64,000 bases of DNA. Source: SAR86 cluster bacterium. Lineage in GTDB: Bacteria; Pseudomonadota; Gammaproteobacteria; Magnimaribacterales; Magnimaribacteraceae. The stretch covers positions 963,517-1,027,516 of the forward strand of contig CP097969.1 in NCBI GenBank assembly GCA_023703575.1. The letters are read 5' to 3'. Below are positions 1 to 64,000 of the stretch, piece after piece (the first letter of the stretch is position 1; every line of letters begins with the position of its first letter). Both the position numbers and the translations under genes were made by a program. The notes beneath the pieces were generated by a model. The model did no database searches and was not told where the DNA came from. It saw nothing but the letters and a program-made list of their open reading frames with translations.

Positions 1-185
1 ACTGAATCAACAGGTGTTATTTCTAAGCAATTGAAAATTTTTTTCATGGGCGGATAAATAACTTCATTATTAGACTGTTTCTCTTTCAAAAAATTTCTTA
101 AATTCTCCATATATTCTTCACTAAACTCTGATTGAAGAGCTTCAAACCATGAAGTATGCATAGCTGGTCTTTTCTTTAAGGTCAT
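1..185 (-). CDS. ung: Uracil-DNA glycosylase, N-terminal part (cut by window edge)
   Basis: The reverse strand reads from ATG at 183-185 to the window edge, giving about 61 residues. The segment has the N-terminal signature of family 1 uracil-DNA glycosylases: a Trp-containing helix, an EFSEEYM stretch, then IYPP followed by the FN.L..TP pattern that precedes the catalytic GQDPYH loop. That loop lies outside the window. The enzyme removes uracil from DNA in base excision repair. Unusually for this compact sequence, 373 non-coding bases lie upstream. The identity is fairly secure, but the catalytic part cannot be checked. Confidence 0.85.
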   Translation of the reverse strand, partial: MTLKKRPAMHTSWFEALQSEFSEEYMENLRNFLKEKQSNNEVIYPPMKKIFNCLEITPVDS

Positions 186-558
186 TAATTTACATTATGA
201 TGATTAATTAAATTTTTTTAAATGGTTCTATAAATTTAAACTTTTTTTATCCACAATTTCTGTGGATAACTCTTAGGATAACTTTATCTTAGTTTTCTTA
301 AGTGAAATGAAAAGGAGATTTCAGCAGATTGTGCAAAATTCAAACAAAATTCATGAAAACTACAAAAAAATGAATAAAATCAATATCTTAATAATTTTTT
401 TTAAAAGTTTCTAGACTTTTCTGAAAGTTAATAGTTCAAGTAAGAGCAGAAAATATAAAATGATCAAAAACTGTGCGTAATTTTTAATTAGTGCATACAG
501 GATCGCGAATTATTTTTGGAGATATGTATATTATTATTTAAAACAATGACTTAGATAT
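186..558. other. Longest non-coding gap in the window (373 bases)
   Basis: No convincing open reading frame, tRNA or repeat family is seen between the start of ung and the end of serA. The gap is very AT-rich, with several long A or T runs. It contains an inverted pair of perfect DnaA boxes at 247-269 and scattered GATC sites near 463 and 502. It must carry the ung promoter. Nearly all other gaps here are below 200 bases, so the length itself is notable. Confidence 0.7.
247..269. promoter_or_regulatory. Inverted pair of consensus DnaA boxes
   Basis: TTATCCACA at 247-255 and its exact complement TGTGGATAA at 261-269 form a perfect dyad with a 5-base spacer. TTATCCACA is the strong DnaA box consensus of many bacteria. 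The dyad lies about 60 bases upstream of the ung start, inside the longest gap of the window. Two boxes alone do not make an origin; they may instead control ung or titrate DnaA. Confidence 0.65.
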
Positions 559-1746
559 TTAAAGTATAAGTCTAACATCAATTACATTTTCTATACTTTT
601 TAGTGAGGAAATGGATTTTTCATCCACTGCATTCTCTATGTCTATCAAGTTGTATGCAATATCGCCACGACTAACGTTGGTCATCTCGGCTATATTTAAA
701 TTTAACTTCCCCAGAGCGGTAGCAATTTGTCCAATCATGGCAGGTACATTTTTATTAATTATGCTAATTCGGTGTTCAGTAGTTCGTTTAAGTTGGACAT
801 TAGGAAAATTTACAGAATTTTTAATATTTCCAGTTTCAAGAAAGTCTGTCATTTGGTTTACCGCCATGACTGCACAATTTTCTTCGGCTTGAGCAGTGCT
901 CGCTCCGATATGAGGAAGCAGGATCACATCTTTTTTTTCATTAGCTCTTTTAATTAATTCTGGGGTAGGGAAATCTGTAATAAAATTTCTTAAATTTCCC
1001 TTGTCTAGAAATTCCGATACATCCACAGTATTCACAACCTCATGCCTAGCAAAATTGAGCAAGGACAATTCACTAGCTTCTTTGAATAAATCCTTATTAA
1101 TGATCCCTTTTGTAGTCGAAAGAGCAGGAATATGAATTGAAATGTAATCACTGATTCTAAATAATTCTTCTAATGAACCTACTGGTTGAATTTGACTTGG
1201 AAGTTTCCAGGCCGCCTCAACTGAAATAGCTGGGTCATAACCAACAACTTTCATTTCAAGAGAAACACCCATTCGAGCTACTTTAGAACCAATTGCTCCC
1301 AGTCCTACTACCCCTAAAGTAGAACCGGCTAATTCGTTTCCTTTAAATTGTTTCTTATTATTCTCTAAAAAAGGCTCGAGTTCAGCCATATCATCCATTT
1401 CGGTAAGTTTATTCACAAAGTCTATGCTTGCGTAGACATTTCTGGATGACAACATTAGACCAGCTAGCACTAACTCCTTAACGGCATTTGCATTAGCACC
1501 AGGGGTGTTAAAAACAACTATCCCCTCTTCAGTACATTTTTCAACAGGAATATTATTCACTCCTGCTCCAGCTCTTGATATTGCCTTTAAATTAGCAGTT
1601 AGATCATCACAAGACATTTTTGTGCTCCTGACAAGCACTCCATCGGGAGCTTCAGAATTCTCTTCAAGAAAGCAGGAAGTACCCTCTAACTGTTCCAAAC
1701 CTATTTTGGCAATGTTGCTTAATGGTTTCACTGAATATTTTTGCAT
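559..1746 (-). CDS. serA: D-3-phosphoglycerate dehydrogenase with C-terminal ACT domain
   Basis: This enzyme oxidises 3-phosphoglycerate with NAD as the first step of serine synthesis. The 395-residue product has the Rossmann motif GLGAIG near residue 147, a catalytic Arg at about 233 in NFAR and the catalytic His at about 278 in LLPHIGAST. A C-terminal ACT domain (about 320-395) probably binds serine for feedback control. The ATG at 1746 (MQKYSV) is chosen because it matches the usual family N-terminus. A longer in-frame start at 1848 would run into the divergently transcribed argF. The sequence DFPTPEL replaces the FPTEP of the E. coli type, as in shorter PGDH subtypes, so the exact acid residue is less certain. 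Confidence 0.9.
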   Translation of the reverse strand: MQKYSVKPLSNIAKIGLEQLEGTSCFLEENSEAPDGVLVRSTKMSCDDLTANLKAISRAGAGVNNIPVEKCTEEGIVVFNTPGANANAVKELVLAGLMLSSRNVYASIDFVNKLTEMDDMAELEPFLENNKKQFKGNELAGSTLGVVGLGAIGSKVARMGVSLEMKVVGYDPAISVEAAWKLPSQIQPVGSLEELFRISDYISIHIPALSTTKGIINKDLFKEASELSLLNFARHEVVNTVDVSEFLDKGNLRNFITDFPTPELIKRANEKKDVILLPHIGASTAQAEENCAVMAVNQMTDFLETGNIKNSVNFPNVQLKRTTEHRISIINKNVPAMIGQIATALGKLNLNIAEMTNVSRGDIAYNLIDIENAVDEKSISSLKSIENVIDVRLIL

Positions 1747-1836
1747 AATAGTTAGCTTTATTTTTAAGGCCGCGAAGCTTACCATTAATTGCTTAAATGA
1801 TCGATTATCTATATAGTCGCGCTCCTTTTTAATAAT

Positions 1837-2718
1837 ATGAATAAACATTTTCTAGACCTTAATAATTTTTCTAAAGACGATATTGATAGAATCTTAAGCA
1901 ATTCTCTCGAAATGAAGTCCAAAGGGAAAAACTTAAAAATTTTAGAGGGTAAATTCCTAAGTCTTATATTTGAAAAATCTTCTACTAGAACTAGAGTTTC
2001 GTTTGAAGTTGCAATGGCACAACTTGGTGGCAGAGCATCCTTTCTTTCGGTGAATGATTTGCAAATGGGACGAGGTGAACCTATTGAGGACACATCGAAA
2101 GTTTTAAGTTCTATGGTAGACGGCATCGTTCTCAGAACACTGGAACATGAAACTCAAATAAAGTTTGCTGAAAATTCATCAATTCCAATAATTAACGGTT
2201 TGAGTGACAGATCTCATCCATGTCAATTATTGGCGGATTTACTAACTTTTTGTGAAGAAAAAGGATCAATAGAAGGGAAAAAAGTTGCGTGGTGTGGAGA
2301 TTTCAATAATGTATGCTTTAGTTATGCTCAGGCCGCAGAGTTATTAAATTTTGAACTTAGTATTGCCTGCCCTAAAGAATTTTGTCCTGAAGACATGAAG
2401 AACTATAAAAATGTATCTTTTACTCAATCTATATCTAAGGCCGTAGAAGCCAGTGACTTGGTCTCTACTGATGTTTGGGTGTCTATGGGAGATGAAAGAG
2501 AGGCAGATGAAAGAGAAAAATTATTTTCTGACTACCAAGTTAATGAAGAGATACTTGACCATGCCAATTCGGATGTTGTTTTTTTGCATTGCCTTCCTGC
2601 TATAAGAGGTCAAGAAATTTCTCATAAGTTACTAGAAGATCCTAGGAGTCTTGTCTGGAGGCAAGCAGAAAATAGACTTCATGCTCAAAAGGGTCTTTTG
2701 GTCGAGCTTTTAAATTGA
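1837..2718 (+). CDS. argF: Ornithine carbamoyltransferase
   Basis: It transfers a carbamoyl group to ornithine to make citrulline in arginine synthesis. The 293-residue product has the carbamoyl-phosphate motif STRTR at 49-53, HPCQ at 127-130, the ornithine loop around WVSMGDE (214-220) and HCLP at 251-254. These distinguish it from aspartate carbamoyltransferase. It is divergent from serA across about 90 bases and converges on glpK with 8 bases between the stops. No ARG box is evident in the short upstream region. The length is slightly below the usual 300-335, but no motif is missing. Confidence 0.93.
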   Translation: MNKHFLDLNNFSKDDIDRILSNSLEMKSKGKNLKILEGKFLSLIFEKSSTRTRVSFEVAMAQLGGRASFLSVNDLQMGRGEPIEDTSKVLSSMVDGIVLRTLEHETQIKFAENSSIPIINGLSDRSHPCQLLADLLTFCEEKGSIEGKKVAWCGDFNNVCFSYAQAAELLNFELSIACPKEFCPEDMKNYKNVSFTQSISKAVEASDLVSTDVWVSMGDEREADEREKLFSDYQVNEEILDHANSDVVFLHCLPAIRGQEISHKLLEDPRSLVWRQAENRLHAQKGLLVELLN

Positions 2719-2726
2719 TTACTTAA

Positions 2727-4181
2727 CTAAGATAAGATCTTTTTAACTGCTGCCTTCCACTCTTGATATCTGCCCTCTTCTGCATTGGGTAAAAAGACTT
2801 TATCTATAACCTTAGTTTCTTCTAAGGAACTTAAATCTTCGAATAGTTCTGCTTTTAGTCCTGCTAGAAAGGCTGCACCTAAAGAAGTTGTTTCAATAAT
2901 TACTGGGCGAGATACTTCAACTTGAAGAGTATTTGCAAGTTGTTGACAAAACCAATTATTGTTTACCATTCCTCCGTCAATCATTAATTTTTTAAAAGTT
3001 GCATTGTCTTTTTTCATAGCCTCAACTAAATCTTTAGACTGAAAAGATATTGATTCAAGTGTAGCTTTAGTAATATCTTCTTTACTAGTATCTCTTGTTA
3101 TTCCAAATATGGCTCCTCTTGCTTCGGCATCCCAATAAGGAGCGCCTAATCCAGTCAGCGCCGGAATTACAAGTAGCCTAGAATCTGAAGAGGCTTTTTT
3201 TGACATCGCCTCAGTTTCGAAGGAGTCTTCAAAAAAATTCAATCCATCTCTCAACCACTGTATTGCTGAACCGGCAACAAATATGCTGCCCTCTAAAGCA
3301 TATGTTATTTTGCCATCAATTCGATAACCTACAGTTGAAAGCAATTTGTTCTTAGAGTATAAAATCTTATCTCCTGAATTTACCATCATAAAACAACCAG
3401 TTCCATAAGTGCTTTTAACATCCCCCGGATCGAAACAACATTGACCAATTAATGCAGCTTGTTGATCTCCAGCTACCCCGCCTATGCTTACTTCACCACC
3501 TAGTACTTCAGTAATTCCGTAATCTGATACGTTGTCACAGACTTCGGGAAGAATTTGCCTTGGAATCTCAAAGACATCCAATAAGTCATCATCCCATTTC
3601 TGTTCCGCTATATTGAACAACATAGTTCTTGAGGCATTAGTGATATCTGTCTTATGGCATCTACCTTCCGTCAATTTCCAAATTAAAAAAGTGTCTATTG
3701 TTCCAAATAGCAAGTCTCCATTTAATGCGAGTTCCCTTGAACCTTCGACATTATTTAAGAGCCAATGAATTTTTGTTGCTGAGAAATAAGGGTCGATAGT
3801 GAGTCCTGTTTTTTTATGAATAATATCCTCGTAGGAGACTAATTCATTGCAGAATTCTGATGTTCTTCTATCTTGCCAAACGATAGCATTATGAATTGGA
3901 TTACCTGTTTTTTTATTCCATATTAGTGTAGTTTCTCTTTGGTTAGTTATACCTATGGAAGCTATTTCGGAACTCGTTATTCCGCTTTCCTTAACTAATT
4001 TCTGCAATGTAGATAAAACAGATTGCCAAATGTCTTCAGGATTGTGTTCAACCCACCCATCATTTGGAAAAAATTGATTGAATTCTTGTTGGACAGAACA
4101 AATAAAATTACCCTTCTTGTCATACAAAACAGATCTTGTACTTGTGGTTCCTTGGTCAATAGAAATAATTTTTTCTTTCAT
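2727..4181 (-). CDS. glpK: Glycerol kinase
   Basis: This FGGY-family kinase phosphorylates glycerol to glycerol 3-phosphate in the cytoplasm. The 484-residue product starts with the phosphate-binding motif DQGTTSTRS and keeps the substrate region WQDRR. It also has the domain-II elements GVAGDQQAAL and DGGMVNN, and a C-terminal SLGAAFLAGL stretch. The length is slightly below the usual 495-505. The gene is divergent from nrdA across a 193-base regulatory gap. No glycerol facilitator or glpD is adjacent. The glycerophosphodiesterase gene downstream of nrdB could feed the same glycerol phosphate pool, but the two are not one operon. Confidence 0.94.
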   Translation of the reverse strand: MKEKIISIDQGTTSTRSVLYDKKGNFICSVQQEFNQFFPNDGWVEHNPEDIWQSVLSTLQKLVKESGITSSEIASIGITNQRETTLIWNKKTGNPIHNAIVWQDRRTSEFCNELVSYEDIIHKKTGLTIDPYFSATKIHWLLNNVEGSRELALNGDLLFGTIDTFLIWKLTEGRCHKTDITNASRTMLFNIAEQKWDDDLLDVFEIPRQILPEVCDNVSDYGITEVLGGEVSIGGVAGDQQAALIGQCCFDPGDVKSTYGTGCFMMVNSGDKILYSKNKLLSTVGYRIDGKITYALEGSIFVAGSAIQWLRDGLNFFEDSFETEAMSKKASSDSRLLVIPALTGLGAPYWDAEARGAIFGITRDTSKEDITKATLESISFQSKDLVEAMKKDNATFKKLMIDGGMVNNNWFCQQLANTLQVEVSRPVIIETTSLGAAFLAGLKAELFEDLSSLEETKVIDKVFLPNAEEGRYQEWKAAVKKILS

Positions 4182-4226
4182 GAAGCCTACCTTAACGCAA
4201 TATATAAATAATAACTTACTAAATAG

Positions 4227-4235
4227 TTATCCACA
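4227..4235 (+). promoter_or_regulatory. DnaA box upstream of nrdA
   Basis: A perfect TTATCCACA lies between the divergent glpK and nrdA genes, about 140 bases before the nrdA start. DnaA boxes also occur in the E. coli nrdAB promoter, where DnaA links nucleotide supply to replication. The match is exact and the context fits, but a single 9-mer can occur by chance. Confidence 0.55.
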
Positions 4236-4270
4236 GCAAATTAACAGAAAATTTATGTGTTTATAGTATT

Positions 4271-4289
4271 GTGTTTTTTGTTAAAACAC
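4271..4289. repeat. Short inverted repeat in nrdA promoter region
   Basis: GTGTTTT at 4271-4277 pairs exactly with AAAACAC at 4283-4289 around a 5-base loop. The right arm overlaps the first NrdR box by four bases. It could be an extra operator half-site or simply reflect the similar ACAC/GTGT ends of NrdR boxes. Confidence 0.4.
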
Positions 4290-4333
4290 AGTATCTTGTG
4301 TCTATATTCAAAAGTAGACACAATATATAGGGA
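4286..4333 (+). promoter_or_regulatory. Tandem NrdR boxes of the nrdA promoter
   Basis: Two 16-base elements resemble the NrdR consensus (ACAC-AT-rich core-GTGT). The first, at 4286-4301, has both ends (ACACAGTATCTTGTGT). The second, at 4318-4333, has a good left half (ACACAATATATAG) and a poor right end. They start 32 bases apart, about three helical turns, the spacing typical of NrdR site pairs. A possible promoter, TTGTTA at 4278-4283 and TATATT at 4303-4308 (19-base spacer), would be covered by both boxes. The nrdR gene itself is not in the window. Confidence 0.72.
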
Positions 4334-4374
4334 TATTAGAATAAGAAGAAGAAAACAGAAATAGAAGGAAAAAG

Positions 4375-7242
4375 ATGGAATCATCTACACAAATTCAAGA
4401 GAAAGACAAAAAAAACAAGCAAACAGGGCAAAAAGAAGCAAAACCAGCCATTGCACCAGGGCAAATGCGAGTCATCAAAAGAAATGGTTCAGTAGTTTCC
4501 TACGATGCAGAAAAGATAGCCATCGCCATCACGAAAGCTTTTTTGGCTGTTGAGGGAGGAGCTGCAGCAGCCTCGACAAGGATACATAACGAAGTCAATG
4601 AACTGGCTAATGCTGTTACTAAAACTTTCAATCGGAGAATGCCTTCGGGAGGCACTCTGCACATAGAAGAAATTCAAGATCAAGTGGAATTGGAATTAAT
4701 GAGATCGGGAGAACAGAAGGTAGCCAGATCCTATGTCCTGTATAGAGAAGAAAGAAAGCAGCTCAGACAAAAGGAAGCTCCGCAAAAGGAAGAAAAAGAG
4801 GGTATAAATATTACTCTTGAAAATGGAGATGAAGATACTCTTGATATAAAGCATCTTGAGACCATGGTTACAGAAGCTTGTGAAGGATTAGAAGGAACTA
4901 ATGCTCAAAATATAATAGATGAAGCAAACAAAAACCTATATGACGGTGTGACAGAAGAAGATGCAAGAACTTCTTTAGTGATGACTTCACGAACCCTAGT
5001 AGAACAAGAACCAAACTATACATACGTAACGGCAAGAATATTACTCGATAATATTAGGACCGAGGCGCTCTCCTATCTGGGGATGCAGAAGCAAGCAACG
5101 CAAAAAGATATGGAGAACCTCTATCCACAAGCCTTAAGAAACTTCATAGCAAAAGGAGTAGAAAACGAAATACTCAATCCAGAATTGCTTGAAATGGATA
5201 TAGAGAAACTAGGAGAGGCCATCAATGCGACGCGAGATACTAACTTCACTTATTTAGGCCTTCAAACACTTTATGATAGATATTTCATTCATGATACTGA
5301 AGTAAGGTATGAATTACCTCAGGTATTTTTTATGAGGGTGTCTATGGGTCTAGCCCTCAGGGAAGAAAAAAGAGAAGAGAGAGCTATAGAATTTTATAAT
5401 CTTCTATCTAGTTTTGATTATATGAGCTCTACCCCTACTCTATTTAATTCAGGTACTAAGCACTCTCAACTATCTTCTTGTTATTTAACAACAGTTCCAG
5501 ACGATCTCCATGGTATTTATGGAGCAATCCAAGATAACGCAATGCTTTCAAAGTGGGCAGGAGGACTAGGAAATGACTGGACACCAGTTAGAGGACTAGG
5601 ATCACAAATAAAAGGAACAAATGGAAAATCTCAAGGAGTAGTTCCATTCCTAAAAGTTGTAAATGACACAGCAGTTGCCGTCAACCAAGGAGGCAAGAGG
5701 AAAGGAGCTGTTTGTTCTTACTTAGAAACCTGGCATGTAGACATAGAGGAGTTTGTTGAGCTAAGAAAAAATACAGGGGATGATAGAAGAAGAACTCATG
5801 ATATGAATACGGCTAATTGGGTTCCCGATTTATTCCTTAAAAGAGTATCTGAAGACAAAAAATGGACATTATTCACACCAAGCGATACTCCTGATCTTCA
5901 TGATCTATATGGTATGGACTTTGAAAAAAGATATGAAGAATATGAAGCACAGACACAAACAGGAGAAATTCAGTTCTTCAAAGAAGTAGATGCAAAAGAA
6001 CTTTGGAAGAAAATGCTTTCCATGGTGTTTGAAACGGGACATCCCTGGATAACTTTCAAGGATGTTTGTAACTTGAGATCTCCTCAACAGCATACTGGGG
6101 TTGTTCACTCTTCTAATCTCTGCACCGAAATAACTCTTAACACGAGTCAAGACGAAATAGCTGTTTGCAATTTAGGGTCAGTCAATCTTACTCATCACAT
6201 AAAAGACGGAAAAATGGATGAGGAGAAGCTAGAAAAAACAATTAATACAGCTATAAGAATGTTAGATAACGTCATAGATATCAACTTTTATGCTGTAAAG
6301 GCAGCAGAAACTTCCAATATGAAACATAGACCTATCGGTCTTGGGATAATGGGCTTCCATGACGCTCTTTATATGTTGCAAACACCTTATGCTTCACAAG
6401 AGGCAGTTGATTTTGCGGACAGATCTATGGAAATGGTAAGTTACTACGCCATAAAAGCTTCGAGTGATCTGGCAAAAGAAAGAGGCGCATATCAGTCTTA
6501 TGAAGGTTCTCTATGGAGCCAAGGCATCCTACCTATAGATTCAATAAAGCTTCTTAAAGAAAGTAGAGGCGATGACTATCTAGACATGGACGAAAGCTCA
6601 ACGATGGACTGGGATAGTCTAAGAAAAACTGTAAAAAAACAAGGAATAAGAAATTCTAATGTTATGGCCATAGCCCCAACAGCAACAATTGCTAATATTA
6701 CCGGGGTTTCACAATCAATAGAGCCCACCTATCAAAACTTATATGTTAAATCCAATCTATCTGGGGAATTTACGGTTACCAATATTCCTATGGTTAACAA
6801 CCTAAAGGAATTGGGTCTTTGGGATTCAGTAATGATAAATGATCTCAAGTATTATGATGGTAGTGTAAAAGGAATATCGAGGATCCCCGACAGCGTAAAA
6901 GAACTCTATGCTACAGCATTTGATATTGAACCCAGATGGTTAATTGATGCTGCAAGTAGGAGACAAAAATGGATAGATCAAAGTCAGTCTTTGAATCTAT
7001 ATATTGATGAACCGAGTGGTAAGAAATTAGATATCATGTATCGAATGGCCTGGTTAAGAGGTCTAAAAACAACCTATTATTTGCGTTCTAGGTCAGCAAC
7101 AACAACTGAAAAATCAACTATATCAACAGGAGAGCTAAACGCGGTTTCGGCAACTGCTCAGCCTGAAGTACAACTACAAACTAATACGACTGCACCATCA
7201 GCATGTTCAGTGCTTGATCCTGACTGCGATGCATGTCAATAA
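4375..7242 (+). CDS. nrdA: Class Ia ribonucleoside-diphosphate reductase, alpha subunit
   Basis: The catalytic subunit reduces ribonucleoside diphosphates to deoxy forms. The 955-residue product has two N-terminal ATP-cone domains (about 31-135 and 143-235), as in Pseudomonas-type NrdA rather than the single cone of E. coli. The active-site cysteines are visible in SSCYL, NLCTEI and AVCNLGS, with the radical-transfer tyrosines in TYYLRSRS. The C-terminal tail ends CDACQ, the cysteine pair re-reduced by thioredoxin or glutaredoxin. The ATG follows an AGAAGGAAAAAG ribosome site. nrdB starts 16 bases after its stop. Dual NrdR boxes and a DnaA box upstream indicate control by dATP level and replication. 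Confidence 0.96.
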
Positions 7243-7258
7243 AAATAAGGAGAAAAGA

Positions 7259-8494
7259 ATGTTAAATTGGGACGATTACAAAGAACCTGAAGAAACCAAA
7301 AAATCTCAACCTATGCTTAAAGAAGAACCATCTTTAGAGCAGGCTAATCCTGAAGTAATTCATGAATCTATGGAAGAACATATTCCAGCAGAGCCAGGTA
7401 CTAGAGCGAAGCAAGCAAAAGAATCTCTTGAATTATTAGATACAAAAGAAGGAGAAGAAGAGTTAGAAGGTCTTGCAGGAAGAGTTCAAGTGGACGACAA
7501 GGCTATGATAAATTGCAGGGCTGATTTAAATCAATTGGTGCCTTTTAAGTATGATTGGGCTTGGCAAAAATATCTTGATGGCAGTGCCAACCACTGGATG
7601 CCGCAAGAAGTAAACATGACTGCTGATATAGCTCTTTGGAAATCCAATGAAGGGTTAACAGAAGATGAAAGAACTATAGTTATGAGAAACCTTGGGTTCT
7701 TTTCTACGGCAGATTCCCTAGTTGCTAATAACTTAGTGCTCGCGATATATCGTCTAATAACAAATCCTGAGTGTAGACAATATATATTGAGACAAAGCTT
7801 TGAAGAGGCCATACATACACACGCATACCAATATTGTATTGAGTCTCTAGGGATGGATGAAGGAGAGATATTCAATATGTATAGAGAAATACCAAGCGTT
7901 GCAAAAAAAGCTTCTTGGGGCCTTAAATACACAAAAGAAATATCTACTCCAGGTTTTGTAACAGGAACAGAGGAAACCGATAAGTTATTATTAAAAAATC
8001 TAATTGCTTTCTATTGCGTCTTAGAGGGAATATTCTTTTATTGTGGATTCACGCAAATACTATCAATGGGTAGAAGAAATAAAATGACTGGAACTGCTGA
8101 GCAATTTCAATATATCTTAAGAGATGAATCTATGCATTTGAACTTTGGTATCGATATGATTAACCAAATAAAATTAGAGAATCCTCATTTATGGGATGAG
8201 CAGATGCGAAAAGAAGCAGCACAAATGATATTAGAAGGCGCAGAATTAGAGATACAGTATGCAAGGGATACTATGCCAAGAGGTATTCTTGGTATGAATG
8301 CAGGCATGATGGAAGAGTATCTTCAGTTCATAGCTAATAGAAGGCTTGTACAAATAGGTTTAGAAGAAGAGTTCGAAGGTGCAACTAATCCTTTTCCTTG
8401 GATGTCGGAAATCATGGACCTAAGAAAAGAGAAGAACTTCTTTGAAACAAGAGTCATCGAGTATCAAACAGGTGGCGCTCTAAGCTGGGACTAA
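7259..8494 (+). CDS. nrdB: Class Ia ribonucleoside-diphosphate reductase, beta subunit
   Basis: This subunit carries the di-iron/tyrosyl radical cofactor used by NrdA. The 411-residue product shows the helix with iron ligands Glu and His four residues before the radical Tyr (EAIHTHAY). It also has the later ligands in VLEGIFFY and [11 protein letters not shown] charged N-terminal extension of about 80 residues precedes the core. The ATG at 7259 is preferred over an in-frame start at 7214 because AAGGAG lies just before it and the upstream start would overlap nrdA. Its 3' end probably overlaps the start of the next gene. Confidence 0.95.
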
Positions 8495-9228
8495 AGACAA
8501 AGATAATTGCTCATAGAGGTGCATCAGAAGATGCACCCGAAAACTCCATATCAGCTTTTAGAGAGGCCTTTAAGCAGAAAGCTGATGGAATAGAACTAGA
8601 TGTAAGGCTAACTGCAGATAAGCGCATTGTTTGTTTCCATGACAAATCGGCTTTGCGCACAACCGGCTTTGATAAAAATATAGATGAAGTGACTTTTACA
8701 GAACTACGGTCTTTAGATTGTTCTTATGGTTTTGGAAAGAATTGGAAAACCGAAAAAATACCTGAGATAAAAGAGGTTTTTTCGATCCTTCCTCATGATA
8801 AAGATATGTTTATAGAAGTAAAAACTAAGGAGATTATTGTCCCCTACTTACTTCAAGAAATAGAGAGCCAGGAAGTAGCTTTAGATCAAATAACTATCAT
8901 AAGTTTTTATCCTGAAGTTATACGACGCATTAAAGAACATAATATAGATATAAAATGTAACTTATTAATAGCTTTCGATTATGAAAATATTAAGATGAGT
9001 AAGATAGGGGAAATTATTCAATCAATAGGAGCAGATGGTCTTGGAGCTCAAAATCATAAAAGATTTAATAAAGAACTTATCAAAATGCTGAGGAACTTTA
9101 ATAAATCCGTTCATGTCTGGACAGTTAACTCAAAAGATGATGCGGAGTATTACTTTAAAGAAGGTGTAGACTCTATTACTACGAATAGACCTTATTTTTT
9201 GAGAAATCACTTAAAAAAGATGAAATAA
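8485..9228 (+). CDS. Glycerophosphodiester phosphodiesterase with apparent CTG start
   Basis: The protein hydrolyses glycerophosphodiesters to glycerol 3-phosphate and an alcohol. The GDPD core is clear: IIAHRGAS with the catalytic HRG, then PENS, the metal site GIELDV and the second His in CFHD. Further on are FIEVKTK and the C-terminal VHVWTVNS. The first usable start codon in frame is TTG at 8653, which would remove HRG and both metal-site motifs. The frame is open upstream back to 8446 with no ATG, GTG or TTG. CTG at 8485 has AGGTGG about nine bases upstream, overlaps nrdB by 10 bases and yields 247 residues, a normal GDPD length. ATT at 8506 is an alternative. The start is inference; the family is secure. 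Confidence 0.8.
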
Positions 9229-9244
9229 TAAAAATGGATAATAT

Positions 9245-9622
9245 ATGAAAGATCATGACTTAAACTTTTTGGAGCTTGTGCAATCGTCTCTGAAGAATGT
9301 TGAAGAATGCGATATTTATCAGGTTAATGCAATGTTAGAACAAAATAAAGAATTCTATTTAATAGATGTAAGAGAGGATAGAGAGTGGGTACAAGGATTC
9401 ATTACAGGTGCAACACATCTCGGTAAAGGGATCATTGAAAGAGACATCAGTAGCGTTGTAACAGATAAAAATGAGCTAATAGTTTTGTATTGCCAAGGAG
9501 GATTTAGATCAGCCTTAGCTGGAGAAAATATTAAGAAAATGGGATACAAAAATGTTAAGTCAATGTCAGGTGGCTTTAGCGAATGGGTAAATAATAACTT
9601 TGCTGTTGATAAGCCTCAGTAA
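9245..9622 (+). CDS. Single-domain rhodanese-like protein
   Basis: The 125-residue product is one rhodanese domain preceded by a short helix. The LIDVREDREW motif, the GATHLGKG stretch and the active-site loop CQGGFRS with Cys83 are all present, so it is probably an active sulfur carrier or sulfurtransferase. The C-terminal MSGGFSEW pattern is typical. It begins 16 bases after the GDPD gene and likely shares the nrd transcript. The real substrate cannot be told from the sequence. No signal peptide is seen, so it should be cytoplasmic. Confidence 0.85.
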   Translation: MKDHDLNFLELVQSSLKNVEECDIYQVNAMLEQNKEFYLIDVREDREWVQGFITGATHLGKGIIERDISSVVTDKNELIVLYCQGGFRSALAGENIKKMGYKNVKSMSGGFSEWVNNNFAVDKPQ

Positions 9623-9648
9623 AAGATAAAATATAAGTTGCGCGCAAT

Positions 9649-11004
9649 ATGGAATCTTCTAAAACGGTAGGTATAACAGAGGTAGTCTTAAGAGATGGTA
9701 TACAGTCTTTATTGGCAACAAGAGTGCCTTTAAGAGATCTAGTTTCAATTCTTCCAACTTTAGATAAGGTGGGTTATTGGTCGCTTGAAACCTGGGGGGG
9801 AGCTACTTATGATTCCTGTATCAGATACCTTAATGAAGATCCATGGGAAAGATTAAGAACCTTTAACTCTCTATTAAAGAACACACCACAGCAAATGCTA
9901 ATTCGTGGCCAAAATCTTGTTGGTTACAAACATTACTCGAACAGAGTAGTATCGAATTTTCTAGAAAAATCGGCAGAAAATGGGATAGAGATTTTCAGAA
10001 CTTTTGATGCGTTAAATGATTTCGAAAATATTGATTTCACAATCAGAGAAGTAAAGAGAATAGGTAAGCATGCACAAGGAACAATGGCTTATACAACAAG
10101 TCCTGTTCATAATTTGAATACTTGGATAGATCTAGCAAAAAAAATAGAAGATGCCGGAGCAGATTCTCTGGCAATTAAAGATATGGCGGGTCTACTTAGA
10201 CCCTTTGATGCTTATGTGCTAGTAAAGAATTTAAAAAGTACCTTATCCATTCCAATCCATATGCAAACACATGCCACTACAGGTATGTCCACTGCCACAA
10301 ACATGAAGGCCATCGAAGCAGGAATAGATAATATCGATACTTCTATATCCTCCTTAAGCATGACTTATGGTCATACTGCAACAGAAACTATGTTAGCAAT
10401 TTTTGAAAATCAACAGCAGCAAATAAATCTGGATTTAAGTGCCTTAGAAGAAGTATCTATATTTTTTAAAGAAATAAGAGATAAATATTCTGAATTTGAG
10501 GGAAATCTTAAGGGAGTTGACTCTTCAATGTTGGTAAAACAAGTTCCTGGAGGAATGTTGTCTAACCTAGAATCTCAATTAAGAGCTAACAAACAAGAAG
10601 ATAAGATAGATCTGGTCAAAGATGAAATACCTAAGGTCAGGAAAGATTTTGGATATCCCCCTCTTGTAACGCCAGCATCGCAGATTGTGGGGGCTCAAGC
10701 TCTCCTCAATATAATGAGCAGCAGAAGATATGAGAATTTATCAAATGAGTCCCTAAACCTAATTCTTGGTAAATATGGAAAACTGCCCGGAGAGATAGAA
10801 CCTGACCTCTTGAGAAGAGCTGAATCAATAGGTGTTGATGGTGATAGTTATGATGAAAATGAACTAGACATTATGGCAAATGAATTGAGAGATTTATGCA
10901 GTAATAACGGATTACCTGATTTAAGTGAGAAGATCGAAATGCTGTTAACTTATATTATGTTTCCAAATATCGCGTTTCCTTTTTTCAAAGAGTTAGATAT
11001 TTGA
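9649..11004 (+). CDS. Carboxyltransferase-domain protein (PycB / oxaloacetate decarboxylase alpha type) without biotin domain
   Basis: The 451-residue product has the TIM-barrel carboxyltransferase domain: VVLRDGIQSLLATR with the metal Asp at the start, then FRTFDALND. The lysine that is usually carbamylated lies in AIKDMAGLL, and the metal-binding HxxxH follows in HMQTHATTG. A conserved C-terminal half (PGGMLSNL, GYPPLVTP) follows. It stops before any biotinyl domain; no MKM motif is present. It resembles the 5S subunit of transcarboxylase or subunit B of two-part pyruvate carboxylase. No biotin carboxylase or biotin carrier gene is nearby. It converges on the next gene with no spacing. Confidence 0.82.
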   Translation: MESSKTVGITEVVLRDGIQSLLATRVPLRDLVSILPTLDKVGYWSLETWGGATYDSCIRYLNEDPWERLRTFNSLLKNTPQQMLIRGQNLVGYKHYSNRVVSNFLEKSAENGIEIFRTFDALNDFENIDFTIREVKRIGKHAQGTMAYTTSPVHNLNTWIDLAKKIEDAGADSLAIKDMAGLLRPFDAYVLVKNLKSTLSIPIHMQTHATTGMSTATNMKAIEAGIDNIDTSISSLSMTYGHTATETMLAIFENQQQQINLDLSALEEVSIFFKEIRDKYSEFEGNLKGVDSSMLVKQVPGGMLSNLESQLRANKQEDKIDLVKDEIPKVRKDFGYPPLVTPASQIVGAQALLNIMSSRRYENLSNESLNLILGKYGKLPGEIEPDLLRRAESIGVDGDSYDENELDIMANELRDLCSNNGLPDLSEKIEMLLTYIMFPNIAFPFFKELDI

Positions 11005-11859
11005 CTAGAGATAGTTTGAAGCAGCTTCTGAGATCGGATCTCCCTCAATTCTTGAATGATACATAATCCTTCCCTCATTTAAATCCCACATACTTGCCTG
11101 GTGCATCAAGCACCTATTGTCCCAGATTACAGCATCTCCTACTTGCCATGAGTGATGATAAACCCAGTTTTCATTGCTACAGGCAAACTCTTCTAGTTCT
11201 TTGGCTAGATCCTGTGCCTCTTGATCTGACATACCCGTAATCTTATTTATGTGTCTACCTATTGTTAAACATTTTTGACCTGTCTCTGAATGAGTTTTTA
11301 CTAATGGTCTGAGTGGCTTAGGATGAATATCGAAACCATAACTATTGAATTCACTCACTTTAGGATCTTTATGTCCAAATCTTTCTTTTTGACTCCATTC
11401 ATATGAATGATAAGCTGATAAATCTTGAATTTTTTCCTTCATCGCGACACTGAGTCCTTCATAGGCTGCTCTCATATCAGCCCAACCTGTTTCTCCTCCT
11501 TTTTTTGGTACTTTATGAGCTGTAAAAACGGCTCCTTTTGCCTGAATAGGCATATAGGTACTATCGTGATGCCATTCCATATTGCCCTTTAATGACTTAA
11601 CAATATCATCATCATTCGCATCTCTTATCGAGCCGTCATTTCGAACATTACTTATTGGAGAAAGTTCAAACTCTAATGCACCAAAATTTTTTGCAAATTC
11701 TATCTGCTGCGAATTGGTTAAATTTTGCTGTGGAAAAATTAAAAGGGCATACTGAAGCCATAATTTATAAATCTCTTGAACTTGATCTTTATTGAGATCG
11801 GGCAAAGATAATTCCGAGACTTTTGCGCCAAAAGATCTATCTAGTGGTTCGACTTTCAT
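11005..11859 (-). CDS. TauD/TfdA-family 2-oxoglutarate-dependent dioxygenase
   Basis: The 284-residue product is a non-haem iron dioxygenase. The iron-binding HxD is visible at 97-99 in WHHDSTY and the distal His in RCLMHQAS near residue 252. The later basic residues that bind 2-oxoglutarate fall in GRIMYHSR. Family members hydroxylate taurine, 2,4-D, carnitine precursors and other small acids, and the substrate cannot be chosen here. No taurine transporter is adjacent. The gene stands alone on the minus strand, facing the carboxyltransferase gene, and has its own 127-base upstream gap shared with selO. Confidence 0.87.
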   Translation of the reverse strand: MKVEPLDRSFGAKVSELSLPDLNKDQVQEIYKLWLQYALLIFPQQNLTNSQQIEFAKNFGALEFELSPISNVRNDGSIRDANDDDIVKSLKGNMEWHHDSTYMPIQAKGAVFTAHKVPKKGGETGWADMRAAYEGLSVAMKEKIQDLSAYHSYEWSQKERFGHKDPKVSEFNSYGFDIHPKPLRPLVKTHSETGQKCLTIGRHINKITGMSDQEAQDLAKELEEFACSNENWVYHHSWQVGDAVIWDNRCLMHQASMWDLNEGRIMYHSRIEGDPISEAASNYL

Positions 11860-11986
11860 TCATGTATCACTTTATTTATGTAATTCTTAATCTAAAATAG
11901 GTCACAGTAATTATTCTACTAACATATTCAGCTTTCGGAAAACAAAATAATTGATTTTATGAAACTACTACTCTGGAATTAAATAT

Positions 11987-13432
11987 ATGAAACTTTCAAA
12001 TTCTTACATAGGATTACCAGAGGAATTTTATCAAGTGGTGAATCCAACTCCAGTAAAAAATCCAAAGACACTTATTTACAATGAGGATCTGGCAGATTCA
12101 CTTGGTATAAAATTAGGAAATGAAGAGGTATTAAATTTCTTTTCTGGTAATGAATTGCCAGAAGGTTCAGTTCCAATAGCATTGAATTATGCAGGGCATC
12201 AGTTTGGAAACTTTGTTCAGCAACTGGGGGATGGTCGTGCTGTCTTGCTTGGTGAAATCAATAATAAAGATGGAACGTATGATTTACAGTTAAAAGGCTC
12301 TGGAAAAACTATGTTTTCAAGGCAAGGAGATGGTAGATCAGCTCTAGGACCAGTCATAAGAGAATATATTCTCAGCGAAGCAATGTACTATCTAGGAGTT
12401 CCTACTTCGAGAGCTCTTGCGGCAATAGCAACAGGAGAACATGTTGCAAGAGAAACTTTTGAACCCGGAGCTGTATTTACACGAATTGCTAAAAGTCACT
12501 TAAGAGTGGGAACCTTTGAATATTTTGCTTCCAGACAACAATTAAATGATGTCAAGATGCTGGCTGATTTTGCTATACAAAGACATTATCCAGAAATAAG
12601 AGAAACGGAGAAACATTATCTTGAACTTCTAAAAAGGGTAGCTTCTAATCAATCTAAACTCGTATCAAAATGGATGAGTGTTGGGTTTATACATGGAGTA
12701 ATGAATACTGATAATTTTAGCATTTCTGGAGAGACTATTGATTATGGGCCATGTGCTTTTTTAGATGAGTACCACCCTGGAAAAGTGTTTAGTTCAATAG
12801 ATCAAAATGGAAGATATGCGTTCGGTAATCAACCAAGCATTGCGTCATGGAACCTTGCCTCTCTCGCAGGTTGTCTTATTGCATTCATTGATAAAGATTC
12901 AGATAAAGCTAATGAACTTGCCACAGAGGTCTTAGATAATTTTTCGAAAGAAACTAACCAAAGAATTCTTGATCTGATGTGCGAAAAGATTGGATTAAAT
13001 GGAAGAAAAAAAGAGAATCAAACTTTACTCAGGAATTTTCTTAAAATAATGATGGACAATGAAGCAGACTATACTATTACCTTCAGAAACTTATCAAAAG
13101 TCCTCTTTGAAGACTCTGATGCATTTTTTAATCAATTTGCTGAGAAAAAAGAAATTAATGCCTGGTTGAATCATTGGGAGCAAGCATTAAAAAAAGAGCA
13201 TAAAGATCTCTCCAATTTAACAGAGAATCTCGATCGAATTAATCCTGTATATATTCCAAGAAATCATCAGGTCCAATTCGCTATCGATCTAGCTTACGAA
13301 AATGACTTTTCAAAAATGTTAGAGATGATAGAAGTATTTAAAAATCCATTTAAAGAAGTATCAGAATATGTATCTTACTCTCAAGCCCCTCTTGAAAAGG
13401 AAAAAATAAGGAGAACCTTTTGTGGGACATAA
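11987..13432 (+). CDS. selO: SelO/YdiU-family protein adenylyltransferase
   Basis: SelO is a pseudokinase-fold enzyme that transfers AMP to proteins and is linked to oxidative stress. The 481-residue product has family blocks NYAGHQFGNF, QLGDGRAVLLGE, the LKGSGKT glycine-rich region, SRQGDGRSALGP and the metal-binding stretch GVMNTDNFS with DYGPCAFLD. The C-terminus ends FCGT; Cys near the end matches the position of Sec or Cys in other members. ATG at 11987 has no clear Shine-Dalgarno sequence. A strong hairpin terminator follows. Confidence 0.93.
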   Translation: MKLSNSYIGLPEEFYQVVNPTPVKNPKTLIYNEDLADSLGIKLGNEEVLNFFSGNELPEGSVPIALNYAGHQFGNFVQQLGDGRAVLLGEINNKDGTYDLQLKGSGKTMFSRQGDGRSALGPVIREYILSEAMYYLGVPTSRALAAIATGEHVARETFEPGAVFTRIAKSHLRVGTFEYFASRQQLNDVKMLADFAIQRHYPEIRETEKHYLELLKRVASNQSKLVSKWMSVGFIHGVMNTDNFSISGETIDYGPCAFLDEYHPGKVFSSIDQNGRYAFGNQPSIASWNLASLAGCLIAFIDKDSDKANELATEVLDNFSKETNQRILDLMCEKIGLNGRKKENQTLLRNFLKIMMDNEADYTITFRNLSKVLFEDSDAFFNQFAEKKEINAWLNHWEQALKKEHKDLSNLTENLDRINPVYIPRNHQVQFAIDLAYENDFSKMLEMIEVFKNPFKEVSEYVSYSQAPLEKEKIRRTFCGT

Positions 13433-13461
13433 AATATTTCTCTTGTTTATACAAATAAAAA

Positions 13462-13486
13462 AAAGAGGGCCAAAATGGCCCTCTTT
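13462..13486. terminator. Bidirectional rho-independent terminator between selO and proteorhodopsin
   Basis: AAAGAGGGCCA (13462-13472) and TGGCCCTCTTT (13476-13486) form a perfect 11-base stem with an AAA loop. An A-run lies before it, giving a U-run for the minus-strand transcript. It sits between the convergent selO and proteorhodopsin stops and can serve both. Confidence 0.88.
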
Positions 13487-13506
13487 CTAATTTATAAGAA
13501 ACTAAA

Positions 13507-14253
13507 TTAAGCTGTTTGCTTATCGTCTACAGCTGCCTTCCAAATCACAAGACCAAATAAGATTTTGTTGATGAAATCAGCAAGGTTATAAATTAAATTT
13601 AATGTATCTGCATCCACTGCACCCATTAGGTATCCAAAAACATAACCTAAAGGATAGATAGCCCAACCAACTACTATGATCAATAGCATTGAATTGTATG
13701 CTGTTTGGACAGAGGCACTGGTGGTAGCAACTACAGTTTTACCTGCTCCCATGTATAGTACATATATCATGTACAACCATGCTGCCATTCCAATGATAAA
13801 TGCTGGCAATGCTGCCATAACACCTGCTTCACCCATGTAACCAAAAATTAACATGACTAGTGAACCAAGTAAAAGTTGCCAGAATAAAGATCCAGCAACA
13901 ACTGTGACTGCTGCAAGTATCAAGTAGAACTCGACCATCTGCAGTGGTACTGTTAATAACCAGTCTATATATCTAAATACTGTAGGTGTTTCTCCAGTAT
14001 CAACCCAAACACCTCTCATGTATAGGTAGTGCCAAAAAGCTATACCGCAGATTAAACCTGCAACTGTTAATGAAGTTTTCCATTTGCCTTCTACATTGCT
14101 TCTTTCCGCAAAGAAAAAAACCGTAGCAGCCGCCATAGCAGCTGTAACTAGCCAAAAGGAAACGCCAACAAAATCGTCAGAATCTAAATCACCACCTGAA
14201 GCGGCAAATAGAGGAGCTGCGATCATGCTTGATAGAATCAATAAAGATTTCAT
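13507..14253 (-). CDS. Proteorhodopsin, blue-absorbing type light-driven proton pump
   Basis: The 248-residue seven-helix protein has a signal peptide (about 1-18). The key residues of proton-pumping proteorhodopsin are present: His75, proton acceptor Asp97 in RYIDWLL, proton donor Glu108 and the retinal Schiff-base Lys230 in FINKILFG. Residue 105, the main spectral tuning position, is Gln (VPLQMVEF), which in studied proteins gives blue absorption, where Leu gives green. No retinal synthesis genes (crt, blh) are in the window, so retinal must come from elsewhere. The gene is monocistronic, with its own promoter upstream and a terminator downstream. The start follows GGGAGAG. Confidence 0.97.
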   Translation of the reverse strand: MKSLLILSSMIAAPLFAASGGDLDSDDFVGVSFWLVTAAMAAATVFFFAERSNVEGKWKTSLTVAGLICGIAFWHYLYMRGVWVDTGETPTVFRYIDWLLTVPLQMVEFYLILAAVTVVAGSLFWQLLLGSLVMLIFGYMGEAGVMAALPAFIIGMAAWLYMIYVLYMGAGKTVVATTSASVQTAYNSMLLIIVVGWAIYPLGYVFGYLMGAVDADTLNLIYNLADFINKILFGLVIWKAAVDDKQTA

Positions 14254-14300
14254 ATTTCTCTCCCGTTATTTATGTATCTCGAGTACAAAAGCTATTTAAT

Positions 14301-14332
14301 CTTAATTAAACGACGTTTAAAGTTCAATTAAG
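14301..14332. repeat. Nested inverted repeats in the proteorhodopsin leader
   Basis: An inner perfect dyad, TTAAACG-A-CGTTTAA, spans 14306-14320. An outer pair, CTTAATT at 14301-14307 and AATTAAG at 14326-14332, surrounds it off-centre. Both lie in the predicted 5' untranslated leader, between the promoter and the start codon. A regulator-binding site or an RNA hairpin is possible; neither is proven. Confidence 0.5.
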
Positions 14333-14347
14333 CAAATAGACATTAAA

Positions 14348-14376
14348 AATATACTATCTACAGACATTAATTACAA
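14348..14376 (-). promoter_or_regulatory. Predicted sigma-70 promoter of proteorhodopsin
   Basis: On the minus strand, TTGTAA (14371-14376) and TATATT (14348-14353) are separated by 17 bases, close to the ideal -35 and -10 elements. Transcription would begin near 14341, leaving a leader of about 90 bases that contains the inverted repeats. Confidence 0.55.
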
Positions 14377-14430
14377 CGAGAAAAATGCAGAAAACGTCCC
14401 CAAAGTCAATAAATTAGATTTTATTAATAT

Positions 14431-15633
14431 TTAGATTGGTTTTAAGGCTGAATAGATTAGAGATCTTAACTCTCTTCTAACTTGATAGGTTGAAGATGGA
14501 AGTAATTGAGTCAAGAATATTACGAACATATCTTCTTTGGGATTTATAAAAAAAACTGTGCTAGCCGCACCGCCCCAGCCAAATTCTCCTATGTCGCTTA
14601 AAGATTGAGATTTTGCAGGATCAAGCATCACAGAAAACCCAAGTCCGAAACCCACTCCTGCATATGGTGTTTCACTAAAGGCCGATTCACTCATTTCGGT
14701 CAAATCTTGATTATTTGGTAAATGATTTGCAGTCATCAACTCTAAGGTTTTTCTTCCTATCAACCGCTTCCCCTTAAATTCCCCTTGATGCAATAACATG
14801 TGACAGAAATTATGATAGTCACTCATGGTAGAAAATAATCCCCCTCCTCCAGAAGCCATTTTTGTATTTAGGAATGGTATTTCTAATAACCTTGGATGGC
14901 CTTTAGGATTATGTTCGTACAAGGAGGCTAATCTATCAATTTTATCTTCTGGACAAGAGAAACTAGTATCAGACATTTCCAAAGGCTTAAAAATATACTC
15001 CATAAAATAATCTTCAAGATTCATTCCAGAAAAAACTTCTACAAGATGCCCCAAAACATCAGTAGAAACAGAATAATTCCATTTATCGCCTGGCGAAAAC
15101 TCAAGAGGGATTGTAGAGAGTGTATCAACAAATTCCTGTAAAGTTTCTGATTGCTGTACTTTTGTTTTTCTATAAGCAGCATCTACATTAGTTCTATACA
15201 TAAAATCGTAAGTTAACCCCGACATATGACTGAGAAGGTCTCTTATAGTCATGTGTCTTTTAGGTTTTGAAGTCAAAAAATTTGGATAGATTCCAGATTC
15301 ATAAACTCTAAGGTTCTTCCATGAAGGAATATACCAATAAACCGGATCATCTAATCTAAATTTACTCTTCTCAAGTAATTGCATGATTGCGATACTCGTT
15401 ATTGCCTTGCTCATTGAATAAATTCTAAAAATTGTGTCCTCTTGCATAGGTTTTTTATTTTCCCTGTCCATCATTCCAAGAGAATCTAAATAGGCCACTT
15501 CGCCCTTTCTTGAAACTAGCGTCATGGTTCCAACATACTTGCCTTCCTTTACATAGGTTTCGTCTAAGTATTCTCTTATGTTTTTTAAAACTGTGGCATC
15601 TAAACCTACTGTTTCAGGCTTAACAACTTTCAT
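14431..15633 (-). CDS. Serine hydrolase of the beta-lactamase / class C family (EstB-like)
   Basis: The 399-residue product has the beta-lactamase fold hydrolase motifs. The nucleophile motif SMSK is at residues 73-76, the Tyr motif sits in KWNYSVSTD, and GEFGWGGAAST covers the third box region. Such proteins act as esterases, peptidases or transpeptidase relatives; true beta-lactamase activity is not implied. ATG at 15633 is chosen because GGAGG lies just upstream; an in-frame start at 15660 lacks this. No signal peptide is clear. It precedes proteorhodopsin on the same strand, separated by 177 bases that hold a separate promoter. Confidence 0.85.
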   Translation of the reverse strand: MKVVKPETVGLDATVLKNIREYLDETYVKEGKYVGTMTLVSRKGEVAYLDSLGMMDRENKKPMQEDTIFRIYSMSKAITSIAIMQLLEKSKFRLDDPVYWYIPSWKNLRVYESGIYPNFLTSKPKRHMTIRDLLSHMSGLTYDFMYRTNVDAAYRKTKVQQSETLQEFVDTLSTIPLEFSPGDKWNYSVSTDVLGHLVEVFSGMNLEDYFMEYIFKPLEMSDTSFSCPEDKIDRLASLYEHNPKGHPRLLEIPFLNTKMASGGGGLFSTMSDYHNFCHMLLHQGEFKGKRLIGRKTLELMTANHLPNNQDLTEMSESAFSETPYAGVGFGLGFSVMLDPAKSQSLSDIGEFGWGGAASTVFFINPKEDMFVIFLTQLLPSSTYQVRRELRSLIYSALKPI

Positions 15634-15750
15634 AAATCCTCCGAGTTGATTGGATTTCAACTGAATTAGTTAATTAATATTCACTATTTAATTTGAAGTG
15701 TACAAAAAAAATATTAATATGGTTAATAAATTTATTGGGGAATAGTATTT

Positions 15751-17466
15751 ATGTACGATTTAGTTATTAGAAATGGAAAAATTGTAGATGGAAGCGGTGA
15801 GGCTTCTTTTATGGGCGATATAGCGATCAAAGGAGATCGCATAGTAAAGATTGGTCTTGTTGAAGATAAAGGAAATAAAGAAATAGACGCCGAAGGCAAC
15901 CTTGTGACTCCTGGTTGGGTAGATATTCATACACATTATGATGGTCAAGTTTGCTGGGACGAATATTTGACACCCTCTTGCTGGCATGGGGTTACAACTG
16001 TGGTAATGGGAAATTGTGGAGTGGGATTCGCTCCAGTTAAACCTGGTACCGAAGAATTTCTAGTTCAACTCATGGAAGGTGTAGAAGATATTCCAGGAGT
16101 TGCATTGAATGAAGGAGTCAGTTGGGATTGGGAAAGCTTTCCTGAATATCTTGATTCTATTGGTAAAAAGAATTACGCAATGGACATTGGAGCTATGATT
16201 GGACATGGCCCAATTAGATCGTATGTTATGGGAATGGACAGATGCCAAGGGAAAGAAGAAGCATCCGATGAAGAAATAAATGAAATGGCAAAGATCACAA
16301 AAGAAGCAATTGAAGCTGGAGCCCTTGGATTTAGTACTTCTAGAACATATCTTCATAGAGATAAATTTGGAGAGTATGTTCCTGGAACAGAGGCCACTGC
16401 AAAAGAAATGAGAAAAATTGCCAATACCATAGCTGATCTTGGTCAAGGCACCTTAGAAATCGTTTCAGACTGGATGGATCAAGACATAGAATTAGATTGG
16501 GTTAAAGAATTTGTAGAAAAGTCTGATAGAACACTTACTTACGCTCAAACAGGCGGTAACCCAGTAGAGACTTGGAAATATTGCGAAGAAAATTTTTCTA
16601 AGGGTGTAAAAATAAGACCCCAATTTCCAGGCAGACCCACTGGAATGCTCTTTAGTTTAGAGTCTACCGTTCATCCTTTCATTGCACATCCAAGTTATGG
16701 TGAGATAGCAGATAAAACTTTAGAGGAAAAGGTTGCTATTATGAAAGATGAATCTTTTAGACAAAAGATTCTTTCTGAAGAGCCCGCAGTTGATAAAAAT
16801 CATATGATCTACACTCTAATGATGTCATTTGATAAACAATTTCCTATGAATGAGATACCTGATTATGAACCTTCATATGAAGAAAGTATTGCTGGCATAG
16901 CAGAGAGTTCAGGTAAATCAGTAATGGAAGTAATGTACGATGAGTTGCTCAAGAATGAAGGAAAAACTTTTGTTTGGGCACCCTTTTCTCCTTATCCCGA
17001 CCATAATCTAGATACATACAAAATGATGATGGAGTTTGAAAGTTCTGTTGCTGGCCTTAGCGATGGAGGAGCTCACTGTGGCCTTATATGCGATGCAAGT
17101 ATGCCGACATGGAATATAGCTCACTACACAAGAGATAGAGTAAAAGGAGATAAGATTCCTCTGGAATTTCTCATAAGGAAACAAACTAAAGAGACAGCAG
17201 AGACCTTTGGTTTAATGGATAGAGGACAAATCAAAGAAGGTTATCTAGCTGATATTAATATCATTGATCATGAAAATTTATGTGTATACAAGCCTGAGAT
17301 GGTTCATGACTTACCAACCGGCAGCAGAAGAATTATTCAAAAGGCGGGGGGATATATAGCAACTATCAAGAGTGGAGTTGTAACTTTTAAGAATGATCAA
17401 GCTACTGGCGAGCTTCCTGGAACCGTTTTAAGAGGCGAAAGAACTGCTGAAGCAATTAGCGCATAA
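15751..17466 (+). CDS. N-acyl-D-amino-acid deacylase-like amidohydrolase
   Basis: The 571-residue metal-dependent amidohydrolase starts with the usual small beta domain (DLVIRNGKIVDGSG). The HxH metal motif is at 60-62 (DIHTHYDGQ). Cys89 in GNCG is the position of the bridging ligand in D-aminoacylases. GHGPIR, GFSTSR and the late LSDGGAHCG with the catalytic Asp also fit the D-aminoacylase branch. Related enzymes cleave N-acyl-D-amino acids, but substrate range is broad. It lies 12 bases before the RraA-like gene and probably shares its transcript. Confidence 0.85.
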   Translation: MYDLVIRNGKIVDGSGEASFMGDIAIKGDRIVKIGLVEDKGNKEIDAEGNLVTPGWVDIHTHYDGQVCWDEYLTPSCWHGVTTVVMGNCGVGFAPVKPGTEEFLVQLMEGVEDIPGVALNEGVSWDWESFPEYLDSIGKKNYAMDIGAMIGHGPIRSYVMGMDRCQGKEEASDEEINEMAKITKEAIEAGALGFSTSRTYLHRDKFGEYVPGTEATAKEMRKIANTIADLGQGTLEIVSDWMDQDIELDWVKEFVEKSDRTLTYAQTGGNPVETWKYCEENFSKGVKIRPQFPGRPTGMLFSLESTVHPFIAHPSYGEIADKTLEEKVAIMKDESFRQKILSEEPAVDKNHMIYTLMMSFDKQFPMNEIPDYEPSYEESIAGIAESSGKSVMEVMYDELLKNEGKTFVWAPFSPYPDHNLDTYKMMMEFESSVAGLSDGGAHCGLICDASMPTWNIAHYTRDRVKGDKIPLEFLIRKQTKETAETFGLMDRGQIKEGYLADINIIDHENLCVYKPEMVHDLPTGSRRIIQKAGGYIATIKSGVVTFKNDQATGELPGTVLRGERTAEAISA

Positions 17467-17478
17467 ATCTGACTTTCC

Positions 17479-17961
17479 ATGTCATTTAGCACCCCCGACT
17501 TGTCTGATGCAAATCCAGAGGCTCAGGCCCTTTCCCCTATTCTTAAAAACTTAGGAGGTAAGGAAATTTTCTGGGGGAAAATTGAAACGCTTCGATGTCC
17601 TGATGACAATTCCTTTGTTAAAGAGCTTTTAAATTCTGAGGGTGGAGGAAAAATTCTTGTTGTGGATGCAGATGCTATAACTACAGTCGCATTAATAGGA
17701 GATATGATCGCAGAAGCTGGAGTGAAGAATAATTGGAGTGGAATTGTGATAAATGGCTACGTCAGAGATATAGATGTCCTGAGTAAGCTTAATTTCGGTG
17801 TTCAAGCTCTTGGTACAATGCCAGTCAGGAGTGAAAAGAAAAACCAAGGGAAAATAGGGGTAGATATTTCCTTTGGCGGGTTAACTTTTTCAAGCGGTGA
17901 TTATGTCTATGCAGACAATAATGGACTTTTGCTTAGTAAAAAAGAGTTAAATCTTTCTTAG
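17479..17961 (+). CDS. RraA-like protein / hydroxymethyl-oxoglutarate aldolase family
   Basis: The 160-residue product has the RraA fold signature: VVDADAITTVALIGDMIAE, then the GIVINGYVRD loop, and VGVDISFGG-like C-terminal strands. In E. coli RraA inhibits RNase E, while sequence relatives are class II aldolases that cleave 4-hydroxy-4-methyl-2-oxoglutarate using the G..RD motif. The Arg-Asp pair (VRDID) is present, so aldolase or oxaloacetate decarboxylase activity is possible. Pairing with the amidohydrolase leans toward a metabolic role. The last bases overlap the convergent permease stop by 4. Confidence 0.82.
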   Translation: MSFSTPDLSDANPEAQALSPILKNLGGKEIFWGKIETLRCPDDNSFVKELLNSEGGGKILVVDADAITTVALIGDMIAEAGVKNNWSGIVINGYVRDIDVLSKLNFGVQALGTMPVRSEKKNQGKIGVDISFGGLTFSSGDYVYADNNGLLLSKKELNLS

Positions 17962-19142
17962 ATTGATCTTAACGCTTCAGTAATATCTCTTCTAGCGGCA
18001 TTCCATGCGGGGAACACCCCACCTATAAAACCTACAAGTAATGCCAAGGTGAGTCCTTGTTGAATGATCTCTCCTGTAACTGCAAAGGCAAATGCGGTCT
18101 GGGAGAAAGAAGCGCCAGCTAGCGTTGAAACAGTGTATCCGTTGAATAATATATAGGCTATAGCACCTCCTAATAAACCACCAATCGTGGCAAGTAATAA
18201 AGCCTCTATCAGTAGCGCAAGTAGAACGGTAGTGCCCTTAAATCCCAGAGCTCGGAGCGTTCCTATCTCGACCAATCTTGTAGATACAGCACTATACATG
18301 GTATTTAAAGCTGCAAAAACTGCACCGATTGCCATTATGTAACCTACTACTTGGCCAAAAACCTTAATCAAATCTGCTCCAGAGGACTGATTTTCATAAA
18401 AGTCACTTTCAGACTGAACTTTGAGCTCTAAGTTTGGGTAACTTTCCACAAATAATCCAACCTCATTGAATGAATCTGGAGAATCTAATTTTAAGATCAT
18501 GCTTGATGCCGAGGCTCCCCTTCTGAAAAGGCCTTGAGCGGTTGCTAAATCAGCCCAGATTTCTGACTCGTGAACATCACCATTACTTGAAAAAATTCCT
18601 ACAACTGTGGCAAAACTATCTCTTACTTTAATCTGATCTCCAATCTCAAGTCCTTCGTATTGATTATTAGCTCCTTTTCCAACTATTATTTCTGCTGTTC
18701 CAGTAGTAAAGTTTCTACCCTCGATGATATTAACTTCAGGACGAATTCTAAAACTTGCAGGTTGAACCCCTCTGATTGGTAAGTTTGATGTCGATTCCGC
18801 ACCTTTTTTCTTAAGGTCTATAATTGCAAATAACTCGGCCGCAATCATTGGCTCGCCATCTATAGATTTAATACCTGGAGAACTAGAGACAGTATCAAGC
18901 TCTGTCATAGCAACTCCACTGCTCAACTCCGAACTTGATCCATCTCTTAGAATAATTACTCTATCCTTTTCTCCTGTACTAGAAATTGTAGAACTTAGGC
19001 CCTCAGCCATGGCTAACAAGGAAACCATGACAGCTACCGACCCAGCTATCCCCACAATGATCACTAGTGAAGAACCTGATCTTTCTAGAACAGAGCGTAA
19101 ATTCATATTTGTAACCAATAATACTTGCCTAATAAAACTCAT
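17958..19142 (-). CDS. FtsX/MacB-type ABC permease, third in the row
   Basis: The 394-residue membrane protein has one N-terminal helix (about 21-45), a large periplasmic domain and three C-terminal helices (about 265-385). It ends with the FtsX-type stretch GVFPAWNAARRDITEALRSI. The topology matches LolC/MacB permeases, which move lipoproteins, antibiotics or peptides mechanically rather than by a pore. It starts 1 base after the preceding permease stop. It is distinct in sequence from the two upstream permeases, which resemble each other more. It is the last gene of the minus-strand unit. Confidence 0.87.
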   Translation of the reverse strand: MSFIRQVLLVTNMNLRSVLERSGSSLVIIVGIAGSVAVMVSLLAMAEGLSSTISSTGEKDRVIILRDGSSSELSSGVAMTELDTVSSSPGIKSIDGEPMIAAELFAIIDLKKKGAESTSNLPIRGVQPASFRIRPEVNIIEGRNFTTGTAEIIVGKGANNQYEGLEIGDQIKVRDSFATVVGIFSSNGDVHESEIWADLATAQGLFRRGASASSMILKLDSPDSFNEVGLFVESYPNLELKVQSESDFYENQSSGADLIKVFGQVVGYIMAIGAVFAALNTMYSAVSTRLVEIGTLRALGFKGTTVLLALLIEALLLATIGGLLGGAIAYILFNGYTVSTLAGASFSQTAFAFAVTGEIIQQGLTLALLVGFIGGVFPAWNAARRDITEALRSI

Positions 19143-19143
19143 A

Positions 19144-20292
19144 TTAATTTTTCCTCAAAGCATCGACCACGTTTAATCTCATAGCCGAAAGAGCCGGTAA
19201 AACTCCTGATATTAAAGCAGTGATAAAAGCAACTAAGATTGCACTTATTACAATAGATATAGAAAACTCTATCTCTCCTGAAAAACCTATGGCCACTCCA
19301 GAAAACATAGGGAACAATAGATAAGCTATCAAAACTCCTATTATCGCTCCAGCTACACACAACAAGAAAGACTCTGCTAAGACAAAGAGCATTATTAATC
19401 GATCAGGAAAACCGACTGCCTTCAATGCACCTAGTTCGGGAGTTCTCTCTCTAACTGCCTGGCTCATAGTATTTCCTGTTAATAAAAGGATTGTGAAAAA
19501 AGAAGCAGCCAAAACTGAATTAATAATTAAGCCTATATTTCCAATTTGTTCAGCAAACATACGACTGAAAGCTTCCTCTGTAGACGTCTTTGTTTCATCT
19601 AAAGAGTTCTTAAATAGCTCATCTATCTCCTTTGCAATAGATTCAGCCTGCTCTGGATTTTTTATTTTCACTATATAGTTACCAGGTCTACCCGTTTCGT
19701 AAAGTCTAGCCTCATCAAAATATTTCCAATTAATAAATGCTTCATCTTGTTCGCCACTGGTGTTATTTATATATGTGCCCACAAGATCAAACTCCCAAAC
19801 ACCTCCGCCCTTCTTAGGCCATATGTCAGCAATAATAGGAATCCTATCTCCTATTTTCCATCCAAACTGATCAGCTAAATCTTTCCCGACGATCATCCCT
19901 GTAATGTTTCGTGAAAAGGCTTCTTGCGCTCCTTCACTCAACTCCCATTCAGGATAAACATCAAAATAATTATCTGGAACAGGCCATTTTGGAAAAAAGT
20001 TTTGTCTTTCTTTGTAAGTACCTCCAAACCATTGACGCCAAACAACAGTATCTACACCTTCTACCATTTCTATTCTATTTTTATGAGCCATTGGAAGAGA
20101 TTCAGTAAAAGCAAGCCGAGACACAACTATGAGTCTATCTTGTCCGGCAAAATCTACCTCACTATTAAAAGCTACGGCAACTGATCTTCCCAAAGAAAAC
20201 AACAAGAATGCAGTGGCGATTGAAAAAATAGTCATAAAAGTTCTAATCTTTTTACGATTTATGCCTGATTTAACGATCATCCAATATTTCAT
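19144..20292 (-). CDS. FtsX/MacB-type ABC permease, second in the row
   Basis: The 382-residue product has an N-terminal helix (about 14-34), a periplasmic domain with a Trp-rich segment (VVWRQWFGG) and three C-terminal helices with the family end GVLPALSAMRLNVVDALRKN. Its start codon overlaps the stop of the upstream permease by one base (coordinate 20292), a sign of translational coupling. The N-terminal arrangement (IRTFMTI) and the C-terminal end (RLNVVDALR) resemble those of the first permease (LRTFLTI, RLRVVDALR), so the two likely arose by duplication. Confidence 0.87.
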   Translation of the reverse strand: MKYWMIVKSGINRKKIRTFMTIFSIATAFLLFSLGRSVAVAFNSEVDFAGQDRLIVVSRLAFTESLPMAHKNRIEMVEGVDTVVWRQWFGGTYKERQNFFPKWPVPDNYFDVYPEWELSEGAQEAFSRNITGMIVGKDLADQFGWKIGDRIPIIADIWPKKGGGVWEFDLVGTYINNTSGEQDEAFINWKYFDEARLYETGRPGNYIVKIKNPEQAESIAKEIDELFKNSLDETKTSTEEAFSRMFAEQIGNIGLIINSVLAASFFTILLLTGNTMSQAVRERTPELGALKAVGFPDRLIMLFVLAESFLLCVAGAIIGVLIAYLLFPMFSGVAIGFSGEIEFSISIVISAILVAFITALISGVLPALSAMRLNVVDALRKN

Positions 20293-21443
20293 TATCCCTC
20301 CCTAAGTGCATCTACAACTCTTAAGCGCAAGGCTTGATAAGCTGGAACAACAGCAGACATGAGTGCAATTAATAATCCTATCAGGAAACCACCTAAAACT
20401 ATTTCTAGCGATATAGAAACTGTATCTTCCAATATACCACCCGACATTATTTCTATGGCCGGAATAATTAAAGCTGTAACCAATAAACCCATCAGTACAG
20501 CAGAGAAACAAATTGTGACAGCTTCTAAAATGACCGAGATAAAAATAATATTGTCTTTATAACCAAGGCACTTAAGCACTCCTATGTCGCTTGTTCTTTC
20601 TCTTATAGATTGAGCAAGCGTATTTGAGGAAACCAGCAATATGGTAAAAAATACAGATAACAGTATTGAATTCACAATTAATTCAACATCTGCAATTTCT
20701 CCTGCCATTTCGACTGCAATCATTGATTCAGGACCTGATCTTGTAGCATAAGAAGAATTCATGAACTGCTCATCAATTTGTTTGGAAATTTTTTCACCCA
20801 CTTCAGGGGAAGTAGCTTTGACCATAATCGTGCCTAAAGTTCCCTTTTCACTCATTCTAGCTTCATCAAAAGCAGGCCAATTAATTATCGCTCCTAACTC
20901 ATCTCCTTTAATTTGTTTTGCTGTGTAAAATCCCACAACCTCAAAGGACCAATTGTAAGTTCCATCTATATTTAGCGATGATGATTCTGTGTTTAATCTA
21001 TCTCCTATTTTTAGACCCTTCTGATCTGCCATCAACTGACCAACTATTGTGGCATTTGGATTACTTTTTAAAGCAAGTATGGCTTGTTCCGTTGCTTCAA
21101 ATCTATCATATACATCGAAAAAATTTGGGCTAACGGCATAAGCGACTCCTTCCATCATACTTTCTATGCTATCTGATATAAGAAAATCCATGTACATCAC
21201 TTCCTCAACGCCTTCTAGTGTTTCTATGTAATTAACGTGAGAATAAGGCAGTTTTCCAAGCATATTGTATCTAGGCATAACTATTATGTTATCCGCAGAA
21301 AGGCCCTCTATAGAACCTGTAAAAAGGCCAGAAAGGGTATTTAAGGATCCGTACAGTACGAATGCAATAAACATAGACATTATTGTCAAAAAAGTTCTTA
21401 GTCTTTTTCTTATTAATCCTATCTTTACTAAGGTCCAATACAT
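20292..21443 (-). CDS. FtsX/MacB-type ABC permease, first in the row
   Basis: The 383-residue product shows the same layout as its neighbour: an N-terminal helix after KRLRTFLTI, a periplasmic domain of about 230 residues, and three C-terminal helices closing with VVPAYQALRLRVVDALREG. It overlaps the ATPase gene by one base at 21443 and the next permease by one base at 20292. The ATPase-permease coupling helix is expected after SIRERTSDIGVLK. As with all three permeases, the cargo is not visible. Confidence 0.87.
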   Translation of the reverse strand: MYWTLVKIGLIRKRLRTFLTIMSMFIAFVLYGSLNTLSGLFTGSIEGLSADNIIVMPRYNMLGKLPYSHVNYIETLEGVEEVMYMDFLISDSIESMMEGVAYAVSPNFFDVYDRFEATEQAILALKSNPNATIVGQLMADQKGLKIGDRLNTESSSLNIDGTYNWSFEVVGFYTAKQIKGDELGAIINWPAFDEARMSEKGTLGTIMVKATSPEVGEKISKQIDEQFMNSSYATRSGPESMIAVEMAGEIADVELIVNSILLSVFFTILLVSSNTLAQSIRERTSDIGVLKCLGYKDNIIFISVILEAVTICFSAVLMGLLVTALIIPAIEIMSGGILEDTVSISLEIVLGGFLIGLLIALMSAVVPAYQALRLRVVDALREG

Positions 21444-22117
21444 TAAGATGTCAGTTTTCCTTTGTCTAAATGTAAAGTCCTCTTGGCGGATTCAGCAGCT
21501 ACTGGATCATGAGTCACCATTAAGATGGTTTTGCCATGGTCGCGGTTTAATATCTGCAAGAGTTCTAATATTTCAGTAGCAGTATCTCGGTCCAGGTCAC
21601 CTGTTGGCTCGTCACAAACCAATATGCCAGGATCTGAAACAAGCGCTCTAGCAATTGCCACTCTTTGTTGTTGCCCGCCAGAAAGCTCATTAGGCTTATG
21701 ACCTCCTCTATCAGAAAGACCGACAACATCAAGAGCTGTAGTCACATGTTCCTTTCTTTGAGAGCTAGAAAGATTGGTTAAGAGAAGAGGGATCTCTATA
21801 TTTTTATTGGCAGTTAAAACTGGAAGAAGATTATAGAATTGAAAAATAAAACCTATATTAGTTGCTCTCCAGTCACTTAAGCCAGATGGGCTCATTTGTT
21901 CGAGGTGCTCTCCATTGACAACAACCTGTCCAGAAGTGGGTGAATCAAGTCCACCTATAAGGTTTAAAAGGGTTGATTTTCCCGAACCAGAAGGCCCCAT
22001 AAGAGCAAGAAAATCCCCTTTGGGTACCTCTAAGCTAAGGTCGTCTAATACAACAAGCGTTTCTCTTCCTCTTTCGTATGTTTTATTTACGGACTGAACC
22101 TCAATTAAGTTAGACAT
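21443..22117 (-). CDS. ABC transporter ATPase, LolD/MacB class
   Basis: The 224-residue ATPase has Walker A GPSGSGKST at 41-49, the Q-loop in FQFYNLLP, signature LSGGQ at 145-149, Walker B ending CDEPTGDLD with Glu170, and the switch His in MVTHDP. Length and sequence fit the LolD/FtsE/MacB class that pairs with FtsX-type permeases. It is the only ATPase for three permeases in the unit, so it must be shared or used in alternative complexes. It lies 13 bases downstream of the adaptor gene. Confidence 0.93.
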   Translation of the reverse strand: MSNLIEVQSVNKTYERGRETLVVLDDLSLEVPKGDFLALMGPSGSGKSTLLNLIGGLDSPTSGQVVVNGEHLEQMSPSGLSDWRATNIGFIFQFYNLLPVLTANKNIEIPLLLTNLSSSQRKEHVTTALDVVGLSDRGGHKPNELSGGQQQRVAIARALVSDPGILVCDEPTGDLDRDTATEILELLQILNRDHGKTILMVTHDPVAAESAKRTLHLDKGKLTS

Positions 22118-22130
22118 GATTACCTCTTTT

Positions 22131-23276
22131 TTATTTTATTATTACTTGTTGATTGTTTTCTAATTCATTATCAAATATCGCTACCACAGTCATTCCTGAT
22201 TTCAGACCATCTATTACTCTTGCATAATTTGCAGTTTCTTCGGCAACCTCTACTTTTGTGAGCCGAATTTTTGATCCTTCGAGCGCTTGAACAACTGACT
22301 GATCATCTTTAATAGCCACAGCTGCTAAAGGAATCATTACACCCTCTTTAACAATTTCAGGGCTTTTATTTTCTACTTTCCTCAAGAAAGACACTCTACT
22401 GCCCATATCGGGGAGAACCCTTTCATCCTTTTCAAGAAGAGCAATTCTAACTTTTACGGTTGCTTTGTTTCTATCAGCCGTAGGAATAATTGCTATAACT
22501 TCAGATGGTATGTCCCATTTAGGATATGCATTTAAATTTGTTATGACAGGTTGGCCTGGCTTTACTCGATTTATGAAGGCTTCATTTACATCTACTTCAA
22601 CTTCAAGAGAATCCATGTCAACAATTGTACAGATACCTGTATTAGTAAATCCGCCTCCAGCTGAGACTGGAGATATCATTTCGCCTGGCTGAGCTGCTTT
22701 GTATACAACCACTCCACTAAATGGAGCTAATATTTTCATATCTTGCACAACTTGCTTCCTAATAGCATTCAAGGCCTCTAAACCCTCTACAGAAGCCCTA
22801 GCTGCATCTAAAGCGGCTTGACTAGCTAGCTCATCTTTTGCCAATTCCTGAGTTCGATTAAATATTCGCTTAGCTTCATTGAGTTGCGACTGTGAGTAAT
22901 TCAAATCAGCTTGCATTGTACTATCGTCGAGTTGAGCTAATATTTGACCTTCCTCAACATACATACCTTCCTCAATAAATACCTTCATAACCTTTCCAGT
23001 CATTTTAGAAGAAACTGTTGCCCTCCTTCTAGCGACTACATAGCCTGAGGCATCAAGAATACTTGTAGCTGAAGCATCTGACATTTCAAGAGACTTAACT
23101 GTGAAAGTAGTCACTTCTTTAAGTTCATCATCTGATAAAAATAACCACCAAAAAAGGCCTACGATCAGAACAGATATGGCAAGTAAATATAGTTTACTAG
23201 ACTGTTGTCCTCCAGCTGCAGGAGGAGCAGATCTATCTATCTTTAAGTTATTGAGTAAATTTTCTCTATCACTCAT
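22131..23276 (-). CDS. Periplasmic adaptor (HlyD/MacA family membrane fusion protein)
   Basis: The 381-residue product has an N-terminal membrane anchor (about 29-47) and a biotinyl-lipoyl-like hairpin domain split by a coiled coil. The first half is GKVMKVFIEEGMYVEEGQIL, the coil spans about 125-175, and APFSGVVVYKAAQPGEMISP closes the hairpin. Beta-barrel and membrane-proximal domains follow. Such adaptors bridge an inner-membrane ABC exporter to an outer-membrane channel of the TolC type, which is not encoded here. It is next to the ATPase and permeases, so together they resemble MacAB. Confidence 0.9.
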   Translation of the reverse strand: MSDRENLLNNLKIDRSAPPAAGGQQSSKLYLLAISVLIVGLFWWLFLSDDELKEVTTFTVKSLEMSDASATSILDASGYVVARRRATVSSKMTGKVMKVFIEEGMYVEEGQILAQLDDSTMQADLNYSQSQLNEAKRIFNRTQELAKDELASQAALDAARASVEGLEALNAIRKQVVQDMKILAPFSGVVVYKAAQPGEMISPVSAGGGFTNTGICTIVDMDSLEVEVDVNEAFINRVKPGQPVITNLNAYPKWDIPSEVIAIIPTADRNKATVKVRIALLEKDERVLPDMGSRVSFLRKVENKSPEIVKEGVMIPLAAVAIKDDQSVVQALEGSKIRLTKVEVAEETANYARVIDGLKSGMTVVAIFDNELENNQQVIIK

Positions 23277-24314
23277 CTAAGTATCCATATTATCAATCCA
23301 CTTCTCTATGAGCTCAACAGCCTCATGATGCATTAAGGATCTACCAGACTCTGGCATCATGACTCCGGGATCAGTTGAAATCATTCTATGCAAAAGTATA
23401 GATTCTCTAGAATTTCCAGGTGCAATGGAAAACTTATGTCCTCCACTTCCCCTTCCTGTAGCAACTGGCTTTTTATTAATTCCTAAATGCTTAGGTCGAC
23501 TTTCAGTTAAATCTAAGTAAAGTCCAGTAGAGTTAGCCCCTCCCGTTGAAATATGACAATGGCCACAATTAATATCTAAATAAGATCTAACTCTGTCGTC
23601 CAAAGAATAAGTTTGGTCACTCCAATCTACAGGTGTATTAAGATCAATTTCAATACCATCTATGTAATCAAGTCTCATCCATTTAGTTAATTGATTAATT
23701 GATCCGTCTTGATAATCAAATACTTTATTGAGATTCCTTGCTTTTGGTCCAATTGGCATTACGGCATCATTATAAGAATGACATTCTTTACACTGATTTT
23801 TATTAGGTACTCTGTATCTTACTGATCGCTTCTCCCCTTCAAAATCTATCCATTCATTAAGGATTGTTTTGCCGGCTTTTTTTATAAATGCCTCATTTTG
23901 TTCATCATTCCAAGCGTAAGATACAGCTTCCCAGCCTGTTTGCTTTCTAAGTAACAATCTTGTCTCCATAAGTCTCTTTCCAAGGGATAAATTTCTTTCA
24001 TCAACTGGATAATAAAAGGTTTTGATCAAAGCTGATCCTACAGGAAAGTTAAATACCTGATCTTTTCTAAAGGATGCCTTTTTACCCTCTGGTATATATA
24101 CCCATCTTTGTTTATATGAGTAGTCAGAAAAAAGTGAAGAAATTAACTCATATGGAACAACTCTTTCAGACGGGATTTGAGCTTGAGAATCTTTAAAGAA
24201 TGAAAATTCTGATAGTTTTTTAGGAAATTTTTCCTGCAAAATTATTTCATTTTCAATAGCATACAGAAAATTTATAGTAAAAGTTATTAGAAAAAATAAT
24301 GTCAATTTTTTCAT
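23277..24314 (-). CDS. Secreted di-haem cytochrome-like protein (partner of beta-helix protein)
   Basis: The 345-residue product has a signal peptide (about 1-19) and two CxxCH haem c motifs: CKECH at 175-179 and CGHCH at 250-254. A late Met-containing GVMMPESGRS (about 318-326) could supply an axial ligand. Sequence and length fit the family I recall as TIGR03806 (HNE_0200/SO2930 type), found next to or fused with a beta-helix protein. Family function is unknown. The stop of this gene is directly before the adaptor start, so electron transfer and export genes are in one unit. The family name is from memory. Confidence 0.78.
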   Translation of the reverse strand: MKKLTLFFLITFTINFLYAIENEIILQEKFPKKLSEFSFFKDSQAQIPSERVVPYELISSLFSDYSYKQRWVYIPEGKKASFRKDQVFNFPVGSALIKTFYYPVDERNLSLGKRLMETRLLLRKQTGWEAVSYAWNDEQNEAFIKKAGKTILNEWIDFEGEKRSVRYRVPNKNQCKECHSYNDAVMPIGPKARNLNKVFDYQDGSINQLTKWMRLDYIDGIEIDLNTPVDWSDQTYSLDDRVRSYLDINCGHCHISTGGANSTGLYLDLTESRPKHLGINKKPVATGRGSGGHKFSIAPGNSRESILLHRMISTDPGVMMPESGRSLMHHEAVELIEKWIDNMDT

Positions 24315-24319
24315 AGCTC

Positions 24320-25534
24320 TTAATTCAAAATCACCTCTGGTAAGGGCCTAACTTTCCCTTCATAGGCTTTTATATCTCTCTCTACTGGATCAAAAAAAGG
24401 AAGGATATATTTGATTGGATTAAGTGTTAAAAAAGTTGCATCTCCATTATTTGAAATAACAAGTCGTTCATCATCGGGTTGTCCGAATATGATTTGGTTC
24501 ATTGGCAGGATCCCATCCCAAAATATATCGGGCATGTTTCCATCAGAGAGTTCAAATAGTATTGCTGCAAGTTCTCCCGTATCTATATCTGGATCAAAAC
24601 CGCCGTCACCAAATCTATTTCCGTGAATCTGAATGGACTTAGGGTGAGGATTATAGTTTTCATCGTCAGTTGCATAACCATAAGTGACTATCGAGAGATT
24701 CACAGTGCCATTTCCGTATATGTCATTATCAAATACTTCAACATCAGAATTAGCTTGAATTATTATTCCAGTGCCCCTTGGCACTTCTCCGACTATGTTG
24801 CCTTCTGGAGCAAAGTTATCTGTATCATTATTAATAGCTTTATTTCTAAAGACTCTTACATTATGACCACCTTGTTGGGGTAAATCAGGAAGATCAAACA
24901 CCAAGATCCCTCCTGTATTATGTGAAGCTAAATTATCAAATACATCCGCGTAATAAGAATTTTCTATCTCTATTCCAGCCACATTATATTGTGCAATACT
25001 ATTTTTGACGATTATGTTCCTAGACTGTCCAACGTAAATGCCCGCATCTGAGGCCCCTATGGCCACACAACCGTCTATAAGGACATTTTGCGACTCGACA
25101 GGATAAAACCCATAGGCTCCATTAGTTTCCTTTGGTCCGCCAGTCCATTCCGTTCGTAGACGAATCATATTTATTCCGTCAGCTCCAATTACCTTAATAG
25201 CATCTCCTGTAGCATCCAAAATGGCAAAGTCTCGAAGAGTAACTCTGTCAGAAGTAACTAAAAGACCTTGAGCTCCAGATATTTGATTTCCAAAGTTTAA
25301 TATTGTGTCGTTTATTCCAGATCCCTCAAAAATAACATCATCAATATCTAAAGAAATACCATCCTCAAAAAAATATTCTCCAGGCTCCAAGGTAAGCACA
25401 TCACCAGGTTGCATTTCTATGAGCGCTTCTTGTATTTTCTCGGAAGAATTCTCGCTTGGACCAAGCAAAAGTTGTCTTGCTTCCAAGGCAAAAGAAGAGA
25501 CACTAAGTAAGAAGAATAGAAAGAAATTTTGCAT
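24320..25534 (-). CDS. Secreted right-handed parallel beta-helix protein
   Basis: The 404-residue product has a signal peptide (about 1-19) and then many repeated turns with Asn/Asp/Gly at bends, for example VLIDGCVAIGASDAGIYVGQ, IIVKNSIAQYNVAGIEIE and VFDNLASHNTGGILV. This pattern is typical of pectate-lyase-like beta-helices with NosD-type repeats. It fits the family I recall as TIGR03805, which travels with the di-haem protein. Carbohydrate cleavage cannot be claimed. It is the first gene of the seven-gene unit, five bases ahead of its partner, with 131 bases upstream shared with a divergent gene. Confidence 0.8.
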   Translation of the reverse strand: MQNFFLFFLLSVSSFALEARQLLLGPSENSSEKIQEALIEMQPGDVLTLEPGEYFFEDGISLDIDDVIFEGSGINDTILNFGNQISGAQGLLVTSDRVTLRDFAILDATGDAIKVIGADGINMIRLRTEWTGGPKETNGAYGFYPVESQNVLIDGCVAIGASDAGIYVGQSRNIIVKNSIAQYNVAGIEIENSYYADVFDNLASHNTGGILVFDLPDLPQQGGHNVRVFRNKAINNDTDNFAPEGNIVGEVPRGTGIIIQANSDVEVFDNDIYGNGTVNLSIVTYGYATDDENYNPHPKSIQIHGNRFGDGGFDPDIDTGELAAILFELSDGNMPDIFWDGILPMNQIIFGQPDDERLVISNNGDATFLTLNPIKYILPFFDPVERDIKAYEGKVRPLPEVILN

Positions 25535-25665
25535 TTTTCCCCATTTTTACAATATTTATATGTTAATTATAGTAGATTTATATAAAAGTTATGAGTTATA
25601 AAATTTACAGAACTTTTTTATTTCTATTTTCCTGATAAAGTTTGTAAAAGTAAGGATTAGATAAT

Positions 25666-26121
25666 ATGAACTTTGAGACAATAATAATAATTTTGCAAAC
25701 TGTTGGACCATTTACAGTATTAGTTACTGTCTACTTTCTTGTAACAGAGTTAAAAGAGCAAAATAGAGTAGCTAGAGCAAATGCAAGGCAGAATATTGCA
25801 GATAGCCACCAAAAACTTACATTAGCGGGCCTGAATAAAAGACTAATTGAAATTAAAGTAAAACTGAGAAAAGGAGAAGAGCTCACTGAAGAAGAAGATG
25901 CAGCTTACTTAACCCACTTTTCAGCGATACTTAGAGCAAGACAAAGCCAACACTATCAATACACTATTGGAATGCTCGATGAATCAGAATGGTCAGCAAT
26001 GCTCTCCTCTTTTAGAACGCTTTTAAAAGATCAAAAAAATTTAGAGATATGGACATGGGTATCGCCCACCTTTCCAGAAGACTTTGTTGAGTTGGTAGAA
26101 AAAGAAAGAATGAAAATATAG
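25666..26121 (+). CDS. Small membrane-anchored protein of unknown function
   Basis: The 151-residue product is not recognised. It has one N-terminal membrane helix (about 5-26), followed by a charged, mostly helical cytoplasmic or periplasmic part rich in Glu, Lys and Arg. It includes ELKEQNRVARANARQNIADS and a late Trp-rich EIWTWVSPTFPEDF. It lies 12 bases before the EAL gene and is divergent from the beta-helix unit. A role in the adjacent signalling cluster is possible but rests only on position. Confidence 0.7.
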   Translation: MNFETIIIILQTVGPFTVLVTVYFLVTELKEQNRVARANARQNIADSHQKLTLAGLNKRLIEIKVKLRKGEELTEEEDAAYLTHFSAILRARQSQHYQYTIGMLDESEWSAMLSSFRTLLKDQKNLEIWTWVSPTFPEDFVELVEKERMKI

Positions 26122-26133
26122 GTAACGCAAATA

Positions 26134-27219
26134 ATGAAGAATGAACATCTGGATTACTTATTTAGATCCTTAAAGCATCATCCAAGCCCTTATATAATTT
26201 ACGATCTCGATGGCTCTATTAGATGGATAAATTTAGCTGCTGAGTATATTTTTAGAACAGAAGATATTTCTGAAATAGGAATAAAAAAGATTAACCTCGA
26301 AGAAAATGAGGTCAGTAAAGATCTTATTGCTCAATCTTATTCTACTCCTGTTGAAGTCAGACTGAGAGAGATTGAGTTTTTTATGAAGACAAGAGTTCAC
26401 TTAATACCCTCTGAATCTTCTAAAGACTTTATGTTGGTTGAAGTTTTATGTAATTCAAGACTAGGTTTAGAAGCTCTTAGGCAAACAATTTCTTGTATAG
26501 AGTATGACAGAATCGATCTAGCTTATCAGAAGCAATATGACTTAAAAACTGGCCAAATTACTGGTGTGGAGGCCCTACTCCGATTAAGAGATGAAGAAGG
26601 TCAAATTATTCCAAATGATGTGATCATTCCTGAAATAGAAGGGGAAAGTTTATTTTCATTAGTTGTAAAGTCTTCGTTAGAAAAACTCAAAGAGATATTT
26701 GCTATCAAATCAGAGATAGGACTAGAAAACGCAACCATTTACCTCAATGTCTCTGCTCATACAATAATGCATCCTGAATTTAGTTCTATTTTTTCTAATT
26801 TTGTAGACGAAATGGGATTTAAAAAGAATGATTTTGGCCTTGAGGTTACAGAAACAGCTGAATTAAGTAGCACTGAACAAGCCGGGTTATACCTTCAAAG
26901 ATTGAAGGATAGTGGGATCAAAATAGCACTAGATGACTTTGGTGCAGGCTATGCGTCTTTGAGGTATGTAAAGGATTTACCTCTAGACGTTATAAAATTG
27001 GATAAACACTTCACAAATGGTTTAGATGACCAAGCAACAGCGAAATTAATTGGTTTTGTTGTAGAAGTTTGCAACTCCCTTTCTTTAGAAATGATAGGAG
27101 AAGGTATTGAAACCGAGGAGCAAAAAAAACAAATGCTTGAAATAGGATGTGCTATAGGACAAGGATATCTGATGCACAAACCTGAATTTATTGAAACACT
27201 TAAGAATCAGAATGGATAA
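26134..27219 (+). CDS. PAS-EAL protein, probable cyclic di-GMP phosphodiesterase
   Basis: The 361-residue product has an N-terminal PAS-like domain (about 8-110) and a complete EAL domain (about 120-355). Catalytic features are present: GVEALLRL (the EAL Glu), NVSAHT, EVTETAE, DDFGAGYASLR, KLDKHF, GEGIETEEQ and GQGYLMHKP. An active phosphodiesterase that degrades cyclic di-GMP is likely. No membrane helix is seen. Its end overlaps the start of the DHp-REC-GGDEF gene by eight bases, so synthesis and breakdown of the messenger may be produced together. Confidence 0.9.
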   Translation: MKNEHLDYLFRSLKHHPSPYIIYDLDGSIRWINLAAEYIFRTEDISEIGIKKINLEENEVSKDLIAQSYSTPVEVRLREIEFFMKTRVHLIPSESSKDFMLVEVLCNSRLGLEALRQTISCIEYDRIDLAYQKQYDLKTGQITGVEALLRLRDEEGQIIPNDVIIPEIEGESLFSLVVKSSLEKLKEIFAIKSEIGLENATIYLNVSAHTIMHPEFSSIFSNFVDEMGFKKNDFGLEVTETAELSSTEQAGLYLQRLKDSGIKIALDDFGAGYASLRYVKDLPLDVIKLDKHFTNGLDDQATAKLIGFVVEVCNSLSLEMIGEGIETEEQKKQMLEIGCAIGQGYLMHKPEFIETLKNQNG

Positions 27220-28666
27220 GATATCAAAAAATAAAACCTCTAAAGGTGCAGAAGAAATTTTACTAGCACAAATAAAACAGGAATTTACTACACCTGCAGA
27301 CGCGATTTCTGATTATCTAGAACTTGTAGAAAAAACACTCCTTGAAGCTCAAATCTCAATGGAAGACGAGATTGAGCAAATAAAATCAGGCTGCAAAAGA
27401 TTAATTGATCAATACGAAGAAGCATTTACAGAAAATACTGGCCCAAATGCAACTACTGTAAAGAAGACCCCCGAAGAATATTCTGAATTGAGACACAATT
27501 TAAGAACTCCTTTAAATGCAATTATCGGTTATAGCGAAATACTCATAGAGGACTTAGAAGATGACTTGAGCGAAGAATCTTTAAAAGATTTACAAAGTAT
27601 TATCGAGTTATCAAGAGAAACAGAAACGGCAATTGAAAACTTTGTTGATTATATTCGTGGAGAAGCCATTAAGACTTCGGAAGGAGATTCTCAGCTTGAA
27701 TCTGCTGAGTCACTATTTAAGTCTTTAGGAGATATTAACTATTCTCTTGAACTAGATGAAAGCCTCGAAGGGGCTGACATTTTAATCGTCGATGATAATA
27801 AAACAAATTGTGAGGTTCTTGAAAGACGTCTAACAATGCAAGGTTTACAATGCAGAACTGCCTATGACGGAACAACAGCCATCAAGAAAGTGGAGGAAAA
27901 ATTACCAGACTTAATTCTTCTTGATGTTATCCTTCCTGATATAAATGGACTTGAGCTTCTTAAGAAATTTAGAAGCGAGAATACCAGCGAGAATCTCCCC
28001 ATCATAATGGTTTCGGCATTCAATGATGTAGATGGTATTGCAAAATGCATTCAGCTAGGTGCACAAGACTATCTTCCAAAACCGCTTAATGGAACTATCT
28101 TACTTGCAAAGGTAATTTCGTCTTTAGAAAGAAAATTTTTTAGAGAAAGAGAGAAAGAGTTAGTAAATAAATTACACATACAGGCTACTACAGATCAATT
28201 GACAGGTATTTCAAATAGAAGAGTAGTCTTTGAAGAGCTCGAGAATTCATATGCTGAGTTACAATCTGGGCATAAAAAGGATTTCTCCGTAATAATGATT
28301 GATATTGATTTCTTCAAATCGGTTAATGACACATACGGACACTCAGGAGGAGATGAAGTCCTCAAGGCTATGGCGAATGTTTTAAAAAATTATGTAAGTG
28401 AACCTAATATAGTTGGAAGAATTGGTGGTGAAGAATTCCTTGCGGTAATATTTGATCAAGAAGATATAGAAGCCTACTGTGATAACTTGCGTAGGGAGAT
28501 TCATACCATAAAAGTTTTCTATGAAGATCATGAAATCTCCATAACTGCTAGTGGAGGCGTCGCAATTACTTCAGAGTCTGGAAACGCGTCAGATGTTATA
28601 AACAAAGCTGATGAAAGGCTGTATGATGCTAAGAAATCAGGAAGAGATAAATTTGTTATTAGTTAA
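27212..28666 (+). CDS. DHp-receiver-GGDEF protein, probable diguanylate cyclase
   Basis: The 484-residue product has an N-terminal histidine-kinase-like dimerisation domain with His95 in RHNLRTPLN but no ATPase domain. A receiver with Asp238 (LILLDVILPD) follows, then a C-terminal GGDEF domain with active-site GGEEF. The autoinhibitory RxxD usually five residues before GGEEF is absent. ATG at 27212 is chosen because the upstream in-frame start is a TTG inside the EAL gene. The DHp part may receive phosphate from another kinase, such as the convergent hybrid kinase. That link is inference. Confidence 0.87.
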   Translation: MDKISKNKTSKGAEEILLAQIKQEFTTPADAISDYLELVEKTLLEAQISMEDEIEQIKSGCKRLIDQYEEAFTENTGPNATTVKKTPEEYSELRHNLRTPLNAIIGYSEILIEDLEDDLSEESLKDLQSIIELSRETETAIENFVDYIRGEAIKTSEGDSQLESAESLFKSLGDINYSLELDESLEGADILIVDDNKTNCEVLERRLTMQGLQCRTAYDGTTAIKKVEEKLPDLILLDVILPDINGLELLKKFRSENTSENLPIIMVSAFNDVDGIAKCIQLGAQDYLPKPLNGTILLAKVISSLERKFFREREKELVNKLHIQATTDQLTGISNRRVVFEELENSYAELQSGHKKDFSVIMIDIDFFKSVNDTYGHSGGDEVLKAMANVLKNYVSEPNIVGRIGGEEFLAVIFDQEDIEAYCDNLRREIHTIKVFYEDHEISITASGGVAITSESGNASDVINKADERLYDAKKSGRDKFVIS

Positions 28667-28680
28667 GAGTGGAGATGTAG

Positions 28681-29043
28681 ATGGCAAAAATTTTGTATGT
28701 TGAAGATAACGAAATGAATAGAGATATGTTGTCAAGAAGATTACAGAGAAGAGATCACGAGATATTACTAGCATTTGATGGAAAAGAAGGGCTCGATATG
28801 ATGAAATCTGAAAAGCCTGATTTAGTCCTTATGGACATGGGTCTTCCCGTGATGGATGGATGGGAAGCAACAACAACAGCCAAAGGGGATCCAGAAATAA
28901 AAGATATACCAATAATAGCTCTAACCGCACATGCCTTGGAATCTGATAGAGTCAAAGCCTTAGATTGCGGTGCTGATGATTTCGATACTAAACCGGTAGA
29001 CTTCAAAAGGTTGCTGGAAAAAATTGAAGGACTTCTAGGATAA
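28681..29043 (+). CDS. Single-domain response regulator (receiver only)
   Basis: The 120-residue product is only a receiver domain. The acidic pocket is at VEDNE near the start, the phosphorylation Asp at residue 52 (LVLMDMGLPVMDG), and the conserved Thr and Lys fall in ALTAHAL and TKPVD. No output domain exists, so it likely acts by protein contact or as a phosphate shuttle, as DivK or CheY do. It follows the GGDEF gene by 14 bases and ends 5 bases from the convergent hybrid kinase. Confidence 0.92.
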   Translation: MAKILYVEDNEMNRDMLSRRLQRRDHEILLAFDGKEGLDMMKSEKPDLVLMDMGLPVMDGWEATTTAKGDPEIKDIPIIALTAHALESDRVKALDCGADDFDTKPVDFKRLLEKIEGLLG

Positions 29044-29048
29044 GATTC

Positions 29049-32030
29049 TTATTGATTGTAGATATTAGTAACTATAGTTGAGAGTTCGTCCATAGAAACC
29101 TCGTCTTTCTTAACCATTCCTGCCACATTCTTTTCAAGCATCTCTCTTTGTACTTCTGTTAAATCTTTACCTGAATATACAAGCACAGGTGCCCTTTCCG
29201 TTTCATTAAATTCCTTCATATAATTCTCTAAGAACTCAAATCCATCCATTCGTGGCATCTCTAGATCAAGAACAATCAAGTTAGGATTTTTATTTAGTTT
29301 TTCTAAGCCTTCTTTACCATCTTTGGCAGTATCAAATTTAAAGCCAGCATCACTTAGCATTCGAGACAGTAAATCACGAACATCGGTATCATCATCAATA
29401 ATTAGAACGGTTCCATCGTGATCAGTTAAAGAGATATGTTTAGATACCGTTTCCAAGAATAAATCTCTATTGATTGGTTTTGTTAAATAATCATCGGCTC
29501 CTAGTGATTGAGATAAAACATCTTGTGACAATTGGCTTACCATAACTACAGGCATTTCCTTTAGTTCAGGATCACTTTTACATTCCTTCAATATTGACCA
29601 TCCATCTCTTCCGGGCATCAAAACATCCAAAAGAAGTAACTTTGGTTTCATCTCTCTTACAATCTGCATACCCTTTTCACTATCTACAGCGCCTACTAGC
29701 TTTAAACCAATTTTTGATAGGGTTCTACGTATAAGATCATGCATAGCGACATCATCATCAATCAGAACTACTATCTTTTCTTCTTCTGTAAGTTTGTCGA
29801 TAGTATTACCTTGCTCTAATTCATCATAACCTTGAGGACATTCTCTTGGTACATATAATGTAAAGACTGATCCAACGCCGAGCTCACTGGTTACAATCAC
29901 ATCACCCCCCATCATCTCAGCTAATTTTTTAGTGATAGGCAGTCCAAGTCCTGTTCCGCCATGCTTCGCTGATGTTGATCTTTCAGCTTGTTCGTATTCT
30001 CTAAAGACTTTGCTTAAACCCTCTTCAGACATTCCTTCACCAGTATCTGATACAGAAAATCTGATCATCTCTACATCTTCCTCAAAAAAGGTATCTACAT
30101 CTAGGGTAACAGTACCATTTGAAGTAAATTTAAATCCATTACTCAAAAAGTTAGTCAGACATTGTCGAATTTTTGTTTCATCTTGAGTCATGGACCCAAG
30201 AGCATCTTCTAAATTAACTTTGAAACCATTGTCATTTGTAGCAGCAAGAGGGCCTGTAACATCCTTTATCGTATCAACCATCCCCTCTATCTCGAAACTA
30301 GTCAAGTACAGCTCCATTCTTCCAGCTTCTATCTTAGAAATATCTAGAATGTTGTTAATAAGAGATAACAGGTGACTTCCGGCTGAAGTGATTTTTTTTA
30401 GATCAGGAAGTAAATCATCATAACCAAGGTCCTCACAATCCTCTGCTAACATTTCTCCATAACCTAGGATGGCATTTAAGGGTGTTCTGAGTTCGTGGCT
30501 CATGTTAGCAAAAAATCTAGTTTTTTCTGCATTTGCATCCCTTGCTTCATCCCTAGAAGTCTCCATTTCACTCGTACGGGCAGAAATTAAAGCATTCACC
30601 TCATCCGACATTCTTGAGAAGGCTAAAGACATTAATTCAACTGAAGCTTCTTCATTACCTGCTCCATCACCTTCTTTGGCTAACTCGGTCATTTTCTTGA
30701 TATCTTCGAGAATAAGCTTCTGAGCATCACCTTCTAATTGATCGGCTAGGAAAGACATTTTTTCAATGATTACCCTATCTCTTTCTTTCCTTCTTTTTGC
30801 CTGTTGTTTTCTAATGTCTTCCATCTCCAAAAGATGACCTCTGTAACTGTGAAGAGCTGTAGAAAGGTGACCTACTTCATCATTTTTGGATGCTAAAAGT
30901 CCATGGCGTTCTGGCATCTTCTGAGAATGATCTCCTTGTGTTAAACCTTCTAAGACTGCAATTGCGCGTGTGATTCCTCCAAAAGTTCTATATGTAATGT
31001 AAGCAGTTAATCCGACAATGAATAAAATCATAAGAGCTGAAACAAAATAACTCCTTGCAAGAACTTCAGAAGCCCTTTCCATGGCTAACTTTTCATCTTT
31101 AAATATAAATAATTCTGCTTTATCTGACGATAAGTAAGTACTCAATGGAATTAAAGTAATAGAAGTTCCGAGATCAGAATCCTTCGAGCTGTGCCTGCTT
31201 CCATTTTCTGTCATCAACAAATTAGCTTTTTCTACGTTTTGAGAGTAATTCTCAATACCGAATCTTGACTCAGAGCTGAAATCATCTGATGAATAGTCTT
31301 CTTCAAGAGAAATCAGTCCTTCGGGAGTCTTGATACCTGTTCTGACCTCAAATTCATCTTCAAAAATCTCAATTGCCTTTCTCACATCCACTCCTAGAAT
31401 TATGTTGGCAAAAGTTTCTTGATTAACTTTTATGGGAAATGAATAAGTTTGATTTAAAGTAGCCGTTTGTACATTATCAGCATCCAATATCTTTAAGGTC
31501 GATTGTCTTGGTCTCTCTGATATATCTTTTATGTGAGAATCTAAATAAGAAAAAAATTCAGGTCTGGCTTTAGGACTACAGGCATCTATGCCAAGTAAAT
31601 CTAGTGCGCTTCCACAATAAAATCTTTGACCGTTTGGAAAGTAAGCCATTACAAAACTTAACTCGCCATCATCCAATTCCTCTTCAAATATATATTCAAT
31701 TAAGTACTGAAGATCACCAAGAGATCGGTTTTCTATAGTGTTGAAAATTGGATTCAAATAGTTACCTGAAGAATCAACTTCATCTACGAAAGTTTCATCA
31801 TCTGGATCCCAGATATCTCCTTTTTCTCCAAAACCCGGAAGCCAGCTTGCCATAGACTCGTAAGTACCATTGAAGGTTTGGTACCAAGCTGACTCATAAA
31901 GCACTACCAAGGATTCACCCGCAGCATCTTCTTGAATTGAGTCTCTACTGTCTGTAGAAAAATAGAAGACTACCGTTACTAGCAGATACCCTACTACCAC
32001 GAACAGCAGAAGTTGCAGTCTAATTGACAT
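29049..32030 (-). CDS. Membrane hybrid histidine kinase with two receiver domains
   Basis: The 993-residue product has TM helices at about 5-24 and 328-349 around a periplasmic sensor of about 300 residues. A HAMP region (about 350-405) and a helical linker follow. The HisKA domain carries His512 (MSHELRTPLN), and the ATPase domain shows DTGEGMS and GGTGLGLPI. Receiver 1 (about 753-867) has Asp802 and receiver 2 (about 873-993) has Asp922. Receiver 2 has a KKDEV lysine region rather than a standard KP pair. It lies opposite the EAL/GGDEF/receiver genes and is a candidate input for them. The sensed ligand is unknown. Confidence 0.92.
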   Translation of the reverse strand: MSIRLQLLLFVVVGYLLVTVVFYFSTDSRDSIQEDAAGESLVVLYESAWYQTFNGTYESMASWLPGFGEKGDIWDPDDETFVDEVDSSGNYLNPIFNTIENRSLGDLQYLIEYIFEEELDDGELSFVMAYFPNGQRFYCGSALDLLGIDACSPKARPEFFSYLDSHIKDISERPRQSTLKILDADNVQTATLNQTYSFPIKVNQETFANIILGVDVRKAIEIFEDEFEVRTGIKTPEGLISLEEDYSSDDFSSESRFGIENYSQNVEKANLLMTENGSRHSSKDSDLGTSITLIPLSTYLSSDKAELFIFKDEKLAMERASEVLARSYFVSALMILFIVGLTAYITYRTFGGITRAIAVLEGLTQGDHSQKMPERHGLLASKNDEVGHLSTALHSYRGHLLEMEDIRKQQAKRRKERDRVIIEKMSFLADQLEGDAQKLILEDIKKMTELAKEGDGAGNEEASVELMSLAFSRMSDEVNALISARTSEMETSRDEARDANAEKTRFFANMSHELRTPLNAILGYGEMLAEDCEDLGYDDLLPDLKKITSAGSHLLSLINNILDISKIEAGRMELYLTSFEIEGMVDTIKDVTGPLAATNDNGFKVNLEDALGSMTQDETKIRQCLTNFLSNGFKFTSNGTVTLDVDTFFEEDVEMIRFSVSDTGEGMSEEGLSKVFREYEQAERSTSAKHGGTGLGLPITKKLAEMMGGDVIVTSELGVGSVFTLYVPRECPQGYDELEQGNTIDKLTEEEKIVVLIDDDVAMHDLIRRTLSKIGLKLVGAVDSEKGMQIVREMKPKLLLLDVLMPGRDGWSILKECKSDPELKEMPVVMVSQLSQDVLSQSLGADDYLTKPINRDLFLETVSKHISLTDHDGTVLIIDDDTDVRDLLSRMLSDAGFKFDTAKDGKEGLEKLNKNPNLIVLDLEMPRMDGFEFLENYMKEFNETERAPVLVYSGKDLTEVQREMLEKNVAGMVKKDEVSMDELSTIVTNIYNQ

Positions 32031-32054
32031 ATTTGAGAGAAATACTAGAAAACT

Positions 32055-32447
32055 TTATTGTAGGTCAAAATTTAATCTTACTTGAACGTTGTTAGCTTTG
32101 ACAGATTGACCATTAAATGAAGGAGGCATATATACCCATTTTCGTACTGCTTTAATTGCAGATCTTTCAAAAACACCTTGAGGTGCGGCTTCAACAACAT
32201 AAGGATCTAAGACTGCTCCATCTGTATCAACATCAAATTCGACAACTACATAACCTTCTTTGCCTAGCCTCAAAGCTTTTCTAGGGAAAGAAGGTAACTT
32301 TGCATAATTTCTCTCAACAGTTATCTCTGTTTCGTCTTCTCCAACATATCCTATATCTGTAATTGCGGAGATGCTTGAAGCAAATATTACTGCCATAAAA
32401 ATAGCTAAGCCTCTTGCTGATAGTTTATAAACTTTATTTAAAGACAT
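32055..32447 (-). CDS. Small TonB C-terminal-domain protein
   Basis: The 130-residue product has an N-terminal membrane helix or signal peptide (about 11-29), a short linker, and a TonB C-terminal domain. Its pattern runs YPRKAL-like FPRKALRLGKEGYVVVEFDVDTDG, then an AIKAVRKWVYMPP stretch. No Pro-rich spacer of normal TonB is present and no exbBD lies adjacent, so it may not energise a receptor. It sits 24 bases upstream of the hybrid kinase gene on the same strand and may share its transcript. Confidence 0.8.
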   Translation of the reverse strand: MSLNKVYKLSARGLAIFMAVIFASSISAITDIGYVGEDETEITVERNYAKLPSFPRKALRLGKEGYVVVEFDVDTDGAVLDPYVVEAAPQGVFERSAIKAVRKWVYMPPSFNGQSVKANNVQVRLNFDLQ

Positions 32448-32505
32448 TATGGTTTACTCCTGTATATGTCTATATTATACACCTTTTATAAATCTTAAGA
32501 TCACA

Positions 32506-32931
32506 ATGAGTAAATCGAAGAAAGTAAAGCACTACTTAGCTGGACAGCGCTACTGGGAAGTGTTTGTAATTGATAAAGAGGAAACAGTAGGACATGCTTG
32601 CGAATTGATGGACAAAAATAGAATCGGAGCTTTGATCGTAGTTGATAAAAAAACTGATGTTGAACACAGTCATGTTATTGGAATAGTCACAGAAAGAGAT
32701 ATTGTCAAAACCATTTCGCATCATCTAGATAATATTGAAGATAGAACAGTTGATCAAATAATGACAAATTCTGTTGTCAGTACAACACCTGATGCAACAT
32801 CTGAAGAAGCTGTAAATTTAATGGTTGAAAATCAAATTAGACATTTAGCTGTTATGGAAGAGGATATATTGTTGGGCGTTATTTCAATGCGTGATCTTTT
32901 CTATTCATTGAATTACCTAAATAAGGAATGA
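32506..32931 (+). CDS. Two-CBS-domain protein
   Basis: The 141-residue product consists of paired CBS domains: the first around VGHACELMDKNRIGALIVVD, with GIVTERDIVKT, and the second around VSTTPDATSEEAVNLMVENQ with GVISMRDL. Such stand-alone pairs bind adenine nucleotides and regulate partners. ATG at 32506 is preferred over an upstream in-frame start at 32449, which gives a non-conserved leader overlapping the divergent promoter region. Its stop overlaps the start of the next gene by four bases, ATGA, suggesting coupling. Confidence 0.88.
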   Translation: MSKSKKVKHYLAGQRYWEVFVIDKEETVGHACELMDKNRIGALIVVDKKTDVEHSHVIGIVTERDIVKTISHHLDNIEDRTVDQIMTNSVVSTTPDATSEEAVNLMVENQIRHLAVMEEDILLGVISMRDLFYSLNYLNKE

Positions 32932-33329
32932 AAATTCTTTTTGCATGCATTGAAAACTCATGCAGAAGTCAAATAGCTGAAGCCTTAGCAAAAAATATTT
33001 CTCAAGGTGAGATTAAATTCTATAGTGCTGGCTCCAAACCTAGTGGTGTTGTAAATCCGATGGCAATAAAATTACTTCGCTCACAAGGGGTTCATTTATC
33101 AGATCACAAATCAAAACATGTTTCAGATTTTGAAGGTATAAAATTAGATTATCTAATTTTAATGGGGTGCGGAGACGAATGCCCTAATTTAGTTGCTGAT
33201 GAGAGAATTGAGTGGGATATTCCTGATCCTAAAGACATGGAAGAATCTGAATTTCTTAGAGTAATAGAGCAAATAAGATGTGAAGTACAAAAATTAATTG
33301 AAACTATCTATATCGAACATTCTCTCTAG
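32928..33329 (+). CDS. Arsenate reductase-like protein (low-molecular-weight phosphatase fold)
   Basis: The 133-residue product has the phosphate-binding loop with Cys7 (FACIENSCRSQIAEAL). A later Cys pair follows at 81 and 85 (MGCGDECP), then WDIPDPKD with the catalytic Asp. The three-cysteine layout fits the thioredoxin-linked ArsC branch, which reduces arsenate. No arsR or arsenite pump gene is next to it, so another oxyanion or a phosphatase role remains possible. It overlaps the CBS gene by 4 bases and the convergent oxidase by 26. Confidence 0.82.
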   Translation: MKILFACIENSCRSQIAEALAKNISQGEIKFYSAGSKPSGVVNPMAIKLLRSQGVHLSDHKSKHVSDFEGIKLDYLILMGCGDECPNLVADERIEWDIPDPKDMEESEFLRVIEQIRCEVQKLIETIYIEHSL

Positions 33330-34449
33330 AGAGTTCTTTTACAGATTTTACTCCCATCAATCTCATGTCACGTTCAATTTCTTGTTTCATCAGTTCTAAA
33401 GCCCTTTCTACTCCTTCTTGTCCAGCGGCTGCTAAGGCATATAAATAAAATCTACCTCCACCGACTGCCTTTGCTCCAAGTGAGAGTGCTTTCAACACAT
33501 GAGTGCCTCTTTGTATCCCGCTATCCATAATGACATCTATATCATCCCCTACTGCATCTACTATTTCTGCTAATTGATCAAAAGGTGACCTACTTCCATC
33601 TAATTGTCTTCCGCCATGATTAGAAATAACAATACCAGTACACCCTATTTCAACTGCTTTTCTTGCATCTTCGACACTCATGACACCTTTTAAGCAAAAT
33701 TGTCCATTCCAATATTCAACCATTTTTGCCACATCATCCCAACTTAAATTGGGGTCTAACATTTCAGTAAAGTATCTTCCAATTGAAATAGGCCCATCAG
33801 ACATATCTACATGATCGTCTAATTGAGGAAGTGAAAACTTCTCATGAGTTAAGTAATTTAAAGCCCACATTGGTTTAACTGCAAATTGAAAAATACCATT
33901 TAAGCTTAGCTTAAATGGAATAGAAAAGCCTGTTTTTAAATCTCTTTCTCTGTTTCCCCCTGTTATTGTATCGACAGTGAGCATCATGATATCGATATTC
34001 GCATTTTTGGCATTTTCCAACATCACTTTGTTAAGTTCTCTGTCTTTATGAAAGTAAAACTGGTAACACTGAGGTCCTGGGTATCTTTTCCTTACATCAG
34101 CGAGGCTCACAGTCCCAAGAGAGGAAACGCCAAATAGGGTTCCATATTTGTCTGCTGCAGCGGCTACTGCATTCTCTCCTTGATGATGGAATACTCTTTG
34201 CAATGCTGTTGGAGAGCAGTAAATTGGCATATCTAGTCTTTGACCCAAAATTTCAACTGACATGTCAATATCCTGAACACCTCGTAATACATTAGGAATT
34301 AGATCACAATCTTCAAAACTCTTTGTATTTCTATCATAGGTGCTCTCATCATCGGCTGCGCCGTCGATGTAATTGAAAATCGGACTGGGCAAGCGTCTAC
34401 GCGCTAACTCTCTGAAGTCAGTGAAACTATGGCAATCTTTCAAACGCAT
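33304..34449 (-). CDS. FMN-dependent 2-hydroxyacid oxidase/dehydrogenase (LldD family)
   Basis: The 381-residue TIM-barrel flavoprotein matches L-lactate dehydrogenase and glycolate oxidase. The Tyr in FNYIDGAADDE near residue 27, SPTALQRV, the YQFYFHKD strand, and the catalytic His in SNHGGRQLDG are all visible. A late FMN-phosphate loop reads DSGIQRGTHVLKAL. Substrate may be L-lactate, glycolate or another 2-hydroxy acid and is not fixed. No regulator or permease is adjacent. The C-terminus overlaps the convergent arsenate reductase gene. Confidence 0.88.
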   Translation of the reverse strand: MRLKDCHSFTDFRELARRRLPSPIFNYIDGAADDESTYDRNTKSFEDCDLIPNVLRGVQDIDMSVEILGQRLDMPIYCSPTALQRVFHHQGENAVAAAADKYGTLFGVSSLGTVSLADVRKRYPGPQCYQFYFHKDRELNKVMLENAKNANIDIMMLTVDTITGGNRERDLKTGFSIPFKLSLNGIFQFAVKPMWALNYLTHEKFSLPQLDDHVDMSDGPISIGRYFTEMLDPNLSWDDVAKMVEYWNGQFCLKGVMSVEDARKAVEIGCTGIVISNHGGRQLDGSRSPFDQLAEIVDAVGDDIDVIMDSGIQRGTHVLKALSLGAKAVGGGRFYLYALAAAGQEGVERALELMKQEIERDMRLMGVKSVKELSRENVRYR

Positions 34450-34497
34450 AACATTTGGATGTAAAATCCTACAAAAAGCTATTTTATTTCTAGAGTA

Positions 34498-35412
34498 TTA
34501 TTTTTTGCTTTCTTGTATAAGGGTAAAAGCCTTCATTGATTGGTCGCCACCCTGATAACAAAGAGTTGCATCTGCCATATCAGAAATTTGATCCCAACTT
34601 GATTCAATATTTTCAGCTGTCAATTCATCCCCAGTACCTAGATAGACACCTTTAGTTTCATGAATCATTACTCTTGTAAATACACCTGCACCTGCAGCGA
34701 TAATCACTCCAGTTGGGGCATCTTCGGAAACCATATAAGTTACAGCAGGAGTAACATATTCCGGCTTAATTTGTTCTATAACGTCTTCCGGCATCAAACT
34801 TTCCGTCATTCTTGTTCCCGCTAATGGCGCCAAAGTATTACACTTAACATTATACTTAGCTCCTTCAAGTTTAAGAGTATTCATTAGGCCAACTACACCC
34901 ATCTTTGCAGATCCATAATTAGTTTGACCAAAGTTACCATAAAGTCCACTAGATGAAGATGTCATAACTATTCTTCCATAGTTCTGTTCTTTCATTATTT
35001 CCCAAACCGCTTTAGTACAATTTACACTTCCCATGAGATGAACTTCCACAACCATTCGAAAATCTTGGTCTTCAACCTTTGAAAAACTTTTATCTCTAAG
35101 AATACCAGCATTGTTAACCAAGATATCAATACGACCATAGGCATCCATGGCTTGGTCAACCATTGCTTTAACCTGGTCTGCATCAGTAACACTAGCTCCA
35201 TTAGCTATTGCTTCACCACCGGCAGCCTTGATTTCTTCAACGACCATTTCTGCTGCAGTAGAGGAGCCATCATCAGATCCATCTACATTTCCACCCAAAT
35301 CATTAACTACAACCTTGGCGCCTCTTCGTGCCAGGTCCAACGCATGACATTTTCCTAATCCTCCACCTGCACCAGTTACGATTGCAACACGATCATTAAA
35401 TGTAATTGACAT
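34498..35412 (-). CDS. Short-chain dehydrogenase, MFE-2-like 3-hydroxyacyl-CoA dehydrogenase type
   Basis: The 304-residue product has the SDR cofactor motif TGAGGGLG, then LVNNAGILRDKSF and the catalytic Ser and YxxxK in SSSSGLYGNFGQTNYGSAK. The DLGG insertion after the second strand and the RDKSF stretch are like the hydroxyacyl-CoA dehydrogenase domain of multifunctional enzyme 2 in peroxisomal-type beta-oxidation. It is close to a thiolase-like gene and an FMN oxidase, consistent with acyl-CoA metabolism. Substrate chain length is not visible. Confidence 0.85.
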   Translation of the reverse strand: MSITFNDRVAIVTGAGGGLGKCHALDLARRGAKVVVNDLGGNVDGSDDGSSTAAEMVVEEIKAAGGEAIANGASVTDADQVKAMVDQAMDAYGRIDILVNNAGILRDKSFSKVEDQDFRMVVEVHLMGSVNCTKAVWEIMKEQNYGRIVMTSSSSGLYGNFGQTNYGSAKMGVVGLMNTLKLEGAKYNVKCNTLAPLAGTRMTESLMPEDVIEQIKPEYVTPAVTYMVSEDAPTGVIIAAGAGVFTRVMIHETKGVYLGTGDELTAENIESSWDQISDMADATLCYQGGDQSMKAFTLIQESKK

Positions 35413-35456
35413 AATATCTCCTCTTTATAAATTTAAGGCGCACATATTAACTTAAC

Positions 35457-36605
35457 CTAGTTTCTTTGTGAAAAGGCTTTTTCTATTCTATTTATAGCCT
35501 CTTCTAATATAGACTTAGGACATCCAAAGTTTAAACGCACGTAGTTTTTATCTCCAAACCAAGCGCCATCATAAACACCAACTCTTGCTTCATCTATAAA
35601 AAAATTGGCAGCATTATCTAATCCGGATTCGCTACAGTCTATCCATGCTAAGAATCCCGCCTCAGGTCCCTTTAAGGAGAGTCCATCTATATTATTTAAT
35701 CTTTCCATTAATAAATTTCTATTGGTTTTTAAATACTGTAGCAATTCTAAATACCACTCTTGAGCATCTCTATAAGCTGCTTCTGCAGCTACAAATGCAA
35801 TATTATCTATATGGGCAACAATACCTTTCGTATTCCTCTTGAAATCTTCTCTCAGTTCTGTATTGGGTATTATTGCAGCTGCAATGGGAAATCCTGCAAG
35901 ATTAAAGGTTTTGCAAGGTCCCATGATAGTAATAGAGTTATCTTCATTATATTTATTTAAACTTGCATATGGAATGTGCTTTAAACCTTCCTCTAAAATT
36001 AAATCAGAATGTATTTCGTCGCTACAAACAATAATATTTCTATCTTCACAAACTTTAGAAATTTCTTTTAATTCGCCTTCACTGAAAACAGTTCCACCTG
36101 GATTTTGAGGATTACATAGAAAAAATAACTTAGTATCATCTGTTAGAAGCGTTTCGATAGCTTCCATATCAAATTCGAGCCTTCCTTGAGAATCAAATAA
36201 ATGAGTTTTTATAAATCCCCTTTCCATATTTTCGGGTGCTTCAGTGAATGGAGCATAAATTGGAGAAGGAACCATAGCTATTTCTCCCGGTGCCAGAATA
36301 GTTTTACAAGTCACATTTAAACCCACAACTCCTCCTGGTATCCAGACAACCCAATCTTTTTGTATTGACCATCCAGAATTGTTTTTTACATTATCAACAA
36401 ATACATCAGTCAAATTACTTGGAATTTCAGAATAACCAAAAATTCCTTGAGATATTCTGTCAGACATAGCACTAGTTATTTCAGGAGGACAAATAAAGTC
36501 CATATCTGCTATCCACATGGGTATTACGTCAGCATTAGAGAACTTCAGCCACTTAGTGCTATGAGTTTCTTTTCTCGATATTATCTGGTCAAAATCATAT
36601 TTCAT
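35457..36605 (-). CDS. PatB/MalY-type PLP-dependent C-S lyase / aminotransferase
   Basis: The 382-residue fold-type I PLP enzyme has WIADMDF near the N-terminus, a GGVVGLN region, LCNPQNPGG, CSDEIHSDL and the PLP-binding Lys in MGPCKTFNLAGF. This pattern is typical of MalY/PatB cystathionine beta-lyases, which release homocysteine or other thiols. Classical transaminases differ in the first box. A role in methionine synthesis is likely but not shown. It stands 44 bases upstream of the SDR gene. Confidence 0.87.
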   Translation of the reverse strand: MKYDFDQIISRKETHSTKWLKFSNADVIPMWIADMDFICPPEITSAMSDRISQGIFGYSEIPSNLTDVFVDNVKNNSGWSIQKDWVVWIPGGVVGLNVTCKTILAPGEIAMVPSPIYAPFTEAPENMERGFIKTHLFDSQGRLEFDMEAIETLLTDDTKLFFLCNPQNPGGTVFSEGELKEISKVCEDRNIIVCSDEIHSDLILEEGLKHIPYASLNKYNEDNSITIMGPCKTFNLAGFPIAAAIIPNTELREDFKRNTKGIVAHIDNIAFVAAEAAYRDAQEWYLELLQYLKTNRNLLMERLNNIDGLSLKGPEAGFLAWIDCSESGLDNAANFFIDEARVGVYDGAWFGDKNYVRLNFGCPKSILEEAINRIEKAFSQRN

Positions 36606-36696
36606 AAATAAAAATCATATTACTCTAAATTTTGGTTGATACCTATTGCTCAGTGCTGTCTCAGTGGTTAGACTGCGATTCCCAATATTCTAAATT

Positions 36697-38256
36697 ATGA
36701 CAGATATCTCATATTCAAACGTTAATGATAATACCCCAGTTTTAGTCGGGAATAGTCAACTCACTGATAAAAGAGGGATTAATGGTTTTAACTACTTAGA
36801 AATACTGAAAGAAGTTTCTGAAAAAGCTATTTTAGATTGTGGTGCTTCAATGCAACTCAATGAACATATTGATACCGTGGCGGTGATTAGATTTGTAGCA
36901 GATACACCTCATAGAGACTCAGCAACTTCTAACTTGTGGGGTTATCCAAATATGCCAAGAAGTTTGTCTAATTCATTAAATATACATGCCCAAAATGAAA
37001 TTTACACTACAACAGGCGGTAACTCTCCTCAATTGGCGCTAAATGAATTAGCAACTAGAATAAAGGATGATCAAATAGAATGTGCTTTATTGGCAGGAGG
37101 TGAAGCTCTAGATACTTTTGTAGGTAGATTGAAGCAAGGATTAGAAGTAAATTGGTCAGACGATCCAGGAGGCAAACCTGAATTAATAGGAAAGTCTTTA
37201 GACGGAACAAATGATCATGAAAAACTTCATGGATTATTTGATCCTTCTTCTGTATACCCTCTTTTTGCTAATTCACTAAGGGGTAAGAATCACCAAACTA
37301 TCAGAGAACATATGCAAGAAACGGGTAGATTGTTTGAAGAATTTTCAAGAGTAGCCTCAAAAAATAAACATGCTTGGTTCCCAATTCATCGTTCTGCTGA
37401 AGAAATTGCTGAAGTTAAACCTGAAAATAGAATGATTGGCCTTCCCTACACAAAGTACATGAATTCTATAATGCGAGTAAATCAATCTTGTGCATTGATT
37501 ATGATGTCTGCCAAAAAAGCAAGAGAACTGCGTATTCCTGAATCTAAATGGATATTCATGTATTCAGGAGCATGTTTAAATGACATTTGGAATGTCTCTG
37601 AGAGAGTTGATTATCATTCCTCACCTGCTATCAAAGCATGTACCGATAGTGTCTTTGATTTAGCAAATATTTCAATTAATGAAGTCGATTTTATAGACTT
37701 ATACTCTTGCTTTCCCTCTGCAGTGCAAATTGCCATGAAAGAACTATCTTTAGAGCCAAATGATCCAAGAGGCTTAACGGTTACCGGTGGACTTCCTTAT
37801 TTTGGAGGTCCAGGAAATGCTTATGTTATGAACTCAATAGCAACTTTGATGGATAAGTTGAGATTAGAACCTGGAAAATTTGGTTTTGCGACTGCGAATG
37901 GTTGGTACATTACAAAGCATGGTGCAGGTATATTTTCCTCAAAGCCCTTTGAAGGCGAATGGAACCAAGTTGCTGATACTTCTCATATACAAAAGGCAAT
38001 TGATTCAGCAGATAATCCTGACTTTACAGAGACTCCTCAAGGAGATTGTTCTATAGAAACTTATACAATCACCCATTCACGAAGTGGTCCAGATAAAGGA
38101 ATTGTTATAGGTCGGCTTAAAAACGGAACAAGATTTATTGCAAACACTGAAAGGGATGCAGCTACTTTAGAATATATGTGTCGCGAAGAGATGCTAAATG
38201 CCTTTGGTACAGTTTCTAATGATGGAAAAAGAAATATTTTTAAGCCAAATTTATAA
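36697..38256 (+). CDS. Thiolase-superfamily protein lacking the canonical catalytic cysteine
   Basis: The 519-residue product has thiolase-like folds annotated in related genomes as acetyl-CoA acetyltransferase. It shares the overall frame: LALNELATRI, FIDLYSCFPSAVQIAMKEL, VTGGLPYFGGPGN and a C-terminal domain. At the usual nucleophile position the sequence is TTGGNSPQ, without Cys, so normal thiolase chemistry is doubtful. A long insertion and an extra C-terminal part (about 430-519) also differ from classical enzymes. It directly precedes the malate dehydrogenase gene by 10 bases. Confidence 0.7.
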   Translation: MTDISYSNVNDNTPVLVGNSQLTDKRGINGFNYLEILKEVSEKAILDCGASMQLNEHIDTVAVIRFVADTPHRDSATSNLWGYPNMPRSLSNSLNIHAQNEIYTTTGGNSPQLALNELATRIKDDQIECALLAGGEALDTFVGRLKQGLEVNWSDDPGGKPELIGKSLDGTNDHEKLHGLFDPSSVYPLFANSLRGKNHQTIREHMQETGRLFEEFSRVASKNKHAWFPIHRSAEEIAEVKPENRMIGLPYTKYMNSIMRVNQSCALIMMSAKKARELRIPESKWIFMYSGACLNDIWNVSERVDYHSSPAIKACTDSVFDLANISINEVDFIDLYSCFPSAVQIAMKELSLEPNDPRGLTVTGGLPYFGGPGNAYVMNSIATLMDKLRLEPGKFGFATANGWYITKHGAGIFSSKPFEGEWNQVADTSHIQKAIDSADNPDFTETPQGDCSIETYTITHSRSGPDKGIVIGRLKNGTRFIANTERDAATLEYMCREEMLNAFGTVSNDGKRNIFKPNL

Positions 38257-38266
38257 GGAGAAATAT

Positions 38267-39265
38267 ATGAAAGAAATCAATGTTGCAGTTACAGGTGGAG
38301 CAGGACAGATAGCTTATTCACTTTTGCCCAGATTAATAAGCGGTGAAACTTTTGGGCCTGATACAAAAGTAAATTTAAGACTCATCGAAATACCTCAAGT
38401 TGTAGATAAGTTGCAAGGCACAATTATGGAATTAATAGACTGTGGTTTTGAACAAACAGGTGAACTTGTCGCTACCTCTGACATCAAAGAAGGAGTAAAA
38501 GATGCTGATTGGATTCTTTTGGTAGGCAGTATTCCTAGAGGGATCGTTATAGATGGGAAGAAGATTGAAGAAAGAAGTGATCTTTTAAAAATAAATGGTG
38601 GAATCTTCACGGATCAAGGAGCAGCCATAGGAGAACTAGCTAAGTCGGATGCAAAGATATTAGTAGTGGGTAATCCAGCCAATACCAATGCACTTATAGG
38701 AATGAACTCAGCGAATAATTCTACACAACAGTGGTTTGCTATGACTGCTCTTGATGCTAATAGAGCCAAAGCACAATTAGCAGAAAAAGCAGCTGCCGAA
38801 ATTTCATCTGTAAAAAATATGATCATATGGGGTAATCACAGTCCTACCATGTATCCCGATCCTTATAATGCAACTATTAATGGCGCTAGTGCTGTTGAAA
38901 TTATTAATGATAACCAATGGATTGAAGATAGTTATTTACCTTTAGTTCAACAAAGGGGTAAGGCCGTAATAGATGCTAGAGGAGCATCATCTGCTGCTTC
39001 CGCTGCTAATGCTGCGATAGATACGGTCAAGGCAGTAATCAATCCTACCAAAGAAGGTGATTGTTTTAGCGCAGCTGTTGTTAGTGATGGAAGTTATGGA
39101 ATTCCAAAGGGTTTAATATTTGGATTTCCTTTAAGAACTAATTCAAACGGAAAAATCGAGATAATTCAGGGGATAGAACTGAATGAGTTTGCTCAAACCA
39201 AGATAAAAGTCACTACCGAAGAATTAGAGTCTGAAAGAGAAGCTGTTTTAGATCTAATTGGCTAA
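38267..39265 (+). CDS. mdh: Malate dehydrogenase-like protein with enlarged active-site loop
   Basis: This NAD-dependent dehydrogenase has 332 residues. It matches the cytosolic malate dehydrogenase type: VTGGAGQIAYSLLP, VGNPANTNAL, MTALDANRAKAQLA, the catalytic His in WGNHSP and ARGASSAASAANAAI. The substrate-specificity loop reads PRGIVIDGKKIEERSDLL. Six extra residues lie between the two arginines compared with the PRKAGMERRDLL form I recall for Thermus. ATG at 38267 follows AAGGAGAAATAT; an upstream in-frame start overlaps the thiolase-like gene. The loop change could alter specificity. Confidence 0.85.
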   Translation: MKEINVAVTGGAGQIAYSLLPRLISGETFGPDTKVNLRLIEIPQVVDKLQGTIMELIDCGFEQTGELVATSDIKEGVKDADWILLVGSIPRGIVIDGKKIEERSDLLKINGGIFTDQGAAIGELAKSDAKILVVGNPANTNALIGMNSANNSTQQWFAMTALDANRAKAQLAEKAAAEISSVKNMIIWGNHSPTMYPDPYNATINGASAVEIINDNQWIEDSYLPLVQQRGKAVIDARGASSAASAANAAIDTVKAVINPTKEGDCFSAAVVSDGSYGIPKGLIFGFPLRTNSNGKIEIIQGIELNEFAQTKIKVTTEELESEREAVLDLIG

Positions 39266-40749
39266 TTTTTAGGCTTCATTTGCGGGAATAGGAGTACATC
39301 CCTGATGGATTGAGCACCTGTCAGTAACATCACCAATCTATCAATACCGATACCAACCCCTGCACAGGGCGGTAAACCATACTCCAGAGCCTCGATGTAG
39401 TCAGAATCGAATTCCATAGCTTCTTCGTCACCCGCTGATTTTTGAGATACTTGATCTTGAAAACGATCTGCCTGATCATCAGGATCATTCAGTTCCGAGA
39501 ATCCATTAGCTATTTCCTTGCCTCCAATAAATAACTCGAATCTATCTACTTCATGAGGGTTTTCATCCGAAGCTCTTGATAGAGGCGATACATCTTTGGG
39601 ATATCCAGTAATGAATGTTGGGTTGATCAATTCTGATTCAACAAGCTCTTCAAATAATCCAAATAGAATTTTGCCATTTGACAGATTTTCTATATCTTCA
39701 AACTTATATTTTTTTCCTAAATCTAGAAGGAAACCTCTATCGTCAAATGAGATAGGGTCGATAGAAAGTTTCTTAGAAACTGTTTCTTTCAAACTAATCC
39801 TTTGAAATGGTTTAGAAAAATCATAGCTTATATTTTCAGTTTCCAATTTTGATGAGCCCCATACTTCTTCTGAAACAAATTTAAAAAGTCTCTCTAAAAA
39901 ATCCATTTGATCATTAAAATCAGCGAAAGCGGTATAGTACTCTAGCATTGTAAATTCAGGATTATGTTTTGTAGATAACCCTTCATTTCTAAAATTTCTA
40001 TTTATTTCAAAAACTTTTTCCATTCCGCCAACCACAAGTCTCTTCAAATATAATTCGGGTGCTATACGCAAATAAAGGTCCATATCCAATGCATTATGAT
40101 GAGTTGTAAATGGTTTAGCTGCTGCGCCACCGAGAATCGAGTGCATCATTGGAGTTTCTACTTCCAAATATTCATGATTTATAAAAAACTCTCTTATTGA
40201 GCTTATTATTTGACTCCTTTTCTTGAAAATTTCTAAACTTTCTGAGTTTGTAATCAGATCTAAGTATCTTTTTCTATATCTTTGCTCCGTGTCAACAAGT
40301 CCTGAATGTTTTTCAGGTAATGGTCTTAAAGATTTAGTTAACATTTGTATTGAATCTGCATGAACAGTTAATTCTCCTGTTTTTGTTAGGAATAATTTTC
40401 CCTTTATTCCTACGATATCTCCAAGGTCCCATGTTTTAAATTCATCATATTGCCCTTCAGGAATATCATTCGATCGGATATAAGCTTGGATTTGTCCTTT
40501 CATATCTTGCAAAGTTATGAAACTAGCTTTACCCATAATCCTCTGCAACATAATCCTCCCGGCAATAGCAACTTCGTGAGATTGTTCTTCTAATTCTTCT
40601 TTAGATGTTCCGTCAAATTGAATTTTTAAATCTTGAGATAAAGAATCTCTTCTAAAGGAATTTGTGTAGGCAACCCCCCTCTTCCTTAGTGCATCAAGTT
40701 TTAATCTTCTCTGTTCGAGAAGCTCATTTTCCGTAAGTTTTTCTGTCAT
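39262..40749 (-). CDS. lysS: Lysyl-tRNA synthetase, class II
   Basis: The 495-residue product charges tRNA-Lys. The N-terminal OB-fold anticodon domain (about 55-150) includes GRIMLQRIMGKASF. The class II core has motif 2 (FRNEGLSTKHNPEFTMLEYY) and motif 3 (GVGIGIDRLVMLLTG). Downstream of prfB by 14 bases, it forms the usual prfB-lysS pair. Its stop overlaps that of mdh by 4 bases in convergent orientation. The length agrees with the roughly 500 residues of the family. Confidence 0.96.
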   Translation of the reverse strand: MTEKLTENELLEQRRLKLDALRKRGVAYTNSFRRDSLSQDLKIQFDGTSKEELEEQSHEVAIAGRIMLQRIMGKASFITLQDMKGQIQAYIRSNDIPEGQYDEFKTWDLGDIVGIKGKLFLTKTGELTVHADSIQMLTKSLRPLPEKHSGLVDTEQRYRKRYLDLITNSESLEIFKKRSQIISSIREFFINHEYLEVETPMMHSILGGAAAKPFTTHHNALDMDLYLRIAPELYLKRLVVGGMEKVFEINRNFRNEGLSTKHNPEFTMLEYYTAFADFNDQMDFLERLFKFVSEEVWGSSKLETENISYDFSKPFQRISLKETVSKKLSIDPISFDDRGFLLDLGKKYKFEDIENLSNGKILFGLFEELVESELINPTFITGYPKDVSPLSRASDENPHEVDRFELFIGGKEIANGFSELNDPDDQADRFQDQVSQKSAGDEEAMEFDSDYIEALEYGLPPCAGVGIGIDRLVMLLTGAQSIRDVLLFPQMKPKN

Positions 40750-40763
40750 ATTTGATACTTTAA

Positions 40764-41862
40764 CTAAATATTTTCTTTTAAGCTTGCTTCGATGAAATAA
40801 TCTAGCTCGCCATTAAGTACCGCTGAACAATTTGTGGTTTCTACCCCAGTTCTTAAATCTTTAATTCTTGAGGAATCAAGCACGTACGATCGTATTTGAC
40901 TACCCCAACCAATGTCAGCTTTCGACTCTTCTAAAGATTGTTTTTCTTCATTACGCTTATTCATTTCTATCTCATATAGTTTAGCTCTTAGTTGAGCCAT
41001 GGCTTTATCCTTATTCTGATGTTGAGATCTTTGTGACTGACATTGTGATACCACACCCGAAGGTTCATGAGTAATTCTTATAGCTGAGTCGGTTTTATTT
41101 ACATGTTGCCCCCCTGCACCGCTGGCTCTATAAGTATCAATCCTTAAATCAGCAGGGTTTATTTCTATCTCTACTGTTTCATCAACCTCTGGTGAAATAA
41201 AAATAGATGCAAATGATGTGTGTCTTCTGCTTCCCGAGTCAAATGGAGATTTTCTGACTAATCTATGAACTCCCGTCTCTGTTCTCAACCATCCATATGC
41301 ATAATCACCATTAAATTTTATTGCCGCACTCTTTATACCGGCCACTTCACCTGGAGAAACCTCTATTACTTCTGTTTCAAAACCTTTAGATTCACCCCAT
41401 TTCAAATACATCCTCATGAGCATCTCTGCCCAGTCCTGTGCTTCTGTTCCGCCTGAACCTGACTGAATATCTAAATATGCATTATTCGGATCCATGTTAT
41501 TTGAAAACATTCTTATAAATTCTAAATCACTTAATGCTAATTCATTTTTCTCTATTTCTTTAGAAATCTCTTCGAGCGCAGATGAGTCATCTTCTTCAAT
41601 AGCGATTTCCGTTAGCTCTATAGAATCTTTAATAGCAATATCTAGATTGTTGAACTTCATTAATTCCTTTTCTAAATAGACCTTCTCCTTATTGATTTCT
41701 TGAGCTTTTTGAGGATCGTCCCATATTTTTGTGTCACTTAATTTAAGAATTAATTCTTCCAGTTTTAAGGTCTTATTTTCAACGTCAAAGATACCCCCTT
41801 AGATCTTCTATTCTTTGAGAGTGATCTTTTAGCTCTTCATTAAGTGATGTAATTTCTATCAT
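40764..41862 (-). CDS. prfB: Peptide chain release factor 2 with programmed +1 frameshift
   Basis: RF2 reads stop codons UGA and UAA. The first frame runs from ATG at 41862 for 25 codons ([11 protein letters not shown] to RGYL) and ends at TGA 41787-41785. After a +1 shift the second frame continues to 40764, giving 365 residues, the size of E. coli RF2. The tripeptide SPF in KSPFDSGSR and the GGQ motif in GAGGQHVN are visible. Low RF2 permits the shift, so the protein controls its own level. The start of this gene is 3 bases after the thrC stop. Confidence 0.96.
41785..41802 (-). promoter_or_regulatory. prfB: Programmed +1 frameshift site of prfB
   Basis: The minus strand reads CTA AGG GGG TAT CTT TGA C, nearly identical to the E. 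coli site. AGGGGG acts as an internal Shine-Dalgarno sequence, CTT is the slippery codon and TGA the poor stop context. The first TGA is codon 26, as in E. coli. Confidence 0.96.
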
Positions 41863-41865
41863 GTA

Positions 41866-43257
41866 TTAAAGTGCTTTAGAGAGAACGAAACTTTTAATCT
41901 CTTCGTAATTTTCTGCCAAAATATTGAATTGCTCTTCCTGTTGAAGTGTTTTTTCAACTTTCTTAGGAAGAGATGAATGATAATCTGGAATAGCTTTCTC
42001 AATAGCCTCTGAAAATTTAGCAGGATGTGCAGTTCCCATTGTTATGACAGGTTCATTTGAAGGTGATATTTCATTACTTGCCCTAACACCAGTGGCTGTG
42101 TGTGGATCAAGTAAGTAACCGATCTTTTGATGTGTATTGATAATTTGTTTAATTATCTCTTGATCATTGCTGCAATGACTTTTAAAAAAATTAGAAACTG
42201 CATCTATCTTACTATCAGGAATATCAATACTTTTTTCCGGAAAGGAGCGCATATTTTTTGCAAGTAACGATGAATCATTATCATATAAATTATATAGCAG
42301 TCTCTCAAAATTACTGGCAATAGAAATATCCATACTGGGAGCAAGGGTCTGAACAACATTTGTTTTGGCATAGAGGTTGTTAGAAAAAGTTTGATGCAAA
42401 ACATCATTTTCATTTGTCGCTATGATAAGCCTTTTTATCGGCAATCCCATTTCTTTTGCAGTCCAGCCAGCATATGCATGACCAAAATTACCCGAAGGTA
42501 TTGAAAAAGTAAGGTCTTCTTTTATTTCTTTTAGTCTTAGATAGGACCAAAAGAAGTATACTGATTGAGTCATACACCTTGCCCAATTTATAGAATTTGC
42601 AGCAATAAACCTTACTTTAGTATGTAGGAAATCCTCATCAAGAAACATTTTTTTAACTATGTTTTGGCAGCCATCAAAATCAGTTTCTATCGCTAGTGGG
42701 TAAACATTTTGAGATTGAGTTGTTGTCATTTGTTTCCTTTGAAACTCAGTTACCTTTTCATGCGGATAAAGAATGTAAACTTCAACATTTTCATGTCTCG
42801 CGCAAGCAGATATTGCTGCTGCTCCGGTATCTCCAGATGTAGCTCCAAGAACAACTATTTTTTCACCCTTCTCTTTTGCAAAGTGATTAAGTAAAACTCC
42901 CAATAGCTGCATAGCAACATCCTTGAAAGCTAATGTGGGACCATGAAATAATTCTAAGACCCAGTGATTCTCTTCAATCTCCTTTAACTTAACAACATCT
43001 TCTTCATCAAAAGATGTGTACGCCTCCTCTAATAGTTTTAAAAAACTACTTTCGTCTATTTCACTTTCTACATAGGGATGCAGAATTTTTGCAGCTAATT
43101 GGTAAAAAGGAAGATTTGACCAACTTTCAATTTCTTCAATAGAGAATTTAGGGAATGTTTGAGGCATATATAGGCCTCCGTCTGGGGCCAGTCCTCCCAA
43201 TAGCACCTCTGAAAAAGGAACTATTGGGCTTTCTCCTCTTGTACTGTTATAAAGCAT
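41866..43257 (-). CDS. thrC: Threonine synthase
   Basis: The PLP enzyme converts O-phosphohomoserine to threonine. The 463-residue product has the N-terminal LYNSTRG and FSEVLLGGLAPDGGLYMP pattern of the long type, the PLP Lys in HGPTLAFKDVAMQ, and the phosphate loop GATSGDTGAAA. SIPSGNFGHAYAG follows. Its start overlaps the hom stop by 11 bases. It is in the hom-thrC unit downstream of dsbC, typical for many gammaproteobacteria. Confidence 0.95.
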   Translation of the reverse strand: MLYNSTRGESPIVPFSEVLLGGLAPDGGLYMPQTFPKFSIEEIESWSNLPFYQLAAKILHPYVESEIDESSFLKLLEEAYTSFDEEDVVKLKEIEENHWVLELFHGPTLAFKDVAMQLLGVLLNHFAKEKGEKIVVLGATSGDTGAAAISACARHENVEVYILYPHEKVTEFQRKQMTTTQSQNVYPLAIETDFDGCQNIVKKMFLDEDFLHTKVRFIAANSINWARCMTQSVYFFWSYLRLKEIKEDLTFSIPSGNFGHAYAGWTAKEMGLPIKRLIIATNENDVLHQTFSNNLYAKTNVVQTLAPSMDISIASNFERLLYNLYDNDSSLLAKNMRSFPEKSIDIPDSKIDAVSNFFKSHCSNDQEIIKQIINTHQKIGYLLDPHTATGVRASNEISPSNEPVITMGTAHPAKFSEAIEKAIPDYHSSLPKKVEKTLQQEEQFNILAENYEEIKSFVLSKAL

Positions 43258-44527
43258 TGTAGATTCTGAACTGTTTGACTGAGCCTGATGTCTCTTCCAT
43301 TAATTCCAAATTATTCTTTAACTGTATAGCTTCGATCTCTGTTAGGGGACCTGAAATTATAACTACTGGAACATATGTATTTTCTTTATTATTGGTTTTG
43401 GTTTCTTTCTGGATAAGAGCCTCAATACTAATTTGGCTATCCGCAAAAACTGAGGAAAGCTTAGCTATAGCTCCGGCTTGATTGATGACGTTTAAATTAA
43501 AATATCTTCCAAAATTCTGATTATCTTCCTGACCAAAATTATTTTTATTTCGCTTTTTATCAGATACAGGCCATCCTCCATTAGAAAGATCAACTAAATC
43601 AGCTATGACTGCAGATGCGGTAGGCTTAGGACCAGCTCCAGGACCATAGTAAACAGTGGAGCCGATTTCTTCACAAAAAATCTCCAATGCATTCATTTGT
43701 TGTCCTACTTGAGATAGTAACTGACCTTTAGGTACAAAGGTTGGAAATGCACTTACATTTACTTCACCATCTACCATAGACCCATAAGCTATATGTTTGA
43801 CTGAATATTCCAACTGCTCCGCGTAAACAATATCTTCGGGAGATACATTTTCTATTCCTTCATAAGATACAGAGTTAAAATCATATAGAGTATTGAAAGC
43901 TAACGCAGACAGTATAGAAGCCTTTTGAGCTGCATCAGTTCCATCTACATCCATTGTTGGATCAGCTTCAGCAAGACCTAAGTCTTGTGCTTCTTTCAAG
44001 GCATCTTTAAAAGAGGATTGATTTTCAGACATTTTTGAAAGAATAAAATTGCTCGTACCATTTAATATACCTGCAAACCAGTTTACTTTGTTTGCAACCA
44101 AACCTTCTCTTAAGGCTTTTATGACCGGTGTACCACCAGCAACAGAGGCTTCAAATCCAATCTGTACCTTTTTTTCTTTTGCAAGCTCAAATAGTTCGTC
44201 TCCATGAGTTGCTATTAATGCCTTGTTGGCTGTAACAATGTGTTTTCCGTTTTTAATAGCTTCTTCAATCAAGTCTTTCGCTAGATCACATCCTCCAATC
44301 AACTCTACTAAAACATCTACCTTAGGGTTTCTAGCTACCTCCATAAGATCAGTCACAACATCTAGTTCATAAGGAACGACTGATTTACCTTTACGAGCGC
44401 CAACCTGTATGATTTCTATCCTTACTCCACCATTATCCTCAACTATATTGGGAGAATTGGAGAGGATCTCAAGAACTGCTCCGCCCACATTTCCGACGCC
44501 ACAAACGCCAATCTTTAATGTTTTCAT
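43247..44527 (-). CDS. hom: Homoserine dehydrogenase with C-terminal ACT domain
   Basis: The enzyme reduces aspartate semialdehyde to homoserine. The 426-residue product has a Rossmann motif GVGNVGGAV, then VTANKALIA, the catalytic segment LNGTSNFILSKM, and AEADPTMDVDGTDAAQK. The C-terminal ACT domain (about 340-425) probably binds threonine for feedback. There is no fused aspartokinase, unlike E. coli ThrA. It overlaps the aminotransferase stop by one base and thrC by 11. Confidence 0.95.
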   Translation of the reverse strand: MKTLKIGVCGVGNVGGAVLEILSNSPNIVEDNGGVRIEIIQVGARKGKSVVPYELDVVTDLMEVARNPKVDVLVELIGGCDLAKDLIEEAIKNGKHIVTANKALIATHGDELFELAKEKKVQIGFEASVAGGTPVIKALREGLVANKVNWFAGILNGTSNFILSKMSENQSSFKDALKEAQDLGLAEADPTMDVDGTDAAQKASILSALAFNTLYDFNSVSYEGIENVSPEDIVYAEQLEYSVKHIAYGSMVDGEVNVSAFPTFVPKGQLLSQVGQQMNALEIFCEEIGSTVYYGPGAGPKPTASAVIADLVDLSNGGWPVSDKKRNKNNFGQEDNQNFGRYFNLNVINQAGAIAKLSSVFADSQISIEALIQKETKTNNKENTYVPVVIISGPLTEIEAIQLKNNLELMEETSGSVKQFRIYNAL

Positions 44528-45726
44528 TAATTTATTGCTTGTACGTTAGATGAATTAGATAAAAATTTCTTTATATTTCTTATAGCCTGTCTCGATCTAT
44601 GTTCATTTTCTATAAGTGAAAAACGTACGTATCCCTCACCATAACTCCCGAAACCAACTCCTGGTGAAACAGCGACCTTAGCGTGAGCGAGTAACTGTTT
44701 ACTGAACTCCAAAGAACCGAGATGTTTATGAGTAATTGGTATCTTTGCCCAAACAAACATGGTTGCCTTTGGACTTTCCACATACCAACCAGCATTGTTC
44801 AAACCTTTAATCAAAACATCTCTTCTTGATTGATACATAGTTTTAATTTCATTTACATGCTCATCTCCTTGATCTAATGCTTTTATTGCAGCGACTTGTA
44901 TCGGAGTGAATAATCCATAATCAAAATAAGACTTTATTCTTGAGAGAGCGGCTAAGAGTTCTTTGTTGCCACAGCAAAAACCAACTCTCCAACCTGGCAT
45001 ATTGTAACTTTTAGATAGAGTAAAAAACTCTACAGCAACATCTTTTGCACCTTTTACCTGCAGTATCGATGGCGCCTTATAATCATCAAAGCATATATCT
45101 GCATATGCAAGATCTTGAATTATCCAAATCTTATGTTCTTTAGCAAAATCTACTATTTTTTCAAAAAACTCAATATCTACGCATTCTGTGGAAGGATTGC
45201 TAGGAAAATTCAGAACTAACATCTTAGGTTTTGGGAAAGAATTAGTCATTGCTGACTCTAGTTCAGAAAAGAAATCTATATCATCGCCAATCGGAACATG
45301 CCTTATGTCAGCTCCAGCAATCACAAATCCATAAGGATGAATAGGATATGAGGGATTTGGCACTAAAACTGCGTCACCTTTATCTAACGTTGCCAAAGCA
45401 AGATGTCCAAGACCTTCTTTTGAACCCATAGTCACAACTGCTTCACTTGCTGGATCTAGAAAGACTTGATATCTCCTCTCATACCAATCACAAATTGATT
45501 TTCTCAGTCTTGGTATACCTTTGGATTGTGAATATCTGTGAGTGCTACCATCTAAAGCAGACTCTCTTAACTTATCTACTATTTCTGTTGGCGTTGATTG
45601 ATCAGGATTGCCCATGCCGAAGTCGATGATATCTTCACCCCTCTTTCTTGCAGCAGCCTTCAAGTTTTGAATTTCATCAAATACATAAGGTGGCAATTGA
45701 TTAATTCTAGGAAAATTACTGTCCAT
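44527..45726 (-). CDS. alaC: Class I aminotransferase (AlaC-like)
   Basis: The 399-residue PLP aminotransferase resembles glutamate-pyruvate aminotransferase AlaC. GMGNPDQSTP, VLNFPSNPSTE, the Asp in QDLAYADICFD, and the Schiff-base Lys in TLSKSYNMPGWRVGF are visible. It is often found before hom in this arrangement, linking it to pyruvate or aspartate-family amino acids. The name is based on overall resemblance, so another branched or alanine aminotransferase role is possible. Confidence 0.85.
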   Translation of the reverse strand: MDSNFPRINQLPPYVFDEIQNLKAAARKRGEDIIDFGMGNPDQSTPTEIVDKLRESALDGSTHRYSQSKGIPRLRKSICDWYERRYQVFLDPASEAVVTMGSKEGLGHLALATLDKGDAVLVPNPSYPIHPYGFVIAGADIRHVPIGDDIDFFSELESAMTNSFPKPKMLVLNFPSNPSTECVDIEFFEKIVDFAKEHKIWIIQDLAYADICFDDYKAPSILQVKGAKDVAVEFFTLSKSYNMPGWRVGFCCGNKELLAALSRIKSYFDYGLFTPIQVAAIKALDQGDEHVNEIKTMYQSRRDVLIKGLNNAGWYVESPKATMFVWAKIPITHKHLGSLEFSKQLLAHAKVAVSPGVGFGSYGEGYVRFSLIENEHRSRQAIRNIKKFLSNSSNVQAIN

Positions 45727-45735
45727 AGAGTAATT

Positions 45736-46485
45736 CTAGCTGTTAGTACCGAGAATATTAAGTAAATCTTGAGGAGGCAGATAACCAGGAATCATTTTTC
45801 CTTCATCAGTAATAATTGATGGAGTGCCTTGAACTCCTATTGTATTACCAAGATTGAAGTGCTTTTCGACTGGATTATCTTCACATAACTTCGTTTCAAT
45901 ATCTTTACCCTGCTTTAATAAAGTTAATGAAAAATTAGGATCTTCATTGCACCATGCTGAAGAGATTTTATTAAAAGAGTCTGACCCTATACCAGCTCTT
46001 GGATATGCAAGGTAATTAACTTTTATCCCTAATTCTAAATAATCATCAATTTGATTGTGAAATTGCCTGCAATATCCGCAATCAACATCTGTGAAAACGA
46101 ATATATTATGATTTATTTTTCTAGGCTCAAAAGTTATAAGTTCACTTTCGCTCAAACCCCCAATTAAAGTTTTTCTTTGGTAGTCTCTTCTTGATTCAGA
46201 TTTATTTACTAAGCCATCTTTTGTAATAAGATAAATATCTCCAGATACTAGATAATTACCATCAGATGAAACATAGAGAGGTTCTATTCCCTCAAAATTT
46301 ACTTCAAAAAAGCCATTCAAATCTGTTTCCTGAATCGAAATCAAATTAATTTCATTGGGAAGAATGTCCGTGAGCTTTCTTTTTACTGCTTCAATTTCCT
46401 TTATGTCATCTGATGAGTTGGCCGAACAACCTGCCGAAAATATCAAAATTATGAAAAAAGTAAAAATTTTAAATTGCATTGGCAT
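45736..46485 (-). CDS. dsbC: DsbC-type disulfide isomerase, apparently a lipoprotein
   Basis: The periplasmic enzyme rearranges wrong disulfide bonds. The 249-residue product has the thioredoxin-like active site CGYC at 136-139 (FTDVDCGYCRQFHN) and an N-terminal dimerisation domain. A second Cys pair is visible in SAWCNEDP and TKLCEDNP. The leader ends FSAGC with Cys20, a lipobox, so the mature protein may be lipid-anchored, unlike the soluble E. coli enzyme. It starts 2 bases after the xerD stop and its start follows AGAGG. Confidence 0.9.
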   Translation of the reverse strand: MPMQFKIFTFFIILIFSAGCSANSSDDIKEIEAVKRKLTDILPNEINLISIQETDLNGFFEVNFEGIEPLYVSSDGNYLVSGDIYLITKDGLVNKSESRRDYQRKTLIGGLSESELITFEPRKINHNIFVFTDVDCGYCRQFHNQIDDYLELGIKVNYLAYPRAGIGSDSFNKISSAWCNEDPNFSLTLLKQGKDIETKLCEDNPVEKHFNLGNTIGVQGTPSIITDEGKMIPGYLPPQDLLNILGTNS

Positions 46486-46487
46486 AC

Positions 46488-47390
46488 TTAACCTCTAGGG
46501 TGATGCTCATTATGTAATTCTTTCATTCTATGTCTAGCAACTTCTGTATAAATTTGCGTCGTTGAAAGACTTGAGTGACCCAAAAGAAGCTGAACTGTTC
46601 TGAGGTCAGCGCCATGATTTATTAAATGTGTAGCAAAAGCATGTCTAAGGGTATGTGGTGAAAGGTCTTTTTTTATGGAAGCTTTTAGAGCATAGTCTTT
46701 AATTCTGTACCAAAAAGTTTGACGGGTCATGGATTTTCCTCTTTTACTTAAAAAAAGTTCGGAAACTTTGTTGTTTTCTTTCAGCAAGTTGGGGCGACTT
46801 TCGTTAATATACTTCTGTAACCAATAAAGAGCCTCCTCGCCCATAGGAACTAATCTTTCTTTCTGTCCCTTACCAATAACTCTGATAACTCCCTGTCTTA
46901 TATTTATGTTTAAGATGTCTAAGTTTATTAACTCCGATACCCGCAAGCCACAAGCATAGATTAGTTCCAACATTGCTCTATCTCTTAAACCAATAACCTC
47001 ATCAACATCTGGGGCATTTATAAGTTTTTCTACTTCATCTTCAGAAAGTGTCTTAGGGAGTGAATGACCTAACTTAGGGCTATCCACTCTAGAAGTGGGA
47101 TTTTGAACTAAATTGTGTTTGATGGTCAGGTGTGAGTAGAAAGCTCTAAGGCTTGAGAGAGATCTTGCGGTTGATCTGCTGCTATAGCCCTCTTTTAGTC
47201 TTGCAGCTAAATATTCTAATAAATCTACCCTGCTGACATCTAATAGCGATGAACCTTTGTACCAATTAGAAAAGGAAATAATGTCATGTCTATAAGCCGA
47301 TAAGGTATTCTTGCTCAAACCCTTCTCAAGCCATGAATCATCAATGAAAGTATCAATGAGAATTTTTGAATTTATATCTACAGTGCCCAT
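46488..47390 (-). CDS. xerD: Tyrosine recombinase XerD
   Basis: XerD with XerC resolves chromosome dimers at dif. The 300-residue product has the SAM-like N-terminal domain (about 10-95). Its catalytic residues are the first Arg in ACGLRVSELINL, the Lys in GKGQKERLVP, HTLRHAFATHL, the fourth-box His in LLGHSSLSTTQ and the nucleophile Tyr in IYTEV. ATG at 47390 is preferred over a TTG 15 bases upstream. It precedes dsbC as in several gammaproteobacteria. XerC is not in the window. Confidence 0.93.
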   Translation of the reverse strand: MGTVDINSKILIDTFIDDSWLEKGLSKNTLSAYRHDIISFSNWYKGSSLLDVSRVDLLEYLAARLKEGYSSRSTARSLSSLRAFYSHLTIKHNLVQNPTSRVDSPKLGHSLPKTLSEDEVEKLINAPDVDEVIGLRDRAMLELIYACGLRVSELINLDILNINIRQGVIRVIGKGQKERLVPMGEEALYWLQKYINESRPNLLKENNKVSELFLSKRGKSMTRQTFWYRIKDYALKASIKKDLSPHTLRHAFATHLINHGADLRTVQLLLGHSSLSTTQIYTEVARHRMKELHNEHHPRG

Positions 47391-47413
47391 AGCCGAAATG
47401 AGCAAGACAGCAA

Positions 47414-47767
47414 TTAGCTTAGCTTCTCTTTAATCCTTGCTGATCTGCCGGTTCTTTCTCGCAGATAAAAAAGTTTTGCCTGCCTTACATCTCCACGTCT
47501 TTTAACCTTTATAGAGCTTATAATGGGACTGTGAGTTTGAAAAGTTCTTTCAACACCGACTCCGTTAGAGATCTTTCTCACAATAAATGATGACCCTAAT
47601 CCTCTCTTTTTGATAGACAGAACAACGCCTTCAAATGGTTGAAGTCTCTCTCTGGTACCTTCAACGACTCTCACGTCCACAACAATCGTATCCCCAGGAG
47701 AAAAACTTGGAATATCATCTCTAAGTTGAGATGCCTCTACAGTTTGTATATATTTGTTCTTATTCAC
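47414..47767 (-). CDS. rplS: Ribosomal protein bL19
   Basis: The 117-residue protein matches bL19: [29 protein letters not shown], then [20 protein letters not shown] and the RAKLFYLR-like [13 protein letters not shown] end. It sits at the 30S-50S interface. It is last in the rpsP-rimM-trmD-rplS set, 48 bases after trmD. Length is as expected (about 115). Confidence 0.96.
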
Positions 47768-47815
47768 TATGAAATAACCTAATTAGGTTGCGCATTCTAT
47801 CAGATAAATATTCGA

Positions 47816-48538
47816 TTATTCATCATTAATTTCATTTAATAGTTCAATCTCCAAGTTAGACAGATCTTTACTTTTTATAAGATCGGGTCTATTTTTAAGT
47901 GTTATTCTTAGTGATTCTTTGAGTTTCCATCTATTAATTTTTTCATGATTTCCGCTGATTAATATTTCGGGCACATTACCATGAGGTGTTTTTTCAGGTC
48001 TTGTATACTGAGGATGTTCTAAAAGTCCATCACTGAAAGAATCATTTAAAGATTCCTCATTTCCAATGAAATCCTTATGTTGTCTTGCTATCGCCTCCAT
48101 TAGAACTAGAGCTGCAAGCTCACCACCATTTAATACGTAATCTCCTATAGAAATTACTTCATCAATACAAGTTTCTTCAATTCTTTTGTCTATACCCTCA
48201 TATCTACCGCAAACTATCGTTATATTTTCATTAGCTTTCAAGTCAATAACTTTTTTTTGGTCAAAGATAGTACCGTGAGGTGCAACGAATACGACATGCG
48301 TTTTATCGTGCTTTTTTATCTCATTAACAGTCTTGATGATTGGTTCTGCCTGAAAAAGCATACCTTGTCCTCCACCAAAGGGCTTATCATCTATTCTTCC
48401 ATCCCTATTTCCGCTGAATTCTCTAGGATCCCAAGTCTTAACTTGAATCAAACTATTGTTAATAGCCTTAGCGAATAACCCATGTTCAATAAAATTATTA
48501 ATTAAATCAGGAAAAATAGTAACTAAATTGAATTTCAT
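47816..48538 (-). CDS. trmD: tRNA (guanine-37-N1)-methyltransferase
   Basis: TrmD methylates G37 of tRNA using S-adenosylmethionine to prevent frameshifting. The 240-residue product has the N-terminal KFNLVTIFPDL, the DDKPFGGGQGMLF loop, the knot-forming VCGRYEGIDKR and SIGDYVLNGGELAAL, and the C-terminal HPQYTRPE. Knotted SPOUT elements are all present. It follows rimM by 4 bases. Confidence 0.96.
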   Translation of the reverse strand: MKFNLVTIFPDLINNFIEHGLFAKAINNSLIQVKTWDPREFSGNRDGRIDDKPFGGGQGMLFQAEPIIKTVNEIKKHDKTHVVFVAPHGTIFDQKKVIDLKANENITIVCGRYEGIDKRIEETCIDEVISIGDYVLNGGELAALVLMEAIARQHKDFIGNEESLNDSFSDGLLEHPQYTRPEKTPHGNVPEILISGNHEKINRWKLKESLRITLKNRPDLIKSKDLSNLEIELLNEINDE

Positions 48539-48542
48539 CAGT

Positions 48543-49061
48543 TTAAAAGTTATCAGGCCAGTCGACTAATAGTATGCCATCTTCTAAAGAAATTTCTTTT
48601 ACTACTTGAGGTTTTATATAAGGCAAAAGTCTTTCTTTATCATCTATACTTTCTTGAGTACTTTGAATAATCAGGACTTCATTAGATTTTGTGCCAAACG
48701 ATCCCTGAACTATACCGAGAATTTTATTTTCTAGATTTCTTACTTTTAACCCTTCCAATTGATAAAGGTAATACTCTCCTTCTTTTAATGCAGGTAGATT
48801 TTCTTCATGAATATAAACTTCTTTATTTCTAAGTTGCTCTGCAAAATTGCGATCATCGCATCCCTCAAGTTTTATTATCAATCTATCTGATTTCTCAAGT
48901 GTCTTTTCTAGTTTGTAAGACTTTTCTTGTTCAACAATTAACTCTTCATAACTTAAAAGAGTAGATAAATCTTTTCCGTAATAATGAAAGTAAATGTAAC
49001 CCTTTATTCCATGAGGCTTACCAAGTTTTCCTATAAGTATTTTTCGGCCTTCGGACCGCAT
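48543..49061 (-). CDS. rimM: Ribosome maturation factor RimM
   Basis: RimM helps assemble the 30S head and binds S19. The 172-residue product has IGKLGKPHGIKGYIYFHYY, the LIIKLEGCDDRNFAEQLRNKEV middle and the PRC-barrel with YLYQLEGLKVRN and LLPYIKPQVVKEI. It follows rpsP by 14 bases. Standard length is about 175-180. Confidence 0.93.
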   Translation of the reverse strand: MRSEGRKILIGKLGKPHGIKGYIYFHYYGKDLSTLLSYEELIVEQEKSYKLEKTLEKSDRLIIKLEGCDDRNFAEQLRNKEVYIHEENLPALKEGEYYLYQLEGLKVRNLENKILGIVQGSFGTKSNEVLIIQSTQESIDDKERLLPYIKPQVVKEISLEDGILLVDWPDNF

Positions 49062-49075
49062 GGATCAGTTAAGGA

Positions 49076-49711
49076 TTATGAATCCTTTTCTTTATCTTCT
49101 ACTGGAACTTCTTCTACTGGAACTTCTTCTGCTGGAGCTTCTTCTGTTGCAGCCTCTTCTGCTGGAGCTTCTTCTGCTGGAGCTTCTTCTGTTGCAGCCT
49201 CTTCTGCTGGAGCTTCTTCTGTTGCAGCTTCTTCTGCTGGAGCTTCTTCTGTTGCAGCCTCTTCTGCTGCTGCTGCTGGTGCTGGTGCTTCTTCTTCTGC
49301 TGCTGCTTCTTCTACTGCTGGTGCTTCTTCTGCTGCTGCTTCTTCTTCTACTGCTGGAGCTTCTTGTGCTGGAGCTTCTTCTAATGGTTCTTTATCAGCC
49401 AACTTCTTTGCAAGTTTTTTTTGTCTCTTGAGCTCTTTAGTAGCTAGTCTTTTTTCAGTTTGTTCTGGCGTCTCTTTATTTTGCTTAAGAAGATTCAGTA
49501 CTCTACTGCTAGGTTGAGCACCTTGTCCTATCCAATAATCTATTCTTTCTAAATCTAACTTTAATCTAACCTCCTGACCTGAGGCTATTGGATTGTAATA
49601 ACCAACTCTCTCCACAAATCTTCCGTCTCTAGGCATGCGAGAGTCTGCAACGCTTACATGAAAAAAGGGTCTTTTTTTTGCTCCAGATCGAGCTAGTCTA
49701 ATTGTTAACAT
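49076..49711 (-). CDS. rpsP: Ribosomal protein bS16 with a long Ala/Glu/Pro-rich tail
   Basis: The 211-residue protein begins as a normal bS16 (1-80): [31 protein letters not shown] and [14 protein letters not shown] basic helical stretch follows (about 85-107), then a 95-residue acidic Ala/Glu/Pro tail (111-205) with repeated decapeptides. E. coli bS16 is about 82 residues, so this is more than twice as long. The tail may hang off the 30S body. It is first of the rpsP operon and has its own promoter upstream. Confidence 0.95.
49097..49381 (-). repeat. 30-base tandem repeats coding the bS16 tail
   Basis: The decapeptide [10 protein letters not shown] occurs at residues 150-159, 160-169, 170-179 and 185-194. 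A half unit EEAPA lies at 180-184, and less regular Ala/Glu/Pro units precede at 111-149. The DNA is a near-perfect array based on GCTTCTTCTG blocks on the plus strand. Such arrays expand and contract easily, so tail length probably varies between strains. Confidence 0.88.
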
Positions 49712-49747
49712 TTAATAAAATACATATTTATATTTAAAAAGGCGGTC

Positions 49748-49775
49748 ATTCTAGTCCATAAGCTGACTCTTTCAA
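49748..49775 (-). promoter_or_regulatory. Predicted promoter of the rpsP operon
   Basis: TTGAAA (49770-49775) and TAGAAT (49748-49753) are 16 bases apart on the minus strand, close to the sigma-70 ideal. A GC-rich TGACCGCC follows the -10 element, like the discriminator of growth-controlled ribosomal promoters. The leader would be about 30 bases. Confidence 0.6.
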
Positions 49776-49899
49776 GCGAAATTTGTATGTTTATTTGCCT
49801 TCTGATGCCTACAAATGGTTATAATGCAAACTTTAGAGTAATATTTATATTTCTTGTACACACTTTTCACATCTAAAATCCTGATTAGGATATCTTAAA

Positions 49900-51177
49900 T
49901 TGAACGAAATTCCCCTATGGATTCTTTTAGCATCAATAGCTTTTTTAGTATTGATGTCAGCTTTTTTTTCTGGTTCTGAAACCAGCATGATGGCCATCAA
50001 TAGATATCGCTTAAAGCACTTGGTTAAGGAAAAAAATAAGTCTGCTAAGAGGGTTTCAAAATTATTAGAAAAAACAGATAGACTCTTGGGAGTTATTTTA
50101 ATCGGAAATAATTTTACTCATACCTTATCTACAGCCTTAGCGACTGTAGTTGCCATAAGGATATGGAGTGATAATGCTGTTTTAGCTGTGACTGTGTTTA
50201 TGACTATCATTATGATCATATTCGCTGAGGTAATGCCAAAAACAATTGCCGCGCTCAAACCAGAAAGTATTGCATTCCCATCTTCATACTTACTAAAACC
50301 TTTATCTAAAATCTTAAGTCCCTTAATTACCCTAGTTAGTTTTGTTTCCAATAATGTAACCAAGCTAATTGGGATAGATTTAGATAATGCAAATAAAGAC
50401 GAATTAAAACCAGAAGAGTTGAGAACTTTACTACAAACTTCAGGTGTGCCAAAGAGACAGGAAGAAATGTTAATGGGCATTTTTGACATGGATAATCTAT
50501 CTGTTAATGACGTGATGATTCCCAAAAATGAAATCATTGGTATTGATCTTAATGACGAAATAGAAGACATAGTGAAGCAATTGCAAGAAATTGATTTCAC
50601 GTACATACCATGTTTCGAAGATACCATTGAAAATATTCAAGGTTTTTTGTCTTTAAATAAAAAGGCAGAGTTTCTAGGTAGCGAGGACAAATCAATTCGA
50701 AGTTTAAAAGACGAACTACGTGAACCTTTGTTTGTTCCTGAAAACACTCCTTTATACAAGCAACTTGCCAATTTTCAGTCTTCAGGTAGAAGAGTTGGAT
50801 TAATTGTAGATGAATATGGAGATATCGAAGGGATAATCACCTTGAGATCTATTCTTGAAATAATAGTTGGAGAAATCACAACCGAATCTATAGAAAAGAT
50901 GGATATCATGCCACAAGCAGATGGTAGTTATTTAGTGGATGGAAGCATGATGATTAGAGAGGTCAACAGAAGACTTAAATGGGAGTTACCCACCGAAGGA
51001 CCAAAAACATTGAGTGGCTTAATACTTGAAGAAATTCAAACTATACCTGACACCAATGTTGGCTTGAGCATAGAAAACTATAAAATTGAAACAGTGCTTA
51101 TCAAAGATAACGTTATAAAGCTGGCTAAAGTCAAAGTAATCAAAGAAATAGTTGAACAAAATGAGGAGCAAGAATGA
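49900..51177 (+). CDS. CNNM/HlyC-CorC family membrane protein (YfjD-like)
   Basis: The 425-residue protein has an N-terminal CNNM domain with three or four membrane helices (about 5-145) and the SGSETSMMAINRYRLKHL motif. A CBS pair follows (about 195-320), then a CorC_HlyC transporter-associated domain (about 335-420). The family functions in magnesium or cobalt transport. The start is TTG at 49900. Its stop overlaps the MscS start by 4 bases. Confidence 0.9.
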   Translation: MNEIPLWILLASIAFLVLMSAFFSGSETSMMAINRYRLKHLVKEKNKSAKRVSKLLEKTDRLLGVILIGNNFTHTLSTALATVVAIRIWSDNAVLAVTVFMTIIMIIFAEVMPKTIAALKPESIAFPSSYLLKPLSKILSPLITLVSFVSNNVTKLIGIDLDNANKDELKPEELRTLLQTSGVPKRQEEMLMGIFDMDNLSVNDVMIPKNEIIGIDLNDEIEDIVKQLQEIDFTYIPCFEDTIENIQGFLSLNKKAEFLGSEDKSIRSLKDELREPLFVPENTPLYKQLANFQSSGRRVGLIVDEYGDIEGIITLRSILEIIVGEITTESIEKMDIMPQADGSYLVDGSMMIREVNRRLKWELPTEGPKTLSGLILEEIQTIPDTNVGLSIENYKIETVLIKDNVIKLAKVKVIKEIVEQNEEQE

Positions 51178-52259
51178 TTAATGAATTTTGGAACCTCGTT
51201 TTAGAGATCTGGCAACAAGGGATTAGAGGAATAGGTATTGATAATATAATTATCTGTTTGCTAATTATTTTGGGATCTTTAGTGGCAAGAGCCCTTATGA
51301 ATACTTATCTTCTAGATAAGATAGCAAAACTGACTGAGAAATCAGAAACTACATTAGATGATGAAATTATAGAATCATTGAGAGGTCCTTTTGGGCTAAT
51401 TCCTGTAGCTTTTGGACTTTATCTCATCACAGCCTACCTTCCATTAAGTGGGTCTTTAGATTTAATAGCAACAAATCTGGTAAAAATGCTTGTCATTTAT
51501 ACTATCTTCAGCGCACTAGCAAACCTAACTAAACCTTTATTAAACTTACTCAGTGATACTTCCTGGTTAACACCAGCTATGACAACTTGGCTAAGTCGAG
51601 TTGCAAGCGTACTTGTCTGGATAGTCGGTATAACAATGATGCTAGATATATGGGGAGTAGAAATCGGTCCAATTATCGCAGGACTAGGACTTTTTTCAGT
51701 AGCCGTGGCTCTCGGTGCACAAGATATGTTTAAAAATATCATTGCTGGTATATTTATTCTAAGCGAAAAAAGGTTCCAACCAGGAGATAGAATAAGGATT
51801 GGGGATGGGCTGCATGGAATTGTCGAGTCAATCGGCTTTCGTTCAACTCAAGTAAGGTTACTAGATACTTCTCCAGTATTTGTTCCAAATACAGACCTTT
51901 CTGATGCTCAGGTTATAAATCATCAAAATATGAATTATAGAAGGATATTTTGGACAGTAAATCTTGTATACAGTACTACAGCTCAACAGCTCGAAAGTAT
52001 TTGCAAGGATGTAGAAGAATATATAAATACAAGCAAGAATTTTATTCAAAATCCCGGGCAAGAGAATTTTGTAAAAGTTACAGAGCTTGGTTCTAGTTCG
52101 ATAGATTTAACAATTTTGTGTTACATGGATGTAATTGACTACACACAATTCTCGCAAGTGAAACAAGAGCTGATCTTTAAGATCATGGAAGTAGTAGATA
52201 CTTATGAATCAGATTTTGCTTTCCCGAGCAGGTCGCTATATATAGAAAAACAAGACTAG
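51174..52259 (+). CDS. MscS-type mechanosensitive channel
   Basis: The 361-residue protein has several N-terminal helices, a pore-lining helix region GLGLFSVAVALGAQDMFKNIIAGI and the downstream beta domain KRFQPGDRIRI with VESIGFRSTQVRLLDT. The conserved VPNTDLSDAQVINH follows. Such channels release osmolytes on hypo-osmotic shock. It overlaps the upstream CNNM gene by four bases, implying joint expression. It ends 4 bases from a convergent gene. Confidence 0.93.
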   Translation: MINEFWNLVLEIWQQGIRGIGIDNIIICLLIILGSLVARALMNTYLLDKIAKLTEKSETTLDDEIIESLRGPFGLIPVAFGLYLITAYLPLSGSLDLIATNLVKMLVIYTIFSALANLTKPLLNLLSDTSWLTPAMTTWLSRVASVLVWIVGITMMLDIWGVEIGPIIAGLGLFSVAVALGAQDMFKNIIAGIFILSEKRFQPGDRIRIGDGLHGIVESIGFRSTQVRLLDTSPVFVPNTDLSDAQVINHQNMNYRRIFWTVNLVYSTTAQQLESICKDVEEYINTSKNFIQNPGQENFVKVTELGSSSIDLTILCYMDVIDYTQFSQVKQELIFKIMEVVDTYESDFAFPSRSLYIEKQD

Positions 52260-52263
52260 CCTC

Positions 52264-52743
52264 CTATAAAGGAAATCTCAACATACTAGTAATAGGTCTT
52301 ATAGAATCATTTTTATCTAAAATAAAGTTTTGGGCTGTTAAAAGCAATGCACGTTCATGATCTCCCATGAACTTTGAAACGAAACATTCTTCTACCTCCT
52401 CTTCATCAGCTAAACTCTCCAATTCTTCGTAAAGCGGGAGGTAATTATTCTTTATAGATTTCTCCATGTCTTTCATCAATTCTTTAAAGGGGACTTCTTT
52501 TAGTGAGTGTCCAATTTCAATTCCACGTTCGCGAGAAACAATCTCCTCTCCCATTGGTAAGTCTAGTTTGCAAAGCAAAGGTCTCATGACTGCTTTTGCT
52601 TCTGTTTCAAACTGTAACATCGAGCCATAGATATATCTCTCTTCTTTGTTTTTTGCATACTTAAGTAAATATTCAAATATAATTTCTCCTGTCTGCTCGC
52701 TGTGATAAACCTCCAACAGACATTCTTTAAATTTCTTATTCAT
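52264..52743 (-). CDS. Small helical protein of unknown function, possibly ferritin-like
   Basis: The 159-residue product is not recognised. It appears all-helical with patterned acidic residues (EVYHSEQTGE, LQFETEAKAV, GDHERALLL) that resemble metal-binding sites of ferritin-like four-helix bundles. Only one clear ExxH motif is present, so di-iron binding is not shown. It stands alone on the minus strand, converging on mscS, with a hairpin terminator upstream that belongs to the next gene. Alternative functions are open. Confidence 0.65.
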   Translation of the reverse strand: MNKKFKECLLEVYHSEQTGEIIFEYLLKYAKNKEERYIYGSMLQFETEAKAVMRPLLCKLDLPMGEEIVSRERGIEIGHSLKEVPFKELMKDMEKSIKNNYLPLYEELESLADEEEVEECFVSKFMGDHERALLLTAQNFILDKNDSIRPITSMLRFPL

Positions 52744-52776
52744 AAATCTTATCTAAATTTATACTTTCAAAAGATA

Positions 52777-52804
52777 AAAAAAGGGAGAAAAAGCTCCCTT
52801 TTTT
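52777..52804. terminator. Rho-independent terminator after the PuuD-like gene
   Basis: AAAAAAGGGAG (52777-52787) and CTCCCTTTTTT (52794-52804) form an 11-base stem with loop AAAAAG. It lies 11 bases past the stop of the minus-strand membrane protein and works on either strand. Confidence 0.82.
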
Positions 52805-52815
52805 ATACTCTAATT

Positions 52816-53451
52816 CTATAAGTAATAAGCAACGCTAGACAAAGCTATGCACAGAACAAAACTAGACACTATTACACTCCTTACTGAAGTGATAGCTGGT
52901 AGCATTTTCCCCCAAATTGCATTTGCTTGAATTGCAAAAATAATTGCCAAGCCTACTAGCAGTCCTGTCATTTCTAGATTGGCGCCTAAAATCTGACCAG
53001 AAGCTGGATAATGTGCAGATGCGACCATGAAATAAAGCATACCAACAGAAAAAAGTGTATTTGTCCTGGAGGCTAAGGCTGCTTTAGGACCAGCCACTGC
53101 AGCATCTCCTTCCTTTATACCAATTACTATTTTTTGATTAGGCCAAATGATACCCCAAACATTAAGCATCATCAGTGTTCCCATCGTTGCCCCTAGAATA
53201 ATTTCGAGAGTTATTTTTACAGAAATATAGTGCAAGAGTGCTAACCCGGTTAAGAAAGTTAAAAATGCTGCCCACCTGAACCACCAAAGAGCTCTAGGTG
53301 CTAATTTTGCTACTGCATCCTTTCTTGCATCATCTTCAGCTTCCTTGAAATATTCTGTTTGTACGAAATTAAAATAGTACAAAAGGCCAATCCAAGCAAT
53401 TCCGACCAGTATGTGACCGAATCTGAATAACATATTAAATAGTTCGTCCAT
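52816..53451 (-). CDS. PuuD-like multi-helix membrane protein
   Basis: The 211-residue protein has about six membrane helices. It carries the N-terminal FRFGHILVGIAWIGLLYYFNFVQ and the Trp-rich PRALWWFRWAAFLTFLTGL, matching the membrane part of the urate hydroxylase PuuD family (DUF989). The cytochrome c domain of full-length PuuD is absent. A few His residues within helices could bind haem. Urate oxidation is not implied because no purine degradation genes are near. Confidence 0.75.
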   Translation of the reverse strand: MDELFNMLFRFGHILVGIAWIGLLYYFNFVQTEYFKEAEDDARKDAVAKLAPRALWWFRWAAFLTFLTGLALLHYISVKITLEIILGATMGTLMMLNVWGIIWPNQKIVIGIKEGDAAVAGPKAALASRTNTLFSVGMLYFMVASAHYPASGQILGANLEMTGLLVGLAIIFAIQANAIWGKMLPAITSVRSVIVSSFVLCIALSSVAYYL

Positions 53452-53521
53452 AATCCCTCCCTTAAAAAAGTAAATGATACCTAATTAGCTAAGACTTATA
53501 AATTATTTCTTTCAAGCAAGA

Positions 53522-53543
53522 AAAAAGCCCCGAAGGGCTTTTT
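53522..53543. terminator. Rho-independent terminator of groESL
   Basis: AAAAAGCCC (53522-53530), loop CGAA and GGGCTTTTT (53535-53543) form a 9-base stem just past the groEL stop. Read on the minus strand it ends in a T-run and stops the groESL transcript. Confidence 0.87.
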
Positions 53544-53545
53544 CT

Positions 53546-55213
<1,668 letters not shown>

Positions 55214-55218
55214 TTAAA

Positions 55219-55512
55219 TTAATTTTCTAAAACACCAAGGATGTCTTGTTCATTAAGAATTACAAGTTCATCCCCATCTACCTTTACCGTATTGCTTCCG
55301 GCATACTGACCGAAAACAACTAAATCGCCCTCGCTCACTGAAACAGCTTGTGAATCACCGTTATCCAAAGTTTTTCCAGGCCCTACAGCTATTACTTCAC
55401 CTTGAGACGGTTTTTCTGCTGCCGATCCAGGTAGAACAATACCACCTTCAGTAGTTTGCTCTTCATCAGTGCGTCTAACTAGGACACGATCTGCTAGTGG
55501 TCTAAATTTCAT
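55219..55512 (-). CDS. groES: Co-chaperonin GroES
   Basis: The 97-residue protein caps Gro[15 protein letters not shown], the mobile loop [15 protein letters not shown] and the C-terminal [18 protein letters not shown] are typical. Its start follows a GGAGAAAATAA ribosome site. It is first in the groESL operon with a predicted sigma-70-like promoter upstream. Confidence 0.97.
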
Positions 55513-55567
55513 TTATTTTCTCCAAAAATTTAATAAAAATTTAAATTGTTATTATGAAAGGCTCGAC

Positions 55568-55595
55568 ATTCTAATCAGTTGAAAGCACACGTCAA
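55568..55595 (-). promoter_or_regulatory. Predicted promoter of groESL
   Basis: TTGACG (55590-55595) and TAGAAT (55568-55573) are 16 bases apart on the minus strand. The arrangement matches the rpsP promoter, with the same -10 sequence and spacing. No convincing heat-shock sigma-32 promoter or CIRCE element was seen. Confidence 0.55.
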
Positions 55596-55668
55596 TGCTG
55601 AATTTTGAAAGTCCTAACCTCTCACATTGAATATCTTGGGGTTTTCAAAGATTTTTCAAGTTTTTTTT

Positions 55669-56094
55669 CTACTTATCTTTCCTATATTCACCTTCTATCC
55701 AGTCCCCATTATTTTTATTTGTACCATTTCCTTGCCCAATCGGCCTGAGATAACTGAAGAGAAGCCCTAAAATGAATATACGAGTTACAGGTAAAAGAAC
55801 TAAAATACCGATAACATCTGTTATGAAGCCCGGAATTACAAGAAAAAACCCTCCTATAGGTGTAAAAATTGTCTTTAGAAAATTATCTGCGGTTGGCTCA
55901 AAAACAGATTTTTTTGATTGTATATCCAGCAGTTTCTTTAAGCCTTGATTACGCAATAAATACAATCCCATTATTCCCGAAAAGAAAATCCAGAGCATTG
56001 TGGTAAAAGCACCAATGCTTCCTCCAATAACTATAAGTGTATATATTTCTATTAAAGGAAATATTATTAAAAATAAAAAAAAGTATCTCATCAC
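55669..56094 (-). CDS. fxsA: FxsA-family membrane protein
   Basis: The 141-residue protein has about four membrane helices and the FxsA pattern: FPLIEIYTLIVIGGSIGAFTT near the N-terminus, then GGFFLVIPGFITDVIGILVLLP. In E. coli, FxsA protects from exclusion of phage T7 by the F factor, but its cell function is unclear. Its start overlaps the VanZ-like gene by 4 bases. FxsA is commonly next to groESL, as here. Confidence 0.9.
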   Translation of the reverse strand: MMRYFFLFLIIFPLIEIYTLIVIGGSIGAFTTMLWIFFSGIMGLYLLRNQGLKKLLDIQSKKSVFEPTADNFLKTIFTPIGGFFLVIPGFITDVIGILVLLPVTRIFILGLLFSYLRPIGQGNGTNKNNGDWIEGEYRKDK

Positions 56095-56429
56095 GTATGA
56101 CTTATATTTATTTTTGGGGCGAAATATAAATAAACAAGTATACCTAGTAAATCTGAAATGAAATCGAAAAACTCTGCGGATCTATAAGGTAAAAAATATT
56201 GTGCTAATTCTATTAATAAAGCATAGAAGATAAGAAAGATTAATGCTGCTTTGCTCGATAATAGGGTTCTTTTTATTGAAAGGTCCAAAAAAAGGCTAAG
56301 TATTATGAAAGCAGAAAAATGAAATAGTTTATCAAGATATGGTACAGAAATATCACCTTGCGGAGTAAGTGCGGTATAACTGATTAATAAAACAAGGACC
56401 AGAAATACAATTCTATATATTCTTATCAT
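56091..56429 (-). CDS. VanZ-like small membrane protein
   Basis: The 112-residue protein has about four membrane helices and the VanZ-like pattern DKLFHFSAFIILSLF with a conserved His and later YRSAEFFDFISDLLGI. VanZ in enterococci gives low-level teicoplanin resistance, but most homologues have no known role. It overlaps ampG by 17 bases and fxsA by 4, so it is in a coupled unit. Confidence 0.78.
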   Translation of the reverse strand: MIRIYRIVFLVLVLLISYTALTPQGDISVPYLDKLFHFSAFIILSLFLDLSIKRTLLSSKAALIFLIFYALLIELAQYFLPYRSAEFFDFISDLLGILVYLYFAPKINISHT

Positions 56430-57660
56430 TGAGATTATTACGTTTAATGTAATAAAACAGTAGCAACAAACTAGGTAATGTCAAAAAGGATGTGAAAATA
56501 AAAAAAGCCATCCATCCATTTACTTCACCAAATTCGTATTTAAAAAAATTCGCTAACATTCCTGAGAAACCACTAAATAATTTACCTGGTAACATCATGA
56601 AGGAAGTCAAGAGAGCATATTGAACAGCTGTATATTTTTTTGAGACTAGACTTGTGAGGAAAGTTATATTTGCCGTGCCTACAACTCCAGCTGCCAAACT
56701 ATCCGCTCCAACGACCCAGCCAAGAAGATGTAAGTCCTTTTCAAGTATAGCTACCAAAGAGAAAGATAGATTAGTCATCAGTACAAGAAAAGCGCCGATA
56801 ACAAGAGTGACTTTTACTCCTAGCCTTTTAACCAAGAGGCCCCCTAAAAAAAACCCAAAAATCGAAGCAATGACAGCAACAACCTTAACAATATAACCAA
56901 TTTCCTTTAGTGAATAACCCTTTTCTAAATAGAACGGACTAGCCATTGGACCCATAACGATATCGGTCAGCCTATAGGTTGCAACAATCATTAGAAGAAA
57001 GGATGCAAAATATAGTCCAAATCGTGTAACAAAATCTTTCAGGGGTTCAACAATAGAATTCTGTAGCGTTAATCTTTTTAAATTCAGATTTACTTCTTCA
57101 GGACAAATCAAAACACCTATGATGCCGATTAACATCAAAAGAGACATTACTTGGTAAGTTAAAGTCCAACCATAGTCTGAAGCAAAAATTAATGCGAATG
57201 AGCTTGAAATTAGAATCGCCATTCTATAACCAAATTGATAACTAGCTGCTAAATTTCCTTGCTGATGTAAATCAGCAAGCTCAATTCTAAAAGCATCAAT
57301 AGCAATATCTTGTATTGATCCTGAAAAGGCTATGAGAAACGCAATTAACGCAAACACCTGCAGACTATCAAGTGGGTTAACAATAGAAAGAAGCAGCAAG
57401 CAAATCGCTATAGATATTTGAGATAATAATATCCAACTCTTTCTATAGCCAAGTCTACTAAGAAAAGGAACTGAAAAATTGTCTACTAATGGTGCCCATA
57501 GAAACTTTAAGGAATATGTTAAGACTATCCATGCAAAAAACCCTATGAGGGAGAGGTCGATACCAATATCCGCTAACCAAACGCCCAATGTTGAAAAAAT
57601 GAGAATATAAGGCAGGCCCGACGAGAAGCCTAAGCTACCTATAGTAAAAATCTTTAGCAT
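56413..57660 (-). CDS. ampG: AmpG-like muropeptide permease (MFS)
   Basis: The 415-residue protein has about twelve membrane helices of the major facilitator family. The N-terminus LGFSSGLPYILIFSTLGVWLADIGIDLSLIG and DIAIDAFRIEL fit AmpG, which imports anhydromuropeptides for cell-wall recycling. The ampD gene two steps upstream supports this. No AmpC beta-lactamase or AmpR is in the window. It begins 8 bases after yajQ. Confidence 0.88.
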   Translation of the reverse strand: MLKIFTIGSLGFSSGLPYILIFSTLGVWLADIGIDLSLIGFFAWIVLTYSLKFLWAPLVDNFSVPFLSRLGYRKSWILLSQISIAICLLLLSIVNPLDSLQVFALIAFLIAFSGSIQDIAIDAFRIELADLHQQGNLAASYQFGYRMAILISSSFALIFASDYGWTLTYQVMSLLMLIGIIGVLICPEEVNLNLKRLTLQNSIVEPLKDFVTRFGLYFASFLLMIVATYRLTDIVMGPMASPFYLEKGYSLKEIGYIVKVVAVIASIFGFFLGGLLVKRLGVKVTLVIGAFLVLMTNLSFSLVAILEKDLHLLGWVVGADSLAAGVVGTANITFLTSLVSKKYTAVQYALLTSFMMLPGKLFSGFSGMLANFFKYEFGEVNGWMAFFIFTSFLTLPSLLLLFYYIKRNNLNDKNI

Positions 57661-57668
57661 TTAGAAAT

Positions 57669-58151
57669 TTAATCTCTGAAGTTTACAAACTGCAAAGGAA
57701 TATCATAATTCTGATCTTTTATGAGCTGGATGATAGCTTGTAGCTCATCTCTTTTTTTTCCAGTAATCCTTATGCTATCTCCCTGAATAGAGGCTTGAGT
57801 TTTTGACTTTGATTGCTTGACCAAAGAAGTTATTTTTTTTGCAAGCTCTTTATCAATCCCTTCTTGCAAGTCTATGATTTGTTGGGCTGATCCTCCAGAG
57901 ACTTGAATTTCTCGGTGTTTTAAGCTTTTTAGATCTATTCCTCTTTTGGCAAGAGATTCGTTAAGTAGAGGAGACATTTGATGAATTTGGAATTCTTCAT
58001 TTGCAGACAAATCTATCTGGTTTTCACTAAGACTAAACTCAGCTCCAGTACCTTTAAAGTCAAATCTATTTTGTAAAATTCTATTAGCCTGATCTACAGC
58101 ATTAGTAATCTCATGATGATCAAGCTCAGATTTAATATCAAAAGAAGCCAT
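57669..58151 (-). CDS. yajQ: YajQ-family nucleotide-binding protein
   Basis: The 160-residue protein starts MASFDIKSELD, then contains FDFKGTGAEFSL, KSLKHREIQVSGG and the KKRDELQAIIQLIK end typical of YajQ. Family members bind tRNA or GTP, and some bind cyclic di-GMP, as in Xanthomonas. ATG at 58151 is chosen because GGAGG sits 8 bases upstream; an upstream TTG at 58166 overlaps that site. Interaction with the cyclic di-GMP system at 26134-28666 is only a possibility. Confidence 0.93.
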   Translation of the reverse strand: MASFDIKSELDHHEITNAVDQANRILQNRFDFKGTGAEFSLSENQIDLSANEEFQIHQMSPLLNESLAKRGIDLKSLKHREIQVSGGSAQQIIDLQEGIDKELAKKITSLVKQSKSKTQASIQGDSIRITGKKRDELQAIIQLIKDQNYDIPLQFVNFRD

Positions 58152-58255
58152 AATGTTTACCTCCAAATTACTTTTAGTAAAAGTCTGCCAATCACATTTT
58201 GAAAATAATTAGCAAACTATCGAAGTGTAACACTCTCATGAGTTACCAAAAAGAT

Positions 58256-58798
58256 TTAGTCAAGGTTAGACAAGTAATATTGCCAGTCAAATGCCTCTCC
58301 GGGATCCGTTTTTCTGCCAGGTGCAATATCAGAATGCCCAACAATGTTCTCTTTTTTTATATCTCGAAAAACAAACATTAACTCTTTAGTTACATCTATT
58401 AGGGCACGATACTGATCCTCTGTATATGTAGTCTCATCTGTACCCTCAAGCTCAATTCCTATGGAAAATTCATTACAATTTTCGCGACCTTTAAATGATG
58501 ACACACCAGCATGCCAAGCTTTCTTATCGAATGGTACAAACTGAACAAGTGATCCATCTCGCTCTATTAGAAGATGACTAGATACCTTTAAATCATATAT
58601 TTCACTAAAGTAAGGATGATCGTTTGGATCTAAATCATTAGTAAAAAGTTTTTGGATATGACCTCCTCCATATTCACCGGGAGGTAAGGTGATGTTATGA
58701 ATTACAAGAAGTGAAATTTCTTGTGTCTCTCGCTCTGAGCAATTTTCAGACAAGCAGATTTTCGCTTCTTTTAAATAAAATGATTGATCAATATGCAA
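58256..58798 (-). CDS. ampD: 1,6-anhydro-N-acetylmuramoyl-L-alanine amidase
   Basis: AmpD removes peptides from anhydromuropeptides during wall recycling. The 180-residue product has zinc ligands in LVIHNITLPPGEYGG (His), KAWHAGVSSFKGRENCN (His nearby) and GHSDIAPGRKTDPGEAFDW (Asp and His). Length fits the cytoplasmic AmpD, and no signal peptide exists. It is in one region with ampG, so recycling genes are grouped. Confidence 0.93.
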   Translation of the reverse strand: MHIDQSFYLKEAKICLSENCSERETQEISLLVIHNITLPPGEYGGGHIQKLFTNDLDPNDHPYFSEIYDLKVSSHLLIERDGSLVQFVPFDKKAWHAGVSSFKGRENCNEFSIGIELEGTDETTYTEDQYRALIDVTKELMFVFRDIKKENIVGHSDIAPGRKTDPGEAFDWQYYLSNLD

Positions 58799-58808
58799 AG
58801 GAATTCCT

Positions 58809-59174
58809 CTATTGCTTTATGAAAGGTTTTGGCTGTTTTTTGCCTCTAACATCATTAGTCTTCTTATCTTTTCTGGCTTGCTTTAAACCTTTTCTTATTT
58901 CTCTTCTTTTGAGTACTCCATCAGAATTTAAATCCATTCTCTCAAAACGTAAATTGCTCGATGCAAGAAACTCATCTTTTGAAAGAGTTCCATCACTATC
59001 TAGATCCATCAAGCTAAAACGGTTTAAAGTATTTGAATTAAACTCTTCTAGACTGATGGACCCATCTTTATCAATATCCATTTCATTTAGTTGTCCTGAC
59101 ATATTGGAAGCTGTGCTGACCTTTAAAGAGAGCAGTCCAATTAATAATGTCCCAAAAAAATATTTTAATTTCAT
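58809..59174 (-). CDS. Secreted EF-hand calcium-binding protein
   Basis: The 121-residue product has a signal peptide (about 1-22) and three EF-hand loops: DIDKDGSISLEEF, DLDSDGTLSKDEF and DLNSDGVLKRREI. A basic C-terminus (KQARKDKK to PKPFIKQ) follows. ATG at 59174 is used because AGAGGTG is the ribosome site; an upstream GTG lies inside it. A calcium-responsive periplasmic role is likely, with no known partner. It ends 10 bases before ampD. Confidence 0.85.
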   Translation of the reverse strand: MKLKYFFGTLLIGLLSLKVSTASNMSGQLNEMDIDKDGSISLEEFNSNTLNRFSLMDLDSDGTLSKDEFLASSNLRFERMDLNSDGVLKRREIRKGLKQARKDKKTNDVRGKKQPKPFIKQ

Positions 59175-59229
59175 ATTCTTCACCTCTTTAATTCTTAGGC
59201 ACCTTATGTGCGAGAAAGTTCCAAGTAGC

Positions 59230-60165
59230 TTATCTTAAGCCTTTGGGTAATCTAAAAGATATTCCTTCGTCAGTTCTTTTTTTATTTCCTACCAAATTAA
59301 ACCCATAAGATGAAGTAAGCTTATCTATAACTTCTGACACAAGATGTTCTGGAGCAGAAGCTCCTGAAGTAAGGCCAATTTTAGATTTGCCTTTTAAGCA
59401 ATCTGAAGGTAAATCATAGATAGTATCAATTAGATAAGCTTCAACTCCTGATCGTTCAGCTATTTCTCTCAGTCTATTGGAATTAGAACTATTTTCAGAA
59501 CCAATAACCAACACTAGATCCGACTCTAGAGCTAATTGCTTAATTGCATCCTGTCGATTTTGGGTTGCATAACAAATATCATCTTTTTTTGGGCCCTTGA
59601 TATCTGGGAATCTATCAATCAGAAAATCTTTTATTTCTTTTGTATCATCTACAGATAAAGTGGTCTGCGTCACAAATGCCAAACGAGACGAATCTTTAAA
59701 ATTGAGCTTTTTAGCATCTGATATATCTTCGATAAGAGTAATTGTTCCACCAAATGATGTATCAAACTGTCCCATCGTTCCCTCTACCTCGGGATGATTC
59801 TTATGACCGATTAGCAAACAATCAAACCCCATCTTCGCATAAGTATTAACTTCAGCATGTACCTTACTTACTAAAGGACATGTCGCATCAAATACATCTA
59901 GTTTTCTTACTTCAGATTCAAATTCAACTGCTTTTGAAATACCATGAGCACTATAAACAACGACCTCCCCTTCTGGTATCTCTTTAATATCTTCTACAAA
60001 AATTGCACCTAATCGCTTCAATTCTTCAACAACGGTTTTGTTATGGACTACCTCATGTTTTACATATACTGGAGCACCATGCATTTCGATAACCTTCTTA
60101 ACGATCTCTATGGCTCTGTCAACTCCTGCACAGAAACCACGAGTATTAGCTAGTCTTATTTCCAT
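59230..60165 (-). CDS. ispH: 4-hydroxy-3-methylbut-2-enyl diphosphate reductase
   Basis: IspH makes isopentenyl and dimethylallyl diphosphate, the last step of the MEP pathway. The 311-residue iron-sulfur enzyme has cluster ligands Cys12 ([11 protein letters not shown]), Cys96 ([11 protein letters not shown]) and Cys197 ([13 protein letters not shown]). The proton relay Glu sits in the [11 protein letters not shown] stretch. Its product feeds retinal precursors as well as quinones. It overlaps lspA by 20 bases; no fkpB lies between them. Confidence 0.96.
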
Positions 60166-60622
60166 TTAGTCTAAGTTTTGAAATTACTATATCAAGTATA
60201 TAAATTATTACTCCAATTGTTATAAATGAATCCGCAAAATTAAAAATATAGAATGAGTAGTTTTCATAGTAAAAATTAATGAAATCAATTACATGACCTC
60301 TTAAGATACGATCTATTAAATTTCCAATCCCCCCTGATAGTATGAATAATAATGCTAAGGATTCATATTTATTTAAAGTTTCAAAAACCAAAATATAAAC
60401 CAGATATAAACAAACAAATAAAACTAAAGTGACTAGAATCCATCTCCCTAAGTCTCCTCCATCATCAAATAAACTGAAAGCTATACCGGTATTGAATATT
60501 AAATAAATATCTAAAATGGGTAGCAAGTTTAAACTCTCTCCTATGGAAAAATTTTTTACTACAAGGTACTTACTGAGTTGATCTAAAAAAATGAGAGATA
60601 CAAGGAAAATAATCTTTTTCAT
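60146..60622 (-). CDS. lspA: Lipoprotein signal peptidase
   Basis: The 158-residue inner-membrane aspartic protease cleaves lipoprotein signal peptides. It has four membrane helices, the NTGIAFSL pattern, [18 protein letters not shown] with the first catalytic Asp and [11 protein letters not shown] with the second. It follows ileS by 15 bases in the usual ribF-ileS-lspA order. Proteins such as DsbC with a lipobox would depend on it. Confidence 0.95.
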
Positions 60623-60637
60623 GTGAATAAGTCACAA

Positions 60638-63427
60638 TTAGGCAAAAATCCTTATTTCACCATTTCCTTTGACATTGTCATAGCATCTCTGACAAATAGA
60701 TTCATGTCCTTTAATAGTTCCAATTTCTGGTCTGCTATGCCAGCAACGAACACATTTTTGGTGATTAGTCCTCTTAACTTGAACCCTCATTCCTTGGATG
60801 GCTGAATCATTGCCTTCTTGTCCAATATCTGAGACTTTTGCTTCGGAAGTAATAAAAATAAACCTTAGTTCGCTAGAAAATTTATCAAGAAGATTTTTAA
60901 TATCTTTTTCACAAAATAACTCCAACTCCACTTCTAATGAAGATCCAATGATTTCTTTATTTCTTGCATCTTCTATATGCTTATTCACTTCTGATCTAAT
61001 TTCTAAAATCTTAGTCCATTCATCATTAGAGAACATTAAGTTACCTACCTCATCCCATTCCTCGAACCACTCAAGTAGATGCACTGATTTAGTATCATTA
61101 TTCAATAGTTGCCATGCTTCTTCTGCAGTAAAAGAAAGAATTGGACTAATCCATCTTAATAATGCTTGCAAAATATTGGAAAGAGCAATCTGCGATGAGA
61201 GACGAGCATCTGAAGTTGATTTAGCTGTGTAAAGTCTATCTTTTAGTATGTCTAAATAAAAACCACCTAAATCATTGGCACAAAAATTATGGATTTTTTG
61301 AAACGCATGATGAAAGTCATAATTTAGATAATCTTCTATGATCTCCTCTTGAAGATTTTTAGTTTTGAGGATCATCCACTTATCTAATTCTGTAAGTTTT
61401 TCAGGGGCCAGTTTTTGGCCCGAATAATCACTTAAGTTCCCTAATAAAAATCTTATTGTATTTCTTATTCTCCTATAGGAATCAGATGATCTTTTTAAAA
61501 TATCATCAGAAAGAACAATTTCTTTGGTGTAGTCAGTAGATGCTGCCCATGTTCTTAAAACGTCAGCACCCATTGTCTCCCATACTTTTTGAGGAGAAAT
61601 GACATTTCCAAGAGATTTAGACATCTTCTTGCCCTCAGAATCAACTACAAAACCATGGGTCAAGACTGCCTTGTAAGGCGGAACCTCTTTCATCGCGATA
61701 CTTGTAAGTAATGATGACTGAAACCAACCTCGGTGCTGATCAGAACCTTCTAGATATAGATCAGCAGGGAAATGTAAATCTTCATTTACATCTAATACAC
61801 AAGCATGAGTAACTCCAGAATCAAACCAAACATCGAGGCAATCTGTTATTTTTTCGTAAGACTCATAATCGTTAGTTAGATCTTTGATTTCTATATCATG
61901 CCAGGCTTGGATGCCGTCTAATTCAACTAAATCAGCTACTTTTTCTATAATTTTTTCAGTTTCTGGATGTAGCTCTCCTGTATCTTTGTTTATCAGTAAA
62001 GCAATCGGTACACCCCAAGACCTTTGTCTAGAAATACACCAATCTGGACGTTCTTCCAACATTGAATTCATTCTGGCCTGACCCCAAGTTGGTGCCCAGT
62101 TTATTGAATCTATAGAATTTTGAGATTGTTTCAAGAGATCTTTTTCCTCCATAGAAATAAACCATTGTGGTGTTGCTCTAAACATGACAGGACTTTTATG
62201 CCTCCAACAATGGGGATAGCTATGTTCATAAGACGATTTCGATAATAAAACTCCTCTTTCTTTAAGGAGTGTTGTTATATTTTCATTTGCTTTGAAAACA
62301 AATTGCCCTGCAAAATGCTCCACATCTTCATTATAAGTTCCATTCCCTTTTACTGGATTCAGAACATCAATACCATTTTGGATGCTTACAGTATAATCTT
62401 CTAATCCATGACCTGGTGCGGTATGTACTATTCCCGTTCCTGCATCGGTTGTAACATGATCTCCAGATATTATTAACGAATTTCTATCAAGATATGGGTG
62501 AGTAGCCTCAAAACCGAGTAGATCAGAGCCTTTACAAGTTCCTAGGGAAATAAACTTTTCTACCTCAATTCTTTCTAAGGTCGAATCTATTAAATCTTCA
62601 GCGATAATTATATTTATTTTTCTTGTTTCATGAATTATCTCGATCAAAGCATAGGTAAATGATTCATTTATCGTCAAAGCCATGTTGCCGGGCAATGTCC
62701 ATGGAGTAGTCGTCCAACTTGCTACATAGGATGGGTTCTTTAATGAGCATGAGAAAATCTTTGACACAATCTTATTATCTATGGGAAAAATAAAATCTAT
62801 GGAAGTTGATATCTTGTCTTGATACTCTACTTCAGCTTCAGCTAGGGCTGAACCACAATCAACACACCAGTGAACAGGCTTATCTCCTCTTCGAAGATGT
62901 CCCTTTTTGATTATTTTGCCTAACGATCTGATTATGTTTGCTTCAAAAGTAAAGTCCATAGTTACATATGGATTTTCCCAATCTCCAATAATTCCCAATC
63001 GCTTAAAATCTTTCTTTTGCATATCAATCTGGGATTGAGCATATTCTCTACAAGCTTGTCTAAACTCGGATAGTGGAATCTTATGACCTGCTTTGCCCTT
63101 CTTCTTTTCAACGTTTAATTCAATAGGCAGTCCATGACAATCCCATCCAGGGACATAAGGAGCATATTTCCCACTAAGAGTTTGAGATTTAATCACTATA
63201 TCTTTGAGAACTTTTTGCGCAGCATGTCCAATATGAATTTGTCCATTAGCATATGGCGGGCCATCATGAAGAATAAACTTTTCCCTACCTTGCCTTGCAT
63301 TAGCTACTTCCTTGCGTAGATCTATTTCTTCCCAAAATTCGATCATTTTGGGCTCTTTTGAAGGCAAATTGGCCTTCATAGCAAATCCAGTATTGGGTAA
63401 ATTCAGTGTATCTTTGTAATCAGACAT
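60638..63427 (-). CDS. ileS: Isoleucyl-tRNA synthetase
   Basis: The 929-residue class I synthetase has the HIGH-type motif ANGQIHIGHAAQ, KMSKS in GKKMSKSLGN, an editing domain with TTPWTLPGNMAL and HTAPGHGLEDY, and a C-terminal zinc finger (CVRCWHSRPEIG with ICQRC). It is of the type 1 bacterial form with length near 930. It follows ribF by 18 bases. No T-box is expected in gammaproteobacteria. Confidence 0.97.
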   Translation of the reverse strand: MSDYKDTLNLPNTGFAMKANLPSKEPKMIEFWEEIDLRKEVANARQGREKFILHDGPPYANGQIHIGHAAQKVLKDIVIKSQTLSGKYAPYVPGWDCHGLPIELNVEKKKGKAGHKIPLSEFRQACREYAQSQIDMQKKDFKRLGIIGDWENPYVTMDFTFEANIIRSLGKIIKKGHLRRGDKPVHWCVDCGSALAEAEVEYQDKISTSIDFIFPIDNKIVSKIFSCSLKNPSYVASWTTTPWTLPGNMALTINESFTYALIEIIHETRKINIIIAEDLIDSTLERIEVEKFISLGTCKGSDLLGFEATHPYLDRNSLIISGDHVTTDAGTGIVHTAPGHGLEDYTVSIQNGIDVLNPVKGNGTYNEDVEHFAGQFVFKANENITTLLKERGVLLSKSSYEHSYPHCWRHKSPVMFRATPQWFISMEEKDLLKQSQNSIDSINWAPTWGQARMNSMLEERPDWCISRQRSWGVPIALLINKDTGELHPETEKIIEKVADLVELDGIQAWHDIEIKDLTNDYESYEKITDCLDVWFDSGVTHACVLDVNEDLHFPADLYLEGSDQHRGWFQSSLLTSIAMKEVPPYKAVLTHGFVVDSEGKKMSKSLGNVISPQKVWETMGADVLRTWAASTDYTKEIVLSDDILKRSSDSYRRIRNTIRFLLGNLSDYSGQKLAPEKLTELDKWMILKTKNLQEEIIEDYLNYDFHHAFQKIHNFCANDLGGFYLDILKDRLYTAKSTSDARLSSQIALSNILQALLRWISPILSFTAEEAWQLLNNDTKSVHLLEWFEEWDEVGNLMFSNDEWTKILEIRSEVNKHIEDARNKEIIGSSLEVELELFCEKDIKNLLDKFSSELRFIFITSEAKVSDIGQEGNDSAIQGMRVQVKRTNHQKCVRCWHSRPEIGTIKGHESICQRCYDNVKGNGEIRIFA

Positions 63428-63445
63428 GTTTTAAATTTTGGCACT

Positions 63446-64000
63446 TTAACTTAAAAATTCCTGCGCGTAAGAAATATCTTTAAAAATTTGCTCTTTCAAG
63501 GCATCCAATCCATCAAATTTCTTCTCCTCTCTTACTTTTTTTAAGAACTCAACCGTGATCTTTTCTCCGTACAAGTGACCTGAAAATTCAAAAATATGAA
63601 CCTCTAAAACTGGATTCTGTCCATTGACTGTTGGCCTTGTGCCCATATTCGCAATGCCACCATAATGCTTACCTCCTAAATATACTTTAACAACATAGAC
63701 TCCTGCTATTGGAAGCTTATTTTTTGGTAGCCATAAGTTTGCTGTAGGTACACCTAATTGAGTTCCAAGTTGTTGACCGTAAACTACATTTCCACTGAAA
63801 GTATAGGGCCTTCCCAAAAGTTCTTTTGCCTCTATAAAGTTTCCTGCGATAAGAGAATTTCTAATTCTTGTGCTACTTACTCTTTCTCCACTTACTTCGA
63901 AAGTTTCTGTATTTTCTACTAAAATATCATTTTCACTACCCCAGCTCTTTAAGAAATTAAAGTCACCCTCCCTATTGGCACCAAACCTAAAGTCATCCCC
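63446..64000 (-). CDS. ribF: Riboflavin kinase / FAD synthetase, C-terminal part (cut by window edge)
   Basis: The reading frame continues to the window edge, giving 184 codons plus stop. The visible part begins GDDFRFGANREGD, the end of the FAD synthetase domain, then VSSTRIRNSLI. The riboflavin kinase domain follows, with RPYTFSGNVVYGQQLG, the PTANLWLP loop and NMGTRPTVNG. Its N-terminus is beyond the window, so no start is given. It is the leading gene before ileS. Confidence 0.94.
   Translation of the reverse strand, partial: GDDFRFGANREGDFNFLKSWGSENDILVENTETFEVSGERVSSTRIRNSLIAGNFIEAKELLGRPYTFSGNVVYGQQLGTQLGVPTANLWLPKNKLPIAGVYVVKVYLGGKHYGGIANMGTRPTVNGQNPVLEVHIFEFSGHLYGEKITVEFLKKVREEKKFDGLDALKEQIFKDISYAQEFLS

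Follow-up and report, generated by a model that had tools for sequence, protein, structure and literature searches.

The window analysed here, a 64,000-nucleotide stretch of the genome of a SAR86-cluster relative, carries on its minus strand, between positions 17958 and 25534, a row of seven tightly packed genes, identified from the window's list of open reading frames. In order of transcription, they are as follows.

BH, 24320..25534, minus strand: 404 aa; right-handed parallel beta-helix protein (TIGR03805) with a hydrophobic N-terminus.
CytC, 23277..24314, minus strand: 345 aa; predicted di-haem c-type cytochrome (TIGR03806, SO2930 family) with a hydrophobic N-terminus.
MFP, 22131..23276, minus strand: 381 aa; periplasmic adaptor (membrane fusion protein) with one N-terminal hydrophobic segment by hydropathy.
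ATPase, 21443..22117, minus strand: 224 aa; LolD/MacB-type, Walker A at 41 and LSGGQ at 145.
perm1 (permease A'), 20292..21443, minus strand: 383 aa; MacB_PCD and FtsX domains; SAR86-specific duplicate of permease A.
perm2 (permease A), 19144..20292, minus strand: 382 aa; MacB_PCD and FtsX domains; relatives in 49 non-SAR86 loci.
perm3 (permease B), 17958..19142, minus strand: 394 aa; MacB_PCD and FtsX domains; separate clade.

The successive junctions measure +5, 0, +13, -1, -1 and +1 bases, the co-oriented BH and CytC genes being separated by the first of these. The seven-gene composition and tight packing described in the initial annotation are thus confirmed by the reading frames and profile scores, as are its three separate permeases served by a single ATPase. 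All seven genes have dN/dS values of 0.02-0.10 against one congener (L144), and none is therefore a chance reading frame. Scanning of positions 17800-25800 gave 29 promoter-like sites (chance mean 24.1, sd 4.7) and 5 terminator-like sites (mean 4.5, sd 1.9), both near chance level.

The first two genes had been named as the TIGR03805/TIGR03806 pair, and this naming holds at curated cut-offs: BH scores 395.4 bits (cut-off 141.5) and also matches PF13229, and CytC scores 367.7 bits (cut-off 313.3) in a family named in NCBIfam for SO_2930 of Shewanella oneidensis (SO2930 family di-haem cytochrome). CytC contains exactly two CxxCH motifs, CKECH at 175 and CGHCH at 250, which together with M320 are invariant across 29 aligned members; the two invariant motifs would bind the two haems covalently. 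Both products are probably secreted, judging from family membership and from hydrophobic N-termini, whose best 15-residue windows reach 1.95 in BH and 2.11 in CytC and whose best 19-residue windows reach 1.52 and 1.46, respectively. A structure model of BH (mean pLDDT 70) contains beta-helix strands, and its nearest solved folds, namely polysaccharide lyases, epimerases and glycoside hydrolases, are weak matches (TM 0.24-0.51) to generic beta-helix enzymes; the CytC model (pLDDT 45) is unusable. TIGR03805 has been assigned to Bcam1339 of a Burkholderia exopolysaccharide cluster (PMC3584217) and to a CBM-bearing streptococcal protein (PMC5847202), and the passages concerned mention no cytochrome partner for either.

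The pair is a widespread unit. BH and CytC are adjacent in 24/24 cases in the SAR86 family of the source genome (hereafter the source family), in 16/16 in the sister SAR86 families f2 and f3, and in 30 of the 40 loci outside the order. SAR86 members resemble the pair found elsewhere in that both genes exceed the family cut-offs, keep the same order and close spacing, and encode two CxxCH motifs. They differ in mostly lacking a lipobox, which occurs in BH in 1/24 members of the source family, 0/16 of the sister families and 10/27 outside the order (1/24, 0/16 and 15/32 for CytC), and in that the exporter then follows in the source family. Outside the order, BH and CytC are fused into one chain in 6/40 loci and CytC is joined to PQQ sugar-dehydrogenase (GSDH) domains in 4/40; the fusions are only partly independent, a single genus contributing three of the six and three genomes all four GSDH loci. 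A PQQ sugar dehydrogenase was considered as an obligate CytC donor in SAR86 and rejected: full-strength GSDH genes occur there in genomes that have the pair and in genomes that lack it, and the GSDH matches in f2, a family carrying the pair, are mostly no more than weak. Since GSDH presence does not track the pair, the link does not carry over to SAR86. Among the genes flanking the pair outside SAR86 (two per side; 58/64 downstream and 50/64 upstream reading frames compared), TonB receptors account for 5/58 downstream and 2/50 upstream, and the FtsX/MacB family is absent from the 25 families listed per side.

The remaining five genes encode an exporter of a common type. The adaptor scores 165.8 bits against RND_mfp TIGR01730 (cut-off 94.9) and 51.5 bits against the MacA model, below its cut-off of 342, while the ATPase matches PF00005 and finds its best NCBIfam match in LolD TIGR02211 (238.6, below the equivalog cut-off of 307.75). 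All three permeases exceed the gathering scores of MacB_PCD (PF12704) and FtsX (PF02687), and their scores fall short of the cut-offs of the MacB model (26-34 bits against 966) and of the LolC/LolE equivalogs (25-48 against 362.45). Four hydrophobic segments are seen in perm2 and four in perm3, and perm1 gives five peaks, two of them overlapping; on the basis of both domains and four putative transmembrane segments, the permeases belong to the type VII ABC (MacB/FtsX/LolCE) superfamily. The row shares with MacAB-TolC an adaptor and permeases with MacB_PCD and FtsX domains, the genome having a single TolC-type (OEP) gene, located elsewhere. However, MacAB fuses its ATPase to a single homodimeric permease, whereas here the ATPase and three differing permeases are separate chains, and the adaptor stays below the MacA cut-off. 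Like LolCDE, it has its LolD-like ATPase on a chain of its own and an A and a B permease that differ from each other; unlike LolCDE, it also encodes an adaptor and one further permease, and its subunits stay below the Lol equivalog cut-offs.

Closer relatives are the stand-alone adaptor-ATPase-permease A-permease B exporters of, e.g., Nevskia, Pseudoxanthomonas and Lysobacter, in which relatives of the adaptor, the ATPase, A and B follow one another as they do here. Adaptor and ATPase were found in 45 of 49 exporter loci outside SAR86, where the permease order is A-B in 44 loci, A-B-A-B in four (all Nevskia) and, in one locus cut off by the end of its contig, a single A. In contrast to the SAR86 row, none of the 49 has the pair beside the exporter within flanks of up to 8 kb. 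No recurrent flanking family hints at a cargo there, the maximum being 2/55 upstream and 3/50 downstream proteins (two genes per side; 55/74 upstream and 50/87 downstream reading frames compared, mainly short or doubtful ones being left out). It should be noted that with two genes sampled per side the flank comparisons, of exporter and pair alike, are weak tests.

The three-permease set, initially described as unusual, is not a new architecture: the third permease is a doubling of permease A in the SAR86 lineage, and this accounts for the count. The order A'-A-B is found in 26 of 30 SAR86 loci, and among the exporter loci compared perm1 lies beside perm2 in SAR86 only. In the trees perm1 forms one clade (support 100/100 and 100/99), which falls on the side of permease A and still does so once permease B sequences are added, and perm3 forms a separate clade (100/100). 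A hypothetical clade uniting perm1 with SAR86 perm2 is not rejected (p-AU 0.498), and the perm2 sequences do not all group together in that tree. A perm1 search of 369 genomes of the class matched 23 outside SAR86 at E<=1e-40, with one match each, although second perm1-like copies could be missed because five candidates were scored per genome in many genomes. The dN/dS values show purifying selection on perm1. A 768-aa reading frame joining perm1 and perm2 in one locus (L033) was considered as evidence of a perm1:perm2 dimer and discarded, as an extra base near the perm1 end, compared with the congener L135, marks a frameshift, possibly a sequencing error.

The tight linkage had been read as a sign that the pair, or its substrate, is cargo of the exporter or is assembled by it. 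The linkage is indeed not peculiar to the source genome: the adaptor adjoins CytC in all 26 genomes of the source family that have CytC, across six genera, with the pair first and the order kept. This ordered linkage speaks for a dedicated exporter, which would export or assemble BH and CytC or extrude their substrate or product. Its conservation, however, stops at the family boundary, the exporter lying beside CytC in 0/16 loci of the sister families and 0/40 outside the order (0/56 together). Of the 87 genomes in the SAR86 order that match TIGR03806, many of them incomplete, 59 by hand tally have no exporter, and in three genomes from outside the order that have both CytC and permease A (G181, G240 and G304) the two lie on different contigs. 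Conversely, the exporter occurs without the pair in four SAR86B loci, in the 49 loci outside SAR86 and in one congener (G009), where the pair has been lost, the start of BH running into the last CytC codons, and the exporter is intact. The exporter genes of G009 have dN/dS values of 0-0.064 against a congener, though some of this divergence may be older than the loss; to judge from its isolate name (AG-359-K21), G009 is apparently a single-amplified genome, so that the deletion could be chimaeric. With their hydrophobic N-termini, moreover, BH and CytC would exit by Sec. Export or assembly of the pair is thus left unsupported and a dedicated exporter appears unlikely; a weaker form, in which a product of the pair is exported in the source family only, may hold.

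An equally doubtful alternative is a chance neighbourhood, i.e. two modules on the same strand with separate transcripts, the adaptor having its own promoter. The gap between CytC and MFP does vary within the source family, from -28 (an effect of the chosen ORF start) to +82 bases, reaching 858 in one genome (G065) with an inserted TetR-type gene, and a promoter-like site matching 9 of 12 positions lies at 23317-23289. Such sites, however, occur at chance level, the junction has zero bases here and in several relatives, and the order is conserved in 26 genomes. Least of all can a NosDFY-like unit be credited, in which BH would dock on the ABC permeases and pass on a metal or other ligand with CytC as redox partner: the row shares with NosDFY a beta-helix protein near an ABC transporter, and BH weakly matches NosD PF05048 (33.6 bits, gathering score 23.6), but it scores 29.7 against the NCBIfam NosD model TIGR04247 (cut-off 300), NosY is an ABC-2-type permease whereas those here are MacB_PCD/FtsX proteins, and among the loci fetched the exporter adjoins the beta-helix gene in one family only.

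The probable explanation is a single joining event in one SAR86 family, which brought together two independent modules, an extracytoplasmic redox/glycan pair and a type VII exporter whose A subunits are interchangeable alternatives; the resulting operon-like row has persisted ever since. Because pair and exporter also occur apart, their linkage is by itself no proof that one serves the other. Against full independence stands the survival of the linkage in six genera, a sign of some tie in function or regulation. In the first module, conserved adjacency, natural fusion elsewhere and the invariance of both haem motifs suggest a redox pair. BH, presumably exported by Sec like CytC, would bind or act on a substrate outside the cell, most probably a glycan, with CytC carrying electrons for it. 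The second module, read from gene content, the duplication pattern and purifying selection on perm1, is read as a type VII mechanotransmission exporter similar to MacB and LolCDE: two copies of the LolD-like ATPase presumably drive a heterodimer of permeases A and B, and the adaptor ring may dock on the single TolC-type channel. With permease A doubled, perm3 would be expected to pair with either perm2 or perm1, both heterodimers using a common ATPase and adaptor. The cargo would most likely be small periplasmic or membrane-borne compounds, and the tie to the pair most likely co-regulation rather than its export or assembly. It is tempting, if rather improbable, to extend this to two heterodimeric exporters from one operon, with which a streamlined marine bacterium would change substrate by exchanging one of the two halves of its type VII permease; in the source family the machine would be coupled to the beta-helix/di-haem pair and would clear away the product of their extracellular oxidation.

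Among the matches listed from the open-licence literature, no description of the seven-gene row was found; those listed contain neither the pairing of a beta-helix protein with a di-haem cytochrome nor any mention of SAR86 with PQQ or exporters, and a search for MacB with 'three permeases' in the same literature found none. The pair is widespread and named by domain only, and the exporter is of a common type; among the loci compared, their joining, in one family, and the added duplicate of permease A are particular to SAR86. The row illustrates how what resembles one system can consist of two modules brought together within a single lineage. In addition, with one subunit of a type VII exporter doubled in nature, it allows the rules of permease pairing to be tested, and the fusions seen elsewhere, which join the cytochrome either to the beta-helix or to PQQ sugar-dehydrogenase and starch-binding domains, point to a testable role for the pair.

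Open reading frame analysis of the window confirmed all seven minus-strand genes (17958-25534) of the initial annotation, and its family assignments agree with profile matches: a beta-helix protein (BH, TIGR03805) and a di-haem cytochrome (CytC, TIGR03806), here called the pair, and an exporter comprising an adaptor, a LolD-like ATPase and permeases A' (perm1), A (perm2) and B (perm3) with MacB_PCD/FtsX domains. In our reading, two known modules, one of them with a doubled subunit, were brought together in this one family. The earlier observation of the genes and their families stands. The interpretation is supported in part: the linkage is shared by relatives, but the idea that the exporter moves or assembles the pair finds no support. 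The window covers 963517-1027516 of a single-contig genome of 1,591,815 bases.

TIGR03806 matches occur in 26 of 35 genomes of the window's family (f1; sister families are f2-f4), in 87 of 151 genomes sampled from the order (83 above cut-off) and in 46 of 398 sampled from the phylum (37 above cut-off). The CytC loci compared were 24 from f1, 16 from f2/f3 and 40 from elsewhere in the phylum; the last came from 39 of 45 other matching genomes, leaving out full matches in G208 and G225 and four genomes whose matches were all weak. BH adjoins CytC in 24/24, 16/16 and 30/40 of these loci, respectively. An adaptor and a permease are present at 23 of the 24 f1 loci, the exception (L126) lying on a contig that stops after the adaptor, and at none of the 16 f2/f3 or 40 other phylum loci. 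The complete set was found by label in 20/24 f1 loci; contig ends cut L126, L131 and L135, and in L033 a frameshift joins perm1 and perm2. In genome G115 perm1 is split by an in-frame stop, in G106 perm2 is split, and in G091 broken CytC fragments at a contig end adjoin the adaptor. Together (24 loci, the window and G091), the adaptor stands beside CytC in 26/26 f1 genomes with CytC, so the linkage first noticed here extends beyond this one genome. Insertions occur: in one genome of f1 (L033, 8420-9076) CytC is parted from the adaptor by a TetR-type regulator gene, a type often found beside efflux pumps, and two small ORFs, one of the phospholipid-methyltransferase family (PF04191), separate BH from CytC in L038 (17370-18150).

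A hand count across the order put a strong exporter (permease-A model score above 300 bits) in 32/151 genomes, 29 from f1 and 3 from f2 (genus g19, SAR86B). CytC is also present in 28 of the 32, two of which (G078, G098) carry pair and exporter on separate contigs, and is missing from G009, G140, G053 and G103; in G053 and G103 the contig stops at or shortly after perm1. A TIGR03805 search of nine order genomes placed the BH of G053 on another contig and found none in G009, G103 or G140. The congener G009, whose isolate name suggests a single-amplified genome, appears to have naturally lost BH and nearly all of CytC by deletion and retained the exporter, since the upstream flank and BH start run into the last CytC codons, followed by an intact exporter (L145, 4741-5040; L225). 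Its exporter genes show dN/dS of 0-0.064 against a congener, some of which divergence may predate the loss. In 59 order genomes, many of them incomplete, CytC is matched and the exporter is not; one of these, G102, shows just a weak CytC fragment. Beyond the order, CytC and permease A sit on separate contigs in G181, G240 and G304.

A permease-A pattern scan of genome contigs gave 237 relatives, the best 79 of which (30 SAR86, 49 others) were analysed; the closest match to the window's perm2 was 100% identical. Among these best 79, the 49 non-SAR86 loci are arranged A-B (44), A-B-A-B (4) or A alone at a contig end (1), with adaptor and ATPase ahead of the permeases in 45; three of the remaining four start at a contig end, and near the A-B permeases of the fourth, L217 (8001-10342), neither adaptor nor ATPase was detectable. 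The A-B-A-B tandems, each with one ATPase, belong to Nevskia (L207, L211, L215, L218). Among the same 79, the SAR86 layout is A'-A-B in 26/30 loci, the other four having this set broken by frameshift, stop, split ORF or contig end. In the tree, perm1 forms one clade (100/100) and outside permease A falls on one side of a branch (98/96); perm1 remains on the permease-A side when permease B is added. A clade of perm1 with SAR86 perm2 is compatible with the data (p-AU 0.498) but unsupported, and perm2 there is not one clade. When 369 genomes of the class were searched with perm1 (just five candidates scored per genome in many of them), 23 non-SAR86 genomes had a single match apiece at E<=1e-40; every one scored lower than perm2 of this genome. 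The dN/dS of perm1 is 0.047 against the congener locus L144, and perm1 evolves under purifying selection. Taken together, layouts, trees, search and dN/dS are best explained if permease A was doubled in this lineage, within an exporter of known type, to give the three permeases. The arrangements that a MacB-family review sets out are homodimers, heterodimers of the LolCE kind and fused pairs (PMC5985334).

The same source describes mechanotransmission, in which permease periplasmic domains are moved by ATP-driven closing of the ATPase dimer. By family resemblance, ATP would close the dimer and move the periplasmic domains of a probable A:B heterodimer, pushing a putative substrate via the adaptor to TolC, onto which it presumably docks. 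In SAR86B, the gene immediately upstream of the stand-alone three-permease exporter belongs to one cluster in 4/4 loci (L165, L167-L169); the one scanned (L165, 4115-4963) is of the fatty-acid hydroxylase family (PF04116), which gives a faint hint of lipid-like cargo.

Natural single-ORF fusions (6 of the 40 other phylum loci, three of the six from a single genus) show that BH and CytC work as one unit. At 4/40 such loci CytC sits within a larger protein that lacks BH. A glucose/sorbosone (PQQ-type) dehydrogenase domain occurs in one chain with the cytochrome domain at four outside loci, representing three genomes, and two of the four also bear starch-binding CBM26 repeats. On a Novosphingobium plasmid, the pair lies amid TonB receptors, alcohol and aldehyde dehydrogenases and a PQQ-dependent alcohol dehydrogenase, with an IS5 transposase and arsenic genes alongside. 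Published papers list TIGR03805 in a Burkholderia exopolysaccharide cluster (PMC3584217), assign Shewanella SO_2930 and SO_2931 (PMC4837345; SO_2931 also in PMC12175506) to the outer membrane and term SO_2931 a di-haem outer-membrane lipoprotein (PMC5357785). SO_2931 is probably a fused BH-CytC member like L082, and we infer that the pair transfers electrons in oxidising, or otherwise handling, a substrate that is extracellular and probably a carbohydrate. A fixed tie to a sugar dehydrogenase was rejected in SAR86, where dehydrogenase presence does not track the pair. Proteins of >2,100 aa in L114 (6380-13489) and L120 (6720-13193) combine CBM26, the PQQ-type dehydrogenase, the TIGR03806 cytochrome and PSD/PSCyt domains.

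Elsewhere in the window, a minus-strand rhodopsin gene (13507-14253; PF01036, 146.6 bits) is, we take it from context, a proteorhodopsin. Upstream of BH lies a divergent plus-strand gene of 151 aa (25666-26121), without a Pfam match and present in part of the f1 loci.
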